Part shown: one piece after another, positions 1-64,000 of the stretch | Numbering within the stretch: position 1 is the first letter of the stretch | How the letters are laid out: every line of letters begins with the position of its first letter | Assembly (NCBI GenBank): GCA_937920635.1 | Contig: CAKZUE010000033.1 | Coordinates: 1 to 64,000 of the forward strand | Reading direction: 5' to 3' | DNA: 64,000 nt | Origin: an uncultured Bryobacteraceae bacterium | Lineage (GTDB): Bacteria; Acidobacteriota; Terriglobia; Bryobacterales; Bryobacteraceae | Made by a program: the position numbers and the translations under genes | Notes under the pieces: model-generated | The model's database searches: none | The model's input: the letters and a program-made list of their open reading frames with translations, nothing else | Told to the model about the DNA's origin: nothing

Positions 1-2
1 AC

Positions 3-464
3 ATGGGGAAGACCATTCAGAAAATCGAGGAGCTGGACGAGGTGGAAGCCGACCGCATTCAGGTGTTGCTCGGCAAGGCGGAAACGCCTGCACCGGCGCC
101 ATGGCAGCGTCCCGAAGGCGTTCCGCCGCTCGAGCCGGAGATCACGATCGACGACTTCGCCAAAGTGGATCTTCGCGTGGCCAGGGTGCTCGAGGCGGAG
201 CGCGTGAAGGGCGCCGACAAGCTGCTCCACCTGACGGTGGACGTGGCGGAAGAGAAGCCGCGCACCATCGTGGCTGGCATCGCGCAGCAGTATGCGCCGG
301 AAGACCTTGTGGGAAAGAAAGTCGTGATCGTGGCCAACCTTGCGCCGCGCAAGCTGCGCGGGCTGGTGTCGCAGGGCATGATCGTGGCCGCGTCGCTGGA
401 GAACGGGCCGCCCGTGCTGGTGGCGCCGGTCGGCGACGTGCCCGTTGGGGCCAGACTGAAATGA
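3..464 (+). CDS. metG: Methionyl-tRNA synthetase, C-terminal tRNA-binding domain (partial)
   Basis: This is the tail of a protein cut by the window start: the frame is open to base 3, and the ATG there is probably internal. A charged linker (about residues 1-45) is followed by an EMAPII/Trbp111-type OB-fold tRNA-binding domain, with the segments IDDFAKVDLRVARV, GKKVVIVANLAPRKLRG and QGMIVAA in family order. In MetRS this appendix dimerises the enzyme and holds tRNA while the missing N-terminal part charges tRNA-Met. The stop overlaps the tatD start as ATGA, so the two are probably translationally coupled. A free-standing Trbp111/CsaA-like protein is possible but less likely, given the long linker and the metG-tatD adjacency common in bacteria. 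Confidence 0.85.
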   Translation: MGKTIQKIEELDEVEADRIQVLLGKAETPAPAPWQRPEGVPPLEPEITIDDFAKVDLRVARVLEAERVKGADKLLHLTVDVAEEKPRTIVAGIAQQYAPEDLVGKKVVIVANLAPRKLRGLVSQGMIVAASLENGPPVLVAPVGDVPVGARLK

Positions 465-1252
465 ACGCTCCGCTGATCGACACCCACTGCCACCTGGACT
501 CCCGCGCCTTTGACGCGGACCGGGAGGCGTGCATCGAGCGCGCCCGCGCGGCGGGCGTCGAGCGCATGGTGGCGGTCGGCACCGGCGACGGTCCGCCGGA
601 TCTCGAAGCAGGCATCCGGCTGGCGGAGCGCTATCCATTCATTTCCGCTACCGTGGGCGTGCACCCGCACGACGCGGCAAAGACGGGTGAAGACACCTGG
701 GCGGAGCTTTCCGCGCTGATGGCGCACCCGAAGGTGGCCGCCGCAGGCGAGATCGGGCTGGACTATCACTACGACTTCTCGCCGCGGGAGACGCAGCGGG
801 CGGTGTTCGCCAGACAGCTGGAGCTGGCGCGTGAAGCAGGCTTGCCCGTGGTGATCCACACGCGCGAGGCGTGGGCGGACACCGTGGAGCTGATCCGCCG
901 CCACGGAGCGGCGGGCGGCGTGTTCCATTGCTTTTCCAGCGGCCCGCGGGAGGCGGAAGAGGCGCTGGAATTGGGCTTTTATCTGAGTTTTTCCGGGATT
1001 GTGACGTTTCCCAAGGCGGAGGAGATCCGGGAGGCGGCGCGGCTCGTGCCAGAAGACCGGCTGCTGATTGAAACGGACGCGCCCTATCTGGCGCCCGTGC
1101 CGTACCGGGGCAAACGGAACGAACCGGCGTATCTGGTCCAGACCGCCCGCTGCGTGGCCGGACTGCGCGGCGTGGAACCGGACCGGATCGCCCGCCTGAC
1201 ATGGGACAACTGGAGCCGCCTGTGTTTGCAGGGAACCGTAACGAATCGCTAA
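461..1252 (+). CDS. tatD: TatD family metal-dependent hydrolase/DNase
   Basis: This 263-residue TIM-barrel hydrolase is of normal TatD length. The metal ligands are in place: HxH at residues 9-11 (DTHCHLD), Glu97 in AGEIGLDYHYD, His133 in VIHTREA, His156 in VFHCFSS and Asp206 in ETDAPYLAP. TatD proteins are cytoplasmic 3'-5' exonucleases and have also been linked to D-Tyr-tRNA deacylation; the precise role here is not shown. The start is the ATG of an ATGA overlap with metG. Longer in-frame starts exist upstream, but the HxH near residue 10 fits the family only with this one. Its end lies 14 bases before the next gene. Confidence 0.95.
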   Translation: MNAPLIDTHCHLDSRAFDADREACIERARAAGVERMVAVGTGDGPPDLEAGIRLAERYPFISATVGVHPHDAAKTGEDTWAELSALMAHPKVAAAGEIGLDYHYDFSPRETQRAVFARQLELAREAGLPVVIHTREAWADTVELIRRHGAAGGVFHCFSSGPREAEEALELGFYLSFSGIVTFPKAEEIREAARLVPEDRLLIETDAPYLAPVPYRGKRNEPAYLVQTARCVAGLRGVEPDRIARLTWDNWSRLCLQGTVTNR

Positions 1253-1266
1253 ACTTTAGGCATCCA

Positions 1267-2268
1267 ATGCCTGCCGGAAGACTGGGCCTGGCGCTCACGG
1301 CGCGCGAAATCACTGCTTTGGTGGCTGACGACCTGAAGCAGGTGGAGAGCGTCTTCAGGCTGGAGTCCATCGGCAGCGTCGAGGCGGTTTCGAGCATTGC
1401 CCGGTATCTTCAGGGCAATGGAGGCAAGCGCCTGCGGCCGATCCTGCTGCTGGTCAGCTGCCGGCTGTTCCGCGACCCCACGCCCGAAGCCATTCAACTG
1501 GCTGCCGTGGTGGAGCTGATTCACACCGCCACCCTGGTGCATGACGACGTCATCGACGAAGCCAAGACGCGGCGCGGGAAGAGCTCGGCCAACGTCGTCT
1601 GGGGCAATCAGATCTCCGTGCTGGCGGGCGACTGGCTGTATATGCAGGCCTTCCAGATTGCGCTGCGGCTGCGGCGGTTCGACATCCTGGACCTGCTGAT
1701 CTCGCTGACGCAGCGCATGGTGGACGGCGAGCTGCTGCAACTGGAGCGGCTGGGGCGGATCGACATCAGCGAAGCCGACGCGCTGGAGCTGATCGACCAC
1801 AAGACGGCGAGCCTGTTTGCAGCCTGCACCCGGCTGGGCGGCATTGCGGGAGGGGCGAGCGAGGAAGAGCAGGTTCTGCTGAGCGACTTCGGCTGGAACC
1901 TCGGCATGGCTTTCCAGATCGCCGACGACATCCTCGACTTCACGGCGCGCGAATCGGTGCTCGGCAAGCCGGTGGGCAACGACCTCCGCGAGGGCAAAGT
2001 GACGCTGCCCCTGTGTTACGCGCTGGACAGCGCCACTCTGGAGGAGCGTGCATTGGTGGAATCCGTGCTCGCCGACCGCGCCTATGAGCGGGCCTCTTTC
2101 GATCAGATCAAAGCCATGCTCGTGCGCCACGGCGGCATCGAGCGCGCCCGCCTGCGGGCGCGGGAGTTCACCGCGAAAGCGCGCGGAATTCTCGAGCAGT
2201 TCGCCGACACGCCTGCGCGCGCGGGGCTGCTGGCGGCCACCGACCTGGTGGCGGACCGCGACCGCTGA
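1267..2268 (+). CDS. Polyprenyl diphosphate synthase (long-chain, IspB/HepT type)
   Basis: This 333-residue all-alpha trans-prenyltransferase elongates farnesyl or geranylgeranyl diphosphate with isopentenyl diphosphate, normally for the quinone side chain. GGKRLRP near residues 52-58 binds diphosphate. The first Asp-rich motif is DDVID (93-97), followed by the RRG of TRRGKSS, and the second is DDILD (220-224). Both Asp motifs are intact, so it should be active. Chain length (octa-, hepta- or nonaprenyl) cannot be read from the sequence. I chose the ATG at 1267, just after tatD; an upstream in-frame ATG would extend 66 bases into tatD and adds nothing conserved. Confidence 0.92.
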   Translation: MPAGRLGLALTAREITALVADDLKQVESVFRLESIGSVEAVSSIARYLQGNGGKRLRPILLLVSCRLFRDPTPEAIQLAAVVELIHTATLVHDDVIDEAKTRRGKSSANVVWGNQISVLAGDWLYMQAFQIALRLRRFDILDLLISLTQRMVDGELLQLERLGRIDISEADALELIDHKTASLFAACTRLGGIAGGASEEEQVLLSDFGWNLGMAFQIADDILDFTARESVLGKPVGNDLREGKVTLPLCYALDSATLEERALVESVLADRAYERASFDQIKAMLVRHGGIERARLRAREFTAKARGILEQFADTPARAGLLAATDLVADRDR

Positions 2269-2293
2269 TACGCTCAAGTCCGTGAGACTCTTC

Positions 2294-4120
2294 ATGGACC
2301 GGCGCGCATTCGCTCTTTCCCCTCTTAGCGTGCTCAGCCTGTCCTGCCAGCGGCAGGATGCGGATGGAGGCTGGCCGGCGTCGTGGGACCGGCTGCTGCT
2401 TCAGAAGGCGCTGACGGCGCGCGATCAGCGGTTCGATGCTTCGCAGTCGATGCTGCGCGTGCTGCTGGGGCCGGAATACCGTTATCACACGCGGCTGCGC
2501 GAGTGCCAGGCGCATCCGACGCGCGAGTCGCTCGAATATGCGCTGTTGCTGCTCGAGGAAGGATCGCGCGAAAGGATGGAGCGGGCGCTGCGGATCCTGG
2601 ACCGCGTGCTGGCGCTTCAGGTCACCGATCCGGAATCGCAGTGGTACGGGATCTGGGGCTGGTATCTGGAAGAGCCGCCCGAAAGGATGTCGCCCGCGGA
2701 CTGGAACTGGGCAGACTTCAACGGCTCGTTGCTCGCGCAGATCGAGCTCCGCCGTGGCGGGCGGCTGCCTGAGGAGATGAGGCGGCGCGCGCGCGAGTCG
2801 CTGCTGCACGCGGCGCGCTCGATCATGCGGCGCGACGTCAACCCTTCCTACACGAACATTGCGGTTCTTGGCGGCTTTGTGACGCTGTCAGCAGGCGAGC
2901 TGCTGGAGCAGAGAGATCTGCTCGAATACGGACGCCAGAGGATGCAGCGCGTCTGCGCCGAAGCGGATCGAACGGGGAGCTTCGCCGAATACAACTCGCC
3001 CCCGTACGCGCGGGTGGCCCTGTCGGCGCTCGTGCGGATCCGGATGCATGTGAAGGACGCGGAGGCGCGGCGGCGCGGGGCGGCGTTGGAGCGGCGGCTG
3101 TGGGAGCACATGGCGGCGCACTGGGACGCGGCGCGGCGGCAGTTCACCGGACCGATGAGCCGCTGTTACTCGAACGACCTCGGGCGCCCGGTCTGGCTGG
3201 AAAAGGCGCTCTCCGGGCGGCTCGGGCTGGCCACTCCGGAAAACCGCACGGGAGACGACGGCGAGACGGCGCTGCACGACTACCGCTGCCCCGAGGATCT
3301 GGCGCCGCGCTTCCTGCATGCTGAGCCCGGACGCATGCACCGGGAGCTGTATATCGCGGATCCGCCGACGGTGGGGGCATCGTATTTCTCAAGGGACTTC
3401 TCGCTCGGCAGCGCATCCAGCAGCGATTTCTGGGTGCAGCGCAGGCCGCTGTTCGGCTATTTCGGCGATGCCTCGCGCCCGGCGCGCATCGTGCAACTGC
3501 GCGTCCTGAAAGACGGCTACGATTTCTCGTCGGCCGTGTTTCACAGCGTGCAGGACAGGGGGCGGGTGCTGGCGGTGATCGGCTTCCGCAATCCCGGCGG
3601 CGACCGCCACATTTCTCTTGATCCGGTCCGGGACGGGCGGTTCGAGTGTGGGCGGTTGTTTGCGGAGTTTCACGTGGACGGGCTGCCGGGAGGCGCGCGC
3701 GTCGAAGGAGACGAAAAACACGCCGAAATCGAGAGTCCGCTCGTGCGTGTTCGGTTTACGCTGCTGGGCGGGCGGTTCGGCGCGCGCCCGCTGGCGCTGC
3801 GCCTGCACCCGCGCGAAGGGACGCTGACGGCGACGCTCGACTTCAAGCCGCCGGAAGCGCCGCGCCTGGTGGAGTGGGCGCAGGTGCGGACAGGCTTTGC
3901 GGCGCTGGCGCTGGAAGTGGCCGATGCGGGCGCGCCGTTTGCCGGGGCGCAGCCGAGGATGCGCCTGGCTGGAGATGCCGTGGACCTGGAGTGGGGCGAT
4001 CTCTCGATGCGCGCGCTCACGCGCGTGGCGCCGGCGGAGGAGCATGCGCGCGTGTTCGAGGCGCGGATCGGCGGCCAGCCCGCGCCGCAGCCCCGGCTGA
4101 GCGAAGTGCGGCTGGCGTGA
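2294..4120 (+). CDS. Large exported protein of unknown function, possible alpha-toroid plus beta-sandwich
   Basis: I do not recognise a named family. The protein is about 608 residues. It starts with a short basic and hydrophobic leader ending in LSVLSLSCQ, which resembles a poor lipobox, so it may be a lipoprotein. Residues about 30-350 look helical, with repeated Arg/Glu-rich amphipathic helices, a NWADFNGS segment and a PSYTNIAVLGGF segment, as in alpha/alpha-toroid polysaccharide lyases and heparinase II/III-like proteins. The last 250 residues look like beta strands. A polysaccharide lyase or hydrolase role is only a guess. An in-frame GTG at 2282 lies 7 bases after TACGCT and could be a leaderless start. 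The gene converges on the GH127 gene. Confidence 0.75.
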   Translation: MDRRAFALSPLSVLSLSCQRQDADGGWPASWDRLLLQKALTARDQRFDASQSMLRVLLGPEYRYHTRLRECQAHPTRESLEYALLLLEEGSRERMERALRILDRVLALQVTDPESQWYGIWGWYLEEPPERMSPADWNWADFNGSLLAQIELRRGGRLPEEMRRRARESLLHAARSIMRRDVNPSYTNIAVLGGFVTLSAGELLEQRDLLEYGRQRMQRVCAEADRTGSFAEYNSPPYARVALSALVRIRMHVKDAEARRRGAALERRLWEHMAAHWDAARRQFTGPMSRCYSNDLGRPVWLEKALSGRLGLATPENRTGDDGETALHDYRCPEDLAPRFLHAEPGRMHRELYIADPPTVGASYFSRDFSLGSASSSDFWVQRRPLFGYFGDASRPARIVQLRVLKDGYDFSSAVFHSVQDRGRVLAVIGFRNPGGDRHISLDPVRDGRFECGRLFAEFHVDGLPGGARVEGDEKHAEIESPLVRVRFTLLGGRFGARPLALRLHPREGTLTATLDFKPPEAPRLVEWAQVRTGFAALALEVADAGAPFAGAQPRMRLAGDAVDLEWGDLSMRALTRVAPAEEHARVFEARIGGQPAPQPRLSEVRLA

Positions 4121-4121
4121 A

Positions 4122-4136
4122 GCGGTGCTGAACCGC
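4122..4136. terminator. Small hairpin between convergent genes
   Basis: A 5-bp stem (GCGGT/ACCGC) with a GCTGA loop fills most of the 20-base gap between the two converging stop codons. There is no T tract on either strand, so a bidirectional terminator is only suggested by position. Confidence 0.3.
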
Positions 4137-4140
4137 GCTG

Positions 4141-6099
4141 CTACCAGCCGCAGTTCAGGCAGGGCAGCCAGACGGTGTAGTCAGCGGGGCCGCGGTCCTG
4201 GAACGCGTAATACGGGATGAACGTCAGCCTCACGGGCTTCAGGGGCGTGACTGGCTGGAACCCGTACAGCGGCCGCTGTTCCAGCGGCGGGCTGTAGGCG
4301 AAACCTCCCGTCTGGAGCCGCAAGGCGCCGGCGGGCGCCGCCATCGGAGGGAGGGTCTGGATCGAATCGCCGCCGGAGAGTGCGACCTCGAAGACCGACA
4401 TGCCGGGATTGTCAATCGACTCGAGGCAATAAATGAACGGTCCGCGCTGCAACGCCGCCTTTCCGTAATCCTCGGCCACGCGGGGATTGGCGAAGACGCG
4501 GCGCGGCGTCATGTCGAACTCCAGCCGCACCTTGTCGCCGGGCCGCCAGAGGCGCTTCCAGGCCACATATTCGTTCGGCCGGAAGGGGCCGCTGACGCGC
4601 TGCCCGTTGATCTCGACATAGGTGGACGGAGACCACGAGGGGATGCGGACGTGCAGCGTAAACTCCTCCTCTTTCCGCGGCGCCACGGTGATCTCCGTTT
4701 CGCCCTGCCAGGGCATGGAGGTCTTTATGGCGAGCCGGAGGGGCGTGCCGGACTCGAGTTTCCAGTCGAGCGTGGCGTTGTCGTAGAAATGCACCCAGAC
4801 GCCATCCTGGGACGTGCTGAAGAAATAGCCGCCCAGCGCGGTGAACGTGCGCTGGAGGTTGGGCGGGCAGCAGGTGGTCGAATACCAGGGATTGCGGATC
4901 ACGTCGGAAGACGGCGCGGCGAGAGGATTCCGGTAGCAGTACAGCGTGCCGTTCGACGACATCCCCGAGCAGATGCCGTTGTACAGGGCGCGCTCCATGA
5001 GGTCGGCGTACTTTGCGTCTCCCGTCAGATGGAGCAGGCGCTGTTGGAAGAGCATTCCCGCGATAGCGGCGCAGCTCTCCGTGTACGCCTGGAGATTCGG
5101 CAGCTCGTAGGGATCGCCGAAGGTCTCGCCGGCGGCGCGGGAGCCGACGCCGCCCGTGACATACAGCTTGCGGAAGGCGAGGTCTTCCCACAGGCGCAGA
5201 ATCGTGCCGCGGAAGGCGTCGTTGCCGGTTTCGAGAACAAAATCGGCGGCGCCGGTGGCGGCGTACAGCGCCCGGACGGCATGGCCTTCGAACTGCGTCC
5301 GTTCGGTGAACGGCTTGCCGGAGAATGTGTAGACCAGGTCGCGTTCGCGCAGCTTCAGGCGCTCGCGCTCGACGCCGCTGAACAGGTAGGCGGCAAGCTC
5401 CAGATAGCGCCTGTCGCCGGTGGTGCGGTACAGCTCGGCGAGCGCGAGTTCGAGTTCGGGGTGGCCGGTGAGCAGCGGCCGCTTGGGCGCTGGGCCGAAG
5501 TCGCGCAGGAGATATTCCACAAATTTGATGCCGCCGTCAAGCAGCTTCCGCTTGCCCGCGGAGCGGTAGTAGGCGATGCCCGCCTGGAGGAGGTGGCCGA
5601 GGCAATAGAGTTCATGGCCGGTGACCTGCTGCTGCCAGCGCAGCGGGGCGCGTTCGTCGACGAACCAGGTGTTGAGATACCCGGAAGGCTCCTGCGCGGC
5701 GAGGATCGTATCGGTGAGCTGATCGAGAGCAGCCTCCAGCTTGGGGTCGGGCCGCACTTGCAGGCTCCAGGCGGCGGCCTCCATCCACTTGTAAAGATCG
5801 GAGTCGGTGTAGAGCGGGCCGCGGCGCGGCGGCTGGCGGTCCGGGCGGGCGAGCCGGCGGAAGTTGTCGACGATGCCGTTCTGTTCGAGCAGCTCGAGCA
5901 AAGTGGGGATGGACCGCTCGATGGTGACATCCTGGCGGGTCTTCCAGAATCCTGGCTGGAACTGGACGGCGCGCACAGGGACCGGGTGAAGCCGGGCGTG
6001 CGGGCTTTTCTGCAAATGAAGCAACCCCTCTTCGCGCCAGGCCGGCTGGGCGGAGCAGGCGGTGGCGAAGGCGAGCGCCGTCAGGATCGCGATACGCAT
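4141..6099 (-). CDS. GH127 (DUF1680) beta-L-arabinofuranosidase-like enzyme, secreted
   Basis: This 652-residue protein has a Sec signal peptide (MRIAILTALAFATACSAQ). An alpha/alpha barrel is followed by beta-sandwich domains, as in GH127. The metal-cysteine site of the family is visible: Glu341 and Cys343 in TESCAAIAG, and the Cys pair 410-411 in STTCCPPN, one of which is the nucleophile in characterised members. It should therefore cleave beta-L-arabinofuranosides or related pentosides outside the cytoplasm; the exact substrate is unknown. The ATG has no Shine-Dalgarno sequence but is preceded at 6 bases by TACAAC, a leaderless pattern. It lies downstream of the flippase gene on the same strand. 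Confidence 0.9.
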   Translation of the reverse strand: MRIAILTALAFATACSAQPAWREEGLLHLQKSPHARLHPVPVRAVQFQPGFWKTRQDVTIERSIPTLLELLEQNGIVDNFRRLARPDRQPPRRGPLYTDSDLYKWMEAAAWSLQVRPDPKLEAALDQLTDTILAAQEPSGYLNTWFVDERAPLRWQQQVTGHELYCLGHLLQAGIAYYRSAGKRKLLDGGIKFVEYLLRDFGPAPKRPLLTGHPELELALAELYRTTGDRRYLELAAYLFSGVERERLKLRERDLVYTFSGKPFTERTQFEGHAVRALYAATGAADFVLETGNDAFRGTILRLWEDLAFRKLYVTGGVGSRAAGETFGDPYELPNLQAYTESCAAIAGMLFQQRLLHLTGDAKYADLMERALYNGICSGMSSNGTLYCYRNPLAAPSSDVIRNPWYSTTCCPPNLQRTFTALGGYFFSTSQDGVWVHFYDNATLDWKLESGTPLRLAIKTSMPWQGETEITVAPRKEEEFTLHVRIPSWSPSTYVEINGQRVSGPFRPNEYVAWKRLWRPGDKVRLEFDMTPRRVFANPRVAEDYGKAALQRGPFIYCLESIDNPGMSVFEVALSGGDSIQTLPPMAAPAGALRLQTGGFAYSPPLEQRPLYGFQPVTPLKPVRLTFIPYYAFQDRGPADYTVWLPCLNCGW

Positions 6100-6105
6100 G
6101 GAATG

Positions 6106-6111
6106 GTTGTA
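6106..6111 (-). promoter_or_regulatory. -10-like TACAAC, leaderless start of GH127 gene
   Basis: The hexamer TACAAC ends 6 bases before the ATG at 6099 and no ribosome binding site lies between, so transcription would begin at or next to the start codon. Confidence 0.4.
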
Positions 6112-6132
6112 TCAAACCGGACGGCGGGCAGG

Positions 6133-7701
6133 TCAGCCCAAAGGCGTGCGAAGTTTCCTGAGCATGAACTCGCGGTCTTCGGCGGTGGAGAAGAGTAGAA
6201 AAGCGGCGGCGCCGGCGGCGGCGCTGAGAATCGCGGCGAGGAAAAGGACAGGCCAGGAGGAGATCACGAGCCAGCGCTGAAGAAAAGCTGCGGCGATCCC
6301 GGCAGCGGCGCCTGTGAGCAGGGCTGGCGCCAGACTGCGGAACAGATAATCCGAAAGGCGGATACCCGATTCCCGCAAGGCATAGGGCACCAACGCAAAC
6401 ACGGCGATTCCGATGCTGGAGATGAGCTTGGCCAGCGCCACGGCGGCGATTCCCCTCCAGCGTACGGCGGCAACGCCCGCACAGACGACAAAGATGGCCT
6501 CGACACCGATCACCGCAGTAACAAAGCGCAGGCGGCGCGTGCCCAGCAGATACTGGTACGGAACAGAAACGAGTGTACGGAAAGCCATTGCCAAAGCGAA
6601 AACGGCCAGCACGACATCGCTGCGGCTCCACCAATCGCCTGCCACATACTTGGGGCCCACCCACAGGGAGAGGAACGGCCCGCCCAGCGACAGGACTCCG
6701 CCCAGAATCAGAAAGGATATCGAGCAGATCCAGCGGTTGGTGCGCAACAGGAAGGCCCGCAGCATGTCCGGGCTGCTGGAGACGGACAGAGCGGTGAAAT
6801 AGGGGGCAAGCACTGCGGAGAGAACGTTGGTGAAGCTGCGGGTGTGGAGCGCGAGATAGCGGCCAATGTGATAGTGGGCCACAGCCGCGGGACCCGCCGC
6901 CTGAACGATGACGATCTGGTCGGCCTGGAATGCGAGCAGTTCGCTGATCCGCATCATCAGATTCGCACTGCCGTATGAGGTCAATTGAGACACGATCGCA
7001 CGGTCGAGCCGCGGAGGCCAGAGGTTCGCCGTCAGCTTCCAGCGGTTCAGGAGAAACTGCTGGGCGGCCCAGGGAAGCATCGTGCCAAAGGCCTGAGAGG
7101 CGGCGACGCCAAACAACCCCATCCCCGCGCGGAGGGATGCCACCACCAGCAGACCCGTAAGCAGGGTGGCGGCAATGTTGGTCGCAACGAGCCAGTGGAA
7201 ACGCCTCAAGCCGCCCAGGACGGCGCCGGCAAGCGAACCGGTGAGATTCACCGAGAAAACTGCGAAACCCAGCCAAAGCACCGAGCGCACAGTGGCGGTG
7301 TCGAGCGGGCCGACGTCGATCCAGCGGACTGCGATGACGGCCGCCGGCCAACTGGCCAGCAGCCCGATGCAGGTGATGGCCAGCAGCAGCCAAAACGCGT
7401 TTCGAACGACGTTCTGGAGCTGTTGCAATGAGCCCATCGCCGATGATCGGGAGACGTAATAATTGATGGCGCTGCGCAAGCCGAGATCAAACAGGCCGAA
7501 GTAGCCGCCGAGCTCCCAGGTCACACTCAGCAGACCGTAGGAGGCATCGCCGAGGCTCCGCAGCACATACGGGGCGAGAAAGAACGTGACGAGAATCGTG
7601 ATGCCGAATTGCAGGCCGTTCAGCAGCGCGCCGCTGCCGGCGCCGATCGACTTGAAGGCTGGAGAAGTGCCGGGTGAAGCGGGGGCATCAGAACTGGCCA
7701 T
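6133..7701 (-). CDS. Polysaccharide flippase, MATE/Wzx-like (oligosaccharide_flip) family
   Basis: This is a 522-residue, highly hydrophobic inner-membrane protein with about 12-14 predicted membrane segments. Its N-terminal stretch LLNGLQFGITILVTFFLAPY followed by VLRSLGDASYGLLS is characteristic of Wzx/RfbX/MATE-type flippases that move lipid-linked oligosaccharides across the membrane. I chose the ATG at 7701 because GGAGGA lies 8 bases upstream; a longer frame to 7764 has no such site and adds polar residues. It follows the GNAT and asparagine-synthase-like genes, separated from the GNAT by a 164-base gap holding a strong hairpin. Together they look like part of a surface-glycan locus, though no glycosyltransferase is next to them. 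Confidence 0.85.
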   Translation of the reverse strand: MASSDAPASPGTSPAFKSIGAGSGALLNGLQFGITILVTFFLAPYVLRSLGDASYGLLSVTWELGGYFGLFDLGLRSAINYYVSRSSAMGSLQQLQNVVRNAFWLLLAITCIGLLASWPAAVIAVRWIDVGPLDTATVRSVLWLGFAVFSVNLTGSLAGAVLGGLRRFHWLVATNIAATLLTGLLVVASLRAGMGLFGVAASQAFGTMLPWAAQQFLLNRWKLTANLWPPRLDRAIVSQLTSYGSANLMMRISELLAFQADQIVIVQAAGPAAVAHYHIGRYLALHTRSFTNVLSAVLAPYFTALSVSSSPDMLRAFLLRTNRWICSISFLILGGVLSLGGPFLSLWVGPKYVAGDWWSRSDVVLAVFALAMAFRTLVSVPYQYLLGTRRLRFVTAVIGVEAIFVVCAGVAAVRWRGIAAVALAKLISSIGIAVFALVPYALRESGIRLSDYLFRSLAPALLTGAAAGIAAAFLQRWLVISSWPVLFLAAILSAAAGAAAFLLFSTAEDREFMLRKLRTPLG

Positions 7702-7746
7702 GCCATTCCTCCAGAGGCGGATCCGGGTACGCATGGGGCAGTGGTT

Positions 7747-7781
7747 GCGGGAGTGCCCCATCAATGCGGGGGCACTCCCGC
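7747..7781. repeat. Perfect 13-bp inverted repeat (GC-rich hairpin) between GNAT and flippase genes
   Basis: The arms 7747-7759 (GCGGGAGTGCCCC) and 7769-7781 (GGGGCACTCCCGC) are exact reverse complements with a 9-base loop. The structure sits in the GNAT-flippase gap 46 bases upstream of the flippase ATG. No T run follows on the minus strand, so it is more likely an RNA-processing or attenuating element, or a protein site, than a simple terminator. Confidence 0.7.
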
Positions 7782-7865
7782 GAAGAGCGGCCCTTGGGCA
7801 AAGCCAGGCAGAACGGGGCGGGCATGGCTGTCATTGGCGAGATGCGGCGGACAGCAGAGCGGGGA

Positions 7866-8519
7866 TCACCAGCCGGATTCCCCCGCTGAAAACAGCAGCG
7901 AGGCCGCCCTGCGGGCGCCCAGAAAACCGGTCTTGCTGCCGTCAGACACGAATTCCATCCGGTGCCACCGCATTCCGGCCAGTCTCCAGGAACAAATTGC
8001 CAATCGGCGCCTCCATTGGAGTTTCGAGAAAAGCGCGTGCATGGGGAAATTGTCTGTCACGCAGGCGCTATGGGCTGTCAACTCCGGTTCACGAGTGACG
8101 AAGCATTGGTACATTGCGCCGGCCAGGCCATGCCGCCGCCAGGCGGGCGAGACGAGCACCTTGGAGATGTACACGTGCCCTGCCGGCAAAGGCGCTTTCA
8201 AATCCAAAAAATCGATCCGGGCGACGCGCCGTTCCACCCACAGGTAAGAACAGATGCGGTTGTCTCGAATGGCAGCGAGCATATCGGAGTCGCCCCGCTC
8301 GAGCCACTGCCGCGCCTCCGGCAGCGAGAGCCAGCCGCCGGGGTATTGCAAAGGCTCGAGCTCCTCCGGGCGCAGGAAACGGAACTCGAACCCGGGAGGA
8401 AGCGCAAAGCCGTCCGGTACTGGCCGTGGCGGGCGGCAATAGAAGACCAGTTGCCGCCAGTAAGCAGACAGGCCAAGCCTCTGCTGATACCACTGAAGGT
8501 GTCTCCACAGCTTGCTCAT
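7866..8519 (-). CDS. GNAT-family N-acetyltransferase
   Basis: The protein has 217 residues. The acetyl-CoA-binding motif of the GNAT fold is visible in VYISKVLVSPAWRRHGLAGA (about residues 115-134), that is VxVxPxxRxxGLA, and the preceding strand RIDFLDLKAPL fits beta4. The acceptor is unknown. Its position between an asparagine-synthase-like gene and a flippase suggests acylation of a nucleotide sugar, glycan or amino acid in the same pathway, but that is inference from context. It starts 18 bases after the stop of the asparagine-synthase-like gene and is probably co-transcribed. A short inverted repeat (AGCGGGG/CCCCGCT, 7858-7887) straddles its stop codon. Confidence 0.8.
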   Translation of the reverse strand: MSKLWRHLQWYQQRLGLSAYWRQLVFYCRPPRPVPDGFALPPGFEFRFLRPEELEPLQYPGGWLSLPEARQWLERGDSDMLAAIRDNRICSYLWVERRVARIDFLDLKAPLPAGHVYISKVLVSPAWRRHGLAGAMYQCFVTREPELTAHSACVTDNFPMHALFSKLQWRRRLAICSWRLAGMRWHRMEFVSDGSKTGFLGARRAASLLFSAGESGW

Positions 8520-8537
8520 GATCAGCTTCGCAGTCCC

Positions 8538-10256
8538 TCACTGCGCCCGGCGTGTTCTGCCTGCCCAGTACGCGTCGGTGAGCGCCAGCACGGGGCGGAA
8601 CAAATGAGAGAAGTCTCCGATTCCTGCTTGATGCAAAACCGCGGCAGCCGCCAGCAGCGGCACATTCACGATGTGGCCCGGAATCCGCCGCGCGAACAGC
8701 TCCGCCAGCAACCGCCGGCAGTGTTGTGCGCCTCTCCACCGGCGGTTGTCTTTGACCAGTTCCCATTGCGATTTCAGGGACTCTGCGCCATCCTCTCGCA
8801 CGGGGCTTGGCAAACGCCCCGGATACTCCTGCCAACCAACGCGGAGACAGGAATCGGGCATCAGTCTCAGGACTTCATGGTAGAGACGATGATGGAGGAA
8901 AGGATCCAGCGGGGGCGCGATTTGGAGCACGGATCGGATCACTCTTCGGTCATAGAACGGGGCCGCAAGTTCGGCGCCAAGGCGGGGCGCGGCCTCGAGA
9001 AAATCGTGCAGATGCCGCCGGAGGTCTTCCGTCAGCACGAAAAGATGCATGGCCTTCTGCGGCGGCACGTGGGGCCAGCGATCCAGCGCGGCCCGCATCG
9101 CTTGCCGGGGCCTGTGCTCGAGGATCTCCCGCCAACGTCTTCGGAAGGGCCTTGGTGGCGCCCCGTGGCCCTTCAGGTAGGAAACGATGGCGGCATCCAC
9201 CTCGTTTTTCGCCAGCAGCGACATGGTCTCGGGCGGCATGAGCAGAAACCCGAGTGTTTCTCCGCCGCCGTCGCCGCTGAAAATGCGGCCCGGCAGAAAG
9301 GGGCGGGCCGCATTGCTCAGGACCGCCACGGCGGTGGCTCCGATGGTGACAGGCGGAGGATCGATATTGTGAGGGGACGCGTCGAGTTCGATGCCAAGAA
9401 GCGCGGCGAATCGCGTGGCGTAGTGGTAATCCCGGCTCTCAGGAATCTGGAGAGTCGCCGCCCGGACATGAAAGCCCATGTCATGCAGCAGCGCCGTGAC
9501 GCAGCGGGAGTCCAGGCCTCCGGAGAGCAGCGTCTGCACCGCAGCGCCTGGGGAGCGTGGCGCGCGGTCTCGCACGGCCGCGGTGAGCGCGGCTGCACAC
9601 TCAGCCGCAGCGGCGTCTAACGGGAGAGCGCGGAACTCAAGCCGGGACCAGTCGAAGTAACGGCCGCGCCGAATCCCTGAGGCTTGCCGGCAAAGATACT
9701 CGGAATCCCGCAGGACGCGGATCTCGCGATACAGCGTCAGGTCTCCCAGCGGGTAGCAGAACGCCTCTTGCTCGATGAACGCAGCGATGTCGAAAGTGCG
9801 CGGGACAGCAGGAATCCGGAGGAGAATCTCGAGGATGGTGGAAAAATACAGGGTGCCAGCGGATTCAACGAAGTATAGTGGCCACCCGCCAAGGCTGTCG
9901 GCTGCAAGCCAGAGGCGGGAAGAAGCTGCATCCCATGCCAGTGCGGCGAAAGTCCCGTTCGCCTGCGCGAGATCCTCAGGCCGGTTCTCGATCAGGCATC
10001 CGAGCAGCTGAGCCAGTCCGCCAGAGCCGTCTTCCGGCGGCTGCTCACCCTCCCAGAGGAGTTCGCCTGCCGCGGCGGCGATTCCCTGAGGGGATTCCAG
10101 CAAGGCAAACGACCGCGGCATTGGCGAACCGCACCACAGAGAGAGGGGCCCCTGGTGCAGCGGCCTGGCAGCCAGATTCATCTCCTCCAGAGCACGTTCG
10201 ATGTCCCGCGCCGACCCGGTTTCGTTCCCAGAACCGAAGTAGCCGCAAAAGAACAC
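8538..10256 (-). CDS. Asparagine-synthase-like protein with a non-N-terminal class II amidotransferase Cys
   Basis: The protein is about 572 residues. The N-terminal half has the class II glutamine amidotransferase pattern (FFCGYFG, GTFAALAWD, LAADSLGGWPLYF). The C-terminal half is an asparagine-synthase ATP-pyrophosphatase domain with the loop LLSGGLDSRC near residue 243 and a GDGGGE segment. Its role is adenylation of a carboxylate and amide formation. A functional glutaminase needs Cys as the first residue after Met, but with the GTG start the Cys is codon 4 and no start codon immediately precedes it. Glutaminase activity is therefore doubtful, as in lasso-cyclase and beta-lactam-synthetase relatives. 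The start is supported by TACAAT 6 bases upstream. It heads the minus-strand arm with GNAT and flippase. Confidence 0.82.
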   Translation of the reverse strand: MFFCGYFGSGNETGSARDIERALEEMNLAARPLHQGPLSLWCGSPMPRSFALLESPQGIAAAAGELLWEGEQPPEDGSGGLAQLLGCLIENRPEDLAQANGTFAALAWDAASSRLWLAADSLGGWPLYFVESAGTLYFSTILEILLRIPAVPRTFDIAAFIEQEAFCYPLGDLTLYREIRVLRDSEYLCRQASGIRRGRYFDWSRLEFRALPLDAAAAECAAALTAAVRDRAPRSPGAAVQTLLSGGLDSRCVTALLHDMGFHVRAATLQIPESRDYHYATRFAALLGIELDASPHNIDPPPVTIGATAVAVLSNAARPFLPGRIFSGDGGGETLGFLLMPPETMSLLAKNEVDAAIVSYLKGHGAPPRPFRRRWREILEHRPRQAMRAALDRWPHVPPQKAMHLFVLTEDLRRHLHDFLEAAPRLGAELAAPFYDRRVIRSVLQIAPPLDPFLHHRLYHEVLRLMPDSCLRVGWQEYPGRLPSPVREDGAESLKSQWELVKDNRRWRGAQHCRRLLAELFARRIPGHIVNVPLLAAAAVLHQAGIGDFSHLFRPVLALTDAYWAGRTRRAQ

Positions 10257-10834
10257 GCCTTTATTGTAGAGGCTGCGCCGCCAAACTGCACGAGTTCCAC
10301 CACGAACAGCGGGATCCGCGCAAATTCCACCGCAGTCGCTCGATGCGGAGCCGGACCGGAGTTTCGACGGCGCGCCGCCTGACCAACCCCCGTCATGCCG
10401 GAGTTCGCCACAATCGGGCACAACCCGGGAGGCTCCCATTTCTGACACGCCGGCAGGTTTCTCATTCTGGATGCAGCCGTATCCAGTGCACTGGAATGCC
10501 TGGGCGGGGCGCGTCTGGTTCGCAGACAAGCGGACGGTGCTTTGTTGGGAGAGAAAAATCTGGCCGCGTGGCGAGGTGTAGGCCGCTCTGGCTTGCCGGA
10601 TTCCTTTCCCTGCCTGACCGGAACCGGTATCCCAGGCACCGTGTGCTGCCCGAGTTTTCGTGGCAGTGGCCCATCCAATGGCGCGAAGAATTCCGGCGCG
10701 ATGCTTCCGCGCCGCATGGTATCCTGTGTTGTCGCTGCCACACCTTCCGATCCCGAGGTGGCAGCAAAACCTATATAGAGAGGCAGACGGCGGCTGCACC
10801 CAGCCCTGGCGGGGGAAGTCTTCCGTTGTGGTTG
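10257..10834. other. Divergent intergenic region, 578 bp, no supported gene
   Basis: Long open frames exist on both strands, but their translations look like random GC-rich sequence (many Arg, Pro, Ser and stray Cys, no domain pattern). The region separates the two arms of the putative glycan locus and should carry their promoters. Visible elements are TACAAT at 10263-10268 for the minus arm, an inverted repeat (GCTGCCAC at 10734-10741, GTGGCAGC at 10758-10765) and a TATATA box at 10772-10777 on the plus-strand side. Confidence 0.6.
10263..10268 (-). promoter_or_regulatory. -10-like TACAAT at leaderless GTG start of asparagine-synthase-like gene
   Basis: TACAAT is followed by AAAGGC and then the GTG at 10256, so the spacing is 6 bases. 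A good -35 was not seen. The spacing suits a transcript that starts on or beside the start codon. Confidence 0.45.
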
Positions 10835-11893
10835 ATGACGGGGAACGCGCTGGCTTCACAAAGGTTTCGGCTGGTAATCGCCGGATGTGGCGCGATTACG
10901 GCCAGCAGCCATCTTCCTGCTGCATTGCGGTCTCCGCTGGTGGAAGTCGTAGCCCTGGTGGATCCGTCTCTGGCCCGGGCGGACTCGCTCGCGCAACAGT
11001 TCGGCATTCGGCCGCGCCTGTGCCTGCGGCTCGAGGAGGCCATCGAGGGTGCGGACGGGGTGCTGGTGGCCACGCCTAACCACACGCATCTGGAACTCAC
11101 GGCAGTCTCGCTGGGCCGCGGAGTGCCCGTGCTGGTGGAGAAGCCGATGACGGCGACACTCGATGAAGCGGACCGTCTGTGCGCTCTGGCCCAGGAGCGG
11201 AACACGGTTGTAGCGGTGGGATTCTCCACCCGGTTTTACCCGGCCGTGGAGTTGATGGAGCGCCTTCTTCGGCAAAAATACTTCGGCGCCGTGCGGTCCC
11301 TCCGGTATGAGTTCGGCACCCGGGGAGGGTGGGCGCCGCTGTCCTCGTACAATCAGGACAAGTAGGCATCTGGAGGCGGCGTCCTTGTTGTCACCGGCAG
11401 CCACTTTCTGGACCGGGTCATCGCGTGGTTCGGCTATCCGGAAGTGTTGGAATACCGGGATGACAGCTTCGGAGGCCCGGAAGCGAACGCGTTTGGCCGG
11501 CTGAGGTTTTCGCCTCCGGGTTCGGAACCGTTCGAGGCGGCCTTCCTGCTGTCGAAGACCGCTGCGCTCAAGAACCGAATCGTACTCGAGACAGAAGCGG
11601 GCCTGTGCGAGCTGGGAGAATCGGAAAGCGCCGAGATTTCGCTTCGCCCCGCTTCGGCTCCGGATCTGCTGGTGCGCATCTCAACCAACCGCCCCGATAG
11701 GGCCGGTATGCGGGCGGCGCAGGCGCAACTGGAGGATTTTGTCAACGCAGTGCGGAAAGGCTGTGCGCCGCGTGTCGGATGCGAGGCCGGCCGTCTTTCG
11801 GTGCAACTCACGGCCAGTCTGTACGCGGCACGGCAGCCGCTCCCGGAGCCCTGGATGTGGTACGCCTCCCGGCGTTCGGAGCAGCGCGCATGA
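10835..11893 (+). pseudogene. Gfo/Idh/MocA-family oxidoreductase interrupted by an in-frame TAG
   Basis: The N-terminal Rossmann half (VIAGCGAITASSHLPA, then VLVEKPMTATLDEADRLC) reads from about 10835 to a TAG at 11363-11365. The same frame then continues without another stop to 11893 with exactly the expected continuation: a GGGVLVVTGSHFLDRVIAWFG segment, the usual Gly-rich loop and His-x2-Asp helix of the Gfo/Idh substrate domain. The intact protein would be about 352 residues with the stop at codon 177. A single C-to-T change of CAG would explain it. It is a recent pseudogene, a sequencing error or, less likely, read through. A TTG at 10826 is an alternative start with better spacing to GGGGGAAG. 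The stop overlaps the epimerase start as ATGA. Confidence 0.8.
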
Positions 11894-13056
11894 AGGACGG
11901 TACGCTGGTCGTATTCGGCGCCTCCGGACTGGTGGGGGGAGCTCTCTGCGAGAGACTGTTTTTCACGGGCGAGTGGCGCTTCGTTCCTGTGATCCGCTCC
12001 AGCGGCGGCGCGGCGCGGCTGGCAAGATTGATGCCCGCCGAGACGTTTGTGTTTGCCGATCTACTGGACCCCAATTCGTTCCGCCGCCTGCTTGGCGAAG
12101 AGTCAATTGTCGTCAATTGCGCGCGGGGAGGCGATGCGGATATGCAGCGCGGCCTCCTGAACCTGATCAGCGAGTGCCGCCGGCGACGCGTGCGCAAATT
12201 CATCCACATCAGCAGCGTCGCCGTTTTCGGAGATGACCCGCCACCCGGGAGCGAACAGCCAGGTTGCACCGAATTCCGCCTGCTGACCGAATACGGCCGG
12301 ATCAAACGCTGGCAGGATGAGCAGGTGCTGAAACTGCACAGGCAGGGCATTCCCTCGTACATTCTTTGTCCGGGAAACATCAGCGGCCCTTACAGTTCAT
12401 GGTCCGCCGGTTTCGCTTCAAGGCTGTTGTCTCATGCCCTGCCGCTGGTGGACGGCGGGCAATACCCGGTCAACGCAGTTCATGTCGACAATCTTGTGGA
12501 GGCCCTGCTCGCTGCCGCTGCCGCGGCGAGTGGCGCCGGACAAAGGTATTTCGTCAACGAGCCGGATCCCGTCACATGGCGGCAATATGTAGAGGATCTC
12601 TGCCGGATTCTTGATATTCCGCCGCGCACCCTTCCGGTAAGCAGAGAGGACGTTCTGCGGTTCATGCGGACGCCGGCGCCGACCGCCGGTCTGACAGAAC
12701 ATCTGAGAATCCTGCTCTCCGGCGAATTTCGCAATGCCGTCTCCATGCTGCCTGTAATGGCTTGGCTGAACCGCAAAGCTGCGGCAACCTTCGAATCGTT
12801 GCCACGCCACTGGCGCGCAGCTATCCGCCGGAAGATGAGCCGGCCGGTGACGATCGCCAGGCAGGCAACCGGTCCCGACCTGTCGGAATCCTGGGTCCGG
12901 GTGCAAGTGAGGCGCACGTTCCATAGTCCGGCCAGCCTTGCTGCAGGACTTGGTTGGCGTCCCGTGTTGAGCTACGAGGAGGGGCTCCGGTTGACTGGCG
13001 AGTGGCTTCGCTTCATTGGTCTCCACGGGGCCGGATCCGGGAGCGTGTTGTCCTGA
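11890..13056 (+). CDS. NAD(P)-dependent epimerase/dehydratase (extended SDR)
   Basis: This 388-residue protein has the extended-SDR cofactor motif GASGLVG near residues 10-16, the active-site Ser strand HISSVAVFG and the catalytic YxxxK (EYGRIKRWQDE). It should act on a nucleotide-sugar or similar substrate as epimerase, dehydratase or reductase; the substrate is not evident. The ATG overlaps the stop of the interrupted oxidoreductase (ATGA), which implies translational coupling and possible polarity from the upstream TAG. About 80-100 residues after the usual core (FMRTPAPTAG onward, with MSRPVTIARQATG) form a tail also seen in epimerases of polysaccharide clusters. It likely works with the flippase arm. 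Confidence 0.88.
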   Translation: MKDGTLVVFGASGLVGGALCERLFFTGEWRFVPVIRSSGGAARLARLMPAETFVFADLLDPNSFRRLLGEESIVVNCARGGDADMQRGLLNLISECRRRRVRKFIHISSVAVFGDDPPPGSEQPGCTEFRLLTEYGRIKRWQDEQVLKLHRQGIPSYILCPGNISGPYSSWSAGFASRLLSHALPLVDGGQYPVNAVHVDNLVEALLAAAAAASGAGQRYFVNEPDPVTWRQYVEDLCRILDIPPRTLPVSREDVLRFMRTPAPTAGLTEHLRILLSGEFRNAVSMLPVMAWLNRKAAATFESLPRHWRAAIRRKMSRPVTIARQATGPDLSESWVRVQVRRTFHSPASLAAGLGWRPVLSYEEGLRLTGEWLRFIGLHGAGSGSVLS

Positions 13057-13464
13057 TGGCAGATGTCGTTCTCAGGACGGCTCATGAGATCTCAGATCTT
13101 TCCTTGCGGCGGTTCTCACCGGAAACGTGTTGAATCCAGATCCCTCTACGATGCCGGAAAGGCAGGCAGCCGCCATATCCGATGCCTGAATGGCAAGCAC
13201 CGCCAGGCTGCGCCCGGGGGCGGATCGCATTGGGATTGGCGCGACACCAGCGGGCCAGCCCGGACGAAGCCGGCGCCCTTAAACCGGGAGTGGGGTGGTT
13301 TTCCGGTAGATTCCAAACGCCGCCCGCCACGGCAGTAACCTGGCGGGCTGGTGCTGACGTCTCATAGACAATCCCCGTTACGAGTGCGGGCGCCCTCACC
13401 CCAACACCCAACCAAAAGGCGCCCGCATACCTCCTGCCTGGAATCGCCCCCTCTTCGCCGTCAC
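13057..13464. other. Convergent intergenic region, 408 bp, no supported gene
   Basis: This stretch lies between the epimerase stop and the stop of the peptidase-glycosidase gene. I see no domain-like ORF on either strand. The only clear structure is the hairpin at 13385-13427. The remaining sequence looks like decayed or non-coding DNA with a slightly more even base composition than its neighbours. Confidence 0.55.
13385..13427. terminator. Hairpin in convergent gap
   Basis: A perfect 10-bp inverted repeat (TGCGGGCGCC/GGCGCCCGCA) with a 23-base loop lies between two converging genes. No T tract follows, so a terminator role is inferred from position only. Confidence 0.35.
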
Positions 13465-16400
13465 CTACAAAGGCCTTTCCGTCGTGATCTCGTACCATGG
13501 GGTTTCGGCGCTCAGGCGGAAGCGGTAGCCCTGCGGCGTCTTCTCCACCGGAATGGACCCAAGACGCTTGCCCGTCCCATCCAGCGGATACACCGAAATG
13601 GCGCGCAGCTTTGATTTGAGCGTCACCGTGGCTTCCACATGCTCCATGACCACGGTGCCGGAAACAGAAAAGGGCGAAGACGGCCGCTCCGGGTTCTCCG
13701 GGGCCAGCGTAAACCAGGACGGGTCCTTTTTGTACTGGATCAGTTTCTGGTTCTCGCCCAGCGTGAAGCCCGGACTGGTGAGCAGCAGCCGGGCTGATGT
13801 TTCCAGGGGCTTGCCGTCCAGAGCCGTGAGCAGGATCGACGCGAAACCACGATCCCGTGACGAGAGGGCAACCGTCACCGGTCCCGCCGTTGCAGGTTCA
13901 TCCAGCAAAAAGCCGAAAACGCCCGCCGCCTGTTCGGAGTGGATGAGGAAAAGCTGGCGCACGGGATCGTAGCTGATGTCGCCATTGTCGGCGCGATAGG
14001 GAGGCTGCGCCTTTTCTCCTCGGGGCGCCATTTCCACCGCGGGGTCGACCGCGATGCGGCGGGCAAAGGCGAGATTGGGATCAACGCCGAGGGTTTCAAA
14101 AAACGTGGCCAGGCGGAATTGCATGCGCTCAGCGGTGGCCTTTTCGCGCAGCGAGCGCGGCATCGGCACGACGAATTCGCGCTCCGCGGGGCGCACCAGG
14201 CCCTTGCGGAAAAGATAACCGGCCTGCCCAAAGGCGGCCAGTTTCGAGAAATCGCCGTTCAGGTTGAACCCGGAGGGCGCGTTGCGGTCCCAGGCGCGGC
14301 CATGTTCGTAAGCAAAGTGCATCACGCCGTCCCAGTCCTGGAAAGCCGAGAAGGCGGCGAACGTCGGATCGATCTCCGCAGCCTGGCGGTTGGGATAGGG
14401 CTGGTTGAATTCGCTCACGGTGTACGGCTTGTTGGCCTGCCGCGCGAAGGCTTTGTGGAGGTATTGCAGGTAGCCGGAACCGGCGCCGGAGGTGTCGCGG
14501 ATACGCCAGTCGGTCGAGTCCCAGGGGCGGTTCGGGAAGTTGTAGTGGTCGATGTAAAAGTGGTCGTCGATGTAGTCCAGTCCCGCGTGCGTGTCGAAGT
14601 GGAACGGACCGCCAAACTCCACCTGTGTGCCGGTGACCGGGACGGAGGGGCCCAACCGCTCCCGCACCGCGGCGGCGATGCGGTCCAGATACGCCTTGTC
14701 GCGGGCGATCACCTCCTCCAAGGTCGCGTCCGGCCAGTATTTCTTCAGCGCGCCGGTCTGGAACGAGTACAGCAGCGAGCTTTCATTGTTGATCTCGACC
14801 ATCGCGAGCACGGGGTCGTCCTTCAGGCGCAGCGCGTCGATGACCTGACGCGCGTATACGCACTGAAGCTCCACCATCCGGTCATTGAGTATGTGGACGG
14901 GCTTCGACTGGTTGGGGATGGGGAAGTCGAACGAGCCAATGGGATCGATGCCGGGGCGGAAGGTGTAGCCGACGTGCAGGTTGAGATTGACGTAGATGCC
15001 CTCTTCGCGGTAGGCGTCGAGCAGCGCCCGGAGGCGTTCCACGGCGACAGGATTCAGCGTGGGGTACGGGCCGGTGGTGAGGATGGAGCGGGCGTTCGCC
15101 GGATCTGCGTCGGGGCTTGTGTCCATGTGGTGCAGGCGGACGAGATTCACGCCGAGACGGCGCAGGCGCTTTGCGATTCGGGCGGCGTCGGCGGGCTCAG
15201 GGAAATTTCCGCCGAAGGCGAGGTTGACGCCCCAGAACCGGACGCGGCGTCCAAGCGCATCGACGAAACGCCCGTCCCGCACCGTGATGCGGTGATCCGG
15301 CGTCAGCGGCTGATTGAGGAACGAGAAGTCAACCGCGCCGATCAGGCGGTCCTGGTCGATGGAGACGCGGAACATCCGCGGCTCGGGTTCGGGCAATAGC
15401 GCCCGGTGCAGAAACGCCATCACATCGGCTGACTCGTCGATGATCTTGGACGTGGGCTTGCCAGCCCCGTGGCCGGCGGATGTTTCAATGCGGATCAGAA
15501 TGGGCGCTTCGCCGCCCTGCGCCTCCTGAAGCGTGGCCGCGTACTTGAAGGAATGCGCGGGAACGACGCGGTCGTCGTGATCCGCCGTGAGAACGAGCGT
15601 GGCCGGATACGCCGTGCCCGGGCGGATGTTGTGCAGCGGCGAATAGCGGTAGATAGTCTGGAATTCCTCGGGATTTTTCGGCGAGCCGTACTCGGTGGCC
15701 CAGGCGTGGCCGATGGTAAAGCGGTCGAAGCGGAGCATGTCCATCACACCCACCGCGGGAATGGCCGCGGCGAACAGGTCTGGCCGCTGGTTGACCACCG
15801 CGCCGACGAGCAGGCCGCCGTTGGAGCCGCCGCGGATGGCGAGTTTCCTCGCATTCGTGTACTGGCGGGAGATCAGGTGTTCGGCGGCGGCGATGAAGTC
15901 ATCAAACACGTTCTGCTTGTTCTGTTTCATGCCGGCGCGGTGCCAGTCCTCGCCGTATTCGCCGCCGCCGCGCAGGTTGGCCGAGGCGTAGACGCCTCCC
16001 CGTTCCAGCCAGGCGAGGGTGAAGACGTTGAAAGCCGGAGTGACGGAGATGTTGAACCCGCCATAACCGTACAGCAGGGCGGGATGAGAACCGTCCAGCG
16101 CAAGCCCCTTGCGCGCGGTGATGTAAATGGGGATGCGCGCGCCGTCCCTGCTGACTGCGAATTCCTGGCGGGTTTCGTACTTAGCCGGGTCGAAGGGCAA
16201 TTTCGAAGGAAACAGAGGGCTGCAGCCGCCCTCCGCGCAGCGGTACAGCGTCTCGGGCGTCATGAAGTTCGTCACCGAGAACACCGAGGAGGAGTCCTCG
16301 GCGAGCGTGATGGAGGAGTTCTGCGGCAGCGGCACGGAGCGCGGCGCGCCGCCGGAGAGCGGCACGACCTTCACCAGCGCCGAGACGTCATGCATGTAAT

Positions 16401-17469
16401 TCAGCACGATCTGATCTCCCGCGAGGCGAGCCTGGCGCAGCGTGTCGGCGGCTTCGGCTACCACGGTGCGCCAGTTGGCCGGGGCCGGATTTGTCAGATC
16501 GATCTCGATCACGCGGTAGCGCGGCGCGCCGTCGTTGGTGAGCAGCAGGATGCGCGAGCCGCGGCTGCCGATGAAGCGGTAGGAAAAACGGAACTCGCCC
16601 ACGATCGGCCTGGGCGCGGGTTCAGACGCCTGAAGGTCGATGGAGTGGATCAGGCGTTCAATCGCCGTGCTGCCAGCGGTCTCCAGGATCAGGTAGCGCC
16701 CGTCGGCGGTCAGATGCGGAGTGAACGACCAGCGGGGCTGATCAGGTCTGCGGTATGCGATGGTGTCCGCCGATTGGGGCGTCCCAATGCGGTGGTAGTA
16801 GAGAGTGAAGTTCTCGTTGACGGCTTGCAGGGCGGCGCCTTTCTGCGGCTCGGGATAGCGCCCGTACCAGAAGCCTTCGCCTTTTGCGTCCCATTCTGCG
16901 GACGAAAATTTCGACCACTCGAGCGTGTCGGGCAGATCCTTCGCTGAGGCGACATCCCGCACGCGCCACGTCACCCAGTCGGAGCCGGAGCGGGAGACGG
17001 CATAAGCCAGCAGACGTCCGTCGCGTGAGATGGAGAACGTGTTGATGGAAGCAGTGCCATCCGGCGACAGGGTGTTGGCGTCCAGCAGCACGCGGTCCTT
17101 GCCTGCTTCGCGCACATAGAGAACGGGTTGGTTTTGCAGCCCCGACTGGCGCAGAAATAACACGCGCGGACCACGGACGAAATAGCCCGCCACTGCGCCG
17201 CCGCCGCGATTGACCGTGGGGTAGCGGTCGTATTGATGGAGCCGCTCGAGCAGCGCCCGAATTGCAGGGCGCTGCGGGATGCGCGAGAGAAACGCCTGCG
17301 TGCGCGTGTTCTGCGCCTGGATCCAGGCGCGGGTCTCCGGCGAGTCCGGGTCTTCGAGCCACCGGAAGTTCTCCGTGACGGAGACGCCGTGGAACACCTC
17401 TGTCGTTGGCCTGGGCGTATTCTGCGCCGCTAGCGGAAGCCAGCAGAAGAACCAGACAAGCCTTCGCAT
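13465..17469 (-). CDS. Secreted fusion of prolyl oligopeptidase (S9A) and clan-A glycoside hydrolase
   Basis: One uninterrupted frame of 1334 residues. Residues 1-15 are a Sec signal ([11 protein letters not shown]). Residues about 20-693 are an S9A prolyl oligopeptidase: an N-terminal PxxTEVFHG...NFRWLED segment, a beta-propeller, then an alpha/beta hydrolase with Ser549 in RGGSNGG, Asp in TADHDDRV (about 632-633) and His667 in SAGHGAGKP. Residues about 700-1334 form a second enzyme-like unit with a TIM barrel ([22 protein letters not shown]). It has candidate acid/base Glu896 in VEINNES and nucleophile Glu1020 in YTVSEFNQP, and ends in a beta domain. Each half is normally a separate protein. 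The ATG follows TATGAT by 6 bases. The fusion could be real or could reflect loss of a stop between two adjacent genes. Confidence 0.88.
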
Positions 17470-17475
17470 GGCACG

Positions 17476-17481
17476 ATCATA
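17476..17481 (-). promoter_or_regulatory. -10-like TATGAT, leaderless start of peptidase-glycosidase fusion
   Basis: TATGAT, a close match to TATAAT, ends 6 bases before the ATG at 17469, with no Shine-Dalgarno sequence between. Confidence 0.45.
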
Positions 17482-17540
17482 TCGCCGCGCCCGGCACGCA
17501 GGCGCGCGCGTTGCCTACGATAAAGACTTCAGGAGTTCCG

Positions 17541-18578
17541 ATGCTCGATTTGCGCACGCATCCGCACAGGCGGTACAACCCGCTCACGGGCGAGTGGCTG
17601 CTGGTGAGCCCGCACCGCACGCAGCGCCCGTGGCAGGGGCAGGTGGAGAGGCTCCCTGCCGAGACCCGGCCTGCCTATGATCCGAAGTGTTATCTGTGCC
17701 CGGGCAACGAGCGCGCTGGCGGGCGGCGCAACCCTCGGTACGAAAAAACGTTTGTTTTTACGAATGATTTTTCCGCGCTGCTTGCCGATTCGCCGGACGG
17801 CGAGGCGCCGGCGCATGAATTGCTGCGCGCCGAAGGCGTGCGCGGCATCTGCCGCGTCATCTGCTTCTCGCCGCGCCATGATCTGACGATGGCGGAGATG
17901 GAGGTTGCGGACCTCGAGGCAGTTGTGGACACATGGGCGCAGGAGTACGAAACCCTGATGCGCGAGCCCTTCCTGCGCTACGTGCAGATCTTCGAGAACC
18001 GCGGCGAGATGATGGGCTGCTCGAACCCTCATCCGCACTGCCAGATCTGGGCGAGCAGCATCGTGCCGGATGAAGTGGCGCGCGAAGAAGCGGCTCAGAC
18101 GCAATACTGGCGGGAGCGCGGGCGCACGCTGCTCGGCGACTATCTGAAACTCGAACTCGAACTGGGCGAGCGGATCGTGTGCGCGAATGATCATTTCGTG
18201 GCGCTGGTGCCGTGGTGGGCGGTGTGGCCGTTCGAGACCATGATCCTGAGCCGCCGCGCCGTCACGGGTCTCGACGAACTGAGCGGAGAGGAACGCGCGG
18301 GACTGGCCGATATCCTGAAGCGGATTACCACGCGCTACGACAACCTCTTCGAGATCTCCTTCCCGTACTCGTTCGGGTTCCATCAGCGCACGGCAGGCGG
18401 GCGCAATCCCGCGTGGCATTTCCACGCGCACTTTTATCCGCCGCTGCTGCGCTCGGCGACGGTGAGGAAGTTTCTGGTGGGGTACGAGATGCTGGCAATG
18501 CCGCAACGGGACATCACGGCGGAAGCGGCGGCGGCGCGGCTGCGAGAGCAGAGCGAGGTTCACTACCGGAAGCGCTGA
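17541..18578 (+). CDS. galT: Galactose-1-phosphate uridylyltransferase
   Basis: This 345-residue protein is the Leloir enzyme that exchanges UMP between UDP-glucose and galactose-1-phosphate. It shows the N-terminal [18 protein letters not shown] signature, a metal CxxC (Cys50, Cys53 in KCYLCPGN) and the nucleophile region [10 protein letters not shown] with His164 and His166, the latter carrying the covalent UMP in characterised enzymes. The C-terminal second HIT-like half includes ETMILSRR and [13 protein letters not shown]. The ATG at 17541 has AGGAG 5 bases upstream, which decides it over longer frames. It precedes a sugar-acid dehydratase and GntP permease on the same strand, so galactose-derived sugars are a likely theme. 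Confidence 0.95.
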
Positions 18579-18615
18579 GCGCCGCCCGCCCCCGGAAATC
18601 TGGCTGCGCGCGGGC

Positions 18616-18621
18616 TAGGCT
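18616..18621 (+). promoter_or_regulatory. -10-like TAGGCT at leaderless start
   Basis: TAGGCT ends 6 bases before the ATG of the dehydratase gene at 18628. The same hexamer occurs at the same kind of position before the gene at 20178. Confidence 0.4.
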
Positions 18622-18627
18622 GGGAGC

Positions 18628-20145
18628 ATGCAAGGGGCGCAACTGATCCGCGTCAGCGAACGCGACAACGTGGCAGTGGTGGCGGCGGAACCGGGGCTTG
18701 CCAAGGGTGCGCTCACTGAGTTCGGCGTTGAAGCGCGCGAGCCCGTGCCCGCGGGCCACAAAGTGGCGCTCGAGCCGATTCCGCGCGGCGGTGCGGTGAT
18801 CCGCTATGGTGCGGTGATCGGCAGAGCGCTGCAAGACATCGAAGCAGGCGGGTGGGTGCGCGAGGAGTTGCTGGAGTCGCCCGAGCCGCCTCCTCTCGAC
18901 TCGCTTCAGGCGCCCGCCGCCGCTCCGCCGCGCGGCGAGCCGCTGGAGGGCTTCTGGTTCGAGGGCTACCGCAACGCGGACGGGAAGGCGGGCACGCGGA
19001 ACGTGCTCGGGATCACCACCACGGTGCAATGCGTGGCGGGCGTTGTAGAGCACGCGGCGGAACGGATCCGGCGCGAACTGCTGCCCCGTTATGCGAACGT
19101 CGACGGCGTTGCCGCGCTCACGCACTCCTATGGCTGCGGCGTGGCCATCGACGCGCCCGGCGCGGAGATCCCCATCCGCACGGTAAGGAACCTGGCGCTG
19201 AATCCGAACCTGGGCGGCGAGGTGATGGTGGTGAGCCTGGGATGCGAGAAGTTGCAGCCGGCGCGGCTTGGCTTGCCAGGAGAAGAGCCGTTCCTGGTGC
19301 GGCTTCAGGATGACGGACTGGGTTCGTTCGAGTCGATGGTGGCGCGGGTGCTCGAGCTCGCCGAGAGGCGGCTGGAGCGGCTGAATGCGCGGCGGCGGGT
19401 CAGGTGTCCGGCGTCCGATCTGATCGTGGGCTTGCAATGCGGGGGCAGCGATGCGTTCAGCGGCTTGACCGCGAATCCGGCTGTGGGCGTGGCGGCGGAC
19501 CTGCTGGCGCGCGCGGGCGCGACAGTGATCTTCAGCGAGATCACCGAAGTGAGGGATGCGGCTCATCTGCTGGCGGCGCGGGCGCCATCACCGGAGGTGG
19601 TGGAGGATCTGAAGCGGGAGTTCGCCTGGTACGACGCGTATCTGGCGCGCGGCGGCGCCGACCGCAGCGCGAATCCCACGCCGGGCAACAAGCGCGGCGG
19701 GCTGGCCAACGTGGTGGAGAAGGCGCTGGGGTCGGTGGCGAAGTCCGGTTCGATGCCGTTGGACGGCGTTCTGCCGCCGGGCGAACAGGCTCGAGGGAAA
19801 GGCCTGTGGTTTCTCGCCGGACCGGCAAGCGACTTCATCTGCGGGACGCTGGAGCTGGCTGCCGGCATGAACGTGCATGTGTTCACCACGGGCGAGGGGA
19901 CGCCCTACGGGCTGTCGATGTGCCCGGTGATCAAAGTGAGCACGCGCACGGCGCTGGCGCGCCGGTGGCCGGATCTGATCGACTTCGACGCGGGAAGGAT
20001 CGCCGGCGGGTCAATCACGCTGGAACAGGCTGGGTGGGAAATGTTCCGGCTGATTCTGGACGTGGCTTCCGGGCGGAAAACGTGGAGCGAACGGCATGGG
20101 CTCGCCAACGATCTGGCGCTGTTCAACCCCGCGCCGGTGACCTGA
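18628..20145 (+). CDS. Altronate/galactarate dehydratase family protein (UxaA/GarD)
   Basis: This 505-residue protein has an N-terminal SAF domain (about 1-90) fused to the UxaA/GarD catalytic region, starting at [18 protein letters not shown] and containing [33 protein letters not shown] and [22 protein letters not shown], all family hallmarks with conserved metal-site Cys and His. These iron-dependent cytoplasmic enzymes remove water from altronate or galactarate to give 2-keto-3-deoxy sugar acids. In many bacteria the SAF and catalytic parts are separate genes; the fused form is also common. The GntP permease two genes downstream is a plausible uptake partner. The substrate cannot be fixed from sequence. 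Confidence 0.9.
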
Positions 20146-20164
20146 GAGATCGCCGCGGATGCGT

Positions 20165-20170
20165 TAGGCT
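20165..20170 (+). promoter_or_regulatory. -10-like TAGGCT at leaderless start
   Basis: TAGGCT ends 7 bases before the ATG at 20178, a near repeat of the arrangement before the preceding gene (TAGGCTGGG in both). Confidence 0.4.
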
Positions 20171-20177
20171 GGGCTGG

Positions 20178-20654
20178 ATGCCCCCACTCGAGAGGAGACT
20201 GCTGGGACCGGCGAGGCTGACTGCGGCCTGGTTCGTGTTGTGGGCGGGGTTCTGGACGTCGTTCTTCGTAATGATCGGCCTTGCCGATCCGGGCAGCATC
20301 GACCCGGGCGAGCCGGAGGCGATTGCGCGGATCTTCCTCTGGCTGGGGCTGGCCTCGGGCGCGATCTTCGGAGGCGTGGCGAGTATGACGGAGAGGCGGC
20401 GCATCCATGTTCTCCGGTGTGTGCTGTGGGGCGCACTCGCGGCAGTGGCGCCGCCGGCGATGATCGGCAAATGGAATCAGATCCTGGTGCTGGCGCCGGT
20501 GGGGGCGGCGATTGGCGCGGCGCTGGCTTTTGTGGGTCGCAAAGCATCCGGAGTTGCAGGGGAAGGCGGTGGGGGGTGGCTCGCGGCGGCGCGGTTCGTC
20601 AGCAACGGTTTCACGGCTGGCGCGCAGGGGGCGGATTGGGAACAGAGCGGCTGA
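20178..20654 (+). CDS. Small integral membrane protein, unknown function
   Basis: I do not recognise the family. The protein is 158 residues with three to four hydrophobic spans: LTAAWFVLWAGFWTSFFVMI, an IFLWLGLASGAIFGGVAS span, a VLWGALAAVAPPAMIG span and an ILVLAPVGAAIGAALAFVG span. It ends in a short polar tail. It sits between the sugar-acid dehydratase and the GntP permease, all on the plus strand. A helper or regulatory membrane role in that locus is possible, but nothing in the sequence shows it. The frame stays open far upstream inside the dehydratase gene, so the start was chosen on the TAGGCT-N7-ATG pattern and on where hydrophobic sequence begins. Confidence 0.7.
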   Translation: MPPLERRLLGPARLTAAWFVLWAGFWTSFFVMIGLADPGSIDPGEPEAIARIFLWLGLASGAIFGGVASMTERRRIHVLRCVLWGALAAVAPPAMIGKWNQILVLAPVGAAIGAALAFVGRKASGVAGEGGGGWLAAARFVSNGFTAGAQGADWEQSG

Positions 20655-20671
20655 GATAGAATGGCGGGGCC

Positions 20672-22009
20672 ATGGTCGAGGGCCCTGCGCTGCTGGTGCT
20701 CACGCTCGGCGCGGTGGTCCTGCTGCTGTTGCTGATTCTCGTTCTCAAGCTGCACGCGTTCTTCTCGCTCCTGCTCGTCAGCATGGCCCTCGGCCTTGGC
20801 TCGGGGATGGCGCCCGTGCGGGTGCTGAAGTCGATGCAGGCGGGCTTCGGCGACGCGCTGGGGTTCATCGCGGTGGTGGTCGCGCTGGGGGCGGTGATCG
20901 GGAGGCTGCTGGAGCACTCCGGCGGCGGGCGCGCGCTGGCGGACTGGCTGCTGGAGAAAACAGGGCCGAAGCATGCGGTGTGGGCGGTGTTCTGCGCGGC
21001 GTTCCTGATTGGGCTTCCGATCTTTTTCGAGGTGGGTTTCATCATTCTCGTGCCGCTGGTCTACAGCCTGACGAGGGAGTCCGGCAGGAGCCTGCTGTAC
21101 TTCGGACTGCCGGTGGCGGCGGCGCTGACGGTGACGCACGCCATGGTGCCGCCGCATCCCGCGCCCGCGGCGGCGGCGCAGTTGCTGGGCGCGGACATGG
21201 GGAAGGCGATTCTGTATGGCGCGGCGCTTTCCATCCCGATGGCGCTCACGGGCGGCATGGGTTATGGGCTGTGGATCGCCCGCCGCATGCATGTGCCCGT
21301 GCCCGAGTCGGCGCCGCTGGCTGCTGCTCCGCCCAAGGAATCGAACAACGCTCCGCAACCGCTGCTGGTGGCGCTGGTGCTGCTGCTGCCCGTGATTCTG
21401 ATTTTCGCGGCGAGCTTCGCGGAGATGCGGAAAGCGGCAGGCCTGGCCGCGTATCAGTTTCTCGGGCATCCATTCACGGCGTTGATGATCGCAGCACTGG
21501 CGGCGATGGCGTTGTTCGGACTGCGCCGTGGCCTGAGCCGCGAGGGAGTGTTGAGGCTGGCCGAAGAGGCGTTGAAACCGCTGGGGAGCCTGCTGGCGAT
21601 CATCGGTGGCGGGGGCGCGTTCAAGCAGATCATTGTCGACAGCGGCGCCGGCGCGTACGGGGGAAGGCTGCTGGCGGAGAGCGCGGTGTCGCCGCTGGTG
21701 GTGGCGTATCTGGTGGCATTGGGGCTAAGAGTGGCGCAGGGCTCGGCGACGGTGGCGATCATTACGGCGGGCGGCATCGTGGCGCCGCTGTTCAAGGGGC
21801 TGCCGGGGTATTCGCCCGAGATTCTGCTGCTGGCGTTGTGCGCCGGCGGCACGGCGCTGTCGCACGTCAACGACGCGGGCTTCTGGCTGGTCAATCAGTG
21901 CTTCGGGCTGAGCGTGCCGGACACGCTGCGCACCTGGACGGTGATGAAAGTGATCACGTCCGTGGCGGGCATCCTGTTCGTGCTTCTCGCCCACCGCGTG
22001 CTCGGATAG
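20672..22009 (+). CDS. GntP-family gluconate/sugar-acid:H+ symporter
   Basis: A 445-residue permease with about 12-14 membrane spans. GntP hallmarks are the N-terminal VLKLHAFFSLLLVSMALGLG, FGDALGFIAVVVALGAVIGRLLEHSGG, the FLIGLPIFFEVGFIILVPL loop, THAMVPPHPAPAAAAQLLGAD and, near the end, LSHVNDAGFWLVNQ. It imports gluconate-like sugar acids with protons. With the UxaA/GarD-type dehydratase upstream it could supply altronate, galactarate or gluconate; the specific acid is not readable. TAGAAT lies 9 bases before the ATG. It is followed after 22 bases by the M2 peptidase gene, whose own -10-like TAGACT overlaps this gene's stop codon. Confidence 0.93.
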   Translation: MVEGPALLVLTLGAVVLLLLLILVLKLHAFFSLLLVSMALGLGSGMAPVRVLKSMQAGFGDALGFIAVVVALGAVIGRLLEHSGGGRALADWLLEKTGPKHAVWAVFCAAFLIGLPIFFEVGFIILVPLVYSLTRESGRSLLYFGLPVAAALTVTHAMVPPHPAPAAAAQLLGADMGKAILYGAALSIPMALTGGMGYGLWIARRMHVPVPESAPLAAAPPKESNNAPQPLLVALVLLLPVILIFAASFAEMRKAAGLAAYQFLGHPFTALMIAALAAMALFGLRRGLSREGVLRLAEEALKPLGSLLAIIGGGGAFKQIIVDSGAGAYGGRLLAESAVSPLVVAYLVALGLRVAQGSATVAIITAGGIVAPLFKGLPGYSPEILLLALCAGGTALSHVNDAGFWLVNQCFGLSVPDTLRTWTVMKVITSVAGILFVLLAHRVLG

Positions 22010-22031
22010 ACTGGGCGCGTTGGAGATTTCC

Positions 22032-23819
22032 ATGAAACGCATTCTTGTTGTGTTGTCGTTCCTTGCGGCATCCGGCTGCCGCACCGCGCCGACTGTGGAC
22101 CAGGCGCGCCAATTTCTGGAAAAGGCCGAAAGCGAGCTGTTGCAGCTTTCGAATGAAGCGTCGCAGGCGGCGTGGGTGCAATCCACCTACATCACGTTGG
22201 ACACGGAGGCGCTGGCGGCGAAAGCGAACGAGCGCCTGATCACAGCCAGCGTGCGCCTGGCGAAAGAAGCGGCCAAGTACGACAACGTGGCGCTGCCGGA
22301 CGACCTGAAACGGAAACTGAAGCTGCTGAAACTCGCGATCACGTTGCCCGCGCCGTCGGATCCAGCCGAAGCGGCGGAGATGACGAAGCTGGCGGCGGGG
22401 CTTGAGTCGGCGTACGGCAAGGGCAGGTACTGCCCAGGCGGGGACGAAAAGAAGTGCCTGAACATCGATGAGATCACGCGGATCATGGCTTCCAGCCGCG
22501 ATCCGAAACAGTTGCTGGACGTCTGGCAGGGGTGGCACTCGATCGCGCCGCCGATGAAGAAGGACTTTGCGCGGGTGGTGGAGATCACCAACAAGGGCGC
22601 GCGCGAGCTGGGCTTCGCCGACACGGGCGCGCTGTGGCGCAGCGGTTACGACATGCCGCCCGAGGAGTTCACGCGCGAACTCGACAGGATCTGGGAGCAG
22701 GTGAAGCCGCTGTACGAGCAGCTCCACGCCTACGTGCGGTGGAAGCTGCGCGAGAAGTACGGACCATCCGTAGTTCCGGAAAACGGCCCCATCCCGGCGC
22801 ACCTGCTCGGCAACATCTGGGCGCAGCAGTGGGACAATCTGTATCCGCTGCTGGCGCCCAAAGGCGCCGATCCCGGATACGACCTGACGGCGATTCTGAA
22901 GCGGCGGAACACCACGCCGGTGGACATGGTGAAGTACGGGGAACGCTTCTTTACGTCGCTGACCTTTGAGCCGCTGCCGCCGACCTTCTGGGAGCGGTCG
23001 ATGTTCACGCGCCCGCGCGACCGCGACGTGGTGTGCCATGCGTCCGCCTGGGACGTGGACAACATCGACGACCTGCGGATCAAGATGTGCATCGAGATCA
23101 ACGCCGACGACTTCAACGTCATCCACCACGAGCTGGGCCACAACTTCTATCAGCGCGCCTACAACCGGCAGCCGTTCCTGTTCCGCTCGGGCGCCAACGA
23201 CGGCTTCCACGAAGCCGTGGGCGACACGATCGCGCTTTCGATCACCCCCGAGTATCTGGTAAAGATCGGGCTGCTCGACCGCGCGCCGGACGCGAGCAAA
23301 GACCTCGGGCTGCTGATGGCGCGCGCGCTGGACAAGGTGGCGTTTCTGCCGTTCGGATTGCTGATCGACCAGTGGCGGTGGAAGGTGTTCTCGGGCGAGG
23401 TCAAGCCCGAACAATACAACCGCGCGTGGTGGGAACTGAGGAGGAAGTATCAGGGCGTGGCGCCGGTGAGCGAGCGGGGAGACGAATACTTCGACGCGGG
23501 CGCCAAGTACCACGTGCCGGCCAACGTACCCTACACGCGCTACTTCCTGGCGCACATTCTCCAGTTCCAGTTCCACAAGGCGCTGAGCGACGTGGCGGGC
23601 TGCACGGGACCGGTGCACCGCTGTTCGATTTATGACAACAGAGAAGCGGGACGCCGCCTGAAAGAGATGCTCGAAATGGGCGCGAGCCGTCCCTGGCAGG
23701 AGGCGCTCGAAAAGGTCACCGGCGCGCGGCAGATGGACGCCACCGCGATCCGGGCGTATTTCAAGCCGCTGGAAGACTGGCTGGCGGAGCAGAACAAGGG
23801 CAAGCCGGTAGGCTGGTAA
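22032..23819 (+). CDS. M2-family peptidyl-dipeptidase (ACE-like), lipoprotein
   Basis: This 595-residue protein has a lipoprotein signal (ILVVLSFLAASGC, lipobox AASGC), so it is probably anchored outside the cytoplasm. The mature part is a mostly helical M2 metallopeptidase, the angiotensin-converting-enzyme family that removes C-terminal dipeptides. The zinc site HELGH is at residues 366-370 and the third ligand Glu394 lies in GFHEAVGD, with the 23-residue spacing usual for M2. The C-terminal chloride and substrate-binding region (YHVPANVPYTRYFLAHILQF) is also present. I chose the ATG at 22032, preceded by GGAG; an upstream in-frame start adds four residues. Length matches single-domain bacterial ACE homologues. 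Confidence 0.93.
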   Translation: MKRILVVLSFLAASGCRTAPTVDQARQFLEKAESELLQLSNEASQAAWVQSTYITLDTEALAAKANERLITASVRLAKEAAKYDNVALPDDLKRKLKLLKLAITLPAPSDPAEAAEMTKLAAGLESAYGKGRYCPGGDEKKCLNIDEITRIMASSRDPKQLLDVWQGWHSIAPPMKKDFARVVEITNKGARELGFADTGALWRSGYDMPPEEFTRELDRIWEQVKPLYEQLHAYVRWKLREKYGPSVVPENGPIPAHLLGNIWAQQWDNLYPLLAPKGADPGYDLTAILKRRNTTPVDMVKYGERFFTSLTFEPLPPTFWERSMFTRPRDRDVVCHASAWDVDNIDDLRIKMCIEINADDFNVIHHELGHNFYQRAYNRQPFLFRSGANDGFHEAVGDTIALSITPEYLVKIGLLDRAPDASKDLGLLMARALDKVAFLPFGLLIDQWRWKVFSGEVKPEQYNRAWWELRRKYQGVAPVSERGDEYFDAGAKYHVPANVPYTRYFLAHILQFQFHKALSDVAGCTGPVHRCSIYDNREAGRRLKEMLEMGASRPWQEALEKVTGARQMDATAIRAYFKPLEDWLAEQNKGKPVGW

Positions 23820-23855
23820 CGGCGGCGCGCGCCGTGCGATACAATCGCACGCGTC

Positions 23856-24641
23856 ATGAGAAGACGAACCCTTCTGGCCGGCGGCGCCGGCCTTCCCGCG
23901 GCAGCCATGATGCAATCATCGACTCTATCCACGAATCCGGCGATCCTGGAAATGCGCTATTTCCGGCTTCGCAACACGATGGACAACCAGCGCGGCCGCT
24001 GGAGCGAGCATCTGGGCAAGGCCCTCTTGCCTGCCATGCGCAGGGCGGGCGCGGGCCCGGTGGGGCTGTTCGCGAGCACGATCGCGCCTGGCGCGCCGTT
24101 CCTGCTGATGGTGGCGCAGCATGCTTCGCTGGCCGCTTTCGAACAGTGCTGGCAGCGGCTCGGCGCGGATGGCGAGCTGAAATCCGCCACGGAGGCTTTG
24201 TACAAGCAGGTGCAGTTGCCGTATCAGCGGATGGACGTGCATCTGCTGCGGGGCTTCCAGAAGTTCCCGGCGATCGAGACGCCTCCGGGCGGCGAGGGGC
24301 GCGCGGCGCGCGTGTTCGAACTGCGCACTTATGAATCCAACACGCCCGAGTCGCTCAGAAAGAAGATCGGCATGTTCGAGGACGGCGAGATCGACCTGTT
24401 CCGCAAGTTCGGCCTCGTGCCCGTGTTTTTCGGCGAGATGATCGCGGGCGCGAACATGCCGAACCTGACTTACATGGTGGCGTTCGACAGCCTGGCGGCG
24501 CGCGAAGCCAACTGGCGCGCGTTTGCGACGAGCCCGGAGTGGAAAAAGATGGCCGCGACGCCGGGGCTCAGCGATGGCGAAGTGGTCTCCAACATCAGCA
24601 GCACGATCCTGTCGCCGGTGGCGGGTTCGATGATCCGGTGA
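23856..24641 (+). CDS. NIPSNAP-family protein with Tat-like signal
   Basis: This 261-residue protein begins MRRRTLLAGGAGLPAAAM, a twin-arginine-like export signal. It contains two ferredoxin-like NIPSNAP repeats: the first starts ILEMRYFRLRN (about 32) and the second VFELRTYESNTPESL (about 153), with the closing LTYMVAFDSLAAREANWRAF typical of the family. NIPSNAP function in bacteria is poorly known; alpha-beta-barrel dimers related to monooxygenases have been suggested. TACAAT lies 10 bases before the ATG. Its stop overlaps a possible GTG start of the following sialidase gene, so they are likely co-transcribed. Confidence 0.88.
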   Translation: MRRRTLLAGGAGLPAAAMMQSSTLSTNPAILEMRYFRLRNTMDNQRGRWSEHLGKALLPAMRRAGAGPVGLFASTIAPGAPFLLMVAQHASLAAFEQCWQRLGADGELKSATEALYKQVQLPYQRMDVHLLRGFQKFPAIETPPGGEGRAARVFELRTYESNTPESLRKKIGMFEDGEIDLFRKFGLVPVFFGEMIAGANMPNLTYMVAFDSLAAREANWRAFATSPEWKKMAATPGLSDGEVVSNISSTILSPVAGSMIR

Positions 24642-24646
24642 GCGCG

Positions 24647-25762
24647 ATGCGTTTCGCGCTGCTCGTGTTGTTTTCCGTGCCGGCGTTCTGCCAGCCGCCG
24701 CGCGGGTACTCGATTCCGCTGATCGATCTCGCGGCGGAGACGCAGCGGCAGATTGTGGTGGACCGCGAGCCGGGGCAGTATCTCGGCCATCCCACCACGG
24801 TTCTGTTGGAAGACGGGCGGACAGTGCTTGCCGTGTATCCGAAAGGGCACGGGCGCGGGGCGATCGTGCTGAAGCGCAGCCGCGACGGCGGGCGGACGTG
24901 GTCGGAGAGGCTGCCCGTGCCCGACAACTGGGCCACGTCGCAGGAGACACCGACGATTCACCGCGTGATCGATGCGAAGGGCAAGAAGCGGCTGATCCTG
25001 TTTTCCGGGCTGTATCCGATCCGCATGGCAGTATCGGAAGACGACGGCGTGACCTGGACGCCGCTCGAGCCCATTGGCGATTTCGGCGGCGTGGTGGCGA
25101 TGGCGAGCGTCGAGCGGCTGCGCGACGGGCGCTATATGGCGCTGTTCCACGACGACGGGCGGTTCCTGCGCAAGGACGGCAAGCGGGACCGCTTCATTGT
25201 CTACAAGACACTTTCCAGTGACGGCGGATTGACGTGGAGCCAGCCGGTGGCGATCCTTTCGCACCCGGAGGCGCACCTGTGCGAGCCCGGGCTGGTGCGC
25301 TCGCCCGACGGGAAGCGCATCGCCATCCTGCTGCGCGAGAACAGCCGGAAGTTCAACTCGTTCGTGTCGTTTTCCGATGACGAAGGCGAGACGTGGAGCG
25401 AGCCGCGCGAGTTGCCCGGCGCGCTCACGGGCGACCGCCACACGGCGGTGTACGCGCGCGACGGACGGCTGTTCATTTCCTTCCGCGATACGACTCTGGA
25501 GAGCCCCACGCGCGGCGACTGGGTGGCATGGGTCGGCAGGTTCGAGGATATCGAGCAAGGCAGGGAAGGGCAGTACCGGGTGCGGCTGATGAAAAACCAC
25601 AAGGATTTCGACTGCGCCTATCCGGGTGTCCTGCGGCTGCCCGACGGTACGATCCTGACGACGACCTACGGCCACTGGACGCCCGGCGAGCCCCCCTACA
25701 TCGTGAGCATCCGGCTGAAGCTTTCCGAACTCGACCGCAAAGCGCGCGCGCTGAAGCGCTGA
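24647..25762 (+). CDS. Secreted sialidase-like BNR-repeat protein
   Basis: This 371-residue protein has a Sec signal (MRFALLVLFSVPAFCQ). It is a six-bladed propeller with four Asp boxes, SRDGGRTW, SEDDGVTW, SSDGGLTW and SDDEGETW, spaced as in sialidases. Asp boxes show the fold, not the activity; Arg triads such as LLREN and ISFRDTT are compatible with a glycosidase, but many acidobacterial homologues are unassigned. It is preceded by the NIPSNAP gene and followed by a GH97 enzyme, suggesting extracellular glycan breakdown. The ATG at 24647 is preferred; a GTG at 24638 overlaps the upstream stop (GTGA) and would add three residues. Confidence 0.85.
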   Translation: MRFALLVLFSVPAFCQPPRGYSIPLIDLAAETQRQIVVDREPGQYLGHPTTVLLEDGRTVLAVYPKGHGRGAIVLKRSRDGGRTWSERLPVPDNWATSQETPTIHRVIDAKGKKRLILFSGLYPIRMAVSEDDGVTWTPLEPIGDFGGVVAMASVERLRDGRYMALFHDDGRFLRKDGKRDRFIVYKTLSSDGGLTWSQPVAILSHPEAHLCEPGLVRSPDGKRIAILLRENSRKFNSFVSFSDDEGETWSEPRELPGALTGDRHTAVYARDGRLFISFRDTTLESPTRGDWVAWVGRFEDIEQGREGQYRVRLMKNHKDFDCAYPGVLRLPDGTILTTTYGHWTPGEPPYIVSIRLKLSELDRKARALKR

Positions 25763-25837
25763 ATCGGCGGCCCTGCGGCGGCGATAGAATCGCTTCATGC
25801 GCTGCACCACGGCGCCGCGCGGAGAAAGAGGTTGAAG

Positions 25838-27796
25838 ATGTCATTTCTCGGGACTCGTGCGTGGATGATCCTTGCGCTGCTCGGCATGACCGCGGCGGTT
25901 GGCTCCGGGCAGCAGAGCTATGCGTTGCGCTCGCCGGACGGGCGGATTGAAGTGCGCATCCGCGCGGGCGAGCGGCTCGCTTATGACATTGCCGTGCGGG
26001 GCAAGACGGTGATGGAGAATTCGACCGCGTCGATCCGCATCGACGGCGCGCGGCTGGGCGTGGGCGTGAAGATGCGCGGCGCGAAGGAGCGGTCGCAGGA
26101 CGCCGTGCTCGAGCCGCAGGTGAAGCTGAAGTCGGCGAGGATCCGCGAGCAATACAACGAACTGCGGCTGGAAGCGGAAGGCGGTTTTGCGGCGACGTTC
26201 CGCGCCTATAACGAGGGCGCCGCCTACCGGCTGGAGACCGCGCTGCCGCAGGCGAGGGTCAAGGTGTTCGACGAAGAGGCGTCGTTCCGTTTCCCGGAGG
26301 ACTACGAGGTTTACTATCCGGCTGAGGAGAGCTTCCTTTCGCACAACGAGCGCACATACGCGCGGCGCAGGCTGAGCTCGATTGCGCCGGGGACGCTGGC
26401 GACGCTGCCCGTAGTTGTCGATGCGGGCGGCGTGAAGCTGGCGATGGCGGAAGCGGACATCGAAGACTATCCGGGAATGTGGTTCCGCGCCACGGGCGGC
26501 AAAGGGCTGGATGTCACGTTCCCGCCCTATCCGCGCAAAGAAGCCTTGCACACGGACCGGAATTTGCGCGTGGTGGAGGCGGAAGACTACATCGCCGAGA
26601 CGCGCGGCTCGCGCACATTTCCGTGGCGGCTGGTGGCGGTGGCGGAGAAAGACGGCGAGCTGTTGACGAATCCGCTCGTGTGGCTGCTCCAGAAGCCCAC
26701 CGAGATCGCCGACGCAAGCTGGATCCGCCCGGGCAAGGTCGCCTGGGACTGGTGGAACGCGCTGAATGTTTACGGCGTGGACTTCCGCTCCGGCGTGAAC
26801 ACCGCCACCTACAAGTACTTCATCGATTTTGCGGCGAAGTACGGCATCGAGTACATCGTGCTGGACGAAGGCTGGTACAAGCTCGGCAACGTGCTCGATG
26901 TTGTGCCCGAGGTGAACATGCAGGAGATCACCTCGTACGCGGCGCAGAAGAAGGTGGGCGTGATCCTGTGGGTGGTGTGGAAGACGCTGGCGGACCAGAT
27001 GCCGGCGGCGCTGGATCAGTTCGCCAAATGGGGCGTGAAGGGGATCAAGGTGGACTTCATGCAGCGCGACGACCAGAAGGTGCTGAACATCCTCCAGGAG
27101 CTGACGCGCGAAGCGGCGAAGCGGAAGATGCTGGTGGATTATCACGGCGTGCAGCGCACGGCTCTGATGACGCGCACATGGCCGAACATCATCAGCAACG
27201 AGGGAGTGAAGGGACTGGAATGGAGCAAGTGGAGCGCGGAGATCGAGCCTGCGCACACCGTGATGCTGCCGTTCACGAGGATGTTTCTCGGGCCGATGGA
27301 CTTCACGCCCGGCGCGATGACCAACGCCGCGCGCGGCAGCTTCGCGCCCCTGTTCCAGACGCCGATGTCGATGGGCACGCGCTGCCACCAACTGGCGATG
27401 TACGCGATTTACGAAAGCCCGCTGCAAATGCTCTCCGACAGTCCGTCGAAGTATCTGCGCGAGCCGGAGATGATGGAGTTTCTCGGCCCGGTGCCGACCG
27501 TGTGGGATGAGACCGTCGTGCTGGAAGCGAGCATCGGCGAGCATGTGGCGGTGGCGCGCAGGCACGGCAGGCAGTGGTACGTGGGCGCGATGACGAACTG
27601 GACTGGGCGGGAACTCGAGTTGCGCTTCGACTTCCTGCCGCCGGGCGAGTTCGCGATGACTTTCTATGAAGACGGCGTCAACGCGCACCGGGTTGGCAGC
27701 GACTACCGGATGAGGAAGGGCAAGGTGAACCGGCAGACGGTGTTGAAGGTGCGGCTGGCGCCCGGCGGCGGCTGGGCGGCGCGGATCACGCCTTAA
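25838..27796 (+). CDS. GH97 glycoside hydrolase, retaining (alpha-galactosidase-like subgroup)
   Basis: This 652-residue secreted enzyme has the signal FLGTRAWMILALLGMTAAVG. The order is as in GH97: an N-terminal beta-supersandwich (about 30-280), a TIM barrel with WDWWNALNVYG and YIVLDEGWYK, and a C-terminal beta domain ending LAPGGGWAARITP. In the barrel, Asp406 (IKVDFMQRDDQ) lies where retaining GH97 members carry the nucleophile, and Glu455 (SNEGVKGLEW) is the likely acid/base. This points to the retaining group rather than inverting SusB-type alpha-glucosidases, based on recalled family comparisons. The ATG at 25838 follows GAGAAAGAGG at good spacing. TAGAAT at 25783-25788 is a possible -10. 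Confidence 0.9.
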   Translation: MSFLGTRAWMILALLGMTAAVGSGQQSYALRSPDGRIEVRIRAGERLAYDIAVRGKTVMENSTASIRIDGARLGVGVKMRGAKERSQDAVLEPQVKLKSARIREQYNELRLEAEGGFAATFRAYNEGAAYRLETALPQARVKVFDEEASFRFPEDYEVYYPAEESFLSHNERTYARRRLSSIAPGTLATLPVVVDAGGVKLAMAEADIEDYPGMWFRATGGKGLDVTFPPYPRKEALHTDRNLRVVEAEDYIAETRGSRTFPWRLVAVAEKDGELLTNPLVWLLQKPTEIADASWIRPGKVAWDWWNALNVYGVDFRSGVNTATYKYFIDFAAKYGIEYIVLDEGWYKLGNVLDVVPEVNMQEITSYAAQKKVGVILWVVWKTLADQMPAALDQFAKWGVKGIKVDFMQRDDQKVLNILQELTREAAKRKMLVDYHGVQRTALMTRTWPNIISNEGVKGLEWSKWSAEIEPAHTVMLPFTRMFLGPMDFTPGAMTNAARGSFAPLFQTPMSMGTRCHQLAMYAIYESPLQMLSDSPSKYLREPEMMEFLGPVPTVWDETVVLEASIGEHVAVARRHGRQWYVGAMTNWTGRELELRFDFLPPGEFAMTFYEDGVNAHRVGSDYRMRKGKVNRQTVLKVRLAPGGGWAARITP

Positions 27797-27824
27797 GGCG
27801 GCGGCGGAAAGCGCGGGAGCAGCC

Positions 27825-28802
27825 ATGATCGGCGTAACGATGGGGGACGCCAACGGCGTCGGGCCGGAGATCGTGCTCAAGGCGTGGCGGGAGGGGCTTG
27901 CCGGCGCGCCGTTTGTCCTTTACGGCGAGATGGCGGCGCTTGAGCATTACAACAGCACGCTCGGGCTTCGCGTGCCGCTGCGGCGTGTGCGCGAGCCGCG
28001 GGAGTCCGCGCCCGGCTCGCTGAACGTGATCGATCTCGGCCTGTTGCAGTCTGGCGATGTGCGGCCCGGCGAATTGAGCGCGGCGGCGGGGCGCGCCGCG
28101 CGGGAAGCCGTGGTGCGCGCCGCGCGGGCGGCGCTTGCCGGCCAGATCGAAGCCGTGGTGACACTGCCCGTCAACAAGCAGGCGATCCAGATGAGCGACG
28201 CGCGCTTCACCGGCCACACGGAACTGTTGGGAGAAGTGTGCGGAGCAAGTGACGTGACCATTCTGCTGGCAAGCGAGCGGCTGATGGTGACCCACATCAG
28301 CACGCACTGCTCGCTGCGCGAGGCGATCGCGCGGGTGACGCCGGAGCGCGTGCGGCGGATTCTCGAGCTGACCTGCGATGCGGTGCTGCGATTGAAGCCC
28401 GGAGCGCGGATCGCCGTGGCGGGGCTGAACCCGCACGCGGGCGAAGGCGGCGCGTTTGGAGATGAGGAGATCCGCGTGATTGCACCCGCGGTGGAATGGG
28501 CGCGCGCGCAGGGCTGGCCCATGGAAGGGCCGCTGCCGCCGGACACGTTGTTCTACCTCGCCGTGCACCGCGGGCGCTACGATGCCGTCGTGTGCATGTA
28601 TCACGACCAGGGCCACATTCCGCTGAAGCTGCTCGATTTCGAGGGCGGCGTGAATGTAACGCTCGGTTTGCCCATAGTGCGCACCAGCGTCGATCACGGC
28701 ACGGCGTTCGACATCGCCGGCCGGGGCGTGGCATCGCCGAAAAGCTTCGTGGCGGCGTTCCGTCTGGCGGAGAAGCTGGCAGCAGCGCGGCGCAGCGGGT
28801 GA
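27825..28802 (+). CDS. pdxA: 4-hydroxythreonine-4-phosphate dehydrogenase family (PdxA)
   Basis: This 325-residue protein starts with the family signature IGVTMGDANGVGPEI. It carries the metal-binding His residues in FTGHTELLGE, STHCSLREAI and YHDQGHIPLKLL, plus LNPHAGEGGAFGDEE and VRTSVDHGTAFDIAG. PdxA oxidises 4-phosphohydroxy-L-threonine in pyridoxal-5'-phosphate synthesis, in the cytoplasm with NAD. Its placement behind extracellular glycan enzymes, with no other B6 gene in the window, leaves open that it is a PdxA2-type dehydrogenase of phosphorylated sugar acids. GGGAGC precedes the ATG. Its stop codon directly abuts the stop of the convergent membrane acyltransferase gene. Confidence 0.9.
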   Translation: MIGVTMGDANGVGPEIVLKAWREGLAGAPFVLYGEMAALEHYNSTLGLRVPLRRVREPRESAPGSLNVIDLGLLQSGDVRPGELSAAAGRAAREAVVRAARAALAGQIEAVVTLPVNKQAIQMSDARFTGHTELLGEVCGASDVTILLASERLMVTHISTHCSLREAIARVTPERVRRILELTCDAVLRLKPGARIAVAGLNPHAGEGGAFGDEEIRVIAPAVEWARAQGWPMEGPLPPDTLFYLAVHRGRYDAVVCMYHDQGHIPLKLLDFEGGVNVTLGLPIVRTSVDHGTAFDIAGRGVASPKSFVAAFRLAEKLAAARRSG

Positions 28803-29894
28803 CTAGAACTTCAGGAACCAGCGCTTCCGCCACAACGCGTACGCCACCAGCCAGAGGACCAGGACGTTGGTGAGAGCGTACAGCACGCTGGCGTTCTTCT
28901 CAACGGAGGTGATGGCGAGGCAGACGTTCCCGTACCACCATTGGTGAAAGCCTGTCGCGCCGGCAACGCGGGCGAAGATGCCGGACAGCAGGAACATCAG
29001 GATCGCGTTGGAGCCGTAGATTTCAAAGAAGCGGAACCAGCGTCCCGCGCCGCGCACTTCCGCCACCCAGTACCAGAGGGCGAAGGCGAGCATGGCGAGA
29101 CCCGCCATCAGGAAGGCGAACGACGTCGTCCACAGGTTCTTGTTGACGGGGATCCAGATCGACATCACCTGAGCCGCGGCGAACAGCGCGGAGCCGCCGA
29201 AGATGAACGCCTGGAGGCGCGCCCGGTGCCAGGAGAAATGGCGCAGCACATGGCCGGCGAGCACGCCGAAAAGCACCGTGGACACGGCTGGCAGCGTACT
29301 GATGATGCCCTCCGGATCCCAGTCCCGCGTATGCCGCCACATGTGGCCGCTCAGCAGGAGCGAGTCGACATATCGGGCGAAGTTGCAGTCCATCGACCAG
29401 GAACCCGCGCCGCAGCCGGGCGTTGGATAGAACCACATCAGCCCGAGATACAGGGCATTGAAACCGAGCAGCCAGAGGATCTGCCCGCGCACTCTGGTGT
29501 AAAGAAAGATCAGGAACGCGATCAGATAGCAGACGGCGATGCGCTGGAGCACGCCAGGGATGCGGATGGTGGCCAGATCGATGCGCGGAAACGGACCCAC
29601 GAAGACGCCGAGCAGAAACAGGATGACGGCGCGCTGGAAGGCGTGCCGGAGTAGCTCGGCGCGCGATTGGCCGCGCTCGATGCGGCGCGCGGTGGACAGC
29701 GTCATCGCCACGCCGACGATCCAGAGGAAGAACGGGAACACGGTGTCGGTGAACGTCCAGCCGTGCCATTCGGCGTGCTCGAGCTGCGCGTACGACGGCG
29801 ATGAGCCGGGATTGTTCACCAGAATCATCGACGCGATGGTGAAGCCCCGGAAGATGTCCAGAGACTGAAGCCTGCCCGTGGAAGCCTGTTGCAT
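28803..29894 (-). CDS. Membrane protein related to heparan-alpha-glucosaminide N-acetyltransferase (DUF5009/DUF1624-like)
   Basis: This 363-residue integral membrane protein has about 10 spans. The N-terminal RLQSLDIFRGFTIASMILVNNPG followed by HAEWHGWTFTDTVFPFFLWIVGVAM is the signature of bacterial homologues of the lysosomal acetyl-CoA:heparan-glucosaminide acetyltransferase. The conserved His in the HAEWHG stretch is a candidate for the acetyl-carrying residue. The substrate in bacteria is unknown; transmembrane acetylation of a sugar is an inference. The start is the ATG at 29894, where hydrophobic sequence begins; a longer frame reads into non-coding sequence. It is divergent from the M1 peptidase gene (66 bases between starts), and its stop touches that of pdxA. 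Confidence 0.85.
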   Translation of the reverse strand: MQQASTGRLQSLDIFRGFTIASMILVNNPGSSPSYAQLEHAEWHGWTFTDTVFPFFLWIVGVAMTLSTARRIERGQSRAELLRHAFQRAVILFLLGVFVGPFPRIDLATIRIPGVLQRIAVCYLIAFLIFLYTRVRGQILWLLGFNALYLGLMWFYPTPGCGAGSWSMDCNFARYVDSLLLSGHMWRHTRDWDPEGIISTLPAVSTVLFGVLAGHVLRHFSWHRARLQAFIFGGSALFAAAQVMSIWIPVNKNLWTTSFAFLMAGLAMLAFALWYWVAEVRGAGRWFRFFEIYGSNAILMFLLSGIFARVAGATGFHQWWYGNVCLAITSVEKNASVLYALTNVLVLWLVAYALWRKRWFLKF

Positions 29895-29947
29895 GCAAGA
29901 AATCGAAGCTATCACAGCGGGACCGCATACTGCCGCCGCGATCCCGT

Positions 29948-29953
29948 TAGGAT
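29948..29953 (+). promoter_or_regulatory. -10-like TAGGAT at leaderless GTG start of M1 peptidase
   Basis: TAGGAT ends 7 bases before GTG 29961 and no Shine-Dalgarno sequence is present. The element lies in the 66-base divergent gap. Confidence 0.4.
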
Positions 29954-29960
29954 AGCGGTT

Positions 29961-31634
29961 GTGAGCGCAGCGGACATCCACTCTTACGCGAACCCGCACG
30001 AGTCGCGCGTGCGGCATGTCGAGCTGGATCTGACGGTGTCGTTCGGGGAGCGCAGGCTGCGCGGCGCGGCGGCGCTCCAGTTGGAGCCGGCGGGGCGGCG
30101 GCTCGTCCTGGACACGCGCGATCTGACGATCCGGCGCGTGAACGGGCGCACAGACAATTTCCGCCTGGGGGCGAAAGATCCGATTCTCGGAGCGCCGCTC
30201 GAGATCGATCTCGAGCCGGGCGAGCGCAGCGTGCTCATCGAGTACGAAACCTCGCCGGAAGCCAGCGGGCTGCAATGGCTGGAGCCTCCACAGACGGCGG
30301 GCAAGCGGCATCCCTTTTTGTATTCGCAATCGCAGGCGATCCACGCGCGGAGCTGGATTCCGTTACAGGATTCGCCTGCCGTGCGGGTGACATTTTCGGC
30401 GCGGATTCACGCGCCGGTGCCGCTGAAGGCGCTGATGGCGGCGCGCCGCGTGCGGGACGGGCATTTCCACATGCCGCTGCCCGTGCCCTCGTATCTGATG
30501 GCGCTGGCGGTGGGCGACGTGGAATTCCGCGCGCTGGGGGCGCGCTGCGGCGTGTGGGCGGAGCCGGCGGTACTCGATGCGGCGGCGCGCGAATTCACCG
30601 ATGTCGAAAGGATGGTGGAGGCGGCGGAGCGGCTGTACGGGCGCTACCGCTGGGGCCGTTACGACCTGCTGGTGCTGCCGCCGTCGTTTCCGTTCGGAGG
30701 CATGGAGAATCCGTGCCTGACGTTCGCCACGCCGACGGTGATCGCCGGCGACAGGAGCCTCGTGTCGCTGATTTCTCACGAGCTGGCGCATTCGTGGTCG
30801 GGCAACCTGGTGACGAATGCGGCGTGGAACGACTTCTGGTTGAACGAAGGGTTCACGACATACATCGAGCGGCGGATCCAGGAGGCGCTGTACGGGCGCG
30901 CGCGCAGCGAGATGGAGATGGCGGTGGAGGTGGGCGAGCTGGAGGAGGAGTTGCGGCGGCTGCCTGAAGCGGATCAGAGACTGGTGCTCGACCTGAAGGG
31001 CAGGGATCCGGACGACGGGATGACGCAGGTGCCGTATGTGAAGGGCGCGTTGCTGCTGCGGTGGCTGGAAGAAAAGCACGGGCGCGAGCGTTGGGACGCG
31101 TGGCTGCGCGGGTACTTCGAGCGGTACGCGTTTCAGTCGATCACGACGGCGGATTTCTTGGCGGAACTGGAGCGCGGCTTTCCGGGCGAGGACGTGCGCG
31201 ATTGGCTTTACGAGCCGGGCTTGCCCAAGGGCGCGCCGCGCCCGCATTATGAGTTCGGCGCCGAGCCGCGCCAGGATTGGGCGACGCATGAGTGGCTGCA
31301 CTGGCTGCGGGCGATGCCGGAGAAGCTGCCCGCGGAGCGGATGGCGGAGCTCGACCGGCAGTGGGGGTTCACGAAGAGCGGCAACAGCGAGATTGCGGCG
31401 CAGTGGCTGCTGATGGCGGTGCGCAGCGGATATCAGCCGGCATACGGGAGGCTGGAGCGGTTTCTGATCGAGGTAGGGCGGCGGAAGTTCGTCAAGCCGC
31501 TGTACGCGGAGCTTGCGAAAACGCCGGAGGGGCTGAAGCGCGCGCGGCGGATCTATGAAAAAGCGCGTCCAGGGTATCACCCGATCACGCGGGCGACTGT
31601 GGACGCGCTGTTGGATTTTAGCGCGAGGGGCTAG
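29961..31634 (+). CDS. M1-family metallopeptidase (aminopeptidase / leukotriene-A4-hydrolase-like)
   Basis: This 557-residue protein has an N-terminal beta domain (about 1-200), then a thermolysin-like catalytic domain with the exopeptidase motif GGMENP, the zinc site HELAHSW (His273, Glu274, His277) and the third ligand Glu296 in WLNEGFTTYIERR. A C-terminal helical domain as in LTA4 hydrolase follows (HEWLHWLRAMP onward, with QWLLMAVRSGYQPAYGRLERFL). It removes N-terminal residues from peptides. No signal peptide is seen with the chosen GTG, which lies 7 bases after TAGGAT, so it is probably cytoplasmic. Its stop overlaps the stop of the convergent M28 gene in CTAG. Confidence 0.93.
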   Translation: MSAADIHSYANPHESRVRHVELDLTVSFGERRLRGAAALQLEPAGRRLVLDTRDLTIRRVNGRTDNFRLGAKDPILGAPLEIDLEPGERSVLIEYETSPEASGLQWLEPPQTAGKRHPFLYSQSQAIHARSWIPLQDSPAVRVTFSARIHAPVPLKALMAARRVRDGHFHMPLPVPSYLMALAVGDVEFRALGARCGVWAEPAVLDAAAREFTDVERMVEAAERLYGRYRWGRYDLLVLPPSFPFGGMENPCLTFATPTVIAGDRSLVSLISHELAHSWSGNLVTNAAWNDFWLNEGFTTYIERRIQEALYGRARSEMEMAVEVGELEEELRRLPEADQRLVLDLKGRDPDDGMTQVPYVKGALLLRWLEEKHGRERWDAWLRGYFERYAFQSITTADFLAELERGFPGEDVRDWLYEPGLPKGAPRPHYEFGAEPRQDWATHEWLHWLRAMPEKLPAERMAELDRQWGFTKSGNSEIAAQWLLMAVRSGYQPAYGRLERFLIEVGRRKFVKPLYAELAKTPEGLKRARRIYEKARPGYHPITRATVDALLDFSARG

Positions 31635-33196
31635 AAGCTGAAGGGTCCCTGCTGCGGGCGCGGCTCGGGGCGGGGCTTGCGCGGCAGCTTCTCCTCGCGG
31701 TTGGCGGTGTGGACGACGAGCGTGGCGACGACGGCGGACATCTGCATCATGTCTTCGCGCGGGATGCGGTCGTAGACGTCCATGTTGGTGTGGTGGGTGC
31801 GCGTGTCGTACTCCAGCGGATCCTGGATGAACTGGAAGCCCGGCAGTCCGACGGCGTCGAAGCTCAGGTGGTCCGTGCCGCCGGTGTTGCGGCTGGTGAT
31901 GGTGGTGACGCCGAGATCGCGGAGGGGCGCCAGCCAGGCTTCAAAGATGGGGCGGCACATTTCATTGCCCTGGAGATAGATGCCGCGGATGCGGCCGCCG
32001 CCGTTGTCGACGTTGTAATAGGCGGAGAACTTGTCGTATTCGGGCAGGGTCTTCATGGTGGCGCGGTCGGCGAAGTGTTTGGTGACGTAACCGCGCGAGC
32101 CGAGCAGACCCTGTTCCTCCGCATCCCAGAGGGCGAGCCGCACGGTGCGGTCCAGCTTGAGATCCAGCTTCTTGACGATGCGCATGACCTCGAGCATGAC
32201 GGCCGAGCCGGCGCTGTTGTCGGTGGCGCCCGTGCCGGCGTGCCAGGTGTCGAAGTGGCCGCCGATCATCACGATCTCGTCCTTGTGTTTGCCCGCGCCG
32301 GGGAGTTCGGCGACGATATTGAAATTGTGCTGATCCGCGTCGGTCCACTCGTTGCGGATTTCGGCTTCCATGCGGACGGGAATTTTACGGTCGAGCAGCC
32401 GCCAGATGCGGTTGTAATGCTCGGCGGTGAGGACGATGGCGGGCGGAGCGGGCGGATCCTTGGGGTTGCGGGAGCCGCCGCTGGAAGTAAAGAAGGTGCC
32501 GAGGTCGCCGCGCCCGTTCTGGACGAGCAACGCGACCTTTTCCTCGCGAAGGAAGTCGTTCAGCTTGCGGCGGAAGGCCATCATCTGCATGAAATTCGGC
32601 TGTGGCTGGCCGGGCGCGGCCGGGCGGCGGCCGAAGGGCAGGAGCTGCGCGGCGGCGATCTCGGCCAGGTCCTGATCCGTGTAGCGGCGCCCGTCGGCCT
32701 TGTCATGCAGGGTGATGTCGCGGGGCTGGTCGGTCAGGACAATCTTGCCGGCGAGCTTGCCGCGCCACTTTTCGAGGTCGGCCTCTTCGCGGAGCGTGGC
32801 GAGGATGGGCTCGCCGCTGATCATGCCTTCGGTGGAGGACGTCCACGCCTGGGGGGCGCCAATCAGGGGCATATACGCTGGTTCGGTCATGGCGGCATAG
32901 AATTTCCGGTTCTCCCAGCCGCGGCCGAACTGGCCCCACGGCTCGAAGCGGACATCCTCGATGCCCCACTCCTTGAGGGTTTTCTGGACCCACTCGGCGC
33001 CGGCGCGGTAACGGGGAGAGCCAGCCAGGCGCGGGCCGTGAACATCGGTGAGCTGCATCAGGATGTCCATGACCTTCGAGTTCTGGAAGGCTTCCTGTTT
33101 GATCCGGTAAATGGCTTCGAGATCGGCCTTCTCCTGAGCGGGCAGGACCAGAGCGAAGACGAGCAAACAAAGGAAGATGTGGATGCGGTGTCTCAT
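31631..33196 (-). CDS. Secreted M28-family zinc carboxy/aminopeptidase
   Basis: This 521-residue protein has a Sec signal (FLCLLVFALVLPAQ). A PA-type inserted domain (about 110-290) is followed by the M28 catalytic core. The dizinc ligands are visible: His314 and Asp316 in GGHFDTWHAG, bridging Asp326 in GATDNSAG, Glu360/Glu361 in LWDAEEQG, Asp in YNVDNGGG and His in HHTNMDVYD. It resembles plasma glutamate carboxypeptidase-like members that digest peptides outside the cell. The ATG at 33196 begins the signal peptide; the frame extends 15 codons upstream without support. It ends in a proline- and arginine-rich tail. The stop codons of this gene and the M1 peptidase overlap. Confidence 0.93.
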   Translation of the reverse strand: MRHRIHIFLCLLVFALVLPAQEKADLEAIYRIKQEAFQNSKVMDILMQLTDVHGPRLAGSPRYRAGAEWVQKTLKEWGIEDVRFEPWGQFGRGWENRKFYAAMTEPAYMPLIGAPQAWTSSTEGMISGEPILATLREEADLEKWRGKLAGKIVLTDQPRDITLHDKADGRRYTDQDLAEIAAAQLLPFGRRPAAPGQPQPNFMQMMAFRRKLNDFLREEKVALLVQNGRGDLGTFFTSSGGSRNPKDPPAPPAIVLTAEHYNRIWRLLDRKIPVRMEAEIRNEWTDADQHNFNIVAELPGAGKHKDEIVMIGGHFDTWHAGTGATDNSAGSAVMLEVMRIVKKLDLKLDRTVRLALWDAEEQGLLGSRGYVTKHFADRATMKTLPEYDKFSAYYNVDNGGGRIRGIYLQGNEMCRPIFEAWLAPLRDLGVTTITSRNTGGTDHLSFDAVGLPGFQFIQDPLEYDTRTHHTNMDVYDRIPREDMMQMSAVVATLVVHTANREEKLPRKPRPEPRPQQGPFSF

Positions 33197-33350
33197 GGGG
33201 AATGTAGTTCGAGCATATCGGAGCGGCGGCGGCGCTGACAACCAGCCGGTTCTGGACCGCTCCGGCGGGCAGGGTACTGGAACCAGTGCGATCTCTCAGC
33301 CGGCTGGCGGCATCTGACAGGGTGTGGCGGCTTTTCCGTTTCATAGGCCA

Positions 33351-33380
33351 TTGCCAGCCTTGAGGCTTTCGGTGGATAAT
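33351..33380 (+). promoter_or_regulatory. Predicted sigma70-type promoter upstream of clpX
   Basis: TTGCCA (33351-33356) and GATAAT (33375-33380) are separated by 18 bases, giving a start near 33387. A short GAACCC/GGGTTC palindrome (33391-33403) lies just downstream of the predicted start. The rest of the 249-base gap before clpX shows no gene. Confidence 0.5.
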
Positions 33381-33445
33381 GAGGGCACGGGAACCCCGGG
33401 TTCTGGGGCTAGCCATGTGCGGCCCGGGCCGCAGGGAGATGATTT

Positions 33446-34711
33446 GTGAAGCGATCCCCGAGCGACGAAATTCTCAGATGCTCGTTTTGCCATAAAAGCC
33501 AGGACGCGGTCGGGAAGCTGATCGCCTCTCCGAGCGATTACCCGAGAGCTTACATCTGCGACGAGTGCATTGCCGTCTGCAACTCGATTCTGGCCGACGA
33601 CCGTCCGGAGCGCCCGTACGGGGCTCCGCAGAAGCTGCCCAAGCCGCTGGAGCTGAAAGAATATCTCGATCAATACGTCATCGGGCAGGAGCCGGCTAAA
33701 AAGAAGCTGGCTGTGGCGGTGTACAACCACTACAAGCGGATTCAGATGAACCGCCACAAGGTGGGCGAGATCGAGGTTTCCAAGTCGAACATCCTCCTGA
33801 TCGGACCCACCGGCACGGGCAAGACGCTGCTGGCGCAGACGCTGGCGCGGATCCTGGACGTGCCGTTCGCCATTGTCGACGCCACGACTCTGACCGAGGC
33901 GGGTTACGTCGGCGAGGATGTGGAGAACATCATCCTGCGTTTGCTGCAAAACGCCGACTGGGACGTGCAGCGGTGCCAGACGGGGATCATCTACATCGAC
34001 GAGATCGACAAGATCTCCCGTAAGGATGAGAACCCCTCGATCACACGCGACGTCTCTGGCGAAGGCGTGCAGCAGGCGCTGCTGAAGATCCTGGAAGGGA
34101 CGATTGCGAACGTGCCTCCGCAAGGCGGACGGAAGCACCCGCACCAGGAGTTCACGCCGGTCGATACGACCAACATCCTCTTTATTTGCGGCGGCGCTTT
34201 CGTGGGGCTCGAAAAGATCATCGCCCGCCGCGTGGGCAAGAAGACGCTGGGGTTCAAGAGCGTGGAAGAGAACCGCGACGGGGCGCGCGGGGCGCAGCAG
34301 CGGGACATGACGCTGCTTGAACAGCTCCAGCCGGAAGACCTGATCAAGTTCGGCTTCATCCCCGAGTTCATCGGCAGGCTGCCGGTGGCGGCGGTGCTCG
34401 AGGATCTGGACCGCGAGGCGCTGGTGCAGATCCTGGTGAAGCCGCGCAACGCGATCATCAAGCAGTATCAGAAGCTGTTCGAGTACGAAAATGTTAAACT
34501 GAAATTCAGCGATGACGCCCTGGAGGCGATCGCTGAGCTGGCTCTGCAAAGGAAGGTGGGGGCGCGGGGCCTGCGGATGATCCTCGAAGAATTGATGTTG
34601 GACGTCATGTACTACCTGCCGTCTTACAAGAAGGTGCGGGAGTTCCTGGTGACGCGGGAGATGGTCATGACGCAGAAGATCAACTGGGCGTTGCTCGAGA
34701 AGGCTGGCTGA
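33446..34711 (+). CDS. clpX: ATP-dependent Clp protease ATP-binding subunit ClpX
   Basis: This 421-residue protein is the AAA+ unfoldase that recognises tagged substrates and feeds them to ClpP. The N-terminal C4 zinc domain has Cys12, Cys15, Cys38 and Cys41; Walker A GPTGTGKT is at 120-127; Walker B is in [11 protein letters not shown]; the IGF-type loop that docks on ClpP reads IGF-like near the IKFGFIPEF segment; and sensor residues lie in ARGLR. The GTG start is chosen because AGGGAG lies 7 bases upstream and the zinc domain begins right after; a nearby ATG at 33439 is out of frame. clpP is not adjacent here. lon follows in the same direction after 91 bases. Confidence 0.97.
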
Positions 34712-34802
34712 GGTTCCTGGATCCACCCGGCCGGGCAGGACGGGCGCCGGACGGCCCGGATATCCCCAGAGTGAAACTGTCCGGTACAGCGACAATCAAC
34801 CC

Positions 34803-37262
34803 ATGAGCAGCTCGAAAGAGAAGTTGGAATCGCGGCGGCTCCCCATGATGCCCATCCGGGACGTGGTGATCTTCCCGCACATGATGACCCCGTTTGTGGT
34901 GGGAAGGGAATCGAGCGTCCGCGCGCTGGAAGAGGCGCTCGCCACCGACAAGAAGATTTTCCTGGCCACGCAGCACGACGCGTCCGTTGACGACCCGCGC
35001 CCCGAGGACATCTACCAGGTGGGCACGGTGGCCAGCATTGTGCAGTCCGTGCGCATGCCCGACGGCAATATCAAGGTGCTGGTGGAGGGCGTGGAGCGCG
35101 GCAAGATCGTCTCGGTCTCCGAGGAAGAGGGCTTCTTCCGCGTGCTGGTGCGCACGGTTCCGCAGAAGGTGGAGCCGAGCGCGCAACTGGAGAGCCTGAC
35201 GGCGCGCGTGACCTCCCTGTTCGAGCAGTACGTGAAGCTGAGCCAGAACGTCAACTACGAGACGATGATCGCCGCTGTCCGGGTGGACGATCCCGGCAAG
35301 CTGGCCGACACGATCGGCGCGAATCTCCAGTTGACGATCGAAGAGAAGCAGGAACTGCTGGAGATCTTCGATCCCGTCGACCGTCTGACGCGGATCGCCG
35401 ATATGCTCGACATCGAGATTGAGAAGCTCAATGTCGACCGCTCGATCCAGGGCCGCGTCAAACGGCAGATGGAGAAGGCGCAGAAAGAGTACTACCTCAA
35501 CGAGAAGATCAAGGCCATCCAGAAAGAGCTGGGGCACGGCGAGAAGAGCGAGTTCGACGAGCTGCGCAGGCGGATCGACGAATCCGGCATGACCGGCGAC
35601 GCGCGCGACAAGGCGCTGGCGGAGCTGCGGCGGCTGGAGCAGATGCCGCCGATGTCGGCCGAGTCCACGGTGTCGCGCAACTATCTCGAGTGGATGCTGT
35701 CGGTGCCGTGGCAGAAGAAGTCGAAAGAAATCCGCGATCTCCGCTACGCCGAGGAGGTGCTCAACGCTGATCACTACGGGCTGGAGAAGATCAAGGAGCG
35801 GATTCTCGAGTTTCTTGCCGTGCGGCGGCTGGTGAAGAACCCGAAGGGTTCGATCCTGTGCTTCGTGGGACCGCCGGGCGTGGGCAAGACATCGCTCGGC
35901 ATGAGCATCGCCAAGGCGACCGGCCGCAACTTCGTCCGAATGTCGCTGGGCGGCGTGCGCGACGAAGCCGAGATCCGCGGCCACCGGCGCACCTACATTG
36001 GCGCGCTGCCAGGCCAGATCATCCAGATGATGAAGAAGGCCGGCACGCGGAATCCGGTGTTCATGCTCGACGAGGTGGACAAAATGTCCACGGACTTCCG
36101 CGGCGATCCGTCGGCGGCGTTGCTGGAAGTGCTCGACCCCGAGCAGAACCACATGTTCATGGACCACTACCTCGACGTCGAGTACGACCTGAGCGAGGTG
36201 TTCTTCATCGCCACGGCGAACGTGCTGCACACGATCCCGCCGGCGCTCCAGGACCGCATGGAAGTGATCCGGCTGTCGGGCTACACCGAGTTCGAGAAGA
36301 TGGAAATCGCGCGCCGGTTCCTGGTGCCCAAGCAGATGAAGGCCACGGGGCTGGCCGCGGAGCATCTGGAGTTTGAGGACTCCGGATTGATGACGCTGGT
36401 GCAGAACTACACGCGCGAGGCGGGTGTGCGGAACCTGGAGCGCGAAATCGGCAACGTGTGCCGGAAGGTGGCGCGCCAGATCGTGATGGCGGAATCGGCG
36501 GCCGAGCAGGGGAGCGAGAAGAAGGGCGGAAAGAAATCCGGCGTGGTGCACGCCAAGGTGGTCGTTGACGGCGCCAAGGTGCAGCAGTTGCTGGGCCCCC
36601 TCCGGTTCCGCGATCTCGGGACCGAGAAAAAGGCCGAGGTGGGCCTGGCTACCGGTCTGGCATGGACCGAAGTGGGCGGGCAGGTGCTGACCACCGAAGC
36701 GACCATCATGGAAGGCAAGGGGCGTCTGACGATCACGGGCAAGTTGGGTGACGTGATGCAGGAGTCGGCGCAGGCGGCGATGAGCTTCATCCGCTCGCGC
36801 GCGGCGATGCTTGGGCTGCCCCGAGATTTCTACCGCCACCTGGACATCCACGTGCACGTGCCCGAAGGAGCGATTCCGAAGGACGGCCCCTCGGCGGGCA
36901 TTACGATCGCCACGACGCTGGCTTCCGCGCTGACCCGGATTCCGGTGCGCGGGGATCTGGCGATGACAGGCGAAATCACGCTGCGCGGGCGCGTGCTGCC
37001 CATTGGCGGCGTCAAGGAGAAACTGCTGGCGGCGCACCGCCACGGCATCTTCGAGGTGGTGCTGCCGCGGGATAATGAGAAAGATTTGGCCGACGTTCCG
37101 GAAAACATCCGGAGCGAGATGAAAATCCACTTCGTCGAGTGGATGGACGAGGTGCTGAAAATCGCCCTGGCGGGCGATCTGGAGGCGCTGGCCGCGCAGC
37201 CTCCGGCTCATCCCCTGGAGGTGATGCCGGAGATCTCCGTGGACGAGAACCGGGCCCATTGA
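34803..37262 (+). CDS. lon: ATP-dependent protease Lon
   Basis: This 819-residue cytoplasmic protease has the full LonA layout: N-terminal LAN domain from [19 protein letters not shown], a coiled-coil (about 185-260), AAA+ module with Walker A GPPGVGKT (356-363) and Walker [10 protein letters not shown], and the protease domain with catalytic Ser697 in [10 protein letters not shown] and Lys738 in GGVKEK. It degrades misfolded and regulatory proteins. A Lys/Gly-rich insert (EKKGGKKSG) sits just before the protease domain. I see no Shine-Dalgarno sequence before the ATG; the 91-base gap after clpX contains no clear promoter, so read-through from clpX is likely. Confidence 0.98.
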
Positions 37263-37825
37263 GGGCGGCATCGGAGCGGCGGCAAAGTGCGTCCGCAAGC
37301 CAGATTCGTGCTGAGCGCAACGGACGCGCGGCAGTTCCCGCCGCCGGGTCTGCCTGAAGTGGCGTTTCTGGGGCGCAGCAACGTAGGAAAATCGACCCTG
37401 CTAAACTGCCTCCTGGGACAGAAGCTGGCCCGCACCTCCAACACGCCCGGCAGGACGCAGGCCGTCAATTTCTTTGAAGTGGACGGCCGGGTGATCTTCG
37501 CCGATCTGCCCGGCTACGGTTATGCTGAGGCCCCGATAGCGGTGAAGAGGGGCTGGCAGGGGCTCGCTGAGAGCTACCTGCTCCACCGCGAAAGTTTGGC
37601 TCTCTGCTTCGTGCTGCTCGACGCGCGGCGCGGATGGATGGAGTCCGATCTCCAGCTCAAGGAGTGGCTGGAGGCGAACTCCCGGCCGTACGCCGTCGTG
37701 GCAACGAAGTCGGACAAGCTGAACCAGAAGGAACGAAACGAAAGCCAGAAAGCCATCCGCGGACCGTACCCGGACGGGGACCTGTTCTGGTTTTCGGGCC
37801 TGACTGGCCAAGGAGTGAAAGAGAT

Positions 37826-39352
<1,527 letters not shown>

Positions 39353-39754
39353 GGCTGTCGCCCATCCGTGCGGCTTTTGTCCTCAGCGCCTCATTGAGCA
39401 GCCTGGAGAACATGCCGCTCGGCCGCCAGGACAGTCTTCGCAGGGCGCATTCATTTCCTTCGTGGCGGAGGCGGTTTCTGTAATCGCCATGACGGAAATC
39501 CAGCGAGACTCAGCCATCTCCTCGAGAGACAAGCCGATCCCATGGTCCTCGGTAGCCTCTTCCGCCAACGGTGCTGAACCCCTGGTTTGTCAGAAGAAAA
39601 TGATTTCTGGTCCGGGGTAATATCTGTCCTTCAATCAAGGACATGGCGGACTTGTATGCGTGCCTCTGTGGCTCGTTTTGTTCTGAATGTGGAACAGAAG
39701 ACATAAATCGCTCCCCCCTTTTTTGTCTGTATCGCATTGAAACAGCGGCACCTG

Positions 39755-39768
39755 TTCCGATATCGGAA
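39755..39768. promoter_or_regulatory. Perfect 14-bp palindrome, candidate operator
   Basis: TTCCGATATCGGAA is its own reverse complement and lies 14 bases upstream of the -35 box of the promoter at 39783. A dimeric regulator could bind there. No local regulator gene is visible. Confidence 0.5.
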
Positions 39769-39782
39769 AAAATCCCCCCCCA

Positions 39783-39811
39783 TTGACCGACAAGTTGAAA
39801 CTGCCTACACT
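39783..39811 (+). promoter_or_regulatory. Strong sigma70-type promoter for the two secreted-protein genes
   Basis: The -35 TTGACC (39783-39788) and -10 TACACT (39806-39811) have the optimal 17-base spacer; transcription would start near 39818. The -35 is directly preceded by a run of eight C residues and one A. The first gene begins at 39882 behind a good AAGGAG. Confidence 0.65.
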
Positions 39812-39881
39812 GGGCCAGTTGTTTGAGCGGCAACCCACTGAATGAGGTTGAGATGCTTCACAGACAGCAGAAGGAGACTCT

Positions 39882-40625
39882 GTGCACCGAGCCAACACAT
39901 TCGCCCAGAGAGTGAAGACGCGTGGCCAAGAGATTGCTTGGCTCATCTGCTGGTCGACGATTCCCGTCTTTGCCGGGATCAATGGCCCAGAACATCCCAT
40001 ACAGATTATTGAGACAAGGGTCGAAAACTATCAGTCTGCGAACGGAATGACGTCAATCACCCTTCAGATGAAAAACTTGACAGCTCAGGTCATAACCGCG
40101 TGGAGCCTTCGCGTGAATCAGAGGTACGCAAATGGCACATCTGAATCCAGCGATTGGCGGGTCGATAGCGTGTCCTCTCTTTTCCCGGGGCGCGAAGTGC
40201 AGGGATGGCAACCCGGAGCCATCCGCTCGGAAAAGGTCTCGGTGTTACGGGCAGCATCCAAGGAGGTGCCCGTTGCGGTGGATGTCGAAGTCCGGATGGC
40301 TGCGATGGAAGATGGTACTGCTGTGGGTGACGCCCGGGAGATCCGTATGCTTGGCGCCGTGCGAAAAGCAATCGCGGAGAGTCAGGAGAGGACAATTGCC
40401 ACCATTGAGAGGGCTCTCCGGGCGCCCTCCCCGGTTGACGAGATGAGGAAGGCGCTTGCCGGGAGAAATGAAGGAGCGGGCATGCAAAGCTTAGACAGTA
40501 TGCAGCAAGTGTACATGATGCTTGAGAAAGGGAGCTCGCCTGAGAGGCTAGCAGAATTCGTAGGAAGGCTGCGCGCGTACCATGCCTTATTGAAAAAGCA
40601 CGCGGCTGTCACGCGAAAGGAGTAG
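39882..40625 (+). CDS. Exported protein of unknown function (beta domain plus helical tail)
   Basis: I do not recognise the family. It has 247 residues with an N-terminal hydrophobic stretch (EIAWLICWSTIPVFAG) that looks like a signal peptide. Residues about 35-160 look like a beta-sandwich (IQIIETRVENYQ, SITLQMKNLTAQVITAWSLRV), resembling Ig-like modules of acidobacterial exported proteins. Residues 165-247 are helical and charged, probably a coiled coil. The GTG start is well supported: AAGGAG ends 5 bases upstream and a strong promoter lies 70 bases away. The next gene begins 3 bases after the stop with its Shine-Dalgarno sequence overlapping this gene's end, so they form an operon. Base composition is lower in GC than neighbours. 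Confidence 0.75.
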   Translation: MHRANTFAQRVKTRGQEIAWLICWSTIPVFAGINGPEHPIQIIETRVENYQSANGMTSITLQMKNLTAQVITAWSLRVNQRYANGTSESSDWRVDSVSSLFPGREVQGWQPGAIRSEKVSVLRAASKEVPVAVDVEVRMAAMEDGTAVGDAREIRMLGAVRKAIAESQERTIATIERALRAPSPVDEMRKALAGRNEGAGMQSLDSMQQVYMMLEKGSSPERLAEFVGRLRAYHALLKKHAAVTRKE

Positions 40626-40628
40626 ATC

Positions 40629-41858
40629 ATGAGATTCTGCGAAGCGGCTGTTGGTATGATGCTGAGCATGGTTGCGGCAAACGGGCAAGTATGCACTACA
40701 AATACTTATCCAGCGGCAGGATCAGTGGAGATTAACTACAACATTACTTATCCGGGAAATCCTACTTGCGCGATTGGGGCGTTGACAAATGCGTTGGCGT
40801 GGAGCGCTGTGTCTAGCGGAATGGCATCGTGTCCGGCGAGATTTATGGAGGCAGGACTCTACTGGGAGTTCAATGTGACATATACGACCGGAGTAATCTC
40901 AGGACCGTCCGGCGCTGGTTGTTGGTTCGGCTATGGCCCAGCGTTGTTCAGTCACGGTTCCGCAGATTGCAGTATGGGCGGGGATGTCTGTAGGGTGGTT
41001 TATCTGGTTCTGCTGGGTGATTTCATACCGATTCCACTTCCAGGTTTCTATGCTCCAGGGCCTATCGTATATTTTGGGGACACGGCATGCTGGCCGGCGG
41101 AAGCGGAGGCGGCAATGACAAGTTGCACTCAATGCCCGGGGAGCCCTCAATATGCTTGTTCCACCGGTGCGCCGACGTGCACGCAGAACGGCTGGAGCGG
41201 TTGTAGTGAGGGTGGAAGTCCGTGTCCATTGCCCCCTCCGAACTGGAACTGCGGGGCTGGGTACACGCTCGCCTGTGGCGCAAGCGGGTGGGTGTGCAGG
41301 TCTGCTGCGAATAGCCCTCTTGTTGTTGATCTGGCTAACGAGGGATTTCATCTCACCGGCTGGCAGGATGGAGTGGAATTCACCTTTGCGCCTGATCTCG
41401 GGAGGGTCAGGACCGGCTGGACTGATTCCGCGTTTCGGAATGGGTTCCTCGTCTTAGACCGGAACGGAAATGGAGTGATCGACAACGGCGGGGAACTCTT
41501 TGGGGACGTGACAGCGCAGCCACAATCAGAGCAGCCGAATGGCTTCAAGGCGCTTGGTGTTTTCGATAGGCGAGACGCCGGCGGCAACGACAACGGTTTC
41601 ATCGATCCTGGGGATCGGGTCTTCTCGAATTTGAGAGTGTGGATCGACGCGAATCATGACGGCTTCAGCCAGACCGAGGAGTTGAAAACGCTGGACGAGA
41701 TGGGCGTGCTGCGGATTGGCCTTCAGTATCACAAGGCTCCGTTCGTGGATGAGCATGGCAACGCATTCAGATACCGCGGAAACATCTGGATGGACAAGAA
41801 GGGCAAGCCCCATGCGGCCGTCTACGACGTCTTCTTCGTCAGCAGGCCCAGCCAGTAA
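40629..41858 (+). CDS. Secreted cysteine-rich protein with C-terminal EF-hand-like calcium-binding domain
   Basis: This 409-residue protein has a signal peptide (about 1-19). Residues 20-225 are unknown and hold about 16 of its 17 Cys, many in short-spaced sets (SCTQCPG, CSEGGSPC), suggesting a disulfide-stabilised extracellular domain; Tyr, Gly, Asn and Thr are frequent. The rest lacks Cys and matches the calcium-binding C-terminal region seen in hemolysin-type and other large secreted proteins: PLVVDLANEGFHLTG, LDRNGNGVIDNGGELFGD, a GNDNGFIDPGD loop and WIDANHDGFSQTEEL, each a DxNxDG-type loop. Function is unknown; binding or adhesion is a guess. AAAGGAG precedes the ATG. About 45 percent GC in bases 40681-40740 (27 of 60 by hand count) contrasts with the GC-rich flanks. 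Confidence 0.8.
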   Translation: MRFCEAAVGMMLSMVAANGQVCTTNTYPAAGSVEINYNITYPGNPTCAIGALTNALAWSAVSSGMASCPARFMEAGLYWEFNVTYTTGVISGPSGAGCWFGYGPALFSHGSADCSMGGDVCRVVYLVLLGDFIPIPLPGFYAPGPIVYFGDTACWPAEAEAAMTSCTQCPGSPQYACSTGAPTCTQNGWSGCSEGGSPCPLPPPNWNCGAGYTLACGASGWVCRSAANSPLVVDLANEGFHLTGWQDGVEFTFAPDLGRVRTGWTDSAFRNGFLVLDRNGNGVIDNGGELFGDVTAQPQSEQPNGFKALGVFDRRDAGGNDNGFIDPGDRVFSNLRVWIDANHDGFSQTEELKTLDEMGVLRIGLQYHKAPFVDEHGNAFRYRGNIWMDKKGKPHAAVYDVFFVSRPSQ

Positions 41859-42073
41859 GCTTTCCCGCAGGCACGCCTTGGGTGAGAAGCATGTATTCTA
41901 TGTGCCCTGATCTATGTTGTCGTGCCTCCGCTGAGACGATCCTGCGGGTGGTTCTGGGATTGCGGCTTGAGAGCGAGTGGCCTTGCGGCGGGCGGCTGTT
42001 CTGAGTCATTGATTTGGCTTTCCGTCAACCTGGTGGGTGGAACGTCGATGGGCCAGCAAGCGAGAATGAGGCG

Positions 42074-43297
42074 ATGCCGCATTGCTCCTCAACTCGCCGC
42101 CGATTCCTGAGTGCCGGGGCGGCGCTGGCGTCCCGGGCAGAAATGCCGCCGGACCTCGCCGCGCCCGCGGGGGTGAAGGAGGACGCGGGTAGTCTCTTTC
42201 CGGCGATCGAGGCGCTCGCGCCGCCGGCGGAGTATCCGCTCTCGTTCCTTCAGCCGCGGTTCCGCAATGTGGAAGTGTGGCGGAGGGAGGCGCGCGCCGC
42301 CGTGTTGGCCGCGCTTGGACCAGCGCCAGCGCCCGTGGCACCGCAGGCGGAGACGCTGGCGCGGTTCGAAGAGCGCGGCGTCGTGTTCGAAAAGCTTCTC
42401 TTCTCCACTGCGCCGGGCGTGCGCGTGCCCGCGTACCTGCTGCGGCGCAAGGATCTGACGAAGCCCGCGCCGGCGGTGGTCGATCTGCACTCGCATGGGG
42501 GGATGTTCCTGTTCGGCAAGGAAAAGGTAATCGACTTTGGGGACAACCACCCGGCCATGCACGAGTATCACGCCGTGAATTATGGCGGCCGGCCGACGGC
42601 CACGGAGCTGGCGCGCCGCGGCTATGTGGTCATCACCATCGACGCCTTCCCCTTTGGCGAGCGGCGCTATGTGGCGCCCGGCGAACTGCCCGCTGGCTGG
42701 GACCGCGCGAAGCTCAGCATGGATGACGTGCGGAGGCTGAACGCGCAGTGCCGCGCGAAGGAACCGGCGATCGTGAAGACGCTCGCCTATGCGGGGCTCA
42801 CGTGGCCCGGCGTCACCGCATGGGACGACATCCGGACGGTCGATTATCTCTGCACACGGCCCGAGGTGGACGCAAAGCGCATCGGCTGCGTGGGTGTTTC
42901 TTTCGGCGGCTGGCGCTCGCTGTTCCTGGGATCGCTCGACGACAGGATTCGCGCGTGCTGCATTGCGGGGTTCATGTCCACCGTGCGGCCGATGATGAGG
43001 GCGCACATGGACACGCACTCATTTGTGCATTTCGTGCCCGGGTTGCACCTTCACATGGATTTGCCGGATGTGGCCGGCCTGCGCGCGGGCCGGCCGCTGA
43101 TGGTGCTTCAGTGCCGCAACGACGCGCTGTTCCCGCCGGAAGGGATGCAGGCTTCGGTGGACAAGCTGGCGGCGATTTTCGCCAAGGCGGGCGCGAAAAA
43201 TCTCTTCGCCGCGCGTTTCTACGACGGGCCGCACCGCTTCGATGTGCCCATGCAGGAAGATGCTTTCGCGTGGCTGGACCGGTGGCTGAAGCCGTAG
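42074..43297 (+). CDS. Exported alpha/beta hydrolase, acetyl-xylan-esterase/dienelactone-hydrolase-like
   Basis: This 407-residue protein has a twin-arginine-like signal (STRRRFLSAGAALAS), which places it in the periplasm. The fold is an alpha/beta hydrolase: oxyanion region VVDLHSHGG, nucleophile Ser276 in GVSFGGW, Asp350 in QCRNDALFP and His387 in DGPHRFDVP complete a triad in the right order. Large insertions (about 150-250) are typical of the acidobacterial acetyl-esterase-like proteins. A carbohydrate esterase role is likely but not proven. GAGG lies just before the ATG at 42074; the frame extends 20 codons upstream without support. The stop abuts the stop of the convergent aat gene. Confidence 0.85.
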   Translation: MPHCSSTRRRFLSAGAALASRAEMPPDLAAPAGVKEDAGSLFPAIEALAPPAEYPLSFLQPRFRNVEVWRREARAAVLAALGPAPAPVAPQAETLARFEERGVVFEKLLFSTAPGVRVPAYLLRRKDLTKPAPAVVDLHSHGGMFLFGKEKVIDFGDNHPAMHEYHAVNYGGRPTATELARRGYVVITIDAFPFGERRYVAPGELPAGWDRAKLSMDDVRRLNAQCRAKEPAIVKTLAYAGLTWPGVTAWDDIRTVDYLCTRPEVDAKRIGCVGVSFGGWRSLFLGSLDDRIRACCIAGFMSTVRPMMRAHMDTHSFVHFVPGLHLHMDLPDVAGLRAGRPLMVLQCRNDALFPPEGMQASVDKLAAIFAKAGAKNLFAARFYDGPHRFDVPMQEDAFAWLDRWLKP

Positions 43298-43903
43298 CTA
43301 GAAAGCGGGAAACCGGCAGTCGAGCTGGAGCGCCGCGCGCAGGCGCGCCTGATAATCGTCCTTTGAGATCTCCGCTGTCCCGAACTGCGCCAGATGCGGC
43401 GTCCAGTACTGCACATCGAACAGCGCGAAACCGGCGGCGCGCAGCCGCTCGAGCAGGGTGACGAGCGCCACTTTGGACATGTCCGTCACGCGGTGGAACT
43501 TCGATTCAGCGAAGAACGCGCCGCCCAAATGCACGCCGAAGATGCCGCCGGCGAGCTGATCGCCGATCCAGACTTCGACAGAGTGCGCCTTGCCGCGGCG
43601 GTGCATCTCATCGTACACGGCGCGCAGCTTCGGCGTGATCCAGACGCCGGGGCGCGCCGCGCAGGCCTGCACGACTTCCGAGAACGCCCTGTCCGCCGTG
43701 ATCGAGAAACCGCCGCGGCGCAGCGTGCGGCGCAGCGAAGAAGGCACGTGGAAGGAGTCCAGCGGGATGATGCCGCGCGGGTCGGGCTGATGCCAGGTGA
43801 AGGCGCGCTCGCCTTCATGCCCCATGGGAAAGATGCCGCTGCGGTAGCCTTCTTCGAGCGACTCGCAGGTGACCGAGAACGTGACTTTGACAATGTCGAT
43901 CAC
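43298..43903 (-). CDS. aat: Leucyl/phenylalanyl-tRNA-protein transferase
   Basis: This 201-residue cytoplasmic enzyme transfers Leu or Phe from tRNA to proteins with N-terminal Lys or Arg, marking them for ClpAP. Family landmarks are YRSGIFPMG, the FTWHQPDPRGIIPLD stretch, VPSSLRRTLRR, GGIFGVHLGGAFFAESKFH and DVQYWTPHLAQFG. Two segments differ from the usual consensus as I recall it: ESKF where most have ESMF, and QYWTPHL where most have Q-(M/V/W)-x-TPHL. So it is a divergent but probably active member. The GTG start follows GAGGGG closely. Confidence 0.92.
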   Translation of the reverse strand: MIDIVKVTFSVTCESLEEGYRSGIFPMGHEGERAFTWHQPDPRGIIPLDSFHVPSSLRRTLRRGGFSITADRAFSEVVQACAARPGVWITPKLRAVYDEMHRRGKAHSVEVWIGDQLAGGIFGVHLGGAFFAESKFHRVTDMSKVALVTLLERLRAAGFALFDVQYWTPHLAQFGTAEISKDDYQARLRAALQLDCRFPAF

Positions 43904-43935
43904 AGCCCCTCGTTCACGCGCGGGCGCGATCCGGA

Positions 43936-43941
43936 TAGAAT
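43936..43941 (+). promoter_or_regulatory. -10-like TAGAAT at leaderless start
   Basis: TAGAAT ends 6 bases before ATG 43948. TTCACG (43913-43918), a partial -35, lies 17 bases upstream, which makes this the best-formed of the short-spaced promoters in the window. Confidence 0.5.
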
Positions 43942-43947
43942 GCGCCC

Positions 43948-44883
43948 ATGAAGTTATCAGCTCTTCTCGTCCTGGCGGCGGCCTGCGCTATCGGCGCCGA
44001 CCTCCGGCTGGGCATTGTGGGCACGGACACTTCGCACGTCATCGCGTTTACCACTATTCTGAACGACCCGAACCACAAGGATCACATTCCGGGGGCGCGA
44101 GTCGTGGCGGCCTACAAGGGCGGGAGCCGTGATCTGCCGTCCAGTTGGGACCGCGTGGAGAAATACGCGGCGGAGCTCGAATCGAAGTTCGGCGTCGAAA
44201 TCGTGCCGGACATCGCCACGCTGCTCGGCAAGGTGGACGCGGTGCTGCTCGAAAGCGTCGACGGGCGCGTGCACCTGGCTCAGTTCCGCGAGATCGCACG
44301 GTCCGGCAAGCCCGTGTTCATCGACAAGCCGCTGGCGTCGACGCTCGAAGATGCGCGGGAGATCGCGCGCATTGCGCAGAAGTACGGCGTGCCGTGGTTC
44401 AGTTCGTCGGCGCTGCGGTACTCCTCCCTGCTGCCCGAACTGAAGAAGGATCGCGTGGACGGCGCCCTTGTCTGGGGGCCCGGGCCGCTGGAGCCGACGC
44501 ATCAGCTCGATCTGTCCTGGTATGGAATCCATGCCGTGGAGATTCTGTACACGCTGATGGGCACGGGCTGCGAAGAGGTGACGCGGACTTACGCGGCTGA
44601 TGCCGAGATCGTCACGGGGCGCTGGAAGGACGGCCGGGTGGCGGCAATCCGGCTGACGAGGCCGTATGGCGGCTATGGGGCCGTTGCATTTGCGGGCAAG
44701 GAGATCCGGCAATCGCAGAAGGATCTCTATACGGGCTACCGCGGCCTGGTCGAAAGGATCGTGGAGTTCTTCCAGTCCCGGGTGCCGCCGGTGCCGCAAC
44801 AGGAAACGCTGGAAATGTTTGCTTTCATGGACGCCGCCCAGCGCAGCCGGGAAGCGGGCGGCGCGCCGGTGAAGCTGCGCTGA
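43948..44883 (+). CDS. Exported Gfo/Idh/MocA-like protein with altered cofactor loop
   Basis: This 311-residue protein has a Sec-type signal (ALLVLAAACAIGA) followed at once by a Rossmann-like start, LRLGIVGTDTSHVIAF. The usual GxGxxG is replaced by GTDTSH, so NAD(P) binding is doubtful. The later family motif is kept: a FIDKPLASTLEDAREIARIA segment, equivalent to EKPxA. The C-terminal domain is short, with GIHAVEILYTLMGTGCEEVTR and FAFMDAAQRSREAGG. It may be a periplasmic sugar-binding or redox-inactive relative. It starts 44 bases after the aat start, divergent, and is followed after 4 bases by the membrane-protein gene. Confidence 0.85.
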   Translation: MKLSALLVLAAACAIGADLRLGIVGTDTSHVIAFTTILNDPNHKDHIPGARVVAAYKGGSRDLPSSWDRVEKYAAELESKFGVEIVPDIATLLGKVDAVLLESVDGRVHLAQFREIARSGKPVFIDKPLASTLEDAREIARIAQKYGVPWFSSSALRYSSLLPELKKDRVDGALVWGPGPLEPTHQLDLSWYGIHAVEILYTLMGTGCEEVTRTYAADAEIVTGRWKDGRVAAIRLTRPYGGYGAVAFAGKEIRQSQKDLYTGYRGLVERIVEFFQSRVPPVPQQETLEMFAFMDAAQRSREAGGAPVKLR

Positions 44884-44887
44884 AGCC

Positions 44888-45571
44888 GTGCAAACCGATT
44901 TTGTCCTGTTCGGCGCGCGCCACTGGGGCGTGATCCTGGCGATCCCTCTGGCGGCCGCGCTGTTGCGGCTGGCCGCCGGGCCGGAAGCGCGCCGGGGGCG
45001 CGCCGTGCGGCTCGCCGTGGGCGTCTTTCTGGCGGTGAACGAGCTGGTCTGGTACGCGTACCGTCTCTACACCGAGGGCGTGCGGTTTCCCGAGGCGCTG
45101 CCTCTGAACCTGTGCGACCTGTCGCTATGGCTCACCGTGTTCACGCTGCTCACTCTGAACCGGTGGCTGTTCGACGCCACCTGGTTCGTGGGCATCGGCG
45201 GGGCTTCGATGGCGGTGCTGACGCCCGAGCTGTGGGCGCCATTCTGGTCGTATCCGACGATGTACTTCTTCACGGCGCATGGAGGCGTGATCGCCGCGCT
45301 GGTCTTTCTGGCATGGGCGGGCATGGCGCGACCGCGGCGGCACGCCTTCTGGCGGGCGATGCTGGTGCTGCATGCGTGGGCGGCGTTTGTGGGGACGTTC
45401 AACCTGGTGTTCCACACGAATTACATGTACCTGTGCGGCAAGCCGCACGCGCCGTCCCTGCTGGATTTCATGGGGCCGTGGCCGTGGTACATCCTGACGG
45501 GCGACGCAGTGGCGGTGGTGGTTTTCGGACTGCTGGCGCTGCCCTTCGTCCGGCGCCGCGTGGAAGAATAG
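44888..45571 (+). CDS. TIGR02206/YwaF-family integral membrane protein
   Basis: This 227-residue protein with about 6-7 spans carries the family landmarks ARHWGVIL at the N-terminus, LPLNLCDLSLWL in the middle, and PELWAPFWSYPTMYFFTAHGG followed by YLCGKPHAPSLLDFMGPWPWY near the C-terminus. The function of this family is not established. The start is the GTG at 44888, 4 bases after the oxidoreductase-like gene, so they are probably co-transcribed; the following sialidase gene begins 8 bases after its stop. Confidence 0.88.
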   Translation: MQTDFVLFGARHWGVILAIPLAAALLRLAAGPEARRGRAVRLAVGVFLAVNELVWYAYRLYTEGVRFPEALPLNLCDLSLWLTVFTLLTLNRWLFDATWFVGIGGASMAVLTPELWAPFWSYPTMYFFTAHGGVIAALVFLAWAGMARPRRHAFWRAMLVLHAWAAFVGTFNLVFHTNYMYLCGKPHAPSLLDFMGPWPWYILTGDAVAVVVFGLLALPFVRRRVEE

Positions 45572-45579
45572 TCGGAGCC

Positions 45580-46767
45580 ATGCGATTCACTGCGGTCCTG
45601 TCTTTCTTCTTTGTGCTGGCGGCCGGCGCCGCCGACAAGCCGTTTGTGTCCAGGGAAGACATCTTCCCTCTGGACGCGAAGCACAACCACGCCTCGGCGA
45701 TCGTGCGGCTGCCGGACGGAGGGCTGATGGTGTGCTGGTATCGCGGCTCGGGCGAGCGGACAGCCGATGATGTGCAGATCATGGGCGCGGTGAAGCCGCG
45801 CGGCGCGAAAACATGGTCGGCGCCTTTTGTTCTGGCGGACGAACCGGGCTATCCGGATACCAATCCGGTGCTGTTTGTGGACCGGCAGGAACGCCTGTGG
45901 CTGTTCTGGCAGACGATTCTTGCCAACCTGTGGGAAAGCGCGGTGACGAACTTCCGCATGGCGGAGAAGTATGACGGGCGCGGCGTGCCGCGCTGGAACC
46001 GCGCCGGGCTGGTGCTGCCGAAGCCGGTGAAGATCGAGGAGGCGGCGGCGGAGCTGGCGCGGCGCATGCAGGGCACCGTCTGGGAGAAGCAGGCGGCGCG
46101 GATCGCGGAGATGGCGAAGGACAAGCTCACTACGCGGCTCGGCTGGATGACGCGGCCGCATCCGGTGCAGCTCGCCTCGGGGCGGATCCTGCTGCCGATG
46201 TATTCCGACGGGTTTGATTTCTCGCTCGTGGCGATCAGCGACGACGGCGGGTTGACGTGGCGCGGTTCTCAGCCGATCGCCAGCATCGCCGGCATCCAGC
46301 CGACGTTCGCCATCCGGAAGGATGGCACGATTGTCGCCTACATGAGGGACAATGGCCCGCCTCCGAAGCGGGTGCAGGTGAGCTACTCGAAGGACCAGGG
46401 CGAGACGTGGACCTTTGCCGAAGACACGGACATTCCCAATTCGGGCACGGGGCTGGAAGTGATCAACCTGCGCGACGGACGATGGCTGATGATCAATAAC
46501 GATACGGAAAAAGGAAGGCACTCGCTGGCGCTGACGATCTCGGACGACGAAGGCGCCACGTGGAAATGGAAGCGGCATCTGGAACTGGACACGCGCACGG
46601 ACCGCCCGGGGTCGTTCCATTACCCGTCGATCTTCCAGGCGCCCGACGGCACGATCCACGCGAGCTACAGCGTTTTTCTGAACCATCTGCCGGAAGGGCA
46701 GCCGCGCAAAACCATCCGCCACGCGCACTTCAATCTGGCGTGGGTGGAGGAAGGCGACCCCAAATAA
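45580..46767 (+). CDS. Secreted sialidase-like BNR-repeat exoglycosidase
   Basis: This 395-residue protein has a signal peptide (VLSFFFVLAAGAA). The N-terminal region HNHASAIVRLPDGGLMVCWYRGSGER carries the sialidase-type Arg positions, and Asp boxes read ISDDGGLTW, SKDQGETW and ISDDEGATW. BNR_2-type sialidases of this size occur across acidobacteria and planctomycetes; substrates are mostly unproved. CGGAG lies 4 bases before the ATG at 45580. It is part of a short-spaced run with the upstream membrane-protein and Gfo/Idh-like genes and the downstream GH2 gene, consistent with a host- or plant-glycan degradation operon. Confidence 0.86.
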   Translation: MRFTAVLSFFFVLAAGAADKPFVSREDIFPLDAKHNHASAIVRLPDGGLMVCWYRGSGERTADDVQIMGAVKPRGAKTWSAPFVLADEPGYPDTNPVLFVDRQERLWLFWQTILANLWESAVTNFRMAEKYDGRGVPRWNRAGLVLPKPVKIEEAAAELARRMQGTVWEKQAARIAEMAKDKLTTRLGWMTRPHPVQLASGRILLPMYSDGFDFSLVAISDDGGLTWRGSQPIASIAGIQPTFAIRKDGTIVAYMRDNGPPPKRVQVSYSKDQGETWTFAEDTDIPNSGTGLEVINLRDGRWLMINNDTEKGRHSLALTISDDEGATWKWKRHLELDTRTDRPGSFHYPSIFQAPDGTIHASYSVFLNHLPEGQPRKTIRHAHFNLAWVEEGDPK

Positions 46768-46835
46768 GGCAGGGCGCCGCTCCGGCAGAATCCCGTGCAG
46801 TGCGGGTGTATCATCGCTGTTTCGAGGAGATTACC

Positions 46836-49800
46836 ATGCGGCGTTTCGCGCTGATCATCGTCATTTCTGCGGGGTGTGCCATGGGGCAGATGCAGACGCG
46901 CGGCGTGGGCGTGTATCCGGGCGACCCGCGCGAAGATTTCTCTCCGGTCTCACGGATCGACAACACGAGTTACCGCAATCTCGCGTTGCACCGGGCGGCG
47001 TGGCACTCATCGAGTTACGACTACAACCTGACCGCGCAGCTTGTCACGGACGGAATTCGCGAGCAGCGGCTGCCACGGTGGCTCGTCACTGGCAGCAGCG
47101 AAAAAACAGTGTTCGAAAAGAACGAGCGCGAGTGGCTGCTGGACGGCAACTGGGTGACCACCGCAGATGTCAAAGGACCGAAAGGCTGGGTACAGGCCGG
47201 GTTCCTCGGCGGCGATGGGCCAGTGCAGGCGGACCGGATCGACATTGAAGCGAGGCTGAATCTGCGTAATGGCGGCGATGCCGGCTGGACAGTGACGGTG
47301 AAGGTTTCCGACGACGGGACCACATGGAAAGAAGCGGGGCGCGCCGGGAGCCGGGACCGGCTGAAGCAGGAGTTTGCCGCGAGCGTTGCGCTGACCCCCG
47401 CAGTGACGGCGAGATGGTTCCAAGTGGAGTTCGAAGCGCCTTCGGTGACTCAGTGGCGCGTAGGCGAGATCACGCCCTACCTCGCAGGCGCGAAGCTGTT
47501 GCTCAGCGGCCCGCATCCTTTCGCGAGCGCCTGGAAGAGCGCTGGCGCAGGCGAAGAGTGGGTGATGGCAGACCTGGGGGCGCAGTGCACCGTGGACCGT
47601 GTGGCGCTGCACTGGATCTGGCGCGCGGCGGAAGGGCGGGTGCAGGTCTCGCCGGACGGAAAACAGTGGCAGGATGCCGCGCCGCTTCCTGGTGGCGCTT
47701 CGCTGGTGGATGACATCCGGCTGCCTGGTCCTGTCAAGGCGCGGTTTGTGCGCGTGTGGATGACGAAGCCCGCCGTGAAGGAGGGCTACATCCTCTCCGA
47801 GCTGGAAGTGTACGGCCGCGGCGGGCCCGTGTGGGCGCCCAGGCCGCAGCCAGCGGTTGAGGGCGGAAAGATGCCGCTGTCGGGCGGCGGATGGCGGTTG
47901 CAGCGGGCGAGTCTCGTGCAGGCGCGCGGCGAGGCGCTCAGCCGGGCGGGATTCGCCGATGCGGACTGGATTCCGGCGACGGTACCCGGCACCGTGCTCG
48001 TGTCTTATCTGAACATCGGGGCCATTCCGGATCCGAATTACGCCGACAATCAGTTGATGATTTCCGATTCGTTTTTCCATTCCGATTTCTGGTATCGCAA
48101 TGAGTTTGTTGTGCCGCCGGCCCTCAAGAACGAGAAGCTCTGGCTGAATTTCGACGGAATCAACTGGAAGGCGCAGGTCTGGCTCAATGGAGAATTCCTG
48201 GGCCGCATCGATGGGGCGTTCCGGCGGGGCCGGTTCGATGTGACGGGCAAAGCGCGGATCGGGGAGAAGAACGCTGTGGCCGTGCTGGTGGAGAGGAATG
48301 CCACGCCGGGCAGCGTCAAGGAAAAGACGTTCGAGAATCCGGACAAGAATGGCGGCGCGCTGGGAGCGGACAATCCGACATTCCACGCTTCCATCGGCTG
48401 GGACTGGATCCCCACGATCCGGGGGCGCAACACAGGCATCTGGAATCGGGTCTATCTGTCAGCGACCGGCGCGGTCACGGTGGCGGATCCGCTGGTGACA
48501 AGCCGCGTCAGCGCGGACCGCGGCTCCGCGGAAGTCCGGTTGGAGTTCCTCGTGCAGAACCACGGCAGCCGTCCTGCGGCGGGCTTGTTGCGGGGCTCGT
48601 TTGGCGAGCGCAGTTTCTCGCAGCCGGTGGAATTGAAGCCGGGCGAGACGCGTGCCGTGCCGGTAACATTGCGCCTTGAGAAGCCGCGTCTTTGGTGGCC
48701 CAACGGATACGGGGAGCCGTACCTCTATTCCGTGAAAGCGAGGTTCGAGAGCAATGGCCGTGTCTCGGACGAGACCGCCTTCCAGGCGGGCGTGCGCGAA
48801 TTCACCTTCAGCGAGGAGGGGGGCGCGCTGCGGATGTGGATCAACGGGCGCCGCTTCATCCCGCGCGGCGGCAACTGGGGGTTCAGTGAATCGATGCTGC
48901 GCTACCGCGCGCGCGAGTACGACGCGGCGGTGCGCTACCACCGGGACCAGAACTTCACCATGATCCGCAACTGGGTGGGCATGATCGGCGAGGAGGAGTT
49001 TTACGAAGCGTGCGACCGTCATGGCATCGTGGTGTGGCAGGACTTCTGGCTGGCCAACCCCTGGGACGGTCCCGACCCCGACGATCACCGCATGTTTCTG
49101 GACAACGCGCGGGATCTGATGGAGCGCATCCGCCGCCACGCTTCGATCGGGCTTTATTGCGGCCGCAATGAAGGTTTCCCTCCTGCCCCGCTCGACCGAG
49201 AATTGCGGCGGCTGGTGGCGGAGCTGCATCCGGGCATGCATTACATCAGCAGCTCGGCCGATGAAGTGGTGAGCGGGCACGGCCCGTACCGGGCGATGCC
49301 GCTGGAGTATTACTTTCAGGACCGCGCCACGCCGAAATTCCACAGCGAGATGGGCATGCCGAACATCGTGACGTGGGAAAGCCTGCGCGAGTTCCTGCCG
49401 GAAGACGGGATGTGGCCGCAGGGGCGGCTGTGGGGCATTCACGATTTCTGCCTGACAGGAGCGCAGGGCGGGGCGTCGTTCCGCGAGTTGATCGAGAAGC
49501 GCTTCGGCGGCGCGCGGGACGCGCGGGAGTGGGTGCAACTGGCGCAGTTCCTCAACTACGACGGATACCGGGCGATGTTTGAAGCGCAGAGCCGCAACCG
49601 CATGGGGCTGCTGATCTGGATGAGCCACCCGGCATGGCCGTCGTTTGTCTGGCAGACCTACGATTACTACCTGGAGCCGACGGCCGCATATTTCGGCGCG
49701 AAGAAGGCGAACGAGCCGCTTCACGTGCAGTGGAACCCGGTGAGCAATGCGGTGGAGGTGGTCAATTACCACGCCGGAGACGTGGCTGGGCTGACGGTGG

Positions 49801-50312
49801 TGGCGAGGATTCTCGGCTTGGGCGGCGAGGTGCTGCGGGAAAACCAGGCTGCGCTCGACAGCAAAGAGGACTCCGTGCTGTCGCCGCTGCGGCTGGAGAT
49901 CCCGGTCAACCTGCCGCCGGTGTATTTCATCCGTCTGGAGTTGCGGCAGGGCGGCGAGCTTCTCTCCTCGAACCTGTACTGGCGCAGCGCTGCGGGGGAA
50001 GACTATACCGCGATGATGAAGCTGCCGCAGGTGAAGCTCGCCACTGAAACGCGAGCGCGGCGCGAAGGCGGCGCCTGGATCCTGGAAACCACGCTGCGCA
50101 ATCCTGAGCGCACTCCCGCGATGATGGTGCGATTGACGGCGGTGCGCGATAAGAGCGGCGACCGCATTCTGCCGGCGCTGTATTCGGACAATTATGTGAC
50201 GCTGATGCCCGGCGAGGCGGTGAGCATCCGCACGGAAGTGAATGACGCCGATTGCCGGGGCGAGGCGCCTATAATTCGCGTTGCGGGCTTCAACGCGGCG
50301 GGCGCGCCTTAG
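46836..50312 (+). CDS. Secreted GH2-family glycosidase with discoidin (F5/8 type C) domains
   Basis: This 1158-residue protein has a hydrophobic export signal ending near ISAGCAMGQ (possible lipoprotein). Residues about 45-215 and 220-345 look like two F5/8C discoidin carbohydrate-binding modules (NLALHRAAW, WVMADLGAQCTVDRVALHW). From about 350 comes GH2: sugar-binding jelly roll (FHSDFWYRNEFVVP), Ig domain (LWWPNGYGEPYLY), and TIM barrel with Arg-rich NWGFSESMLRYR. The acid/base is Glu779 in CGRNEG and the nucleophile Glu838 in FHSEMGMPN. Members closest to this layout are exo-beta-D-glucosaminidases or mannosidases; the substrate is not fixed. GAGGAGA is 5 bases before the ATG. Its stop overlaps the stop of the convergent ABC gene in TTAG. 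Confidence 0.9.
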   Translation: MRRFALIIVISAGCAMGQMQTRGVGVYPGDPREDFSPVSRIDNTSYRNLALHRAAWHSSSYDYNLTAQLVTDGIREQRLPRWLVTGSSEKTVFEKNEREWLLDGNWVTTADVKGPKGWVQAGFLGGDGPVQADRIDIEARLNLRNGGDAGWTVTVKVSDDGTTWKEAGRAGSRDRLKQEFAASVALTPAVTARWFQVEFEAPSVTQWRVGEITPYLAGAKLLLSGPHPFASAWKSAGAGEEWVMADLGAQCTVDRVALHWIWRAAEGRVQVSPDGKQWQDAAPLPGGASLVDDIRLPGPVKARFVRVWMTKPAVKEGYILSELEVYGRGGPVWAPRPQPAVEGGKMPLSGGGWRLQRASLVQARGEALSRAGFADADWIPATVPGTVLVSYLNIGAIPDPNYADNQLMISDSFFHSDFWYRNEFVVPPALKNEKLWLNFDGINWKAQVWLNGEFLGRIDGAFRRGRFDVTGKARIGEKNAVAVLVERNATPGSVKEKTFENPDKNGGALGADNPTFHASIGWDWIPTIRGRNTGIWNRVYLSATGAVTVADPLVTSRVSADRGSAEVRLEFLVQNHGSRPAAGLLRGSFGERSFSQPVELKPGETRAVPVTLRLEKPRLWWPNGYGEPYLYSVKARFESNGRVSDETAFQAGVREFTFSEEGGALRMWINGRRFIPRGGNWGFSESMLRYRAREYDAAVRYHRDQNFTMIRNWVGMIGEEEFYEACDRHGIVVWQDFWLANPWDGPDPDDHRMFLDNARDLMERIRRHASIGLYCGRNEGFPPAPLDRELRRLVAELHPGMHYISSSADEVVSGHGPYRAMPLEYYFQDRATPKFHSEMGMPNIVTWESLREFLPEDGMWPQGRLWGIHDFCLTGAQGGASFRELIEKRFGGARDAREWVQLAQFLNYDGYRAMFEAQSRNRMGLLIWMSHPAWPSFVWQTYDYYLEPTAAYFGAKKANEPLHVQWNPVSNAVEVVNYHAGDVAGLTVVARILGLGGEVLRENQAALDSKEDSVLSPLRLEIPVNLPPVYFIRLELRQGGELLSSNLYWRSAAGEDYTAMMKLPQVKLATETRARREGGAWILETTLRNPERTPAMMVRLTAVRDKSGDRILPALYSDNYVTLMPGEAVSIRTEVNDADCRGEAPIIRVAGFNAAGAP

Positions 50313-51100
50313 CTTCCGGCGGATGTGCGGACGGGCGCGTCGGGAAGCGCGTCCCACAGGTGGCGGTTCTCGCCGCTGATGAAGTCGGTGAAGGCGGCGG
50401 CCACCTCGCGATACGGGCCGTTGCGGACCAGGCGGCCGTGATGCAGCCAGATGCCGCGGCCGCAGAGCGGCTCCAGCATGGCGGAAACGTGGGAGACGCA
50501 CACCAGGGTGGCGCCCTTCTCGCGCAATTCCAGCAGGCGGCGGTGGCATTTTTTCTGGAATGCGGCGTCGCCCACGGCGAGAATCTCGTCGATCAGGATG
50601 ACGTCTCCCTCGGCGTGCACGGCGACGGAGAAGGCGAGCCGCAGCACCATGCCAGAGGAAAACGTGCGTAACGGCTGGTCCATGTAGCCTTGCAACTCGG
50701 CGAACTCGACGATCTTATCCGCGCGGTCACGAACCTCCAGGCGGGACATGCCAAGGATGGCGCCGTAGAGGCGGAGGTTTTCCCACCCGGTGAGGTCGGG
50801 ATGGAAGCCGGAGCCCAGCTCCATCAGCGTGCTCATGCGGCCGTCGACGGCGACGCGGCCGGAATCCGGGGTGAGAAGACCAGCCAGCACCGCGAGCAGC
50901 GTGCTCTTGCCGGCGCCGTTGGCCCCCAGGACTGCAAGCCCCTCTCCGCGGCCGAGGGAGAAACTGACGTCGTGCAGTGCGTAAAACCCCTCCGCCTGCC
51001 TGCCGGTCAGGCGGTCTTGCAGATATTGCCGCAAGAGCCTGCGGCTCCCCCGGGGGCGGTAAATCACCGAAACGTTTTCAGCCCGGATCGCCTCGTCCAT
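50309..51100 (-). CDS. Polysaccharide ABC exporter ATP-binding protein (Wzt/TagH/KpsT type)
   Basis: This 263-residue ATPase starts IRAENVSVIYRPRG and has Walker A GANGAGKST, a signature region FSSGMVLRLAFSVA (FSSGM replaces the usual LSGGQ, as typical of polysaccharide exporters) and Walker B VILIDEILAVGD. It powers export of O-antigen, capsule or teichoic-acid-like glycans with the permease next to it. The ATG directly follows the permease TAA on the minus strand (TAAATG), so translation is coupled. It lacks the long C-terminal carbohydrate-binding domain of some Wzt proteins, so chain-length or cap recognition is not expected here. Confidence 0.93.
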   Translation of the reverse strand: MDEAIRAENVSVIYRPRGSRRLLRQYLQDRLTGRQAEGFYALHDVSFSLGRGEGLAVLGANGAGKSTLLAVLAGLLTPDSGRVAVDGRMSTLMELGSGFHPDLTGWENLRLYGAILGMSRLEVRDRADKIVEFAELQGYMDQPLRTFSSGMVLRLAFSVAVHAEGDVILIDEILAVGDAAFQKKCHRRLLELREKGATLVCVSHVSAMLEPLCGRGIWLHHGRLVRNGPYREVAAAFTDFISGENRHLWDALPDAPVRTSAGS

Positions 51101-51862
51101 TTATAGATACCTGTAAAAACGGCGCCTCAGGCGGAAAAAAATAAATGTCCCAATCAGGAGAAATATAGCGGAAACAAGCGCCATTTTCCACATCAAAGTT
51201 GGCGGCGGCGGGCGGTGGCCGAGAATCACGGATTGCGTCGCCAGCACCAGCGCCGCCAGGGGGTTGAACTCGTACAGGCTCTTGTACTGCTGCGGCACCA
51301 TGGCGAAGCTGTAGAAGATCGGGACCAGCCAGAAAAGGACCAGGTTGGCGGACTCCACGACATAGCGGACGTCGCGGATCACGACGTGGAGGCTGCTGGA
51401 AGCCAGAGCCAGCCCGTAGATGAACAGCAATTCGAGGATCCAGATCACCGGCAGCCACAGGTAATGCCAGGTGACGGGCAGCCCGTACCACAGCACCAGA
51501 GCGAAAACCAGCAGAAGCTGAATGGCCAGGTGCAGGGTGTTGGAGAGCACCGACACCAGCGGCAGCAGCGCGGTCTGGATGGGAATCCGCTTCACCAGCG
51601 CAGAGTTTTCGGAGATCGAGACGGTCCCTGTGACCCAGGAGAGGGTGAAGAAATTGTACGGGATCAGCCCGCAAAGCACATACAGGGGGTAGTAGGGAAT
51701 GCGGTTGTCCAGCACCTTCGTGAAGACGAAAGTGAGAATTGCCATCATGGTGAGCGGGTTCAGCAAAGACCAGAACACGCCCAGCGACATGTTGCGGTAG
51801 CGGACGCGGAAGTCTTTCAGGACGAGTTCGGCGACAACGAAGCCGAGATTGGATCGGCGCAT
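51101..51862 (-). CDS. Polysaccharide ABC exporter permease (Wzm/KpsM type, ABC2 family)
   Basis: This 253-residue protein has six membrane spans. The start LVLKDFRVRYRNMSLGVFWSLLNPL with SLGVFWSLLNPLTMM is the ABC2/Wzm landmark, and FWLVPIFYSFAMVP followed by YEFNPLAALV fits the C-terminal part. It forms the membrane channel for the adjacent ATPase. The ATG at 51862 is chosen because the conserved part begins there; a TTG at 51928 would add 22 unconserved residues. No glycosyltransferase is adjacent. Upstream is the divergent Gld-like operon. The ATPase start abuts this gene's stop. Confidence 0.92.
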   Translation of the reverse strand: MRRSNLGFVVAELVLKDFRVRYRNMSLGVFWSLLNPLTMMAILTFVFTKVLDNRIPYYPLYVLCGLIPYNFFTLSWVTGTVSISENSALVKRIPIQTALLPLVSVLSNTLHLAIQLLLVFALVLWYGLPVTWHYLWLPVIWILELLFIYGLALASSSLHVVIRDVRYVVESANLVLFWLVPIFYSFAMVPQQYKSLYEFNPLAALVLATQSVILGHRPPPPTLMWKMALVSAIFLLIGTFIFFRLRRRFYRYL

Positions 51863-51975
51863 GTGATTCAGGCCGGCGGGCGAAGAGGCCGCGTCCCTGC
51901 AAGGGAGCGTTCTTCGCAGACCCTTCAATCATAGAAGACGGCCGCGGCGGCCTGCAATTGCCGGGCGGGGCGGGT

Positions 51976-52005
51976 TTGACAGTGACGAGCGGGCTCCTCT
52001 ATCCT
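51976..52005 (+). promoter_or_regulatory. Predicted sigma70 promoter of the Gld-like ABC operon
   Basis: A perfect TTGACA (51976-51981) and TATCCT (52000-52005) with an 18-base spacer lie 91 bases before the first gene, giving a 5' leader of about 85 bases. The divergent exporter genes start on the other side. Confidence 0.6.
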
Positions 52006-52096
52006 ATGTAGCGTCAAGCACTTGAGCGAGGGCAGCGACCGCGCTGCCGGTGGCGGGACAGCTCTTGTCCCGGATTCCCGCATCGAGGATGATCCG

Positions 52097-53068
52097 ATGA
52101 TCAGCGTCCAGAATCTGACAAAGAGATACGACCGCAATGTCGCCGTCAACGAAATCAGCTTCGAGGTTGCCAAGGGGCAAATCGTCGGCTTTCTGGGGCC
52201 GAACGGCGCCGGCAAGACGACGACCATGCGCATCCTCACCTGTTTCATGCCGCCCACTTCCGGGCGGGCTTCCGTGGCGGGCTTCGACGTGCTGGATCAG
52301 CCGCTCGAAGTGAAGCGCCGCATCGGCTATCTGCCCGAAACGCCGCCGCTCTACCCGGAAATGGAGGTGCACGAATACCTGGCATTCGTGGCGCGGCTGA
52401 AGGGCATCCCGCACGCCGACGTGAGCCGCAGAGTCGCCGAGGTGAGCGAGCGCTGCGCCGTGACCGACGTCTCCCGCAAGCTGATCTCGAAGCTTTCCAA
52501 GGGCTACCGGCAGCGCGTGGGGCTGGCGCAGGCGATCCTGCACAATCCCGACGTGCTGATTCTGGACGAACCCACGGCGGGACTCGACCCGAAGCAGATT
52601 CATGAAACGCGCCAGTTGATCCGCTCGCTCGCCGGCGAGCACACGATCATCCTCTCCACGCATATCCTGCCGGAAGTGGAGCAGACCTGCGACCACGTGA
52701 TTATCATCAGCAAGGGCAAGATCGTGGCGCAGGACACCGTGGAAAATCTGACCTCGCGGCTGAGGGGACAGGAGGCGGTGCTGGTGGAAGTGACGGGCGC
52801 GGGCGCAGACGACATCCGCGGAGCGCTGTCCGGGGTGCCGGGAGTGGCGCGCGTCGTGCACCGCGACTCGCGCAACGGCCTGCACTCCTTTGAAGTGGAG
52901 TCCGCTCCGGGGCAGAACGTGCGGGCGCTGCTGGCCCGGCGGGTCGTCGAAAGCGGCTGGTCGCTGCACGAATTGCGGCCGGTGGCGATGAGTCTCGAAG
53001 AAGTGTTCCTGGAGCTGACCGCATCAGAAAAAGCGGCCGAGGCCGACGGAAAAGGAGGCCGGCAATGA
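52097..53068 (+). CDS. ABC transporter ATP-binding protein (GldA-like)
   Basis: This 323-residue ABC-type ATPase has Walker A GPNGAGKTTT (about 37-46), signature LSKGYRQRVGLAQA, Walker B DVLILDEPTAGLD and a C-terminal regulatory domain ending SLEEVFLELTA. It resembles GldA and NatA/CcmA-type ATPases. It drives the ABC2 permease encoded next, with a GldG-like and a DUF4340 protein following. In Bacteroidota the related gld genes assist gliding; in other phyla the cluster has no settled role, and gliding is not implied here. I chose ATG 52097 with GAGG 8 bases upstream. The stop overlaps the next ATG as ATGA. Confidence 0.94.
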   Translation: MISVQNLTKRYDRNVAVNEISFEVAKGQIVGFLGPNGAGKTTTMRILTCFMPPTSGRASVAGFDVLDQPLEVKRRIGYLPETPPLYPEMEVHEYLAFVARLKGIPHADVSRRVAEVSERCAVTDVSRKLISKLSKGYRQRVGLAQAILHNPDVLILDEPTAGLDPKQIHETRQLIRSLAGEHTIILSTHILPEVEQTCDHVIIISKGKIVAQDTVENLTSRLRGQEAVLVEVTGAGADDIRGALSGVPGVARVVHRDSRNGLHSFEVESAPGQNVRALLARRVVESGWSLHELRPVAMSLEEVFLELTASEKAAEADGKGGRQ

Positions 53069-53832
53069 TGAACATCTGGACCATTTCCAGAAAAGAGCTC
53101 AAGTCGTATTTTGCATCCCCCATCGCCTATCTTCTGCTGGCGATGTATGCCGTGATTTTCGGCTTTTTCTTCTGGAATGCCGTCGGCTACTTTGTCAACA
53201 TCAGCATGCAGTCGACGATGATGGGCAGGAGCTTCCCGATGGACGTCAACGAGATGATCATCCGGCCGCTGCTGATGAACACATCGGTGGTGGGGCTGTT
53301 CCTCATCCCGCTGATCTCCATGCGGCTGTTCGCTGAGGAGAAGCGGCAGGGCACGATCGAGCTGCTGATGACCTCGCCGGTGCGCGACATGGAGGTGATT
53401 CTGGGCAAGTGGCTGGCGGCCCTGATTCTGTACGCCTGCCTGCTGGGCATCAGCCTGCTGAACATGGGCTTCCTGTTCGCATACGGCAAGCCGGACTGGC
53501 GCCCCATGCTGGTCGGCTACCTGGGACTGATCCTTCAGGCAGGCGGACTGCTGGCAGTGGGCACGTTCATTTCGACTACAACCCGCAACCAGATCATCGC
53601 CGGGGCGGTGACGTTCGGCGCCTGCCTGTTGCTCTGGGTGTTCGATTGGGTGGCTGGCTACGAGACGGCCACATGGGCGACCGTGATGGGCTACATGTCA
53701 GTGGTCCGCCATTACGAGCCGTTCTCGAAGGGGGTGATCGATACGAAGGACGCCGTCTACTTCCTGTCTCTGATCTTCCTGGGAATCTTCCTGACGTCGC
53801 GGAGCCTCGAGTCGCTCCGGTGGAGGGCGTAA
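53065..53832 (+). CDS. ABC-2 type permease (GldF-like)
   Basis: This 255-residue protein has six to seven spans. The N-terminal region ISRKELKSYFASPIAYLLLAMY and the cytoplasmic loop EEKRQGTIELLMTSPVRDMEVILGKW are ABC2-permease landmarks. A periplasmic segment (about 38-75) with several Met residues precedes the second span. It pairs with the upstream ATPase (ATGA overlap) and is followed after 3 bases by the GldG-like gene, so the three and the DUF4340 gene are one operon. The transported substrate is unknown. Confidence 0.92.
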   Translation: MMNIWTISRKELKSYFASPIAYLLLAMYAVIFGFFFWNAVGYFVNISMQSTMMGRSFPMDVNEMIIRPLLMNTSVVGLFLIPLISMRLFAEEKRQGTIELLMTSPVRDMEVILGKWLAALILYACLLGISLLNMGFLFAYGKPDWRPMLVGYLGLILQAGGLLAVGTFISTTTRNQIIAGAVTFGACLLLWVFDWVAGYETATWATVMGYMSVVRHYEPFSKGVIDTKDAVYFLSLIFLGIFLTSRSLESLRWRA

Positions 53833-53835
53833 AAG

Positions 53836-55224
53836 ATGAAGACCGAGTTTCTGAAATCCCGTCAGGCCCGGTATGGGGCGTACGCTTCCACATATATTCT
53901 GGTGGTCCTGGCCATCTTGGTCACCGTGAATTTTCTGGCGAACCGGTATAACAAGTCCTACGATTCCACCTCGAACAAGCGGTATTCGCTCGCGGATCAG
54001 ACGATCAAGGTGGTGAAGGGGCTGAAAGCGGATGTCGAGATCGCCTATTTTGACGAAACGGCGGACTTCTCGCGCGCCAGGGATCTGCTGGACCGCTACA
54101 ACAACCTGTCGCCGCGGCTCAAGGTCGCCTACATCGATCCGTATAAGAAGCCGACCGTGGCCAAGCAATACGGCGTGACGCGCACGGGCACGGTGATCCT
54201 GTCCACCGCGGGCAAGCGGGAAGAGGCGCGCAGCGTGTCCGAGGAAGAGATCACGTCGGCGCTGATCCGGCTGCTGAAGTCGGGCGTGAAGACGGTCTGC
54301 TTCACCACGGGCGCGGGAGAGCACTCGCTGGAAGAAAGCGACGCGCCCGCGTACTCGTCGCTGAAAGAACTGATCGAGAAAAACAACTACAAGACGGACA
54401 CGGTCAACCTGCTGGAGAAGCCGCAGATTCCCGAGGCGTGCACGATCGTCGTGGTGGCGGGCCCGCGCACGGATTATCCGCAGCCGGTGGTGGACGCGCT
54501 GAAAAAATACGTGGAAGATGGCGGCCGCGCGCTGTTCCTCGTCGACCCTCCGCTGAAGACGCCCAAAGACAGCGTGGCTGAGAACGCCGCGCTGGTCAAA
54601 GTGCTGGAAGACTGGGGCGTGAAGCTGAACAAGGATCTCATTCTGGACACGTCCGGCATCGGCGGGTTGTACGGCCTCGGACCGGAGACGGCGCTCGGCA
54701 CGCGGTATGAGACGCACCCCATCGTGCGCGAGATGAAGCGCACGGCCACGGCCTTCCCCATCGTCCGTTCGATGGAAGCGAAGCCGACGGACAAGACCTC
54801 CGTCGAGAAGCTCGTTTCCACCTCGCGGAACTCCATCGCGGCGACGAATCTCAATTTGGCCACGGGCGCGTTGACGATGCCGAAGGGCGAGCCGCAGTCG
54901 TATTGCGTCGCGGCCGCGGGCACTTACCGCACGGGGAAGGAGAAAGACGGCAACGCGGTGGAGGGCCGGTTTGTTGTGGTGGGCTCGTCGGACTTCGCCG
55001 CCAATTATGCGCTTGGTTTCGGCGGCAACCGGGATCTCGCCATGAATATGCTCAACTGGCTGAGCTCCGACGAGGACCTGATCTCGATCCGCCCCAAAGA
55101 CCCCGAGGACCGGCGCATTCAGCTCACCAGGGGGCAGATGCAGTTGGTGCGCACCGTCTCGCAGTTTGTCATCCCGCTGGTGGTGATCGCGCTCGGCATC
55201 GTCGTCTGGTGGCGCAGGAGGTAG
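53836..55224 (+). CDS. GldG-like ABC-associated extracytoplasmic protein (DUF4350/IFT52-like fold)
   Basis: This 462-residue protein has an N-terminal span (YASTYILVVLAILVTVNFLAN) and a C-terminal span (FVIPLVVIALGIVVWWRRR), with the part between outside the membrane. That middle carries the GldG landmarks: N-terminal KRYSLADQTIKVVKGLKADVEI, a beta-alpha stretch KTVCFTTGAGEHSL and VVVAGPRTDYPQPVVDAL followed by GGRALFLVDPP. It probably acts as the periplasmic partner of the ABC2 pair upstream. The ATG lies 3 bases after the permease stop. Confidence 0.9.
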   Translation: MKTEFLKSRQARYGAYASTYILVVLAILVTVNFLANRYNKSYDSTSNKRYSLADQTIKVVKGLKADVEIAYFDETADFSRARDLLDRYNNLSPRLKVAYIDPYKKPTVAKQYGVTRTGTVILSTAGKREEARSVSEEEITSALIRLLKSGVKTVCFTTGAGEHSLEESDAPAYSSLKELIEKNNYKTDTVNLLEKPQIPEACTIVVVAGPRTDYPQPVVDALKKYVEDGGRALFLVDPPLKTPKDSVAENAALVKVLEDWGVKLNKDLILDTSGIGGLYGLGPETALGTRYETHPIVREMKRTATAFPIVRSMEAKPTDKTSVEKLVSTSRNSIAATNLNLATGALTMPKGEPQSYCVAAAGTYRTGKEKDGNAVEGRFVVVGSSDFAANYALGFGGNRDLAMNMLNWLSSDEDLISIRPKDPEDRRIQLTRGQMQLVRTVSQFVIPLVVIALGIVVWWRRR

Positions 55225-55228
55225 ACCG

Positions 55229-56539
55229 ATGCGGCCCAAAGGTCTGCTGATTGCGACGGCAGTGCTCGCCGCGCTGGCGGCTGCCGTCTGGTGGTCCAAC
55301 CGTCAGAAGAAAGACCAGCCGGAGAGCCCGGCGCAGCCGAAGCTGCTCTCGCTGAAGCAGGACGAGATCACGAAGATCGAGATCCTGCGGCGAGAGGGCG
55401 AGACGACCCGCATTGAGAAAGGCAGCGATGGCGCCTGGCGGATCACGGCGCCGGAGCCGCTGGCGGCGGACAGGTCCGCCATCGACAGCCTGGTGTCCTC
55501 CGCCGCGGCTCTGAACGCGGACAAGGTGGTGGAGGAGAAGCCGCAAGATCTGGCCGTGTTCGGATTGAAGGAGCCGCAGGCGCGCGTGGTGATCACGCTG
55601 AAAGACGGCAAGTCGCGGACCGTGCTTCTGGGCGACGACGCGCCCGTGGGCGGCGGCGGCTACGCGCAGGTGGACGGCGATCCCAAGGTGTACCTGCTGA
55701 CTTCCTGGGTGAAGGGCGGGCTGGACAAACTCGCTGTGGATCTGCGCGACAAGCGCATCCTCACGTTCGACCGTGACAAGATCGTGCGGGTGGAGCTTGC
55801 ACGGAACAAGGAGACGCTTGAGTTCTCCAAGAACGCGCAGGGCGCCTGGGTGATCAGCCGCCCGCAGATGTACCGCGCCGACTCCTGGAGCGTGGACGAC
55901 TATGTCCGCCGGCTTCAGGATCTCAAGCTGGACCCGCTGCTGACCTCGGATCAGAAGGCTGACCTGGAAAAGCAGTTCAGGGCGGGTGAAACGCTGGTTA
56001 CGGTCACGGTGACCGATGCGGGCGGCGCGCAAAAGCTGGAATTGCGCAAGAACAAAGAGAAGTATTACGCGCGCAGTTCGGCCGTCGACGGCTTCCATCT
56101 GGTGCAGGAGTTTGACGCGAAGGCGCTGGACAAAGGGCTCGACGACTTCCGCAACAAGAAGCTGTTCGACTTCGGCTTCGACGATCCATCCAAAATCGAA
56201 TACCGCGGACAGAAACGGCAGTTGACCCTGAGCAAGTCTGGCGAGAAATGGAGCGATGGCGGCAAGCCGGTGGACGCCGTGGGCGTGCAGACGCTGATCG
56301 ACCGCCTGCGTGAACTGTCGGCCGCTTCGTTCCCGTCTTCCGGTTTTGCGCAGCCGGTCATTGAAGTGACGGTGACAGCCAAAGGCACGGAGAAAGTGCT
56401 GATCTCGAAGAGCGGCGACAAGTACATCGCCCGCCGCGACGGCGAGCCGGCGCTGTACGAGATCGCCTCCTCGAGCGTGGAAGACCTGGAGAAAGCGGCA
56501 GCGGACGTGAAAGAGGCGCCGCAGGAAAAGAAGAAATGA
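55229..56539 (+). CDS. DUF4340-containing exported protein of the Gld-like ABC cluster
   Basis: This 436-residue protein has one N-terminal span (LLIATAVLAALAAAVWWSN) and a repetitive beta-rich extracytoplasmic region. DUF4340 modules recur with the KILRREGETTRIEKGSDGAW and ...LEFSKNAQGAWVISRP pattern (about 45-75 and 195-215) and again in ITLSKSGEKW. No catalytic motif is seen. The gene follows the GldG-like gene by 4 bases. In many genomes DUF4340 sits at the end of GldA-F-G clusters, so joint function is likely but undefined. Confidence 0.88.
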   Translation: MRPKGLLIATAVLAALAAAVWWSNRQKKDQPESPAQPKLLSLKQDEITKIEILRREGETTRIEKGSDGAWRITAPEPLAADRSAIDSLVSSAAALNADKVVEEKPQDLAVFGLKEPQARVVITLKDGKSRTVLLGDDAPVGGGGYAQVDGDPKVYLLTSWVKGGLDKLAVDLRDKRILTFDRDKIVRVELARNKETLEFSKNAQGAWVISRPQMYRADSWSVDDYVRRLQDLKLDPLLTSDQKADLEKQFRAGETLVTVTVTDAGGAQKLELRKNKEKYYARSSAVDGFHLVQEFDAKALDKGLDDFRNKKLFDFGFDDPSKIEYRGQKRQLTLSKSGEKWSDGGKPVDAVGVQTLIDRLRELSAASFPSSGFAQPVIEVTVTAKGTEKVLISKSGDKYIARRDGEPALYEIASSSVEDLEKAAADVKEAPQEKKK

Positions 56540-56576
56540 GCGCGCGGCCAGCGCCCGTGCGAAGGGACCCAACGCA

Positions 56577-57893
56577 GTGAGCGCTTTACTGACCGACCTG
56601 TACCAGCTCACGATGGCGGCGGGCTACTGGTCGGCCGGCAAGGCGGAGGAGACGGCAACCTTCGAACTGTTCGTGCGGCGGCTGCCGGCGAACCGCAACT
56701 ATCTGATCGCGGCCGGGCTCGCGCAGGCGGTGGAATACCTGCTGAATCTCCGGTTCGAAGAAGACGAAATCCGCTATTTGCAGGGTCTGCCGCAATTCCG
56801 GCGGGCGGAGCCCGGCTTTTTCGACGCGTTGCGGCGCTTCCGATTCACGGGCGATGTGTTTGCCGTGCCCGAGGGAACTCCGGTCTTCGCCGGTGAACCG
56901 CTGCTCACCGTGCGCGCGCCTCTGATGGAGGCGCAGATCCCGGAAACCTACCTGCTGTCCATGGTCGGATTCCAGACGATGATCGCGACCAAAGCGGCGC
57001 GGATGGTGGACGCGGGCGGCGGCCGGGCGGTAATCGAGTTCGGCACGCGGCGCGCGCATTCGCCGCAGGCGGGCCTGTATGCGGCGCGCGCGGCATTCAT
57101 CGGCGGCTGCGCCGGCACCTCCAATGTGCTGGCGGGGATGCGTTTCGGGATTCCGGTCTTTGGCACCGCGGCGCATTCCTGGGTACAGAGCTTCCCTACG
57201 GAGCGCGAGGCGTTTGAACGGTTGCAGGCGCTGCTCGGCGAAGGCACGACGTACCTGATCGACACCTACGACACGCTGGAAGGCGCGCGGCAGGCGGTCC
57301 AATTGGGCAAGCCTTTCTGGGGCGTGCGGCTCGACAGCGGCAATCTCGTCGAGCTGTCCCGCGCCGTGCGGCGGATTCTCGATGAAGGCGGCTGCCGCGA
57401 GGCGAAGATCATGGCCACGGGCGACCTGAACGAGTACAAGATTCTGGAACTCGTGGCGGCGGGCGCGCCGATCGACGCCTTCGGAGTGGGTACGGAGCTG
57501 GCCACGTCTATGGACGCCCCAAACCACGGAGCGGTCTACAAGCTGGTGGAGCACGTCTCACCGCTCGGGCGCCGCTACACGGCCAAGTTCAGCGCGGACA
57601 AGGCGACGCTGCCTGGCGCCAAGCAGGTGTTCCGCTTCCGGGATCGCGACATGATCGGCCGGGCGCACGAGTGTCCCTCGCCCGAGGCCGAGGCGCTGCT
57701 GAGACCCGTTGTCCTGCGCGGGGAGCTGGCCGTGCCGCTGCCCGCTGCCACGGAGGCGCGGGAGCGCGGGCGCCGCTCGATCGAGGCCCTGCCGAAGAAG
57801 CTGCGGACCCTGTTCGAGGTGGACCCGCCTTACCGGATCGATCTGAGCGAGGAACTCATCCAACTGGCTGGGGAGGTGCGGTCGCGCAGATGA
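56577..57893 (+). CDS. pncB: Nicotinate phosphoribosyltransferase
   Basis: This 438-residue enzyme of NAD salvage converts nicotinate and PRPP to nicotinate mononucleotide. Landmarks are the start LLTDLYQLTMAAGYW, the phosphorylated His region IEFGTRRAHSP (His161), SNVLAGMRFGIPVFGTAAHSW and GVRLDSGNLVELSR with ATGDLNEYKI. Length and order match the family. The GTG at 56577 begins 37 bases after the DUF4340 stop, with GAAGGGA upstream. The stop overlaps the pncA start as ATGA, joining the two steps of nicotinamide recycling. Confidence 0.95.
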   Translation: MSALLTDLYQLTMAAGYWSAGKAEETATFELFVRRLPANRNYLIAAGLAQAVEYLLNLRFEEDEIRYLQGLPQFRRAEPGFFDALRRFRFTGDVFAVPEGTPVFAGEPLLTVRAPLMEAQIPETYLLSMVGFQTMIATKAARMVDAGGGRAVIEFGTRRAHSPQAGLYAARAAFIGGCAGTSNVLAGMRFGIPVFGTAAHSWVQSFPTEREAFERLQALLGEGTTYLIDTYDTLEGARQAVQLGKPFWGVRLDSGNLVELSRAVRRILDEGGCREAKIMATGDLNEYKILELVAAGAPIDAFGVGTELATSMDAPNHGAVYKLVEHVSPLGRRYTAKFSADKATLPGAKQVFRFRDRDMIGRAHECPSPEAEALLRPVVLRGELAVPLPAATEARERGRRSIEALPKKLRTLFEVDPPYRIDLSEELIQLAGEVRSRR

Positions 57894-58420
57894 ACACAGC
57901 CTTTTTCGACATCGATACCCAGAACGACTTCATGCTGCCCGCCGGAGCGCTGTACGTGCCCGGCGCGGAGCGGATCCTGCCGCAGGTGGCGCGGCTCAAC
58001 CGGTGGGCGAAGGAACACGGCATCCCGCTGATCTCCACCGCCGACGCGCATCTGGAAAACGATCCGGAATTCGCCCAATGGCCGCCGCACTGCGTGGCGG
58101 GAACCTTCGGGCAGCGGAAGCCCGATTGCACGCAAGTCGGACAGATTGTTTTAAACAAACGCAGCGTAGATTGTTTTACTGTTCCCGAATTGCCCGGGCT
58201 GCTCGAACAGCTCAGGGTGGAGCGCGCCGTGGTTTACGGCGTGGTGACGGAGATCTGCGTGCGCCACGCGGTGCGCGGACTGATCGATCGCGGCATCCGC
58301 GTCACGCTCGTGCAGGATGCCGTGCGGGCGCTCAATGAAGAGGATGCCGCGGCGATGATGCGGGATCTGGAAGCACGGGGAGGCGCCCTTCTCCGCGCAG
58401 CGGAGATCTGCGCGGCGTGA
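57890..58420 (+). CDS. pncA: Nicotinamidase
   Basis: This 176-residue cysteine hydrolase deamidates nicotinamide to nicotinate, feeding pncB. The triad is visible: Asp9 in FDIDTQNDFM, Lys90 in LNKRS and Cys123 in VVTEICVRHAV. Metal-site residues are in STADAHLEND and PPHCVAGT. The ATGA overlap with pncB decides the start and implies coupling. It converges on rsfS across a 21-base gap with a hairpin. Confidence 0.95.
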   Translation: MNTAFFDIDTQNDFMLPAGALYVPGAERILPQVARLNRWAKEHGIPLISTADAHLENDPEFAQWPPHCVAGTFGQRKPDCTQVGQIVLNKRSVDCFTVPELPGLLEQLRVERAVVYGVVTEICVRHAVRGLIDRGIRVTLVQDAVRALNEEDAAAMMRDLEARGGALLRAAEICAA

Positions 58421-58422
58421 TC

Positions 58423-58440
58423 CGGCGCGCCTGTGCGCCG
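58423..58440. terminator. Hairpin between convergent pncA and rsfS
   Basis: A 6-bp stem (CGGCGC/GCGCCG) with a 6-base loop fills the convergent gap. No T tract follows on either strand. Confidence 0.35.
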
Positions 58441-58441
58441 C

Positions 58442-58840
58442 TCAGGCAGCCGCTTCCGGCGGGACGGGCACGTCCTTGGCGTCCCGCCAAAGCCGCTCCA
58501 GTTGGTAATAGTCGCGTTTCTCCGGCGAGAAAACGTGAATGATCACGTCGCCGAAGTCGCCGAGGATCCACTCGCCGTGTTCGTATCCCTCGACGCTCAG
58601 CGGCGATTCACCAGCCTGCAATTTCATCTGCTTGGCCACCTCGTCCCAGATCGCCTGGTTCTGCCTCTGGTTGTTGCCGGTGCAGATGAGGAAGTCGTCG
58701 CAGAACGACGCGATTTCGCGCAGATCGAGCACGCGGATTCCGGAAGCTTTCTTGGACTCAGCGGCTCGGAGGGCGATGAGCCACGTGGGGCTTTCCGTGG
58801 CGGTGGAAGGAGTTGCCCCGTTGAGTTTTCGTTTCCGCAA
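58442..58840 (-). CDS. rsfS: Ribosome silencing factor RsfS (Iojap/YbeB)
   Basis: This 132-residue protein binds L14 and stops 50S from joining 30S under starvation. Landmarks are IALRAAESKKASGIRVLDLREIASFCDDFLICTG, the GNNQRQNQAIWDEV stretch, then GYEHGEWILGDFGDVIIHVFSPEKRDYYQLERLW. The start is uncertain: the frame begins with TTG at 58840 and no ATG precedes the conserved part; the length then matches the family. It converges on pncA and is divergent from the M15-like gene (42 bases between starts). Confidence 0.93.
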   Translation of the reverse strand: MRKRKLNGATPSTATESPTWLIALRAAESKKASGIRVLDLREIASFCDDFLICTGNNQRQNQAIWDEVAKQMKLQAGESPLSVEGYEHGEWILGDFGDVIIHVFSPEKRDYYQLERLWRDAKDVPVPPEAAA

Positions 58841-58870
58841 GAGTTTCGGTTAGAACCTCTCCCTACCGGG

Positions 58871-58876
58871 TATCGT
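58871..58876 (+). promoter_or_regulatory. -10-like TATCGT at leaderless start
   Basis: TATCGT ends 6 bases before ATG 58883; there is no Shine-Dalgarno sequence. Confidence 0.35.
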
Positions 58877-58882
58877 ACTACA

Positions 58883-59650
58883 ATGAAAACGGTGCGCAAG
58901 CTTTTTGTTTGCGCCGCCATCGCCTGCCTGCCGGCGCTGTTCGGGCAGCGGCTCGAATGGCGGCAGACAGTGGTCGATAAGATCCGCGAAAGCGCCGCCG
59001 ACCTGGGCGACGCCGACGTGCTCAACCGCACTCTGTACTCTTCCCTGCGCCCGGACGAGCTGGGGCTGGAGCTGTGCGATCAGATGGTGGACGCCGCTGA
59101 GCGCCGCGTGGCCAGAGTGGAAGAGAAGTCCGAAAGCGTGCGCCAACTGGTGCAGGAAGGCGTGCTGGCGCGCAACGAGCTGAAGCTGCTGGAGGAAGAA
59201 CTGGCGGAGCGGCGGCGCACCCTGGAGCTGGCGCGTTCGCGCGCCGAGTTCATCCGCCAGTTGGCTGAGATGGCGCAACTGGAAGCCGCCCTCGCCGCGG
59301 CGCAGGAAGAGGAAGAGTCGCGGCCGCTTCAGGAGCGCTTCGACGGCAGCGGCTATTTCAGCACGGTGCAGTTCCGCAAGATCGAGGAGGCGTTTGTGCG
59401 GCAGTTCGGACGCGCGCTGCCGGTGAGCGCCCATGGGGAGACTTCCTTCCACCGCAGGCTCGGGCTGGATCACCGCGGGCGTGTGGATGTGGCGCTGCTG
59501 CCGGACTCGCCGGAGGGTCTCTGGCTACGCGAATTTCTGGAGCGGGAGCTGATCCCGTATTACGCTTTCCGCGGGGCGGTGCGCGGCCGCGCCTCGGCGG
59601 CGCATATTCACATCGGTCCGCCCAGCCCGCGCCTGCGCGTGGCAGACTAG
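58883..59650 (+). CDS. Exported coiled-coil protein with M15-like (D-Ala-D-Ala peptidase-type) C-terminal domain
   Basis: This 255-residue protein has a signal peptide (VCAAIACLPALFGQ). Residues about 60-150 form a long charged coiled coil (ERRVARVEEKSESVRQLVQEG, then EEELAERRRTLELA). The last 90 residues read like a zinc M15/VanY-type domain: His in SAHGETSFHRR, Asp in GLDHRGRVDVALL and the HxH in AAHIHIGPPSP are plausible ligands. Peptidoglycan processing is the natural guess but is not proven. It lies between rsfS (divergent) and hpt (5 bases after its stop), which suggests co-transcription with hpt. Confidence 0.8.
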   Translation: MKTVRKLFVCAAIACLPALFGQRLEWRQTVVDKIRESAADLGDADVLNRTLYSSLRPDELGLELCDQMVDAAERRVARVEEKSESVRQLVQEGVLARNELKLLEEELAERRRTLELARSRAEFIRQLAEMAQLEAALAAAQEEEESRPLQERFDGSGYFSTVQFRKIEEAFVRQFGRALPVSAHGETSFHRRLGLDHRGRVDVALLPDSPEGLWLREFLERELIPYYAFRGAVRGRASAAHIHIGPPSPRLRVAD

Positions 59651-59655
59651 CAGGC

Positions 59656-60177
59656 ATGAGCGGTCCGCGGTTCGAAGTCCTCATCCCGCACGAACGGATC
59701 CAGCAGCGCGTGGAGGAACTGGGCCGTCAGATCAGCGCCGACTATGAGGGGCGCTCGCTCGTCATGGTGGGGGTTCTCAAGGGGTCGTTCATGTTCCTGG
59801 CCGACCTGATCCGCCACATCGACGTGCCGCTCCGCGTGGAATTCATCGGAACCAAGAGCTACGAAGGAACCACCACGTCCGGCCAGGTGCAGCTCACCAA
59901 GGATCTCGACCGCCCGATCCAGGACGAGGACGTGTTGCTGGTGGAAGACATCATCGACACCGGGCTCACGCTGAACTACCTGAAACATCTGCTCGAGCAG
60001 CGCGAGCCGCGCTCGCTGAAGACCATCGCATTTCTGGACAAGCCCTCCCGCCGCCGCATCGAAGTGCAGGGCGACTACATCGGGTTCACCATCGAAGACC
60101 GCTTCGTGGTGGGCTACGGCCTGGACTTTGAACAGCGCTACCGCAACCTGCGCGACGTGTGTGTGCTGGCGCCATGA
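59656..60177 (+). CDS. hpt: Hypoxanthine phosphoribosyltransferase
   Basis: This 173-residue purine salvage enzyme joins hypoxanthine or guanine to PRPP. Landmarks are LVMVGVLKGSFMFLADLIRH, the PRPP loop VLLVEDIIDTGLTL (about 94-107), and GFTIEDRFVVGYGLDFEQRYRN near the C-terminus. Length matches the family. GCAGG lies just before the ATG. The next gene, a sensor kinase, begins 25 bases after its stop on the same strand. Confidence 0.95.
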   Translation: MSGPRFEVLIPHERIQQRVEELGRQISADYEGRSLVMVGVLKGSFMFLADLIRHIDVPLRVEFIGTKSYEGTTTSGQVQLTKDLDRPIQDEDVLLVEDIIDTGLTLNYLKHLLEQREPRSLKTIAFLDKPSRRRIEVQGDYIGFTIEDRFVVGYGLDFEQRYRNLRDVCVLAP

Positions 60178-60202
60178 AACGCGTCTGAGGCTCCGACGAG
60201 CC

Positions 60203-63121
60203 ATGATGTCACGGCTTGCCTGGGCCTGTATCGCTATTGCAGGCGCTCTTCCGGCGCCAGCCCTGGACCCCTCCCTGAGGGTCTCGCAGTACCACAGGCA
60301 GTACTGGCAGGTCGAGCAGGGCCTGCCGCACAGCTACGTCTACTCGATTCGCACGGGTCCGGACGGTTTTCTGCTGATTGCAACCGCGGAGGGGCTGGCG
60401 CGGTTCGACGGCCTCGCATTTCGGATGGTTCAGGCGGATGACGATGCTCGTCTCCCGCACCGTTGGATTTCCTCGCTTCTAGCGACGCAAGGCGAAACGC
60501 TCTGGGTGGGCACTTTCGACGGAGGCATCTTTGAGTTGGCCCGGGGCCGTATCAGATCGAAGCACTCCGCCGGTGCGTCTGTCTTCGACCTGATTGAAGA
60601 TACCGACGGTTCGATCTGGGCCAGCACGCGCGAGGGAGTGTTTCATCTGAGAGGAGGAAAGCTCGTGCGCGAGCAGGGGCTCGGCCCGCCGCTGGACACT
60701 TCCTGGAACGTTTTCTCGCTGGATGCCTCGGGAACGCTTTGGGTGCTCACGCGGGACGGACTGTTCCAGCGCAGGAACGGCCGTTTCGTCCGCCGCGCCT
60801 GCACCGGCCCGAAAGGCGGCGAGATCCTGACTGCCCGCCGCACGCGGGACGGCGCGCTGTGGATCGGAACCACGAAAGGCTTGTACCGCGTGGCGGAGGT
60901 CGAGACCGCAATCCCAGGTGTGGCCGCTCCCATCGTGGCATTGCTGGAAGACCGCGACGGTGTGATGTGGGCAGGGAGCTGGGGGAAAGGGCTGTACCGT
61001 GTGCATCGCGGCCGCGCGGAGCGGTGGTCGACAGCCCAGGACTTGCCGGACGATTTCATCCGCACCCTGGCAGAAGATCAGGAAGGGAACCTCTGGATCG
61101 GCATGCGCAGCGGAGGGCTGGGGCGTTGGCGCGAGCCTCTCCTTGTGCCTTATGGAGCGCCCGAGGGCATGATCGGAGATTACGCCTCGGTCGTGGCGCC
61201 CGGCCCCGGCGGCTCTCTCTGGCTCGGTACCTGGCGGGGCGGTCTCTACCGGCTTGGCCAGGGGGCCTTGCAGAGTCAGCCGCTGCCTCTTCCCGCGCTC
61301 TATTTCACCGCGCGATCGCTTGCATTTGATCCGCAGGGCCATCTGTGGATCGGCAATTGGGAGGGCCTCTTCGAATACGACGGCCACACTTGGCGCCGGT
61401 TCGGCGTGGAGAACGAGTCCGCGATCCGGCGGGTTTCCGCAATCCTGTTCGACCGCTCCGGCGCCCTCTGGCTGGGCTCGGCGGATCAGGGTCTTTTCCG
61501 CTTCCCGGAAGGACGCCCCGCCGCTCCGCCTCCAGAAGCAATGCTGCAAGGCATGGAGATCACCGCGCTCTCAGAATCATCGCGCGGCGATGTCTGGGTG
61601 GGAACGGCCGAGGGTCTTTGGCGAATCGCCCGGAAAGACGGGCAGCTACAGATGGCGCCCGTCTTCTCTTCTGTCCGAGTTCACTCCATAACGGAAGACA
61701 CCCGGGGCCGCATTTGGGCTGCCGCATCTGGAGCTCTGTTGGTGATCACGCCAACGAAGGTGCTGGTTCTGGACGAGCGGCATGGCTTGCCGAAGCACTC
61801 CTTTTACCGCATCCTGGAAGACCCGGGCCGGGGGTTTTGGGTCAGCTCCCAGCACGGGCTGCTCGAGATCACAGCCGACTCCGTCGAGCAGGTGATGTAC
61901 GGGATCAGCCAAAGGCTGGCCGTCGTACCATACGGCCGCGAAGACGGCATGCGGACGGTGGTCTGCCATGGGCTCTCTCAGCCGGCAGGCGCGCGGGCTC
62001 CAGACGGCAGCCTGTGGTTTCCCACAGATCGTGGTTTCATCCAGGTCCGAACCACGTCTCGGCGCCGTCAGCCCGCGCCGCGGGCGGTGGTCGAAGATGT
62101 TTGGGCAGACGGCGCACCGCTGGCGATGTCTGGAGAACCACTCCTGCGCGCCGGCGCTCGAAACATCATGATCCGTTTCACGGCGCTCCGCTTCTCGACA
62201 GCGGGGAAGGTGTTATTCCGCTACCGGCTGGCCGGCGCCGACCAAGACTGGCTGGAAGCCGGCACGGAAAGGTCAGCGCGCTACAACGAACTCCCTCCGG
62301 GAAACCATCTGTTCGAGGTGCAGGCGCGGGATCCGTGGGGCGAGTGGGGAGAGCCGGCTTCCCTCTTGCTGCGCCAGCAGCCACGGTTCTCTCAGACCGG
62401 GTGGTTCCTTTTGCTATCAGGCTTGACAGGTGCGTCCATTGTGTTCAGCCTCTACCGCTGGCGGTTGCGGGCAGTCAGAAGCCGTTACGCTGCCATTCTC
62501 GAAGAGCGGAACCGGATTGGAAGGGAGTGGCATGACACCCTCGTCGCCGGCTTGTCGGCCATCTCCCTGCAAATTGAGGCAGCGCTTTCCGCCATCGCTT
62601 CCAGACCCGAGCGCGCCGCCGATATCTTACAGACGACTCGCAGCATGGTGCACCATTACCGGGCCGAGGCGCGCCGTGTGATCCTCGATCTCCGCGACAG
62701 CCGGCCGCTGGGAGAAACGCTCGCCTCGGCGCTGGAAATTGCTCTGCAGCGCGTAGTCGAGCCTCGCGGCATCCGGGGCGCCGTGGCCGTGGATGGCCAG
62801 CCCGTAGATCTGCCTCCCGAGTTGCACCATAATGTCCTGCGGATCTGTCAGGAAGCCGTGGCCAACGCCGTGAACCATGCCAACCCGCGTGTTGTCGATG
62901 TCCGGTTAGTCTTTCGCCCGGGGAGTCTTCGCGCCATCGTTCAGGACGATGGACACGGGTTCGATCGCGATTGCCCTCAGGGCGAAAGGTTCAACCATTT
63001 CGGGATCACCATCATGCAGGAACGCGCCCGCCGCTGCGGCGGCAGCCTGCGCATTGACAGCAGCCCCGGAAGGGGCACTACCGTTGAGGCGGTCATCCCG
63101 CTTCCCCCCTCTTCCAAATGA
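60203..63121 (+). CDS. Two-component sensor histidine kinase with periplasmic beta-propeller (Reg_prop, Y_Y_Y, HisKA_3)
   Basis: This 972-residue protein has a signal or first span (AWACIAIAGALPAPA). A long extracytoplasmic part contains repeated two-component-propeller blades (LWVGTFDGGIFELARG, LWIGTTKGLYRV, LWIGMRSGGLGRW and others, about 30-610), then a Y_Y_Y domain (about 640-725, RYNELPPGNHLFEVQARDPW). A second span lies at about 733-752. The kinase core is of the NarX/DesK type: phosphorylatable His777 in GREWHDTLVAGL, an N-box ANAVNHANP (about 885) and DDGHGFD. It should sense a glycan or other extracellular ligand and phosphorylate the regulator encoded next, whose ATG overlaps its stop (ATGA). 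Confidence 0.93.
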   Translation: MMSRLAWACIAIAGALPAPALDPSLRVSQYHRQYWQVEQGLPHSYVYSIRTGPDGFLLIATAEGLARFDGLAFRMVQADDDARLPHRWISSLLATQGETLWVGTFDGGIFELARGRIRSKHSAGASVFDLIEDTDGSIWASTREGVFHLRGGKLVREQGLGPPLDTSWNVFSLDASGTLWVLTRDGLFQRRNGRFVRRACTGPKGGEILTARRTRDGALWIGTTKGLYRVAEVETAIPGVAAPIVALLEDRDGVMWAGSWGKGLYRVHRGRAERWSTAQDLPDDFIRTLAEDQEGNLWIGMRSGGLGRWREPLLVPYGAPEGMIGDYASVVAPGPGGSLWLGTWRGGLYRLGQGALQSQPLPLPALYFTARSLAFDPQGHLWIGNWEGLFEYDGHTWRRFGVENESAIRRVSAILFDRSGALWLGSADQGLFRFPEGRPAAPPPEAMLQGMEITALSESSRGDVWVGTAEGLWRIARKDGQLQMAPVFSSVRVHSITEDTRGRIWAAASGALLVITPTKVLVLDERHGLPKHSFYRILEDPGRGFWVSSQHGLLEITADSVEQVMYGISQRLAVVPYGREDGMRTVVCHGLSQPAGARAPDGSLWFPTDRGFIQVRTTSRRRQPAPRAVVEDVWADGAPLAMSGEPLLRAGARNIMIRFTALRFSTAGKVLFRYRLAGADQDWLEAGTERSARYNELPPGNHLFEVQARDPWGEWGEPASLLLRQQPRFSQTGWFLLLSGLTGASIVFSLYRWRLRAVRSRYAAILEERNRIGREWHDTLVAGLSAISLQIEAALSAIASRPERAADILQTTRSMVHHYRAEARRVILDLRDSRPLGETLASALEIALQRVVEPRGIRGAVAVDGQPVDLPPELHHNVLRICQEAVANAVNHANPRVVDVRLVFRPGSLRAIVQDDGHGFDRDCPQGERFNHFGITIMQERARRCGGSLRIDSSPGRGTTVEAVIPLPPSSK

Positions 63122-63741
63122 GCAACAACCCGATTCGGATTGCTGTTGTCGAGGACCAGTATTTCTTCCGTCTCGCTCTCCGCACTACCATCGACAGCCG
63201 TCCCGATATGCAGATCGTCGCCGAGACTGACAAAGGTTCTGAAGCTCTTTCGATGTGCCGCACTTGCCTGCCGGATGTGGTCATCCTCGATCTGCGGCTG
63301 CCCGACGTTTCCGGCTTTGAGGTCATTCAGCAGATCCACCGAGAGTTGCCGCGCATCGCGATCCTGGTTCTCAGTAACTATGAGGGCAGCGAGGACGTCC
63401 GGCGCGCGCTGGCTGCCGGCGCGCTGGCTTATCTCACGAAAGATGCCGATGCCGAGATGCTCATCCGGGGCATTCTCCAGGTCCACTCGGGCAAGCGTTA
63501 CGTGTCTCCCTCCGTGGGCGCGCTGCTGGCTGAGGAGATCAGCGCCGAAGGGCTCACGGCCCGCGAGCTCGACGTGATTCACCTGATGGCCAAGGGTTGC
63601 AGCAACCGCGAGATCGGCGAACGGCTCGGGATTGCAGAAAACACCGTGCGCGTCCATGTCAGCCGGATTCTGGACAAACTGGGCGTCCATGACCGCACTC
63701 AGGCGGTGATGCGCGCCGTCGAGCGGGGCCTTCTCCATTGA
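63118..63741 (+). CDS. NarL/FixJ-family response regulator
   Basis: This 207-residue protein has a receiver domain with the acidic pocket VVEDQ, phosphoacceptor Asp58 (VVILDLRLP) and Lys108 in YLTKDAD, and a LuxR-type HTH from about 145 (LTARELDVIHLMAKGCSNREIGERLG). It should be the partner of the upstream kinase, translated in coupling (ATGA). Targets are unknown; the nearby glycan-active genes are possible. Confidence 0.95.
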   Translation: MSNNPIRIAVVEDQYFFRLALRTTIDSRPDMQIVAETDKGSEALSMCRTCLPDVVILDLRLPDVSGFEVIQQIHRELPRIAILVLSNYEGSEDVRRALAAGALAYLTKDADAEMLIRGILQVHSGKRYVSPSVGALLAEEISAEGLTARELDVIHLMAKGCSNREIGERLGIAENTVRVHVSRILDKLGVHDRTQAVMRAVERGLLH

Positions 63742-64000
63742 GCTAGCGCGCTGCTGCCATGTTTCCGCTGCCGCGCTGCCGGCGCCGCCACTGAGCCCGC
63801 GGAAGCAGACATGCAGGAGCGGAACAACGGCTCGGAGTTCCAGGCTCGTCATCCCGCAAAAAACGCTGCAAACCGCCACCGCGCCAGGGTGGATTTCTGG
63901 GATTCGCCGCGCGCGGCTCAGGTGTCTCGTCCCACCGGCGCTCGTAGCATGCGCGGGAGGAACCGATGGGAGCGCCCTGCCGGGTATCTCCGGGGAGAAT
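63742..64000. other. Region after the response regulator, no confirmed gene
   Basis: No complete gene is visible. A possible truncated plus-strand gene starts at ATG 63966 with GGGAGG 5 bases upstream, but only about 11 codons fit in the window, too few to identify. An alternative ATG at 63949 lies in another frame. Confidence 0.4.

Follow-up and report, generated by a model that had tools for sequence, protein, structure and literature searches.

Does a cysteine at codon 4 of an asparagine-synthetase-like protein stand for the displaced nucleophile of a class II amidotransferase, and what could such a protein be doing if it does not? The question arises from a 64,000-nucleotide stretch of DNA of an uncultured Bryobacteraceae bacterium (hereafter the window), where a gene on the minus strand (8538..10256) starts with a GTG at 10256, runs down to 8538 and encodes 572 amino acids, comprising a degenerate glutamine amidotransferase (GATase) domain and a PP-loop synthetase domain. 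Its N-terminus reads V-F-F-C-G-Y-F and, as a preliminary description had pointed out, the TGC codon of Cys4 (10245..10247) is preceded by TTT, so that no start codon makes this cysteine N-terminal. The best reading of the analysis that follows is a glutamine-independent PP-loop enzyme, or a pseudoenzyme, belonging to a surface-glycan module. As a separate observation made by eye only, a TACAAT resembling a leaderless promoter lies six bases upstream of the GTG start (10263-10268, minus strand).

A rare branch of the asparagine-synthetase fold

In Pfam the window protein matches Asn_synthase (33 bits against a cut-off of 21) and GATase_7 (31.2 against 25), the latter over the last part of the domain only (residues 95-146). 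Matches in NCBIfam stay far beneath the cut-offs, both for TIGR01536, the glutamine-hydrolysing asparagine synthase (69.5 bits; cut-off 267.1), and for TIGR03108, the XrtA/PEP-CTERM EPS amidotransferase or WbpS (51.5 bits; cut-off 816.9). The AsnB, lasso cyclase and EPS amidotransferase model scores given in this work are those of the window protein, not of its relatives; the same five main NCBIfam models match all seven members of the branch to which it belongs, TIGR03108 among them and weakly so.

Some match to the protein is found in 82 of 101 genomes (the window's own, G000, and 100 relatives), yet the only close relative among them is in G004, 56% identical over residues 1-563 and with a frame starting MRMVYFCG (or MVYFCG), the next matches being partial (E 9e-19). 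When 237 genomes of the family were searched with a profile of these two sequences, members were added in G218, G216 and G196 (E 4e-102, 6e-62 and 1e-57; next 1e-22), and a five-member profile run against 396 genomes added G654 (E 1e-128) and G516 (3e-111), both in another family of the phylum, with the next hit at 3e-38. A further scan, run over 399 genomes of the class with E 1e-45 as threshold, gave four members, none of them new. These scans overlap and scored only the best five or three candidates per genome, so that members may be missed in the resulting count of seven members in two families of the phylum, present in 5 of the 237 genomes of the window's family. In a tree of 59 sequences (the seven members, 27 AsnB rows and 25 further hits from the phylum, two hits with no clear N-terminus having been dropped) the seven group together as a single long-branched clade, the split being labeled 1.0 on one side of the midpoint root and 0.945 on the opposite side. 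The phylogeny with AsnB proposed in the preliminary description sets the protein in a monophyletic subfamily, a rare one by the scans above.

With the G654 member as tblastn query, none of 252 plasmid records covers 80% of the query in one place, and no member of the branch is evident in the best 15 of those 252 matches; among viral contigs, none of 98 pattern-matching stretches encodes a branch relative. In a collection of named genomes, relatives turned up in 4 of 87 candidate stretches; they are 21-30% identical and have AsnB-type MCG starts. No title or abstract start describing this branch was found in the openly licensed literature searched, and there the branch is a variant of the AsnB-like kind with no matching description.

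Other AsnB-like frames with unusual N-termini were seen along the way. One in G052 (L018 / L073, G052:C575:10158-10712), only 315 amino acids long and starting MKICGFVG, also has its Cys at codon 4, and its neighbours look, by eye, like polysaccharide genes. Another in G461 (L082), outside this branch, starts MILGILDKD with the N-terminal Cys absent. Altogether, 4 of the 27 phylum hits checked (L082, L090, L094 and L099) have no MCG-like start, some of them perhaps being incomplete.

The codon-4 cysteine and the two active sites

When the seven members are aligned with the 27 AsnB rows, Cys4 falls on the Ala/Cys at position 5 of the AsnB strand MCGI(A/C)GIF. The position matching AsnB Cys2 is V, V, S, L, S, T and A in the seven members and position 5 is C, C, A, A, A, A and A, the latter being Ala (12) or Cys (11) in 23 of the 27 AsnB rows as well. 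The AsnB rows were chosen by a pattern requiring the cysteine, which makes its presence in 27/27 a matter of construction, and two of them (L009 and L068) are the same gene, leaving 26 distinct. The five members other than the window protein and G004 begin M-S/L/T/A-x-x-A-G and have no Cys at either candidate place. In this subfamily alignment the nucleophile is absent from all seven proteins, which, together with the loss of most of the glutaminase site in the window protein, tells against the earlier idea of a displaced but meaningful nucleophile.

Which register is preferred depends on the company in which the sequences are compared. A profile of the five other members favors the strand register over the nucleophile register for the window protein (4.85 vs -9.03 bits) and for G004 (-0.29 vs -8.16), whereas an AsnB profile gives a tie for the window protein (4.12 vs 4.10 bits) and prefers the nucleophile register for G004, with its FCGVCG (10.49 vs -3.29). 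Small MAFFT alignments of these two proteins with AsnB rows took the nucleophile register in four of five tests, and a separate alignment of the window protein with AsnB likewise set Cys4 in the AsnB Cys column; with branch members, MAFFT took the strand register in three of five single-member tests and in the joint test, and neither register with G654 alone or G516 alone.

The structure prediction called for in the preliminary description was also divided. A first model, built on an alignment already placing Cys4 in the AsnB Cys column and set aside as biased, has a pLDDT of about 49 over its first ten residues and superposes residue 4 on the first residue of both GlmS and PurF, and residue 3 on that of AsnB. 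The second, neutral model was built from the same rows minus their first 12 codons (from codon 13 on), which thus carry no N-terminal information; it has a pLDDT of about 74 over the first ten residues, forms a strand at residues 3-8, and superposes its own residue 1 rather than Cys4 on residue 1 of AsnB (1CT9), GlmS and PurF, a pairing that amounts to support short of proof, as VIA-align prints the first aligned pair only. By their numbering, we take residue 1 of those three structures to be the catalytic Cys. Taken together, Cys4 is most likely a strand residue, and its designation as the class II nucleophile is probably wrong, with the register left uncertain by the AsnB-only comparisons, which mostly give the nucleophile register.

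The remainder of the glutaminase half is eroded too. Among 17 AsnB-invariant columns in residues 1-105, the window protein keeps three and all seven members keep two. The columns changed in the window protein are Met1, Cys2, Arg31-Gly32-Pro33-Asp34, Arg50, Leu51, Asp55, Pro62, Asn75, Asn80, Asp99 and Glu101, of which the Met1 change is a matter of where the frame starts and the Cys column is invariant through row selection. The N-G-E of the AsnB motif NGEIYN is replaced by A63-G64-E65 (10062..10070, minus strand), Asn75 thereby becoming Ala63, and Asp99 becomes Gly80. G004 also has Ala for Asn75, and the pair has Gly or Val for Asp99; G216 keeps Asn75, and four members have an Asp aligned with Asp99, so the loss of glutaminase residues appears, from these alignments, to be deepest in the window/G004 pair. 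The placement of Arg50 varies between the two alignments made, the window protein having no Arg there in either and G004 having one in the second. Since the window protein has lost the RGPD, R50, N75 and D99 known from AsnB, its glutaminase looks dead in either register of the cysteine.

The synthetase half tells a different story only in part. The PP-loop SGGLDS (residues 245-250; 9507..9524, minus strand) is intact, as had been stated earlier, and SGG-x-DS is present in all seven members. Out of 21 AsnB-invariant columns in residues 191-460, 11 are kept by the window protein and nine by all seven members, the changed ones in the window protein being Val228, Pro229, Gly231, Leu346, Asp352, Gly357, Tyr358, Arg401, Lys430 and Lys450. 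The AsnB motif SG(E/D)G-x-D-E is replaced by SGDGGGE (residues 327-333; 9258..9278, minus strand), its D being lost in 7/7 members, where Asp352 has become Gly or Ser; Glu353 is kept in three members, the window's included. At the Tyr358 column the seven have L, L, L, V, V, V and V, four of them with a Phe one place earlier. Lys450 of E. coli AsnB (counting Met1), presumably the Lys449 of published accounts, is Trp in every member (Trp475 in the window protein; 8832..8834, minus strand), within a motif whose W475, Q476 and Y478 are invariant. A preprint on PesC describes a Tyr-acid dyad as conserved among the AsnB-like enzymes compared and as likely to act in amidation (PMC13060819); from the five-residue spacing shared by both pairs, we infer that this dyad corresponds to Glu353 and Tyr358 of E. 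coli AsnB. The change of Lys450 to Trp, the loss of Tyr358 and the change of Asp352 to Gly or Ser make ordinary amide chemistry doubtful, and, judging from these residues, the protein may do other chemistry, or none.

The cassette and its surroundings

Downstream of the AsnB-like gene, on the same minus strand, lie in order a GNAT acyltransferase gene (7866..8519), a Wzx/MOP-type flippase gene (6133..7701, its start predicted from the G004 copy) and a GH127 glycosidase gene. The GNAT passes PF00583 (27 bits against a cut-off of 20.7); the flippase passes no Pfam cut-off itself and is recognized by its 67% identity to the G004 copy, which passes Polysacc_synt_3 (30.4 bits against 23), and it also matches, at 33% identity (E 5e-59), the flippase adjoining the G216 gene. 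The partners named in the preliminary description, a GNAT and a flippase, are thus borne out. No RiPP partner domain (the lasso leader peptidase type included) was found in the neighboring ORFs scanned. Nor was any uronic-acid dehydrogenase or glycosyltransferase domain found in the window ORFs scanned between 101 and 24641, or any Rfam match at gathering thresholds in 6000-13600.

The corresponding site in G004 carries all three genes, with identities of 56% (AsnB-like), 57% (GNAT) and 67% (flippase), whereas six genes of the flanks are 81-95% identical to those of the window in the same comparison, a range that excludes TatD and galT, whose wrongly cut queries gave partial matches of 63-71% in G004 and G003. 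G003 has the flippase (60%), with the GNAT and the AsnB-like gene absent, and a GH127 that is nearer to the window's (91% vs 83%). Comparison of G004 with G003 therefore indicates that the cassette is gained or lost within the genus. Beside the GH127 of G001 and G002, neither the three cassette genes nor the other flanks were matched.

The region between GH127 and an S9 peptidase (6133-13056) is itself a variable island in the genus, its cargo differing among G000, G004 and G003 between compared flanks of 81-95% identity. Divergent from the AsnB-like gene, on the plus strand, is a Gfo/Idh/MocA oxidoreductase gene (10835..11893; PF01408, 85.5 bits) with one in-frame TAG (11363-11365), which is a nonsense mutation, a sequencing error or a mark of a decayed gene; in G004 and G003 the corresponding interval is not long enough for such a gene. 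Its stop is overlapped (ATGA) by the start of an SDR epimerase/dehydratase gene (11890..13056, plus strand), to which nothing at this site in G004 and G003 matches. Beyond it, a 1334-aa ORF on the minus strand (13465-17469), 87-88% identical in G004 and G003, has a prolyl oligopeptidase (S9) in its first 690 residues and about 640 further residues that match no Pfam family at 1e-5.

Across the branch, the AsnB-like gene is accompanied by a flippase or other polysaccharide genes in five of seven cases and is adjacent to a GNAT in three. The GNAT family itself is strong in 3 of the 237 family genomes (G000, G004 and G218) and weak in one more, and in all three strong cases it adjoins the AsnB-like gene; G196 and G216 have the AsnB-like gene and no match to a GNAT of the window's type. 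The AsnB-like, GNAT and flippase genes are found together in G000 and G004, which, as regards the EPS-type gene set, have the flippase and GNAT only. In G216, on a 5 kb contig that shows such a set in part, the gene adjoins a flippase and a TIGR03097-like ligase, which scores 161.3 bits where the cut-off is 188.1. In G196 and G654 it lies within a polysaccharide cluster. At the G196 locus a FemAB protein (TIGR03019) and a wecB protein pass their cut-offs, a TIGR03097-like ligase falls just short of its own (186.3 bits), and there is a TIGR03006-like deacetylase, incomplete at the end of the stretch taken; the G654 locus has a flippase above the Pfam cut-off, a deacetylase-like gene with weak model matches and, by eye, glycosyltransferase-like genes. 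Also by eye, G218 has the GNAT and no visible polysaccharide cluster, and G516 has neither. A glycan role, raised in the preliminary description as one option, agrees with the neighbors seen in the window and, of the six other loci, at four (G004, G216, G196 and G654); as for its call to look for co-conserved genes, the polysaccharide genes and the GNAT answer to it in five and three of the seven cases, but no cluster is visible in G218 and G516.

Possible functions of the protein

Several known systems resemble this protein in part. The neutral model matches known structures along its whole length, best of all the hydroxyamidotransferase TsnB9 (7YLZ; Z 27.3 over 487 residues), which is nevertheless remote at 16% identity. 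With E. coli AsnB (1CT9; Z 24.9 over 415 residues) the protein shares both domains, SGGLDS and SG(D/E)G, but it lacks the N-terminal Cys, has 14 of the 17 invariant glutaminase columns changed and carries Trp for the invariant Lys. Beta-lactam synthetase (1JGT, Z about 24) and carbapenam synthetase (1Q15, Z 22.1) also match in fold. These two enzymes combine a dead glutaminase domain with an active PP-loop domain and have an active-site Lys. The window protein shows the same kind of change in its glutaminase half. In its branch the AsnB Lys column is Trp and the AsnB Tyr column Leu or Val, columns that presumably correspond to the active-site Lys of the two synthetases and to the Tyr of the Tyr-Glu dyad which the title of a published study names for them. 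There is also a likeness to WbpS / eps_aminotran_1 (TIGR03108), formers of surface-glycan uronamides in the same fold family, whose flippase and acyltransferase surroundings are alike, whereas the window protein lacks most of the glutaminase site, Lys450 and Tyr358.

Separate relatives of the TIGR03108 type, which match that model better than the window protein does, covering most or all of it and none above the cut-off, occur in 10/10 genomes searched; in G196 and G654 the degenerate gene has one such copy on its own contig, some 16 and 19 kb away. In the window's genome, where two of these relatives (L001 and L002) were seen to have an N-terminal Cys, a full-length, Cys-bearing EPS-type amidotransferase relative lies at C46. 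Such separate relatives suggest that the window protein is an extra copy, specialized or non-catalytic, and, given the one at C46, amidation need not depend on the window gene.

What, then, might it do? In the reading that we prefer, and to which we give about even weight, this is a branch with a decayed glutaminase whose PP-loop domain activates a carboxylate in surface-glycan assembly. The sequence itself shows that the window protein has lost the nucleophile position, the oxyanion Asn and further glutaminase residues invariant in AsnB, and that it has kept the PP-loop. The N-terminal Ntn glutaminase would have decayed into a structural domain in a small monophyletic branch of the fold, while the C-terminal PP-loop domain would still bind ATP and, as a surface polysaccharide is being assembled, activate a carboxylate carried by a sugar or by a small acyl group. 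This activated group would be coupled to ammonia or to an amine, glutamine not being used; the neighboring GNAT would add an acyl group to that sugar, and export would fall to the flippase. Given the changed Lys and Tyr, the last step would perhaps not be ordinary amide formation. Apart from those changes, this reading has against it that the window ORFs scanned between 101 and 24641 gave no uronic-acid dehydrogenase or glycosyltransferase domain, that G218 and G516 show no polysaccharide cluster by eye, and that a Cys-bearing relative is already present at C46. A model is offered by the linking sugar of Porphyromonas. According to PMC7468200, P. gingivalis needs the AsnB-family WbpS for the uronamide of the linking sugar, and the wbpS gene lies immediately downstream of wzx (porS). 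The same paper has VimA, a protein with matches to N-acetyltransferases and to the FemAB-like TIGR03019, as the proposed aminoacylating enzyme for this sugar, and describes similar gene sets in PEP-CTERM loci. By analogy only, the window cassette may modify a sugar at both its carboxylate and its amine before export. The amide or lactam formation, with no normal class II glutaminase, that was foreseen in the preliminary description holds up as far as the missing glutaminase goes, but the change of Lys450 to Trp and the loss of Tyr358 weaken the amide or lactam itself.

The rival that survives best, a minority view that we nonetheless take seriously, is that neither half is catalytic and that the protein regulates the glycan machinery or acts as a scaffold in it, its partner perhaps being an EPS-type amidotransferase relative elsewhere in the genome. 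Such a pseudoenzyme would agree with the alteration of both active sites (3/17 GATase and 11/21 synthetase columns kept) and with the ubiquity of TIGR03108-like copies in the genomes searched, but it sits badly with SGGLDS being kept in 7/7 members of two families and with the same residue, Trp, replacing Lys450 in every one of them, since such retention and uniformity suggest a changed rather than a decayed active site. More tentatively still, and on balance doubtfully, the branch may be a distinct PP-loop family in which the invariant Trp-Gln-x-Tyr stands where the catalytic Lys would be, and which re-uses the AsnB fold for an ATP-dependent surface-glycan modification other than glutamine-dependent amidation.

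Some PurF and glutamate synthase enzymes expose their Cys by removal of a propeptide. A real glutamine amidotransferase in which Cys4 becomes N-terminal through loss of a three-residue propeptide is, we think, very improbable here: the AsnB-only alignments that set Cys4 on the AsnB Cys (four of the five MAFFT tests among them), the profile score of the G004 FCGVCG (the window protein giving a tie) and the Arg of G004 in the Arg50 column speak for it, but Asn75 is Ala in both proteins, Asp99 is Gly or Val, RGPD is lost, a Cys is missing from both places in the remaining five members, and in the neutral model it is residue 1 that superposes on residue 1 of AsnB, GlmS and PurF. Equally hard to credit is a lasso-type or macrolactam cyclase, or an enzyme forming lactams in the manner of beta-lactam synthetase, with a peptide or a small molecule as substrate; the fold is the same and weak NCBIfam matches to peptide-cyclase models exist, but these score far under their cut-offs (57.2 of 525 bits for the lasso cyclase NF033535 and 32.8 of 300 for the macrolactam model), and the AsnB Lys450 and Tyr358 are lost. 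A RiPP cyclase was accordingly rejected, no curated model being reached and no partner domain occurring among the ORFs scanned. That this is an ordinary asparagine synthetase whose start codon is wrongly placed, or whose sequence contains a local error, has the resemblance in its favor and nothing further, and is practically dismissed. A mis-set start or sequence error, with which close homologues would begin MCG, is refuted by the orthologue starting MRMVYFCG (or MVYFCG), by S, L, S, T and A at position 2 of the five others and by the absence of the nucleophile in 7/7 members.

AsnB-fold enzymes have repeatedly been turned to new chemistry, including lactams, peptide amides and nitriles (PMC13060819). 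A caution follows for proteins of this kind, namely that a Cys near the start of an AsnB-like protein need not be a displaced nucleophile. A monophyletic branch that keeps the ATP loop, carries Trp for a Lys invariant in AsnB in 7/7 known members and lies mostly beside glycan genes would add to the record of the AsnB fold either a new reaction or a clear pseudoenzyme.
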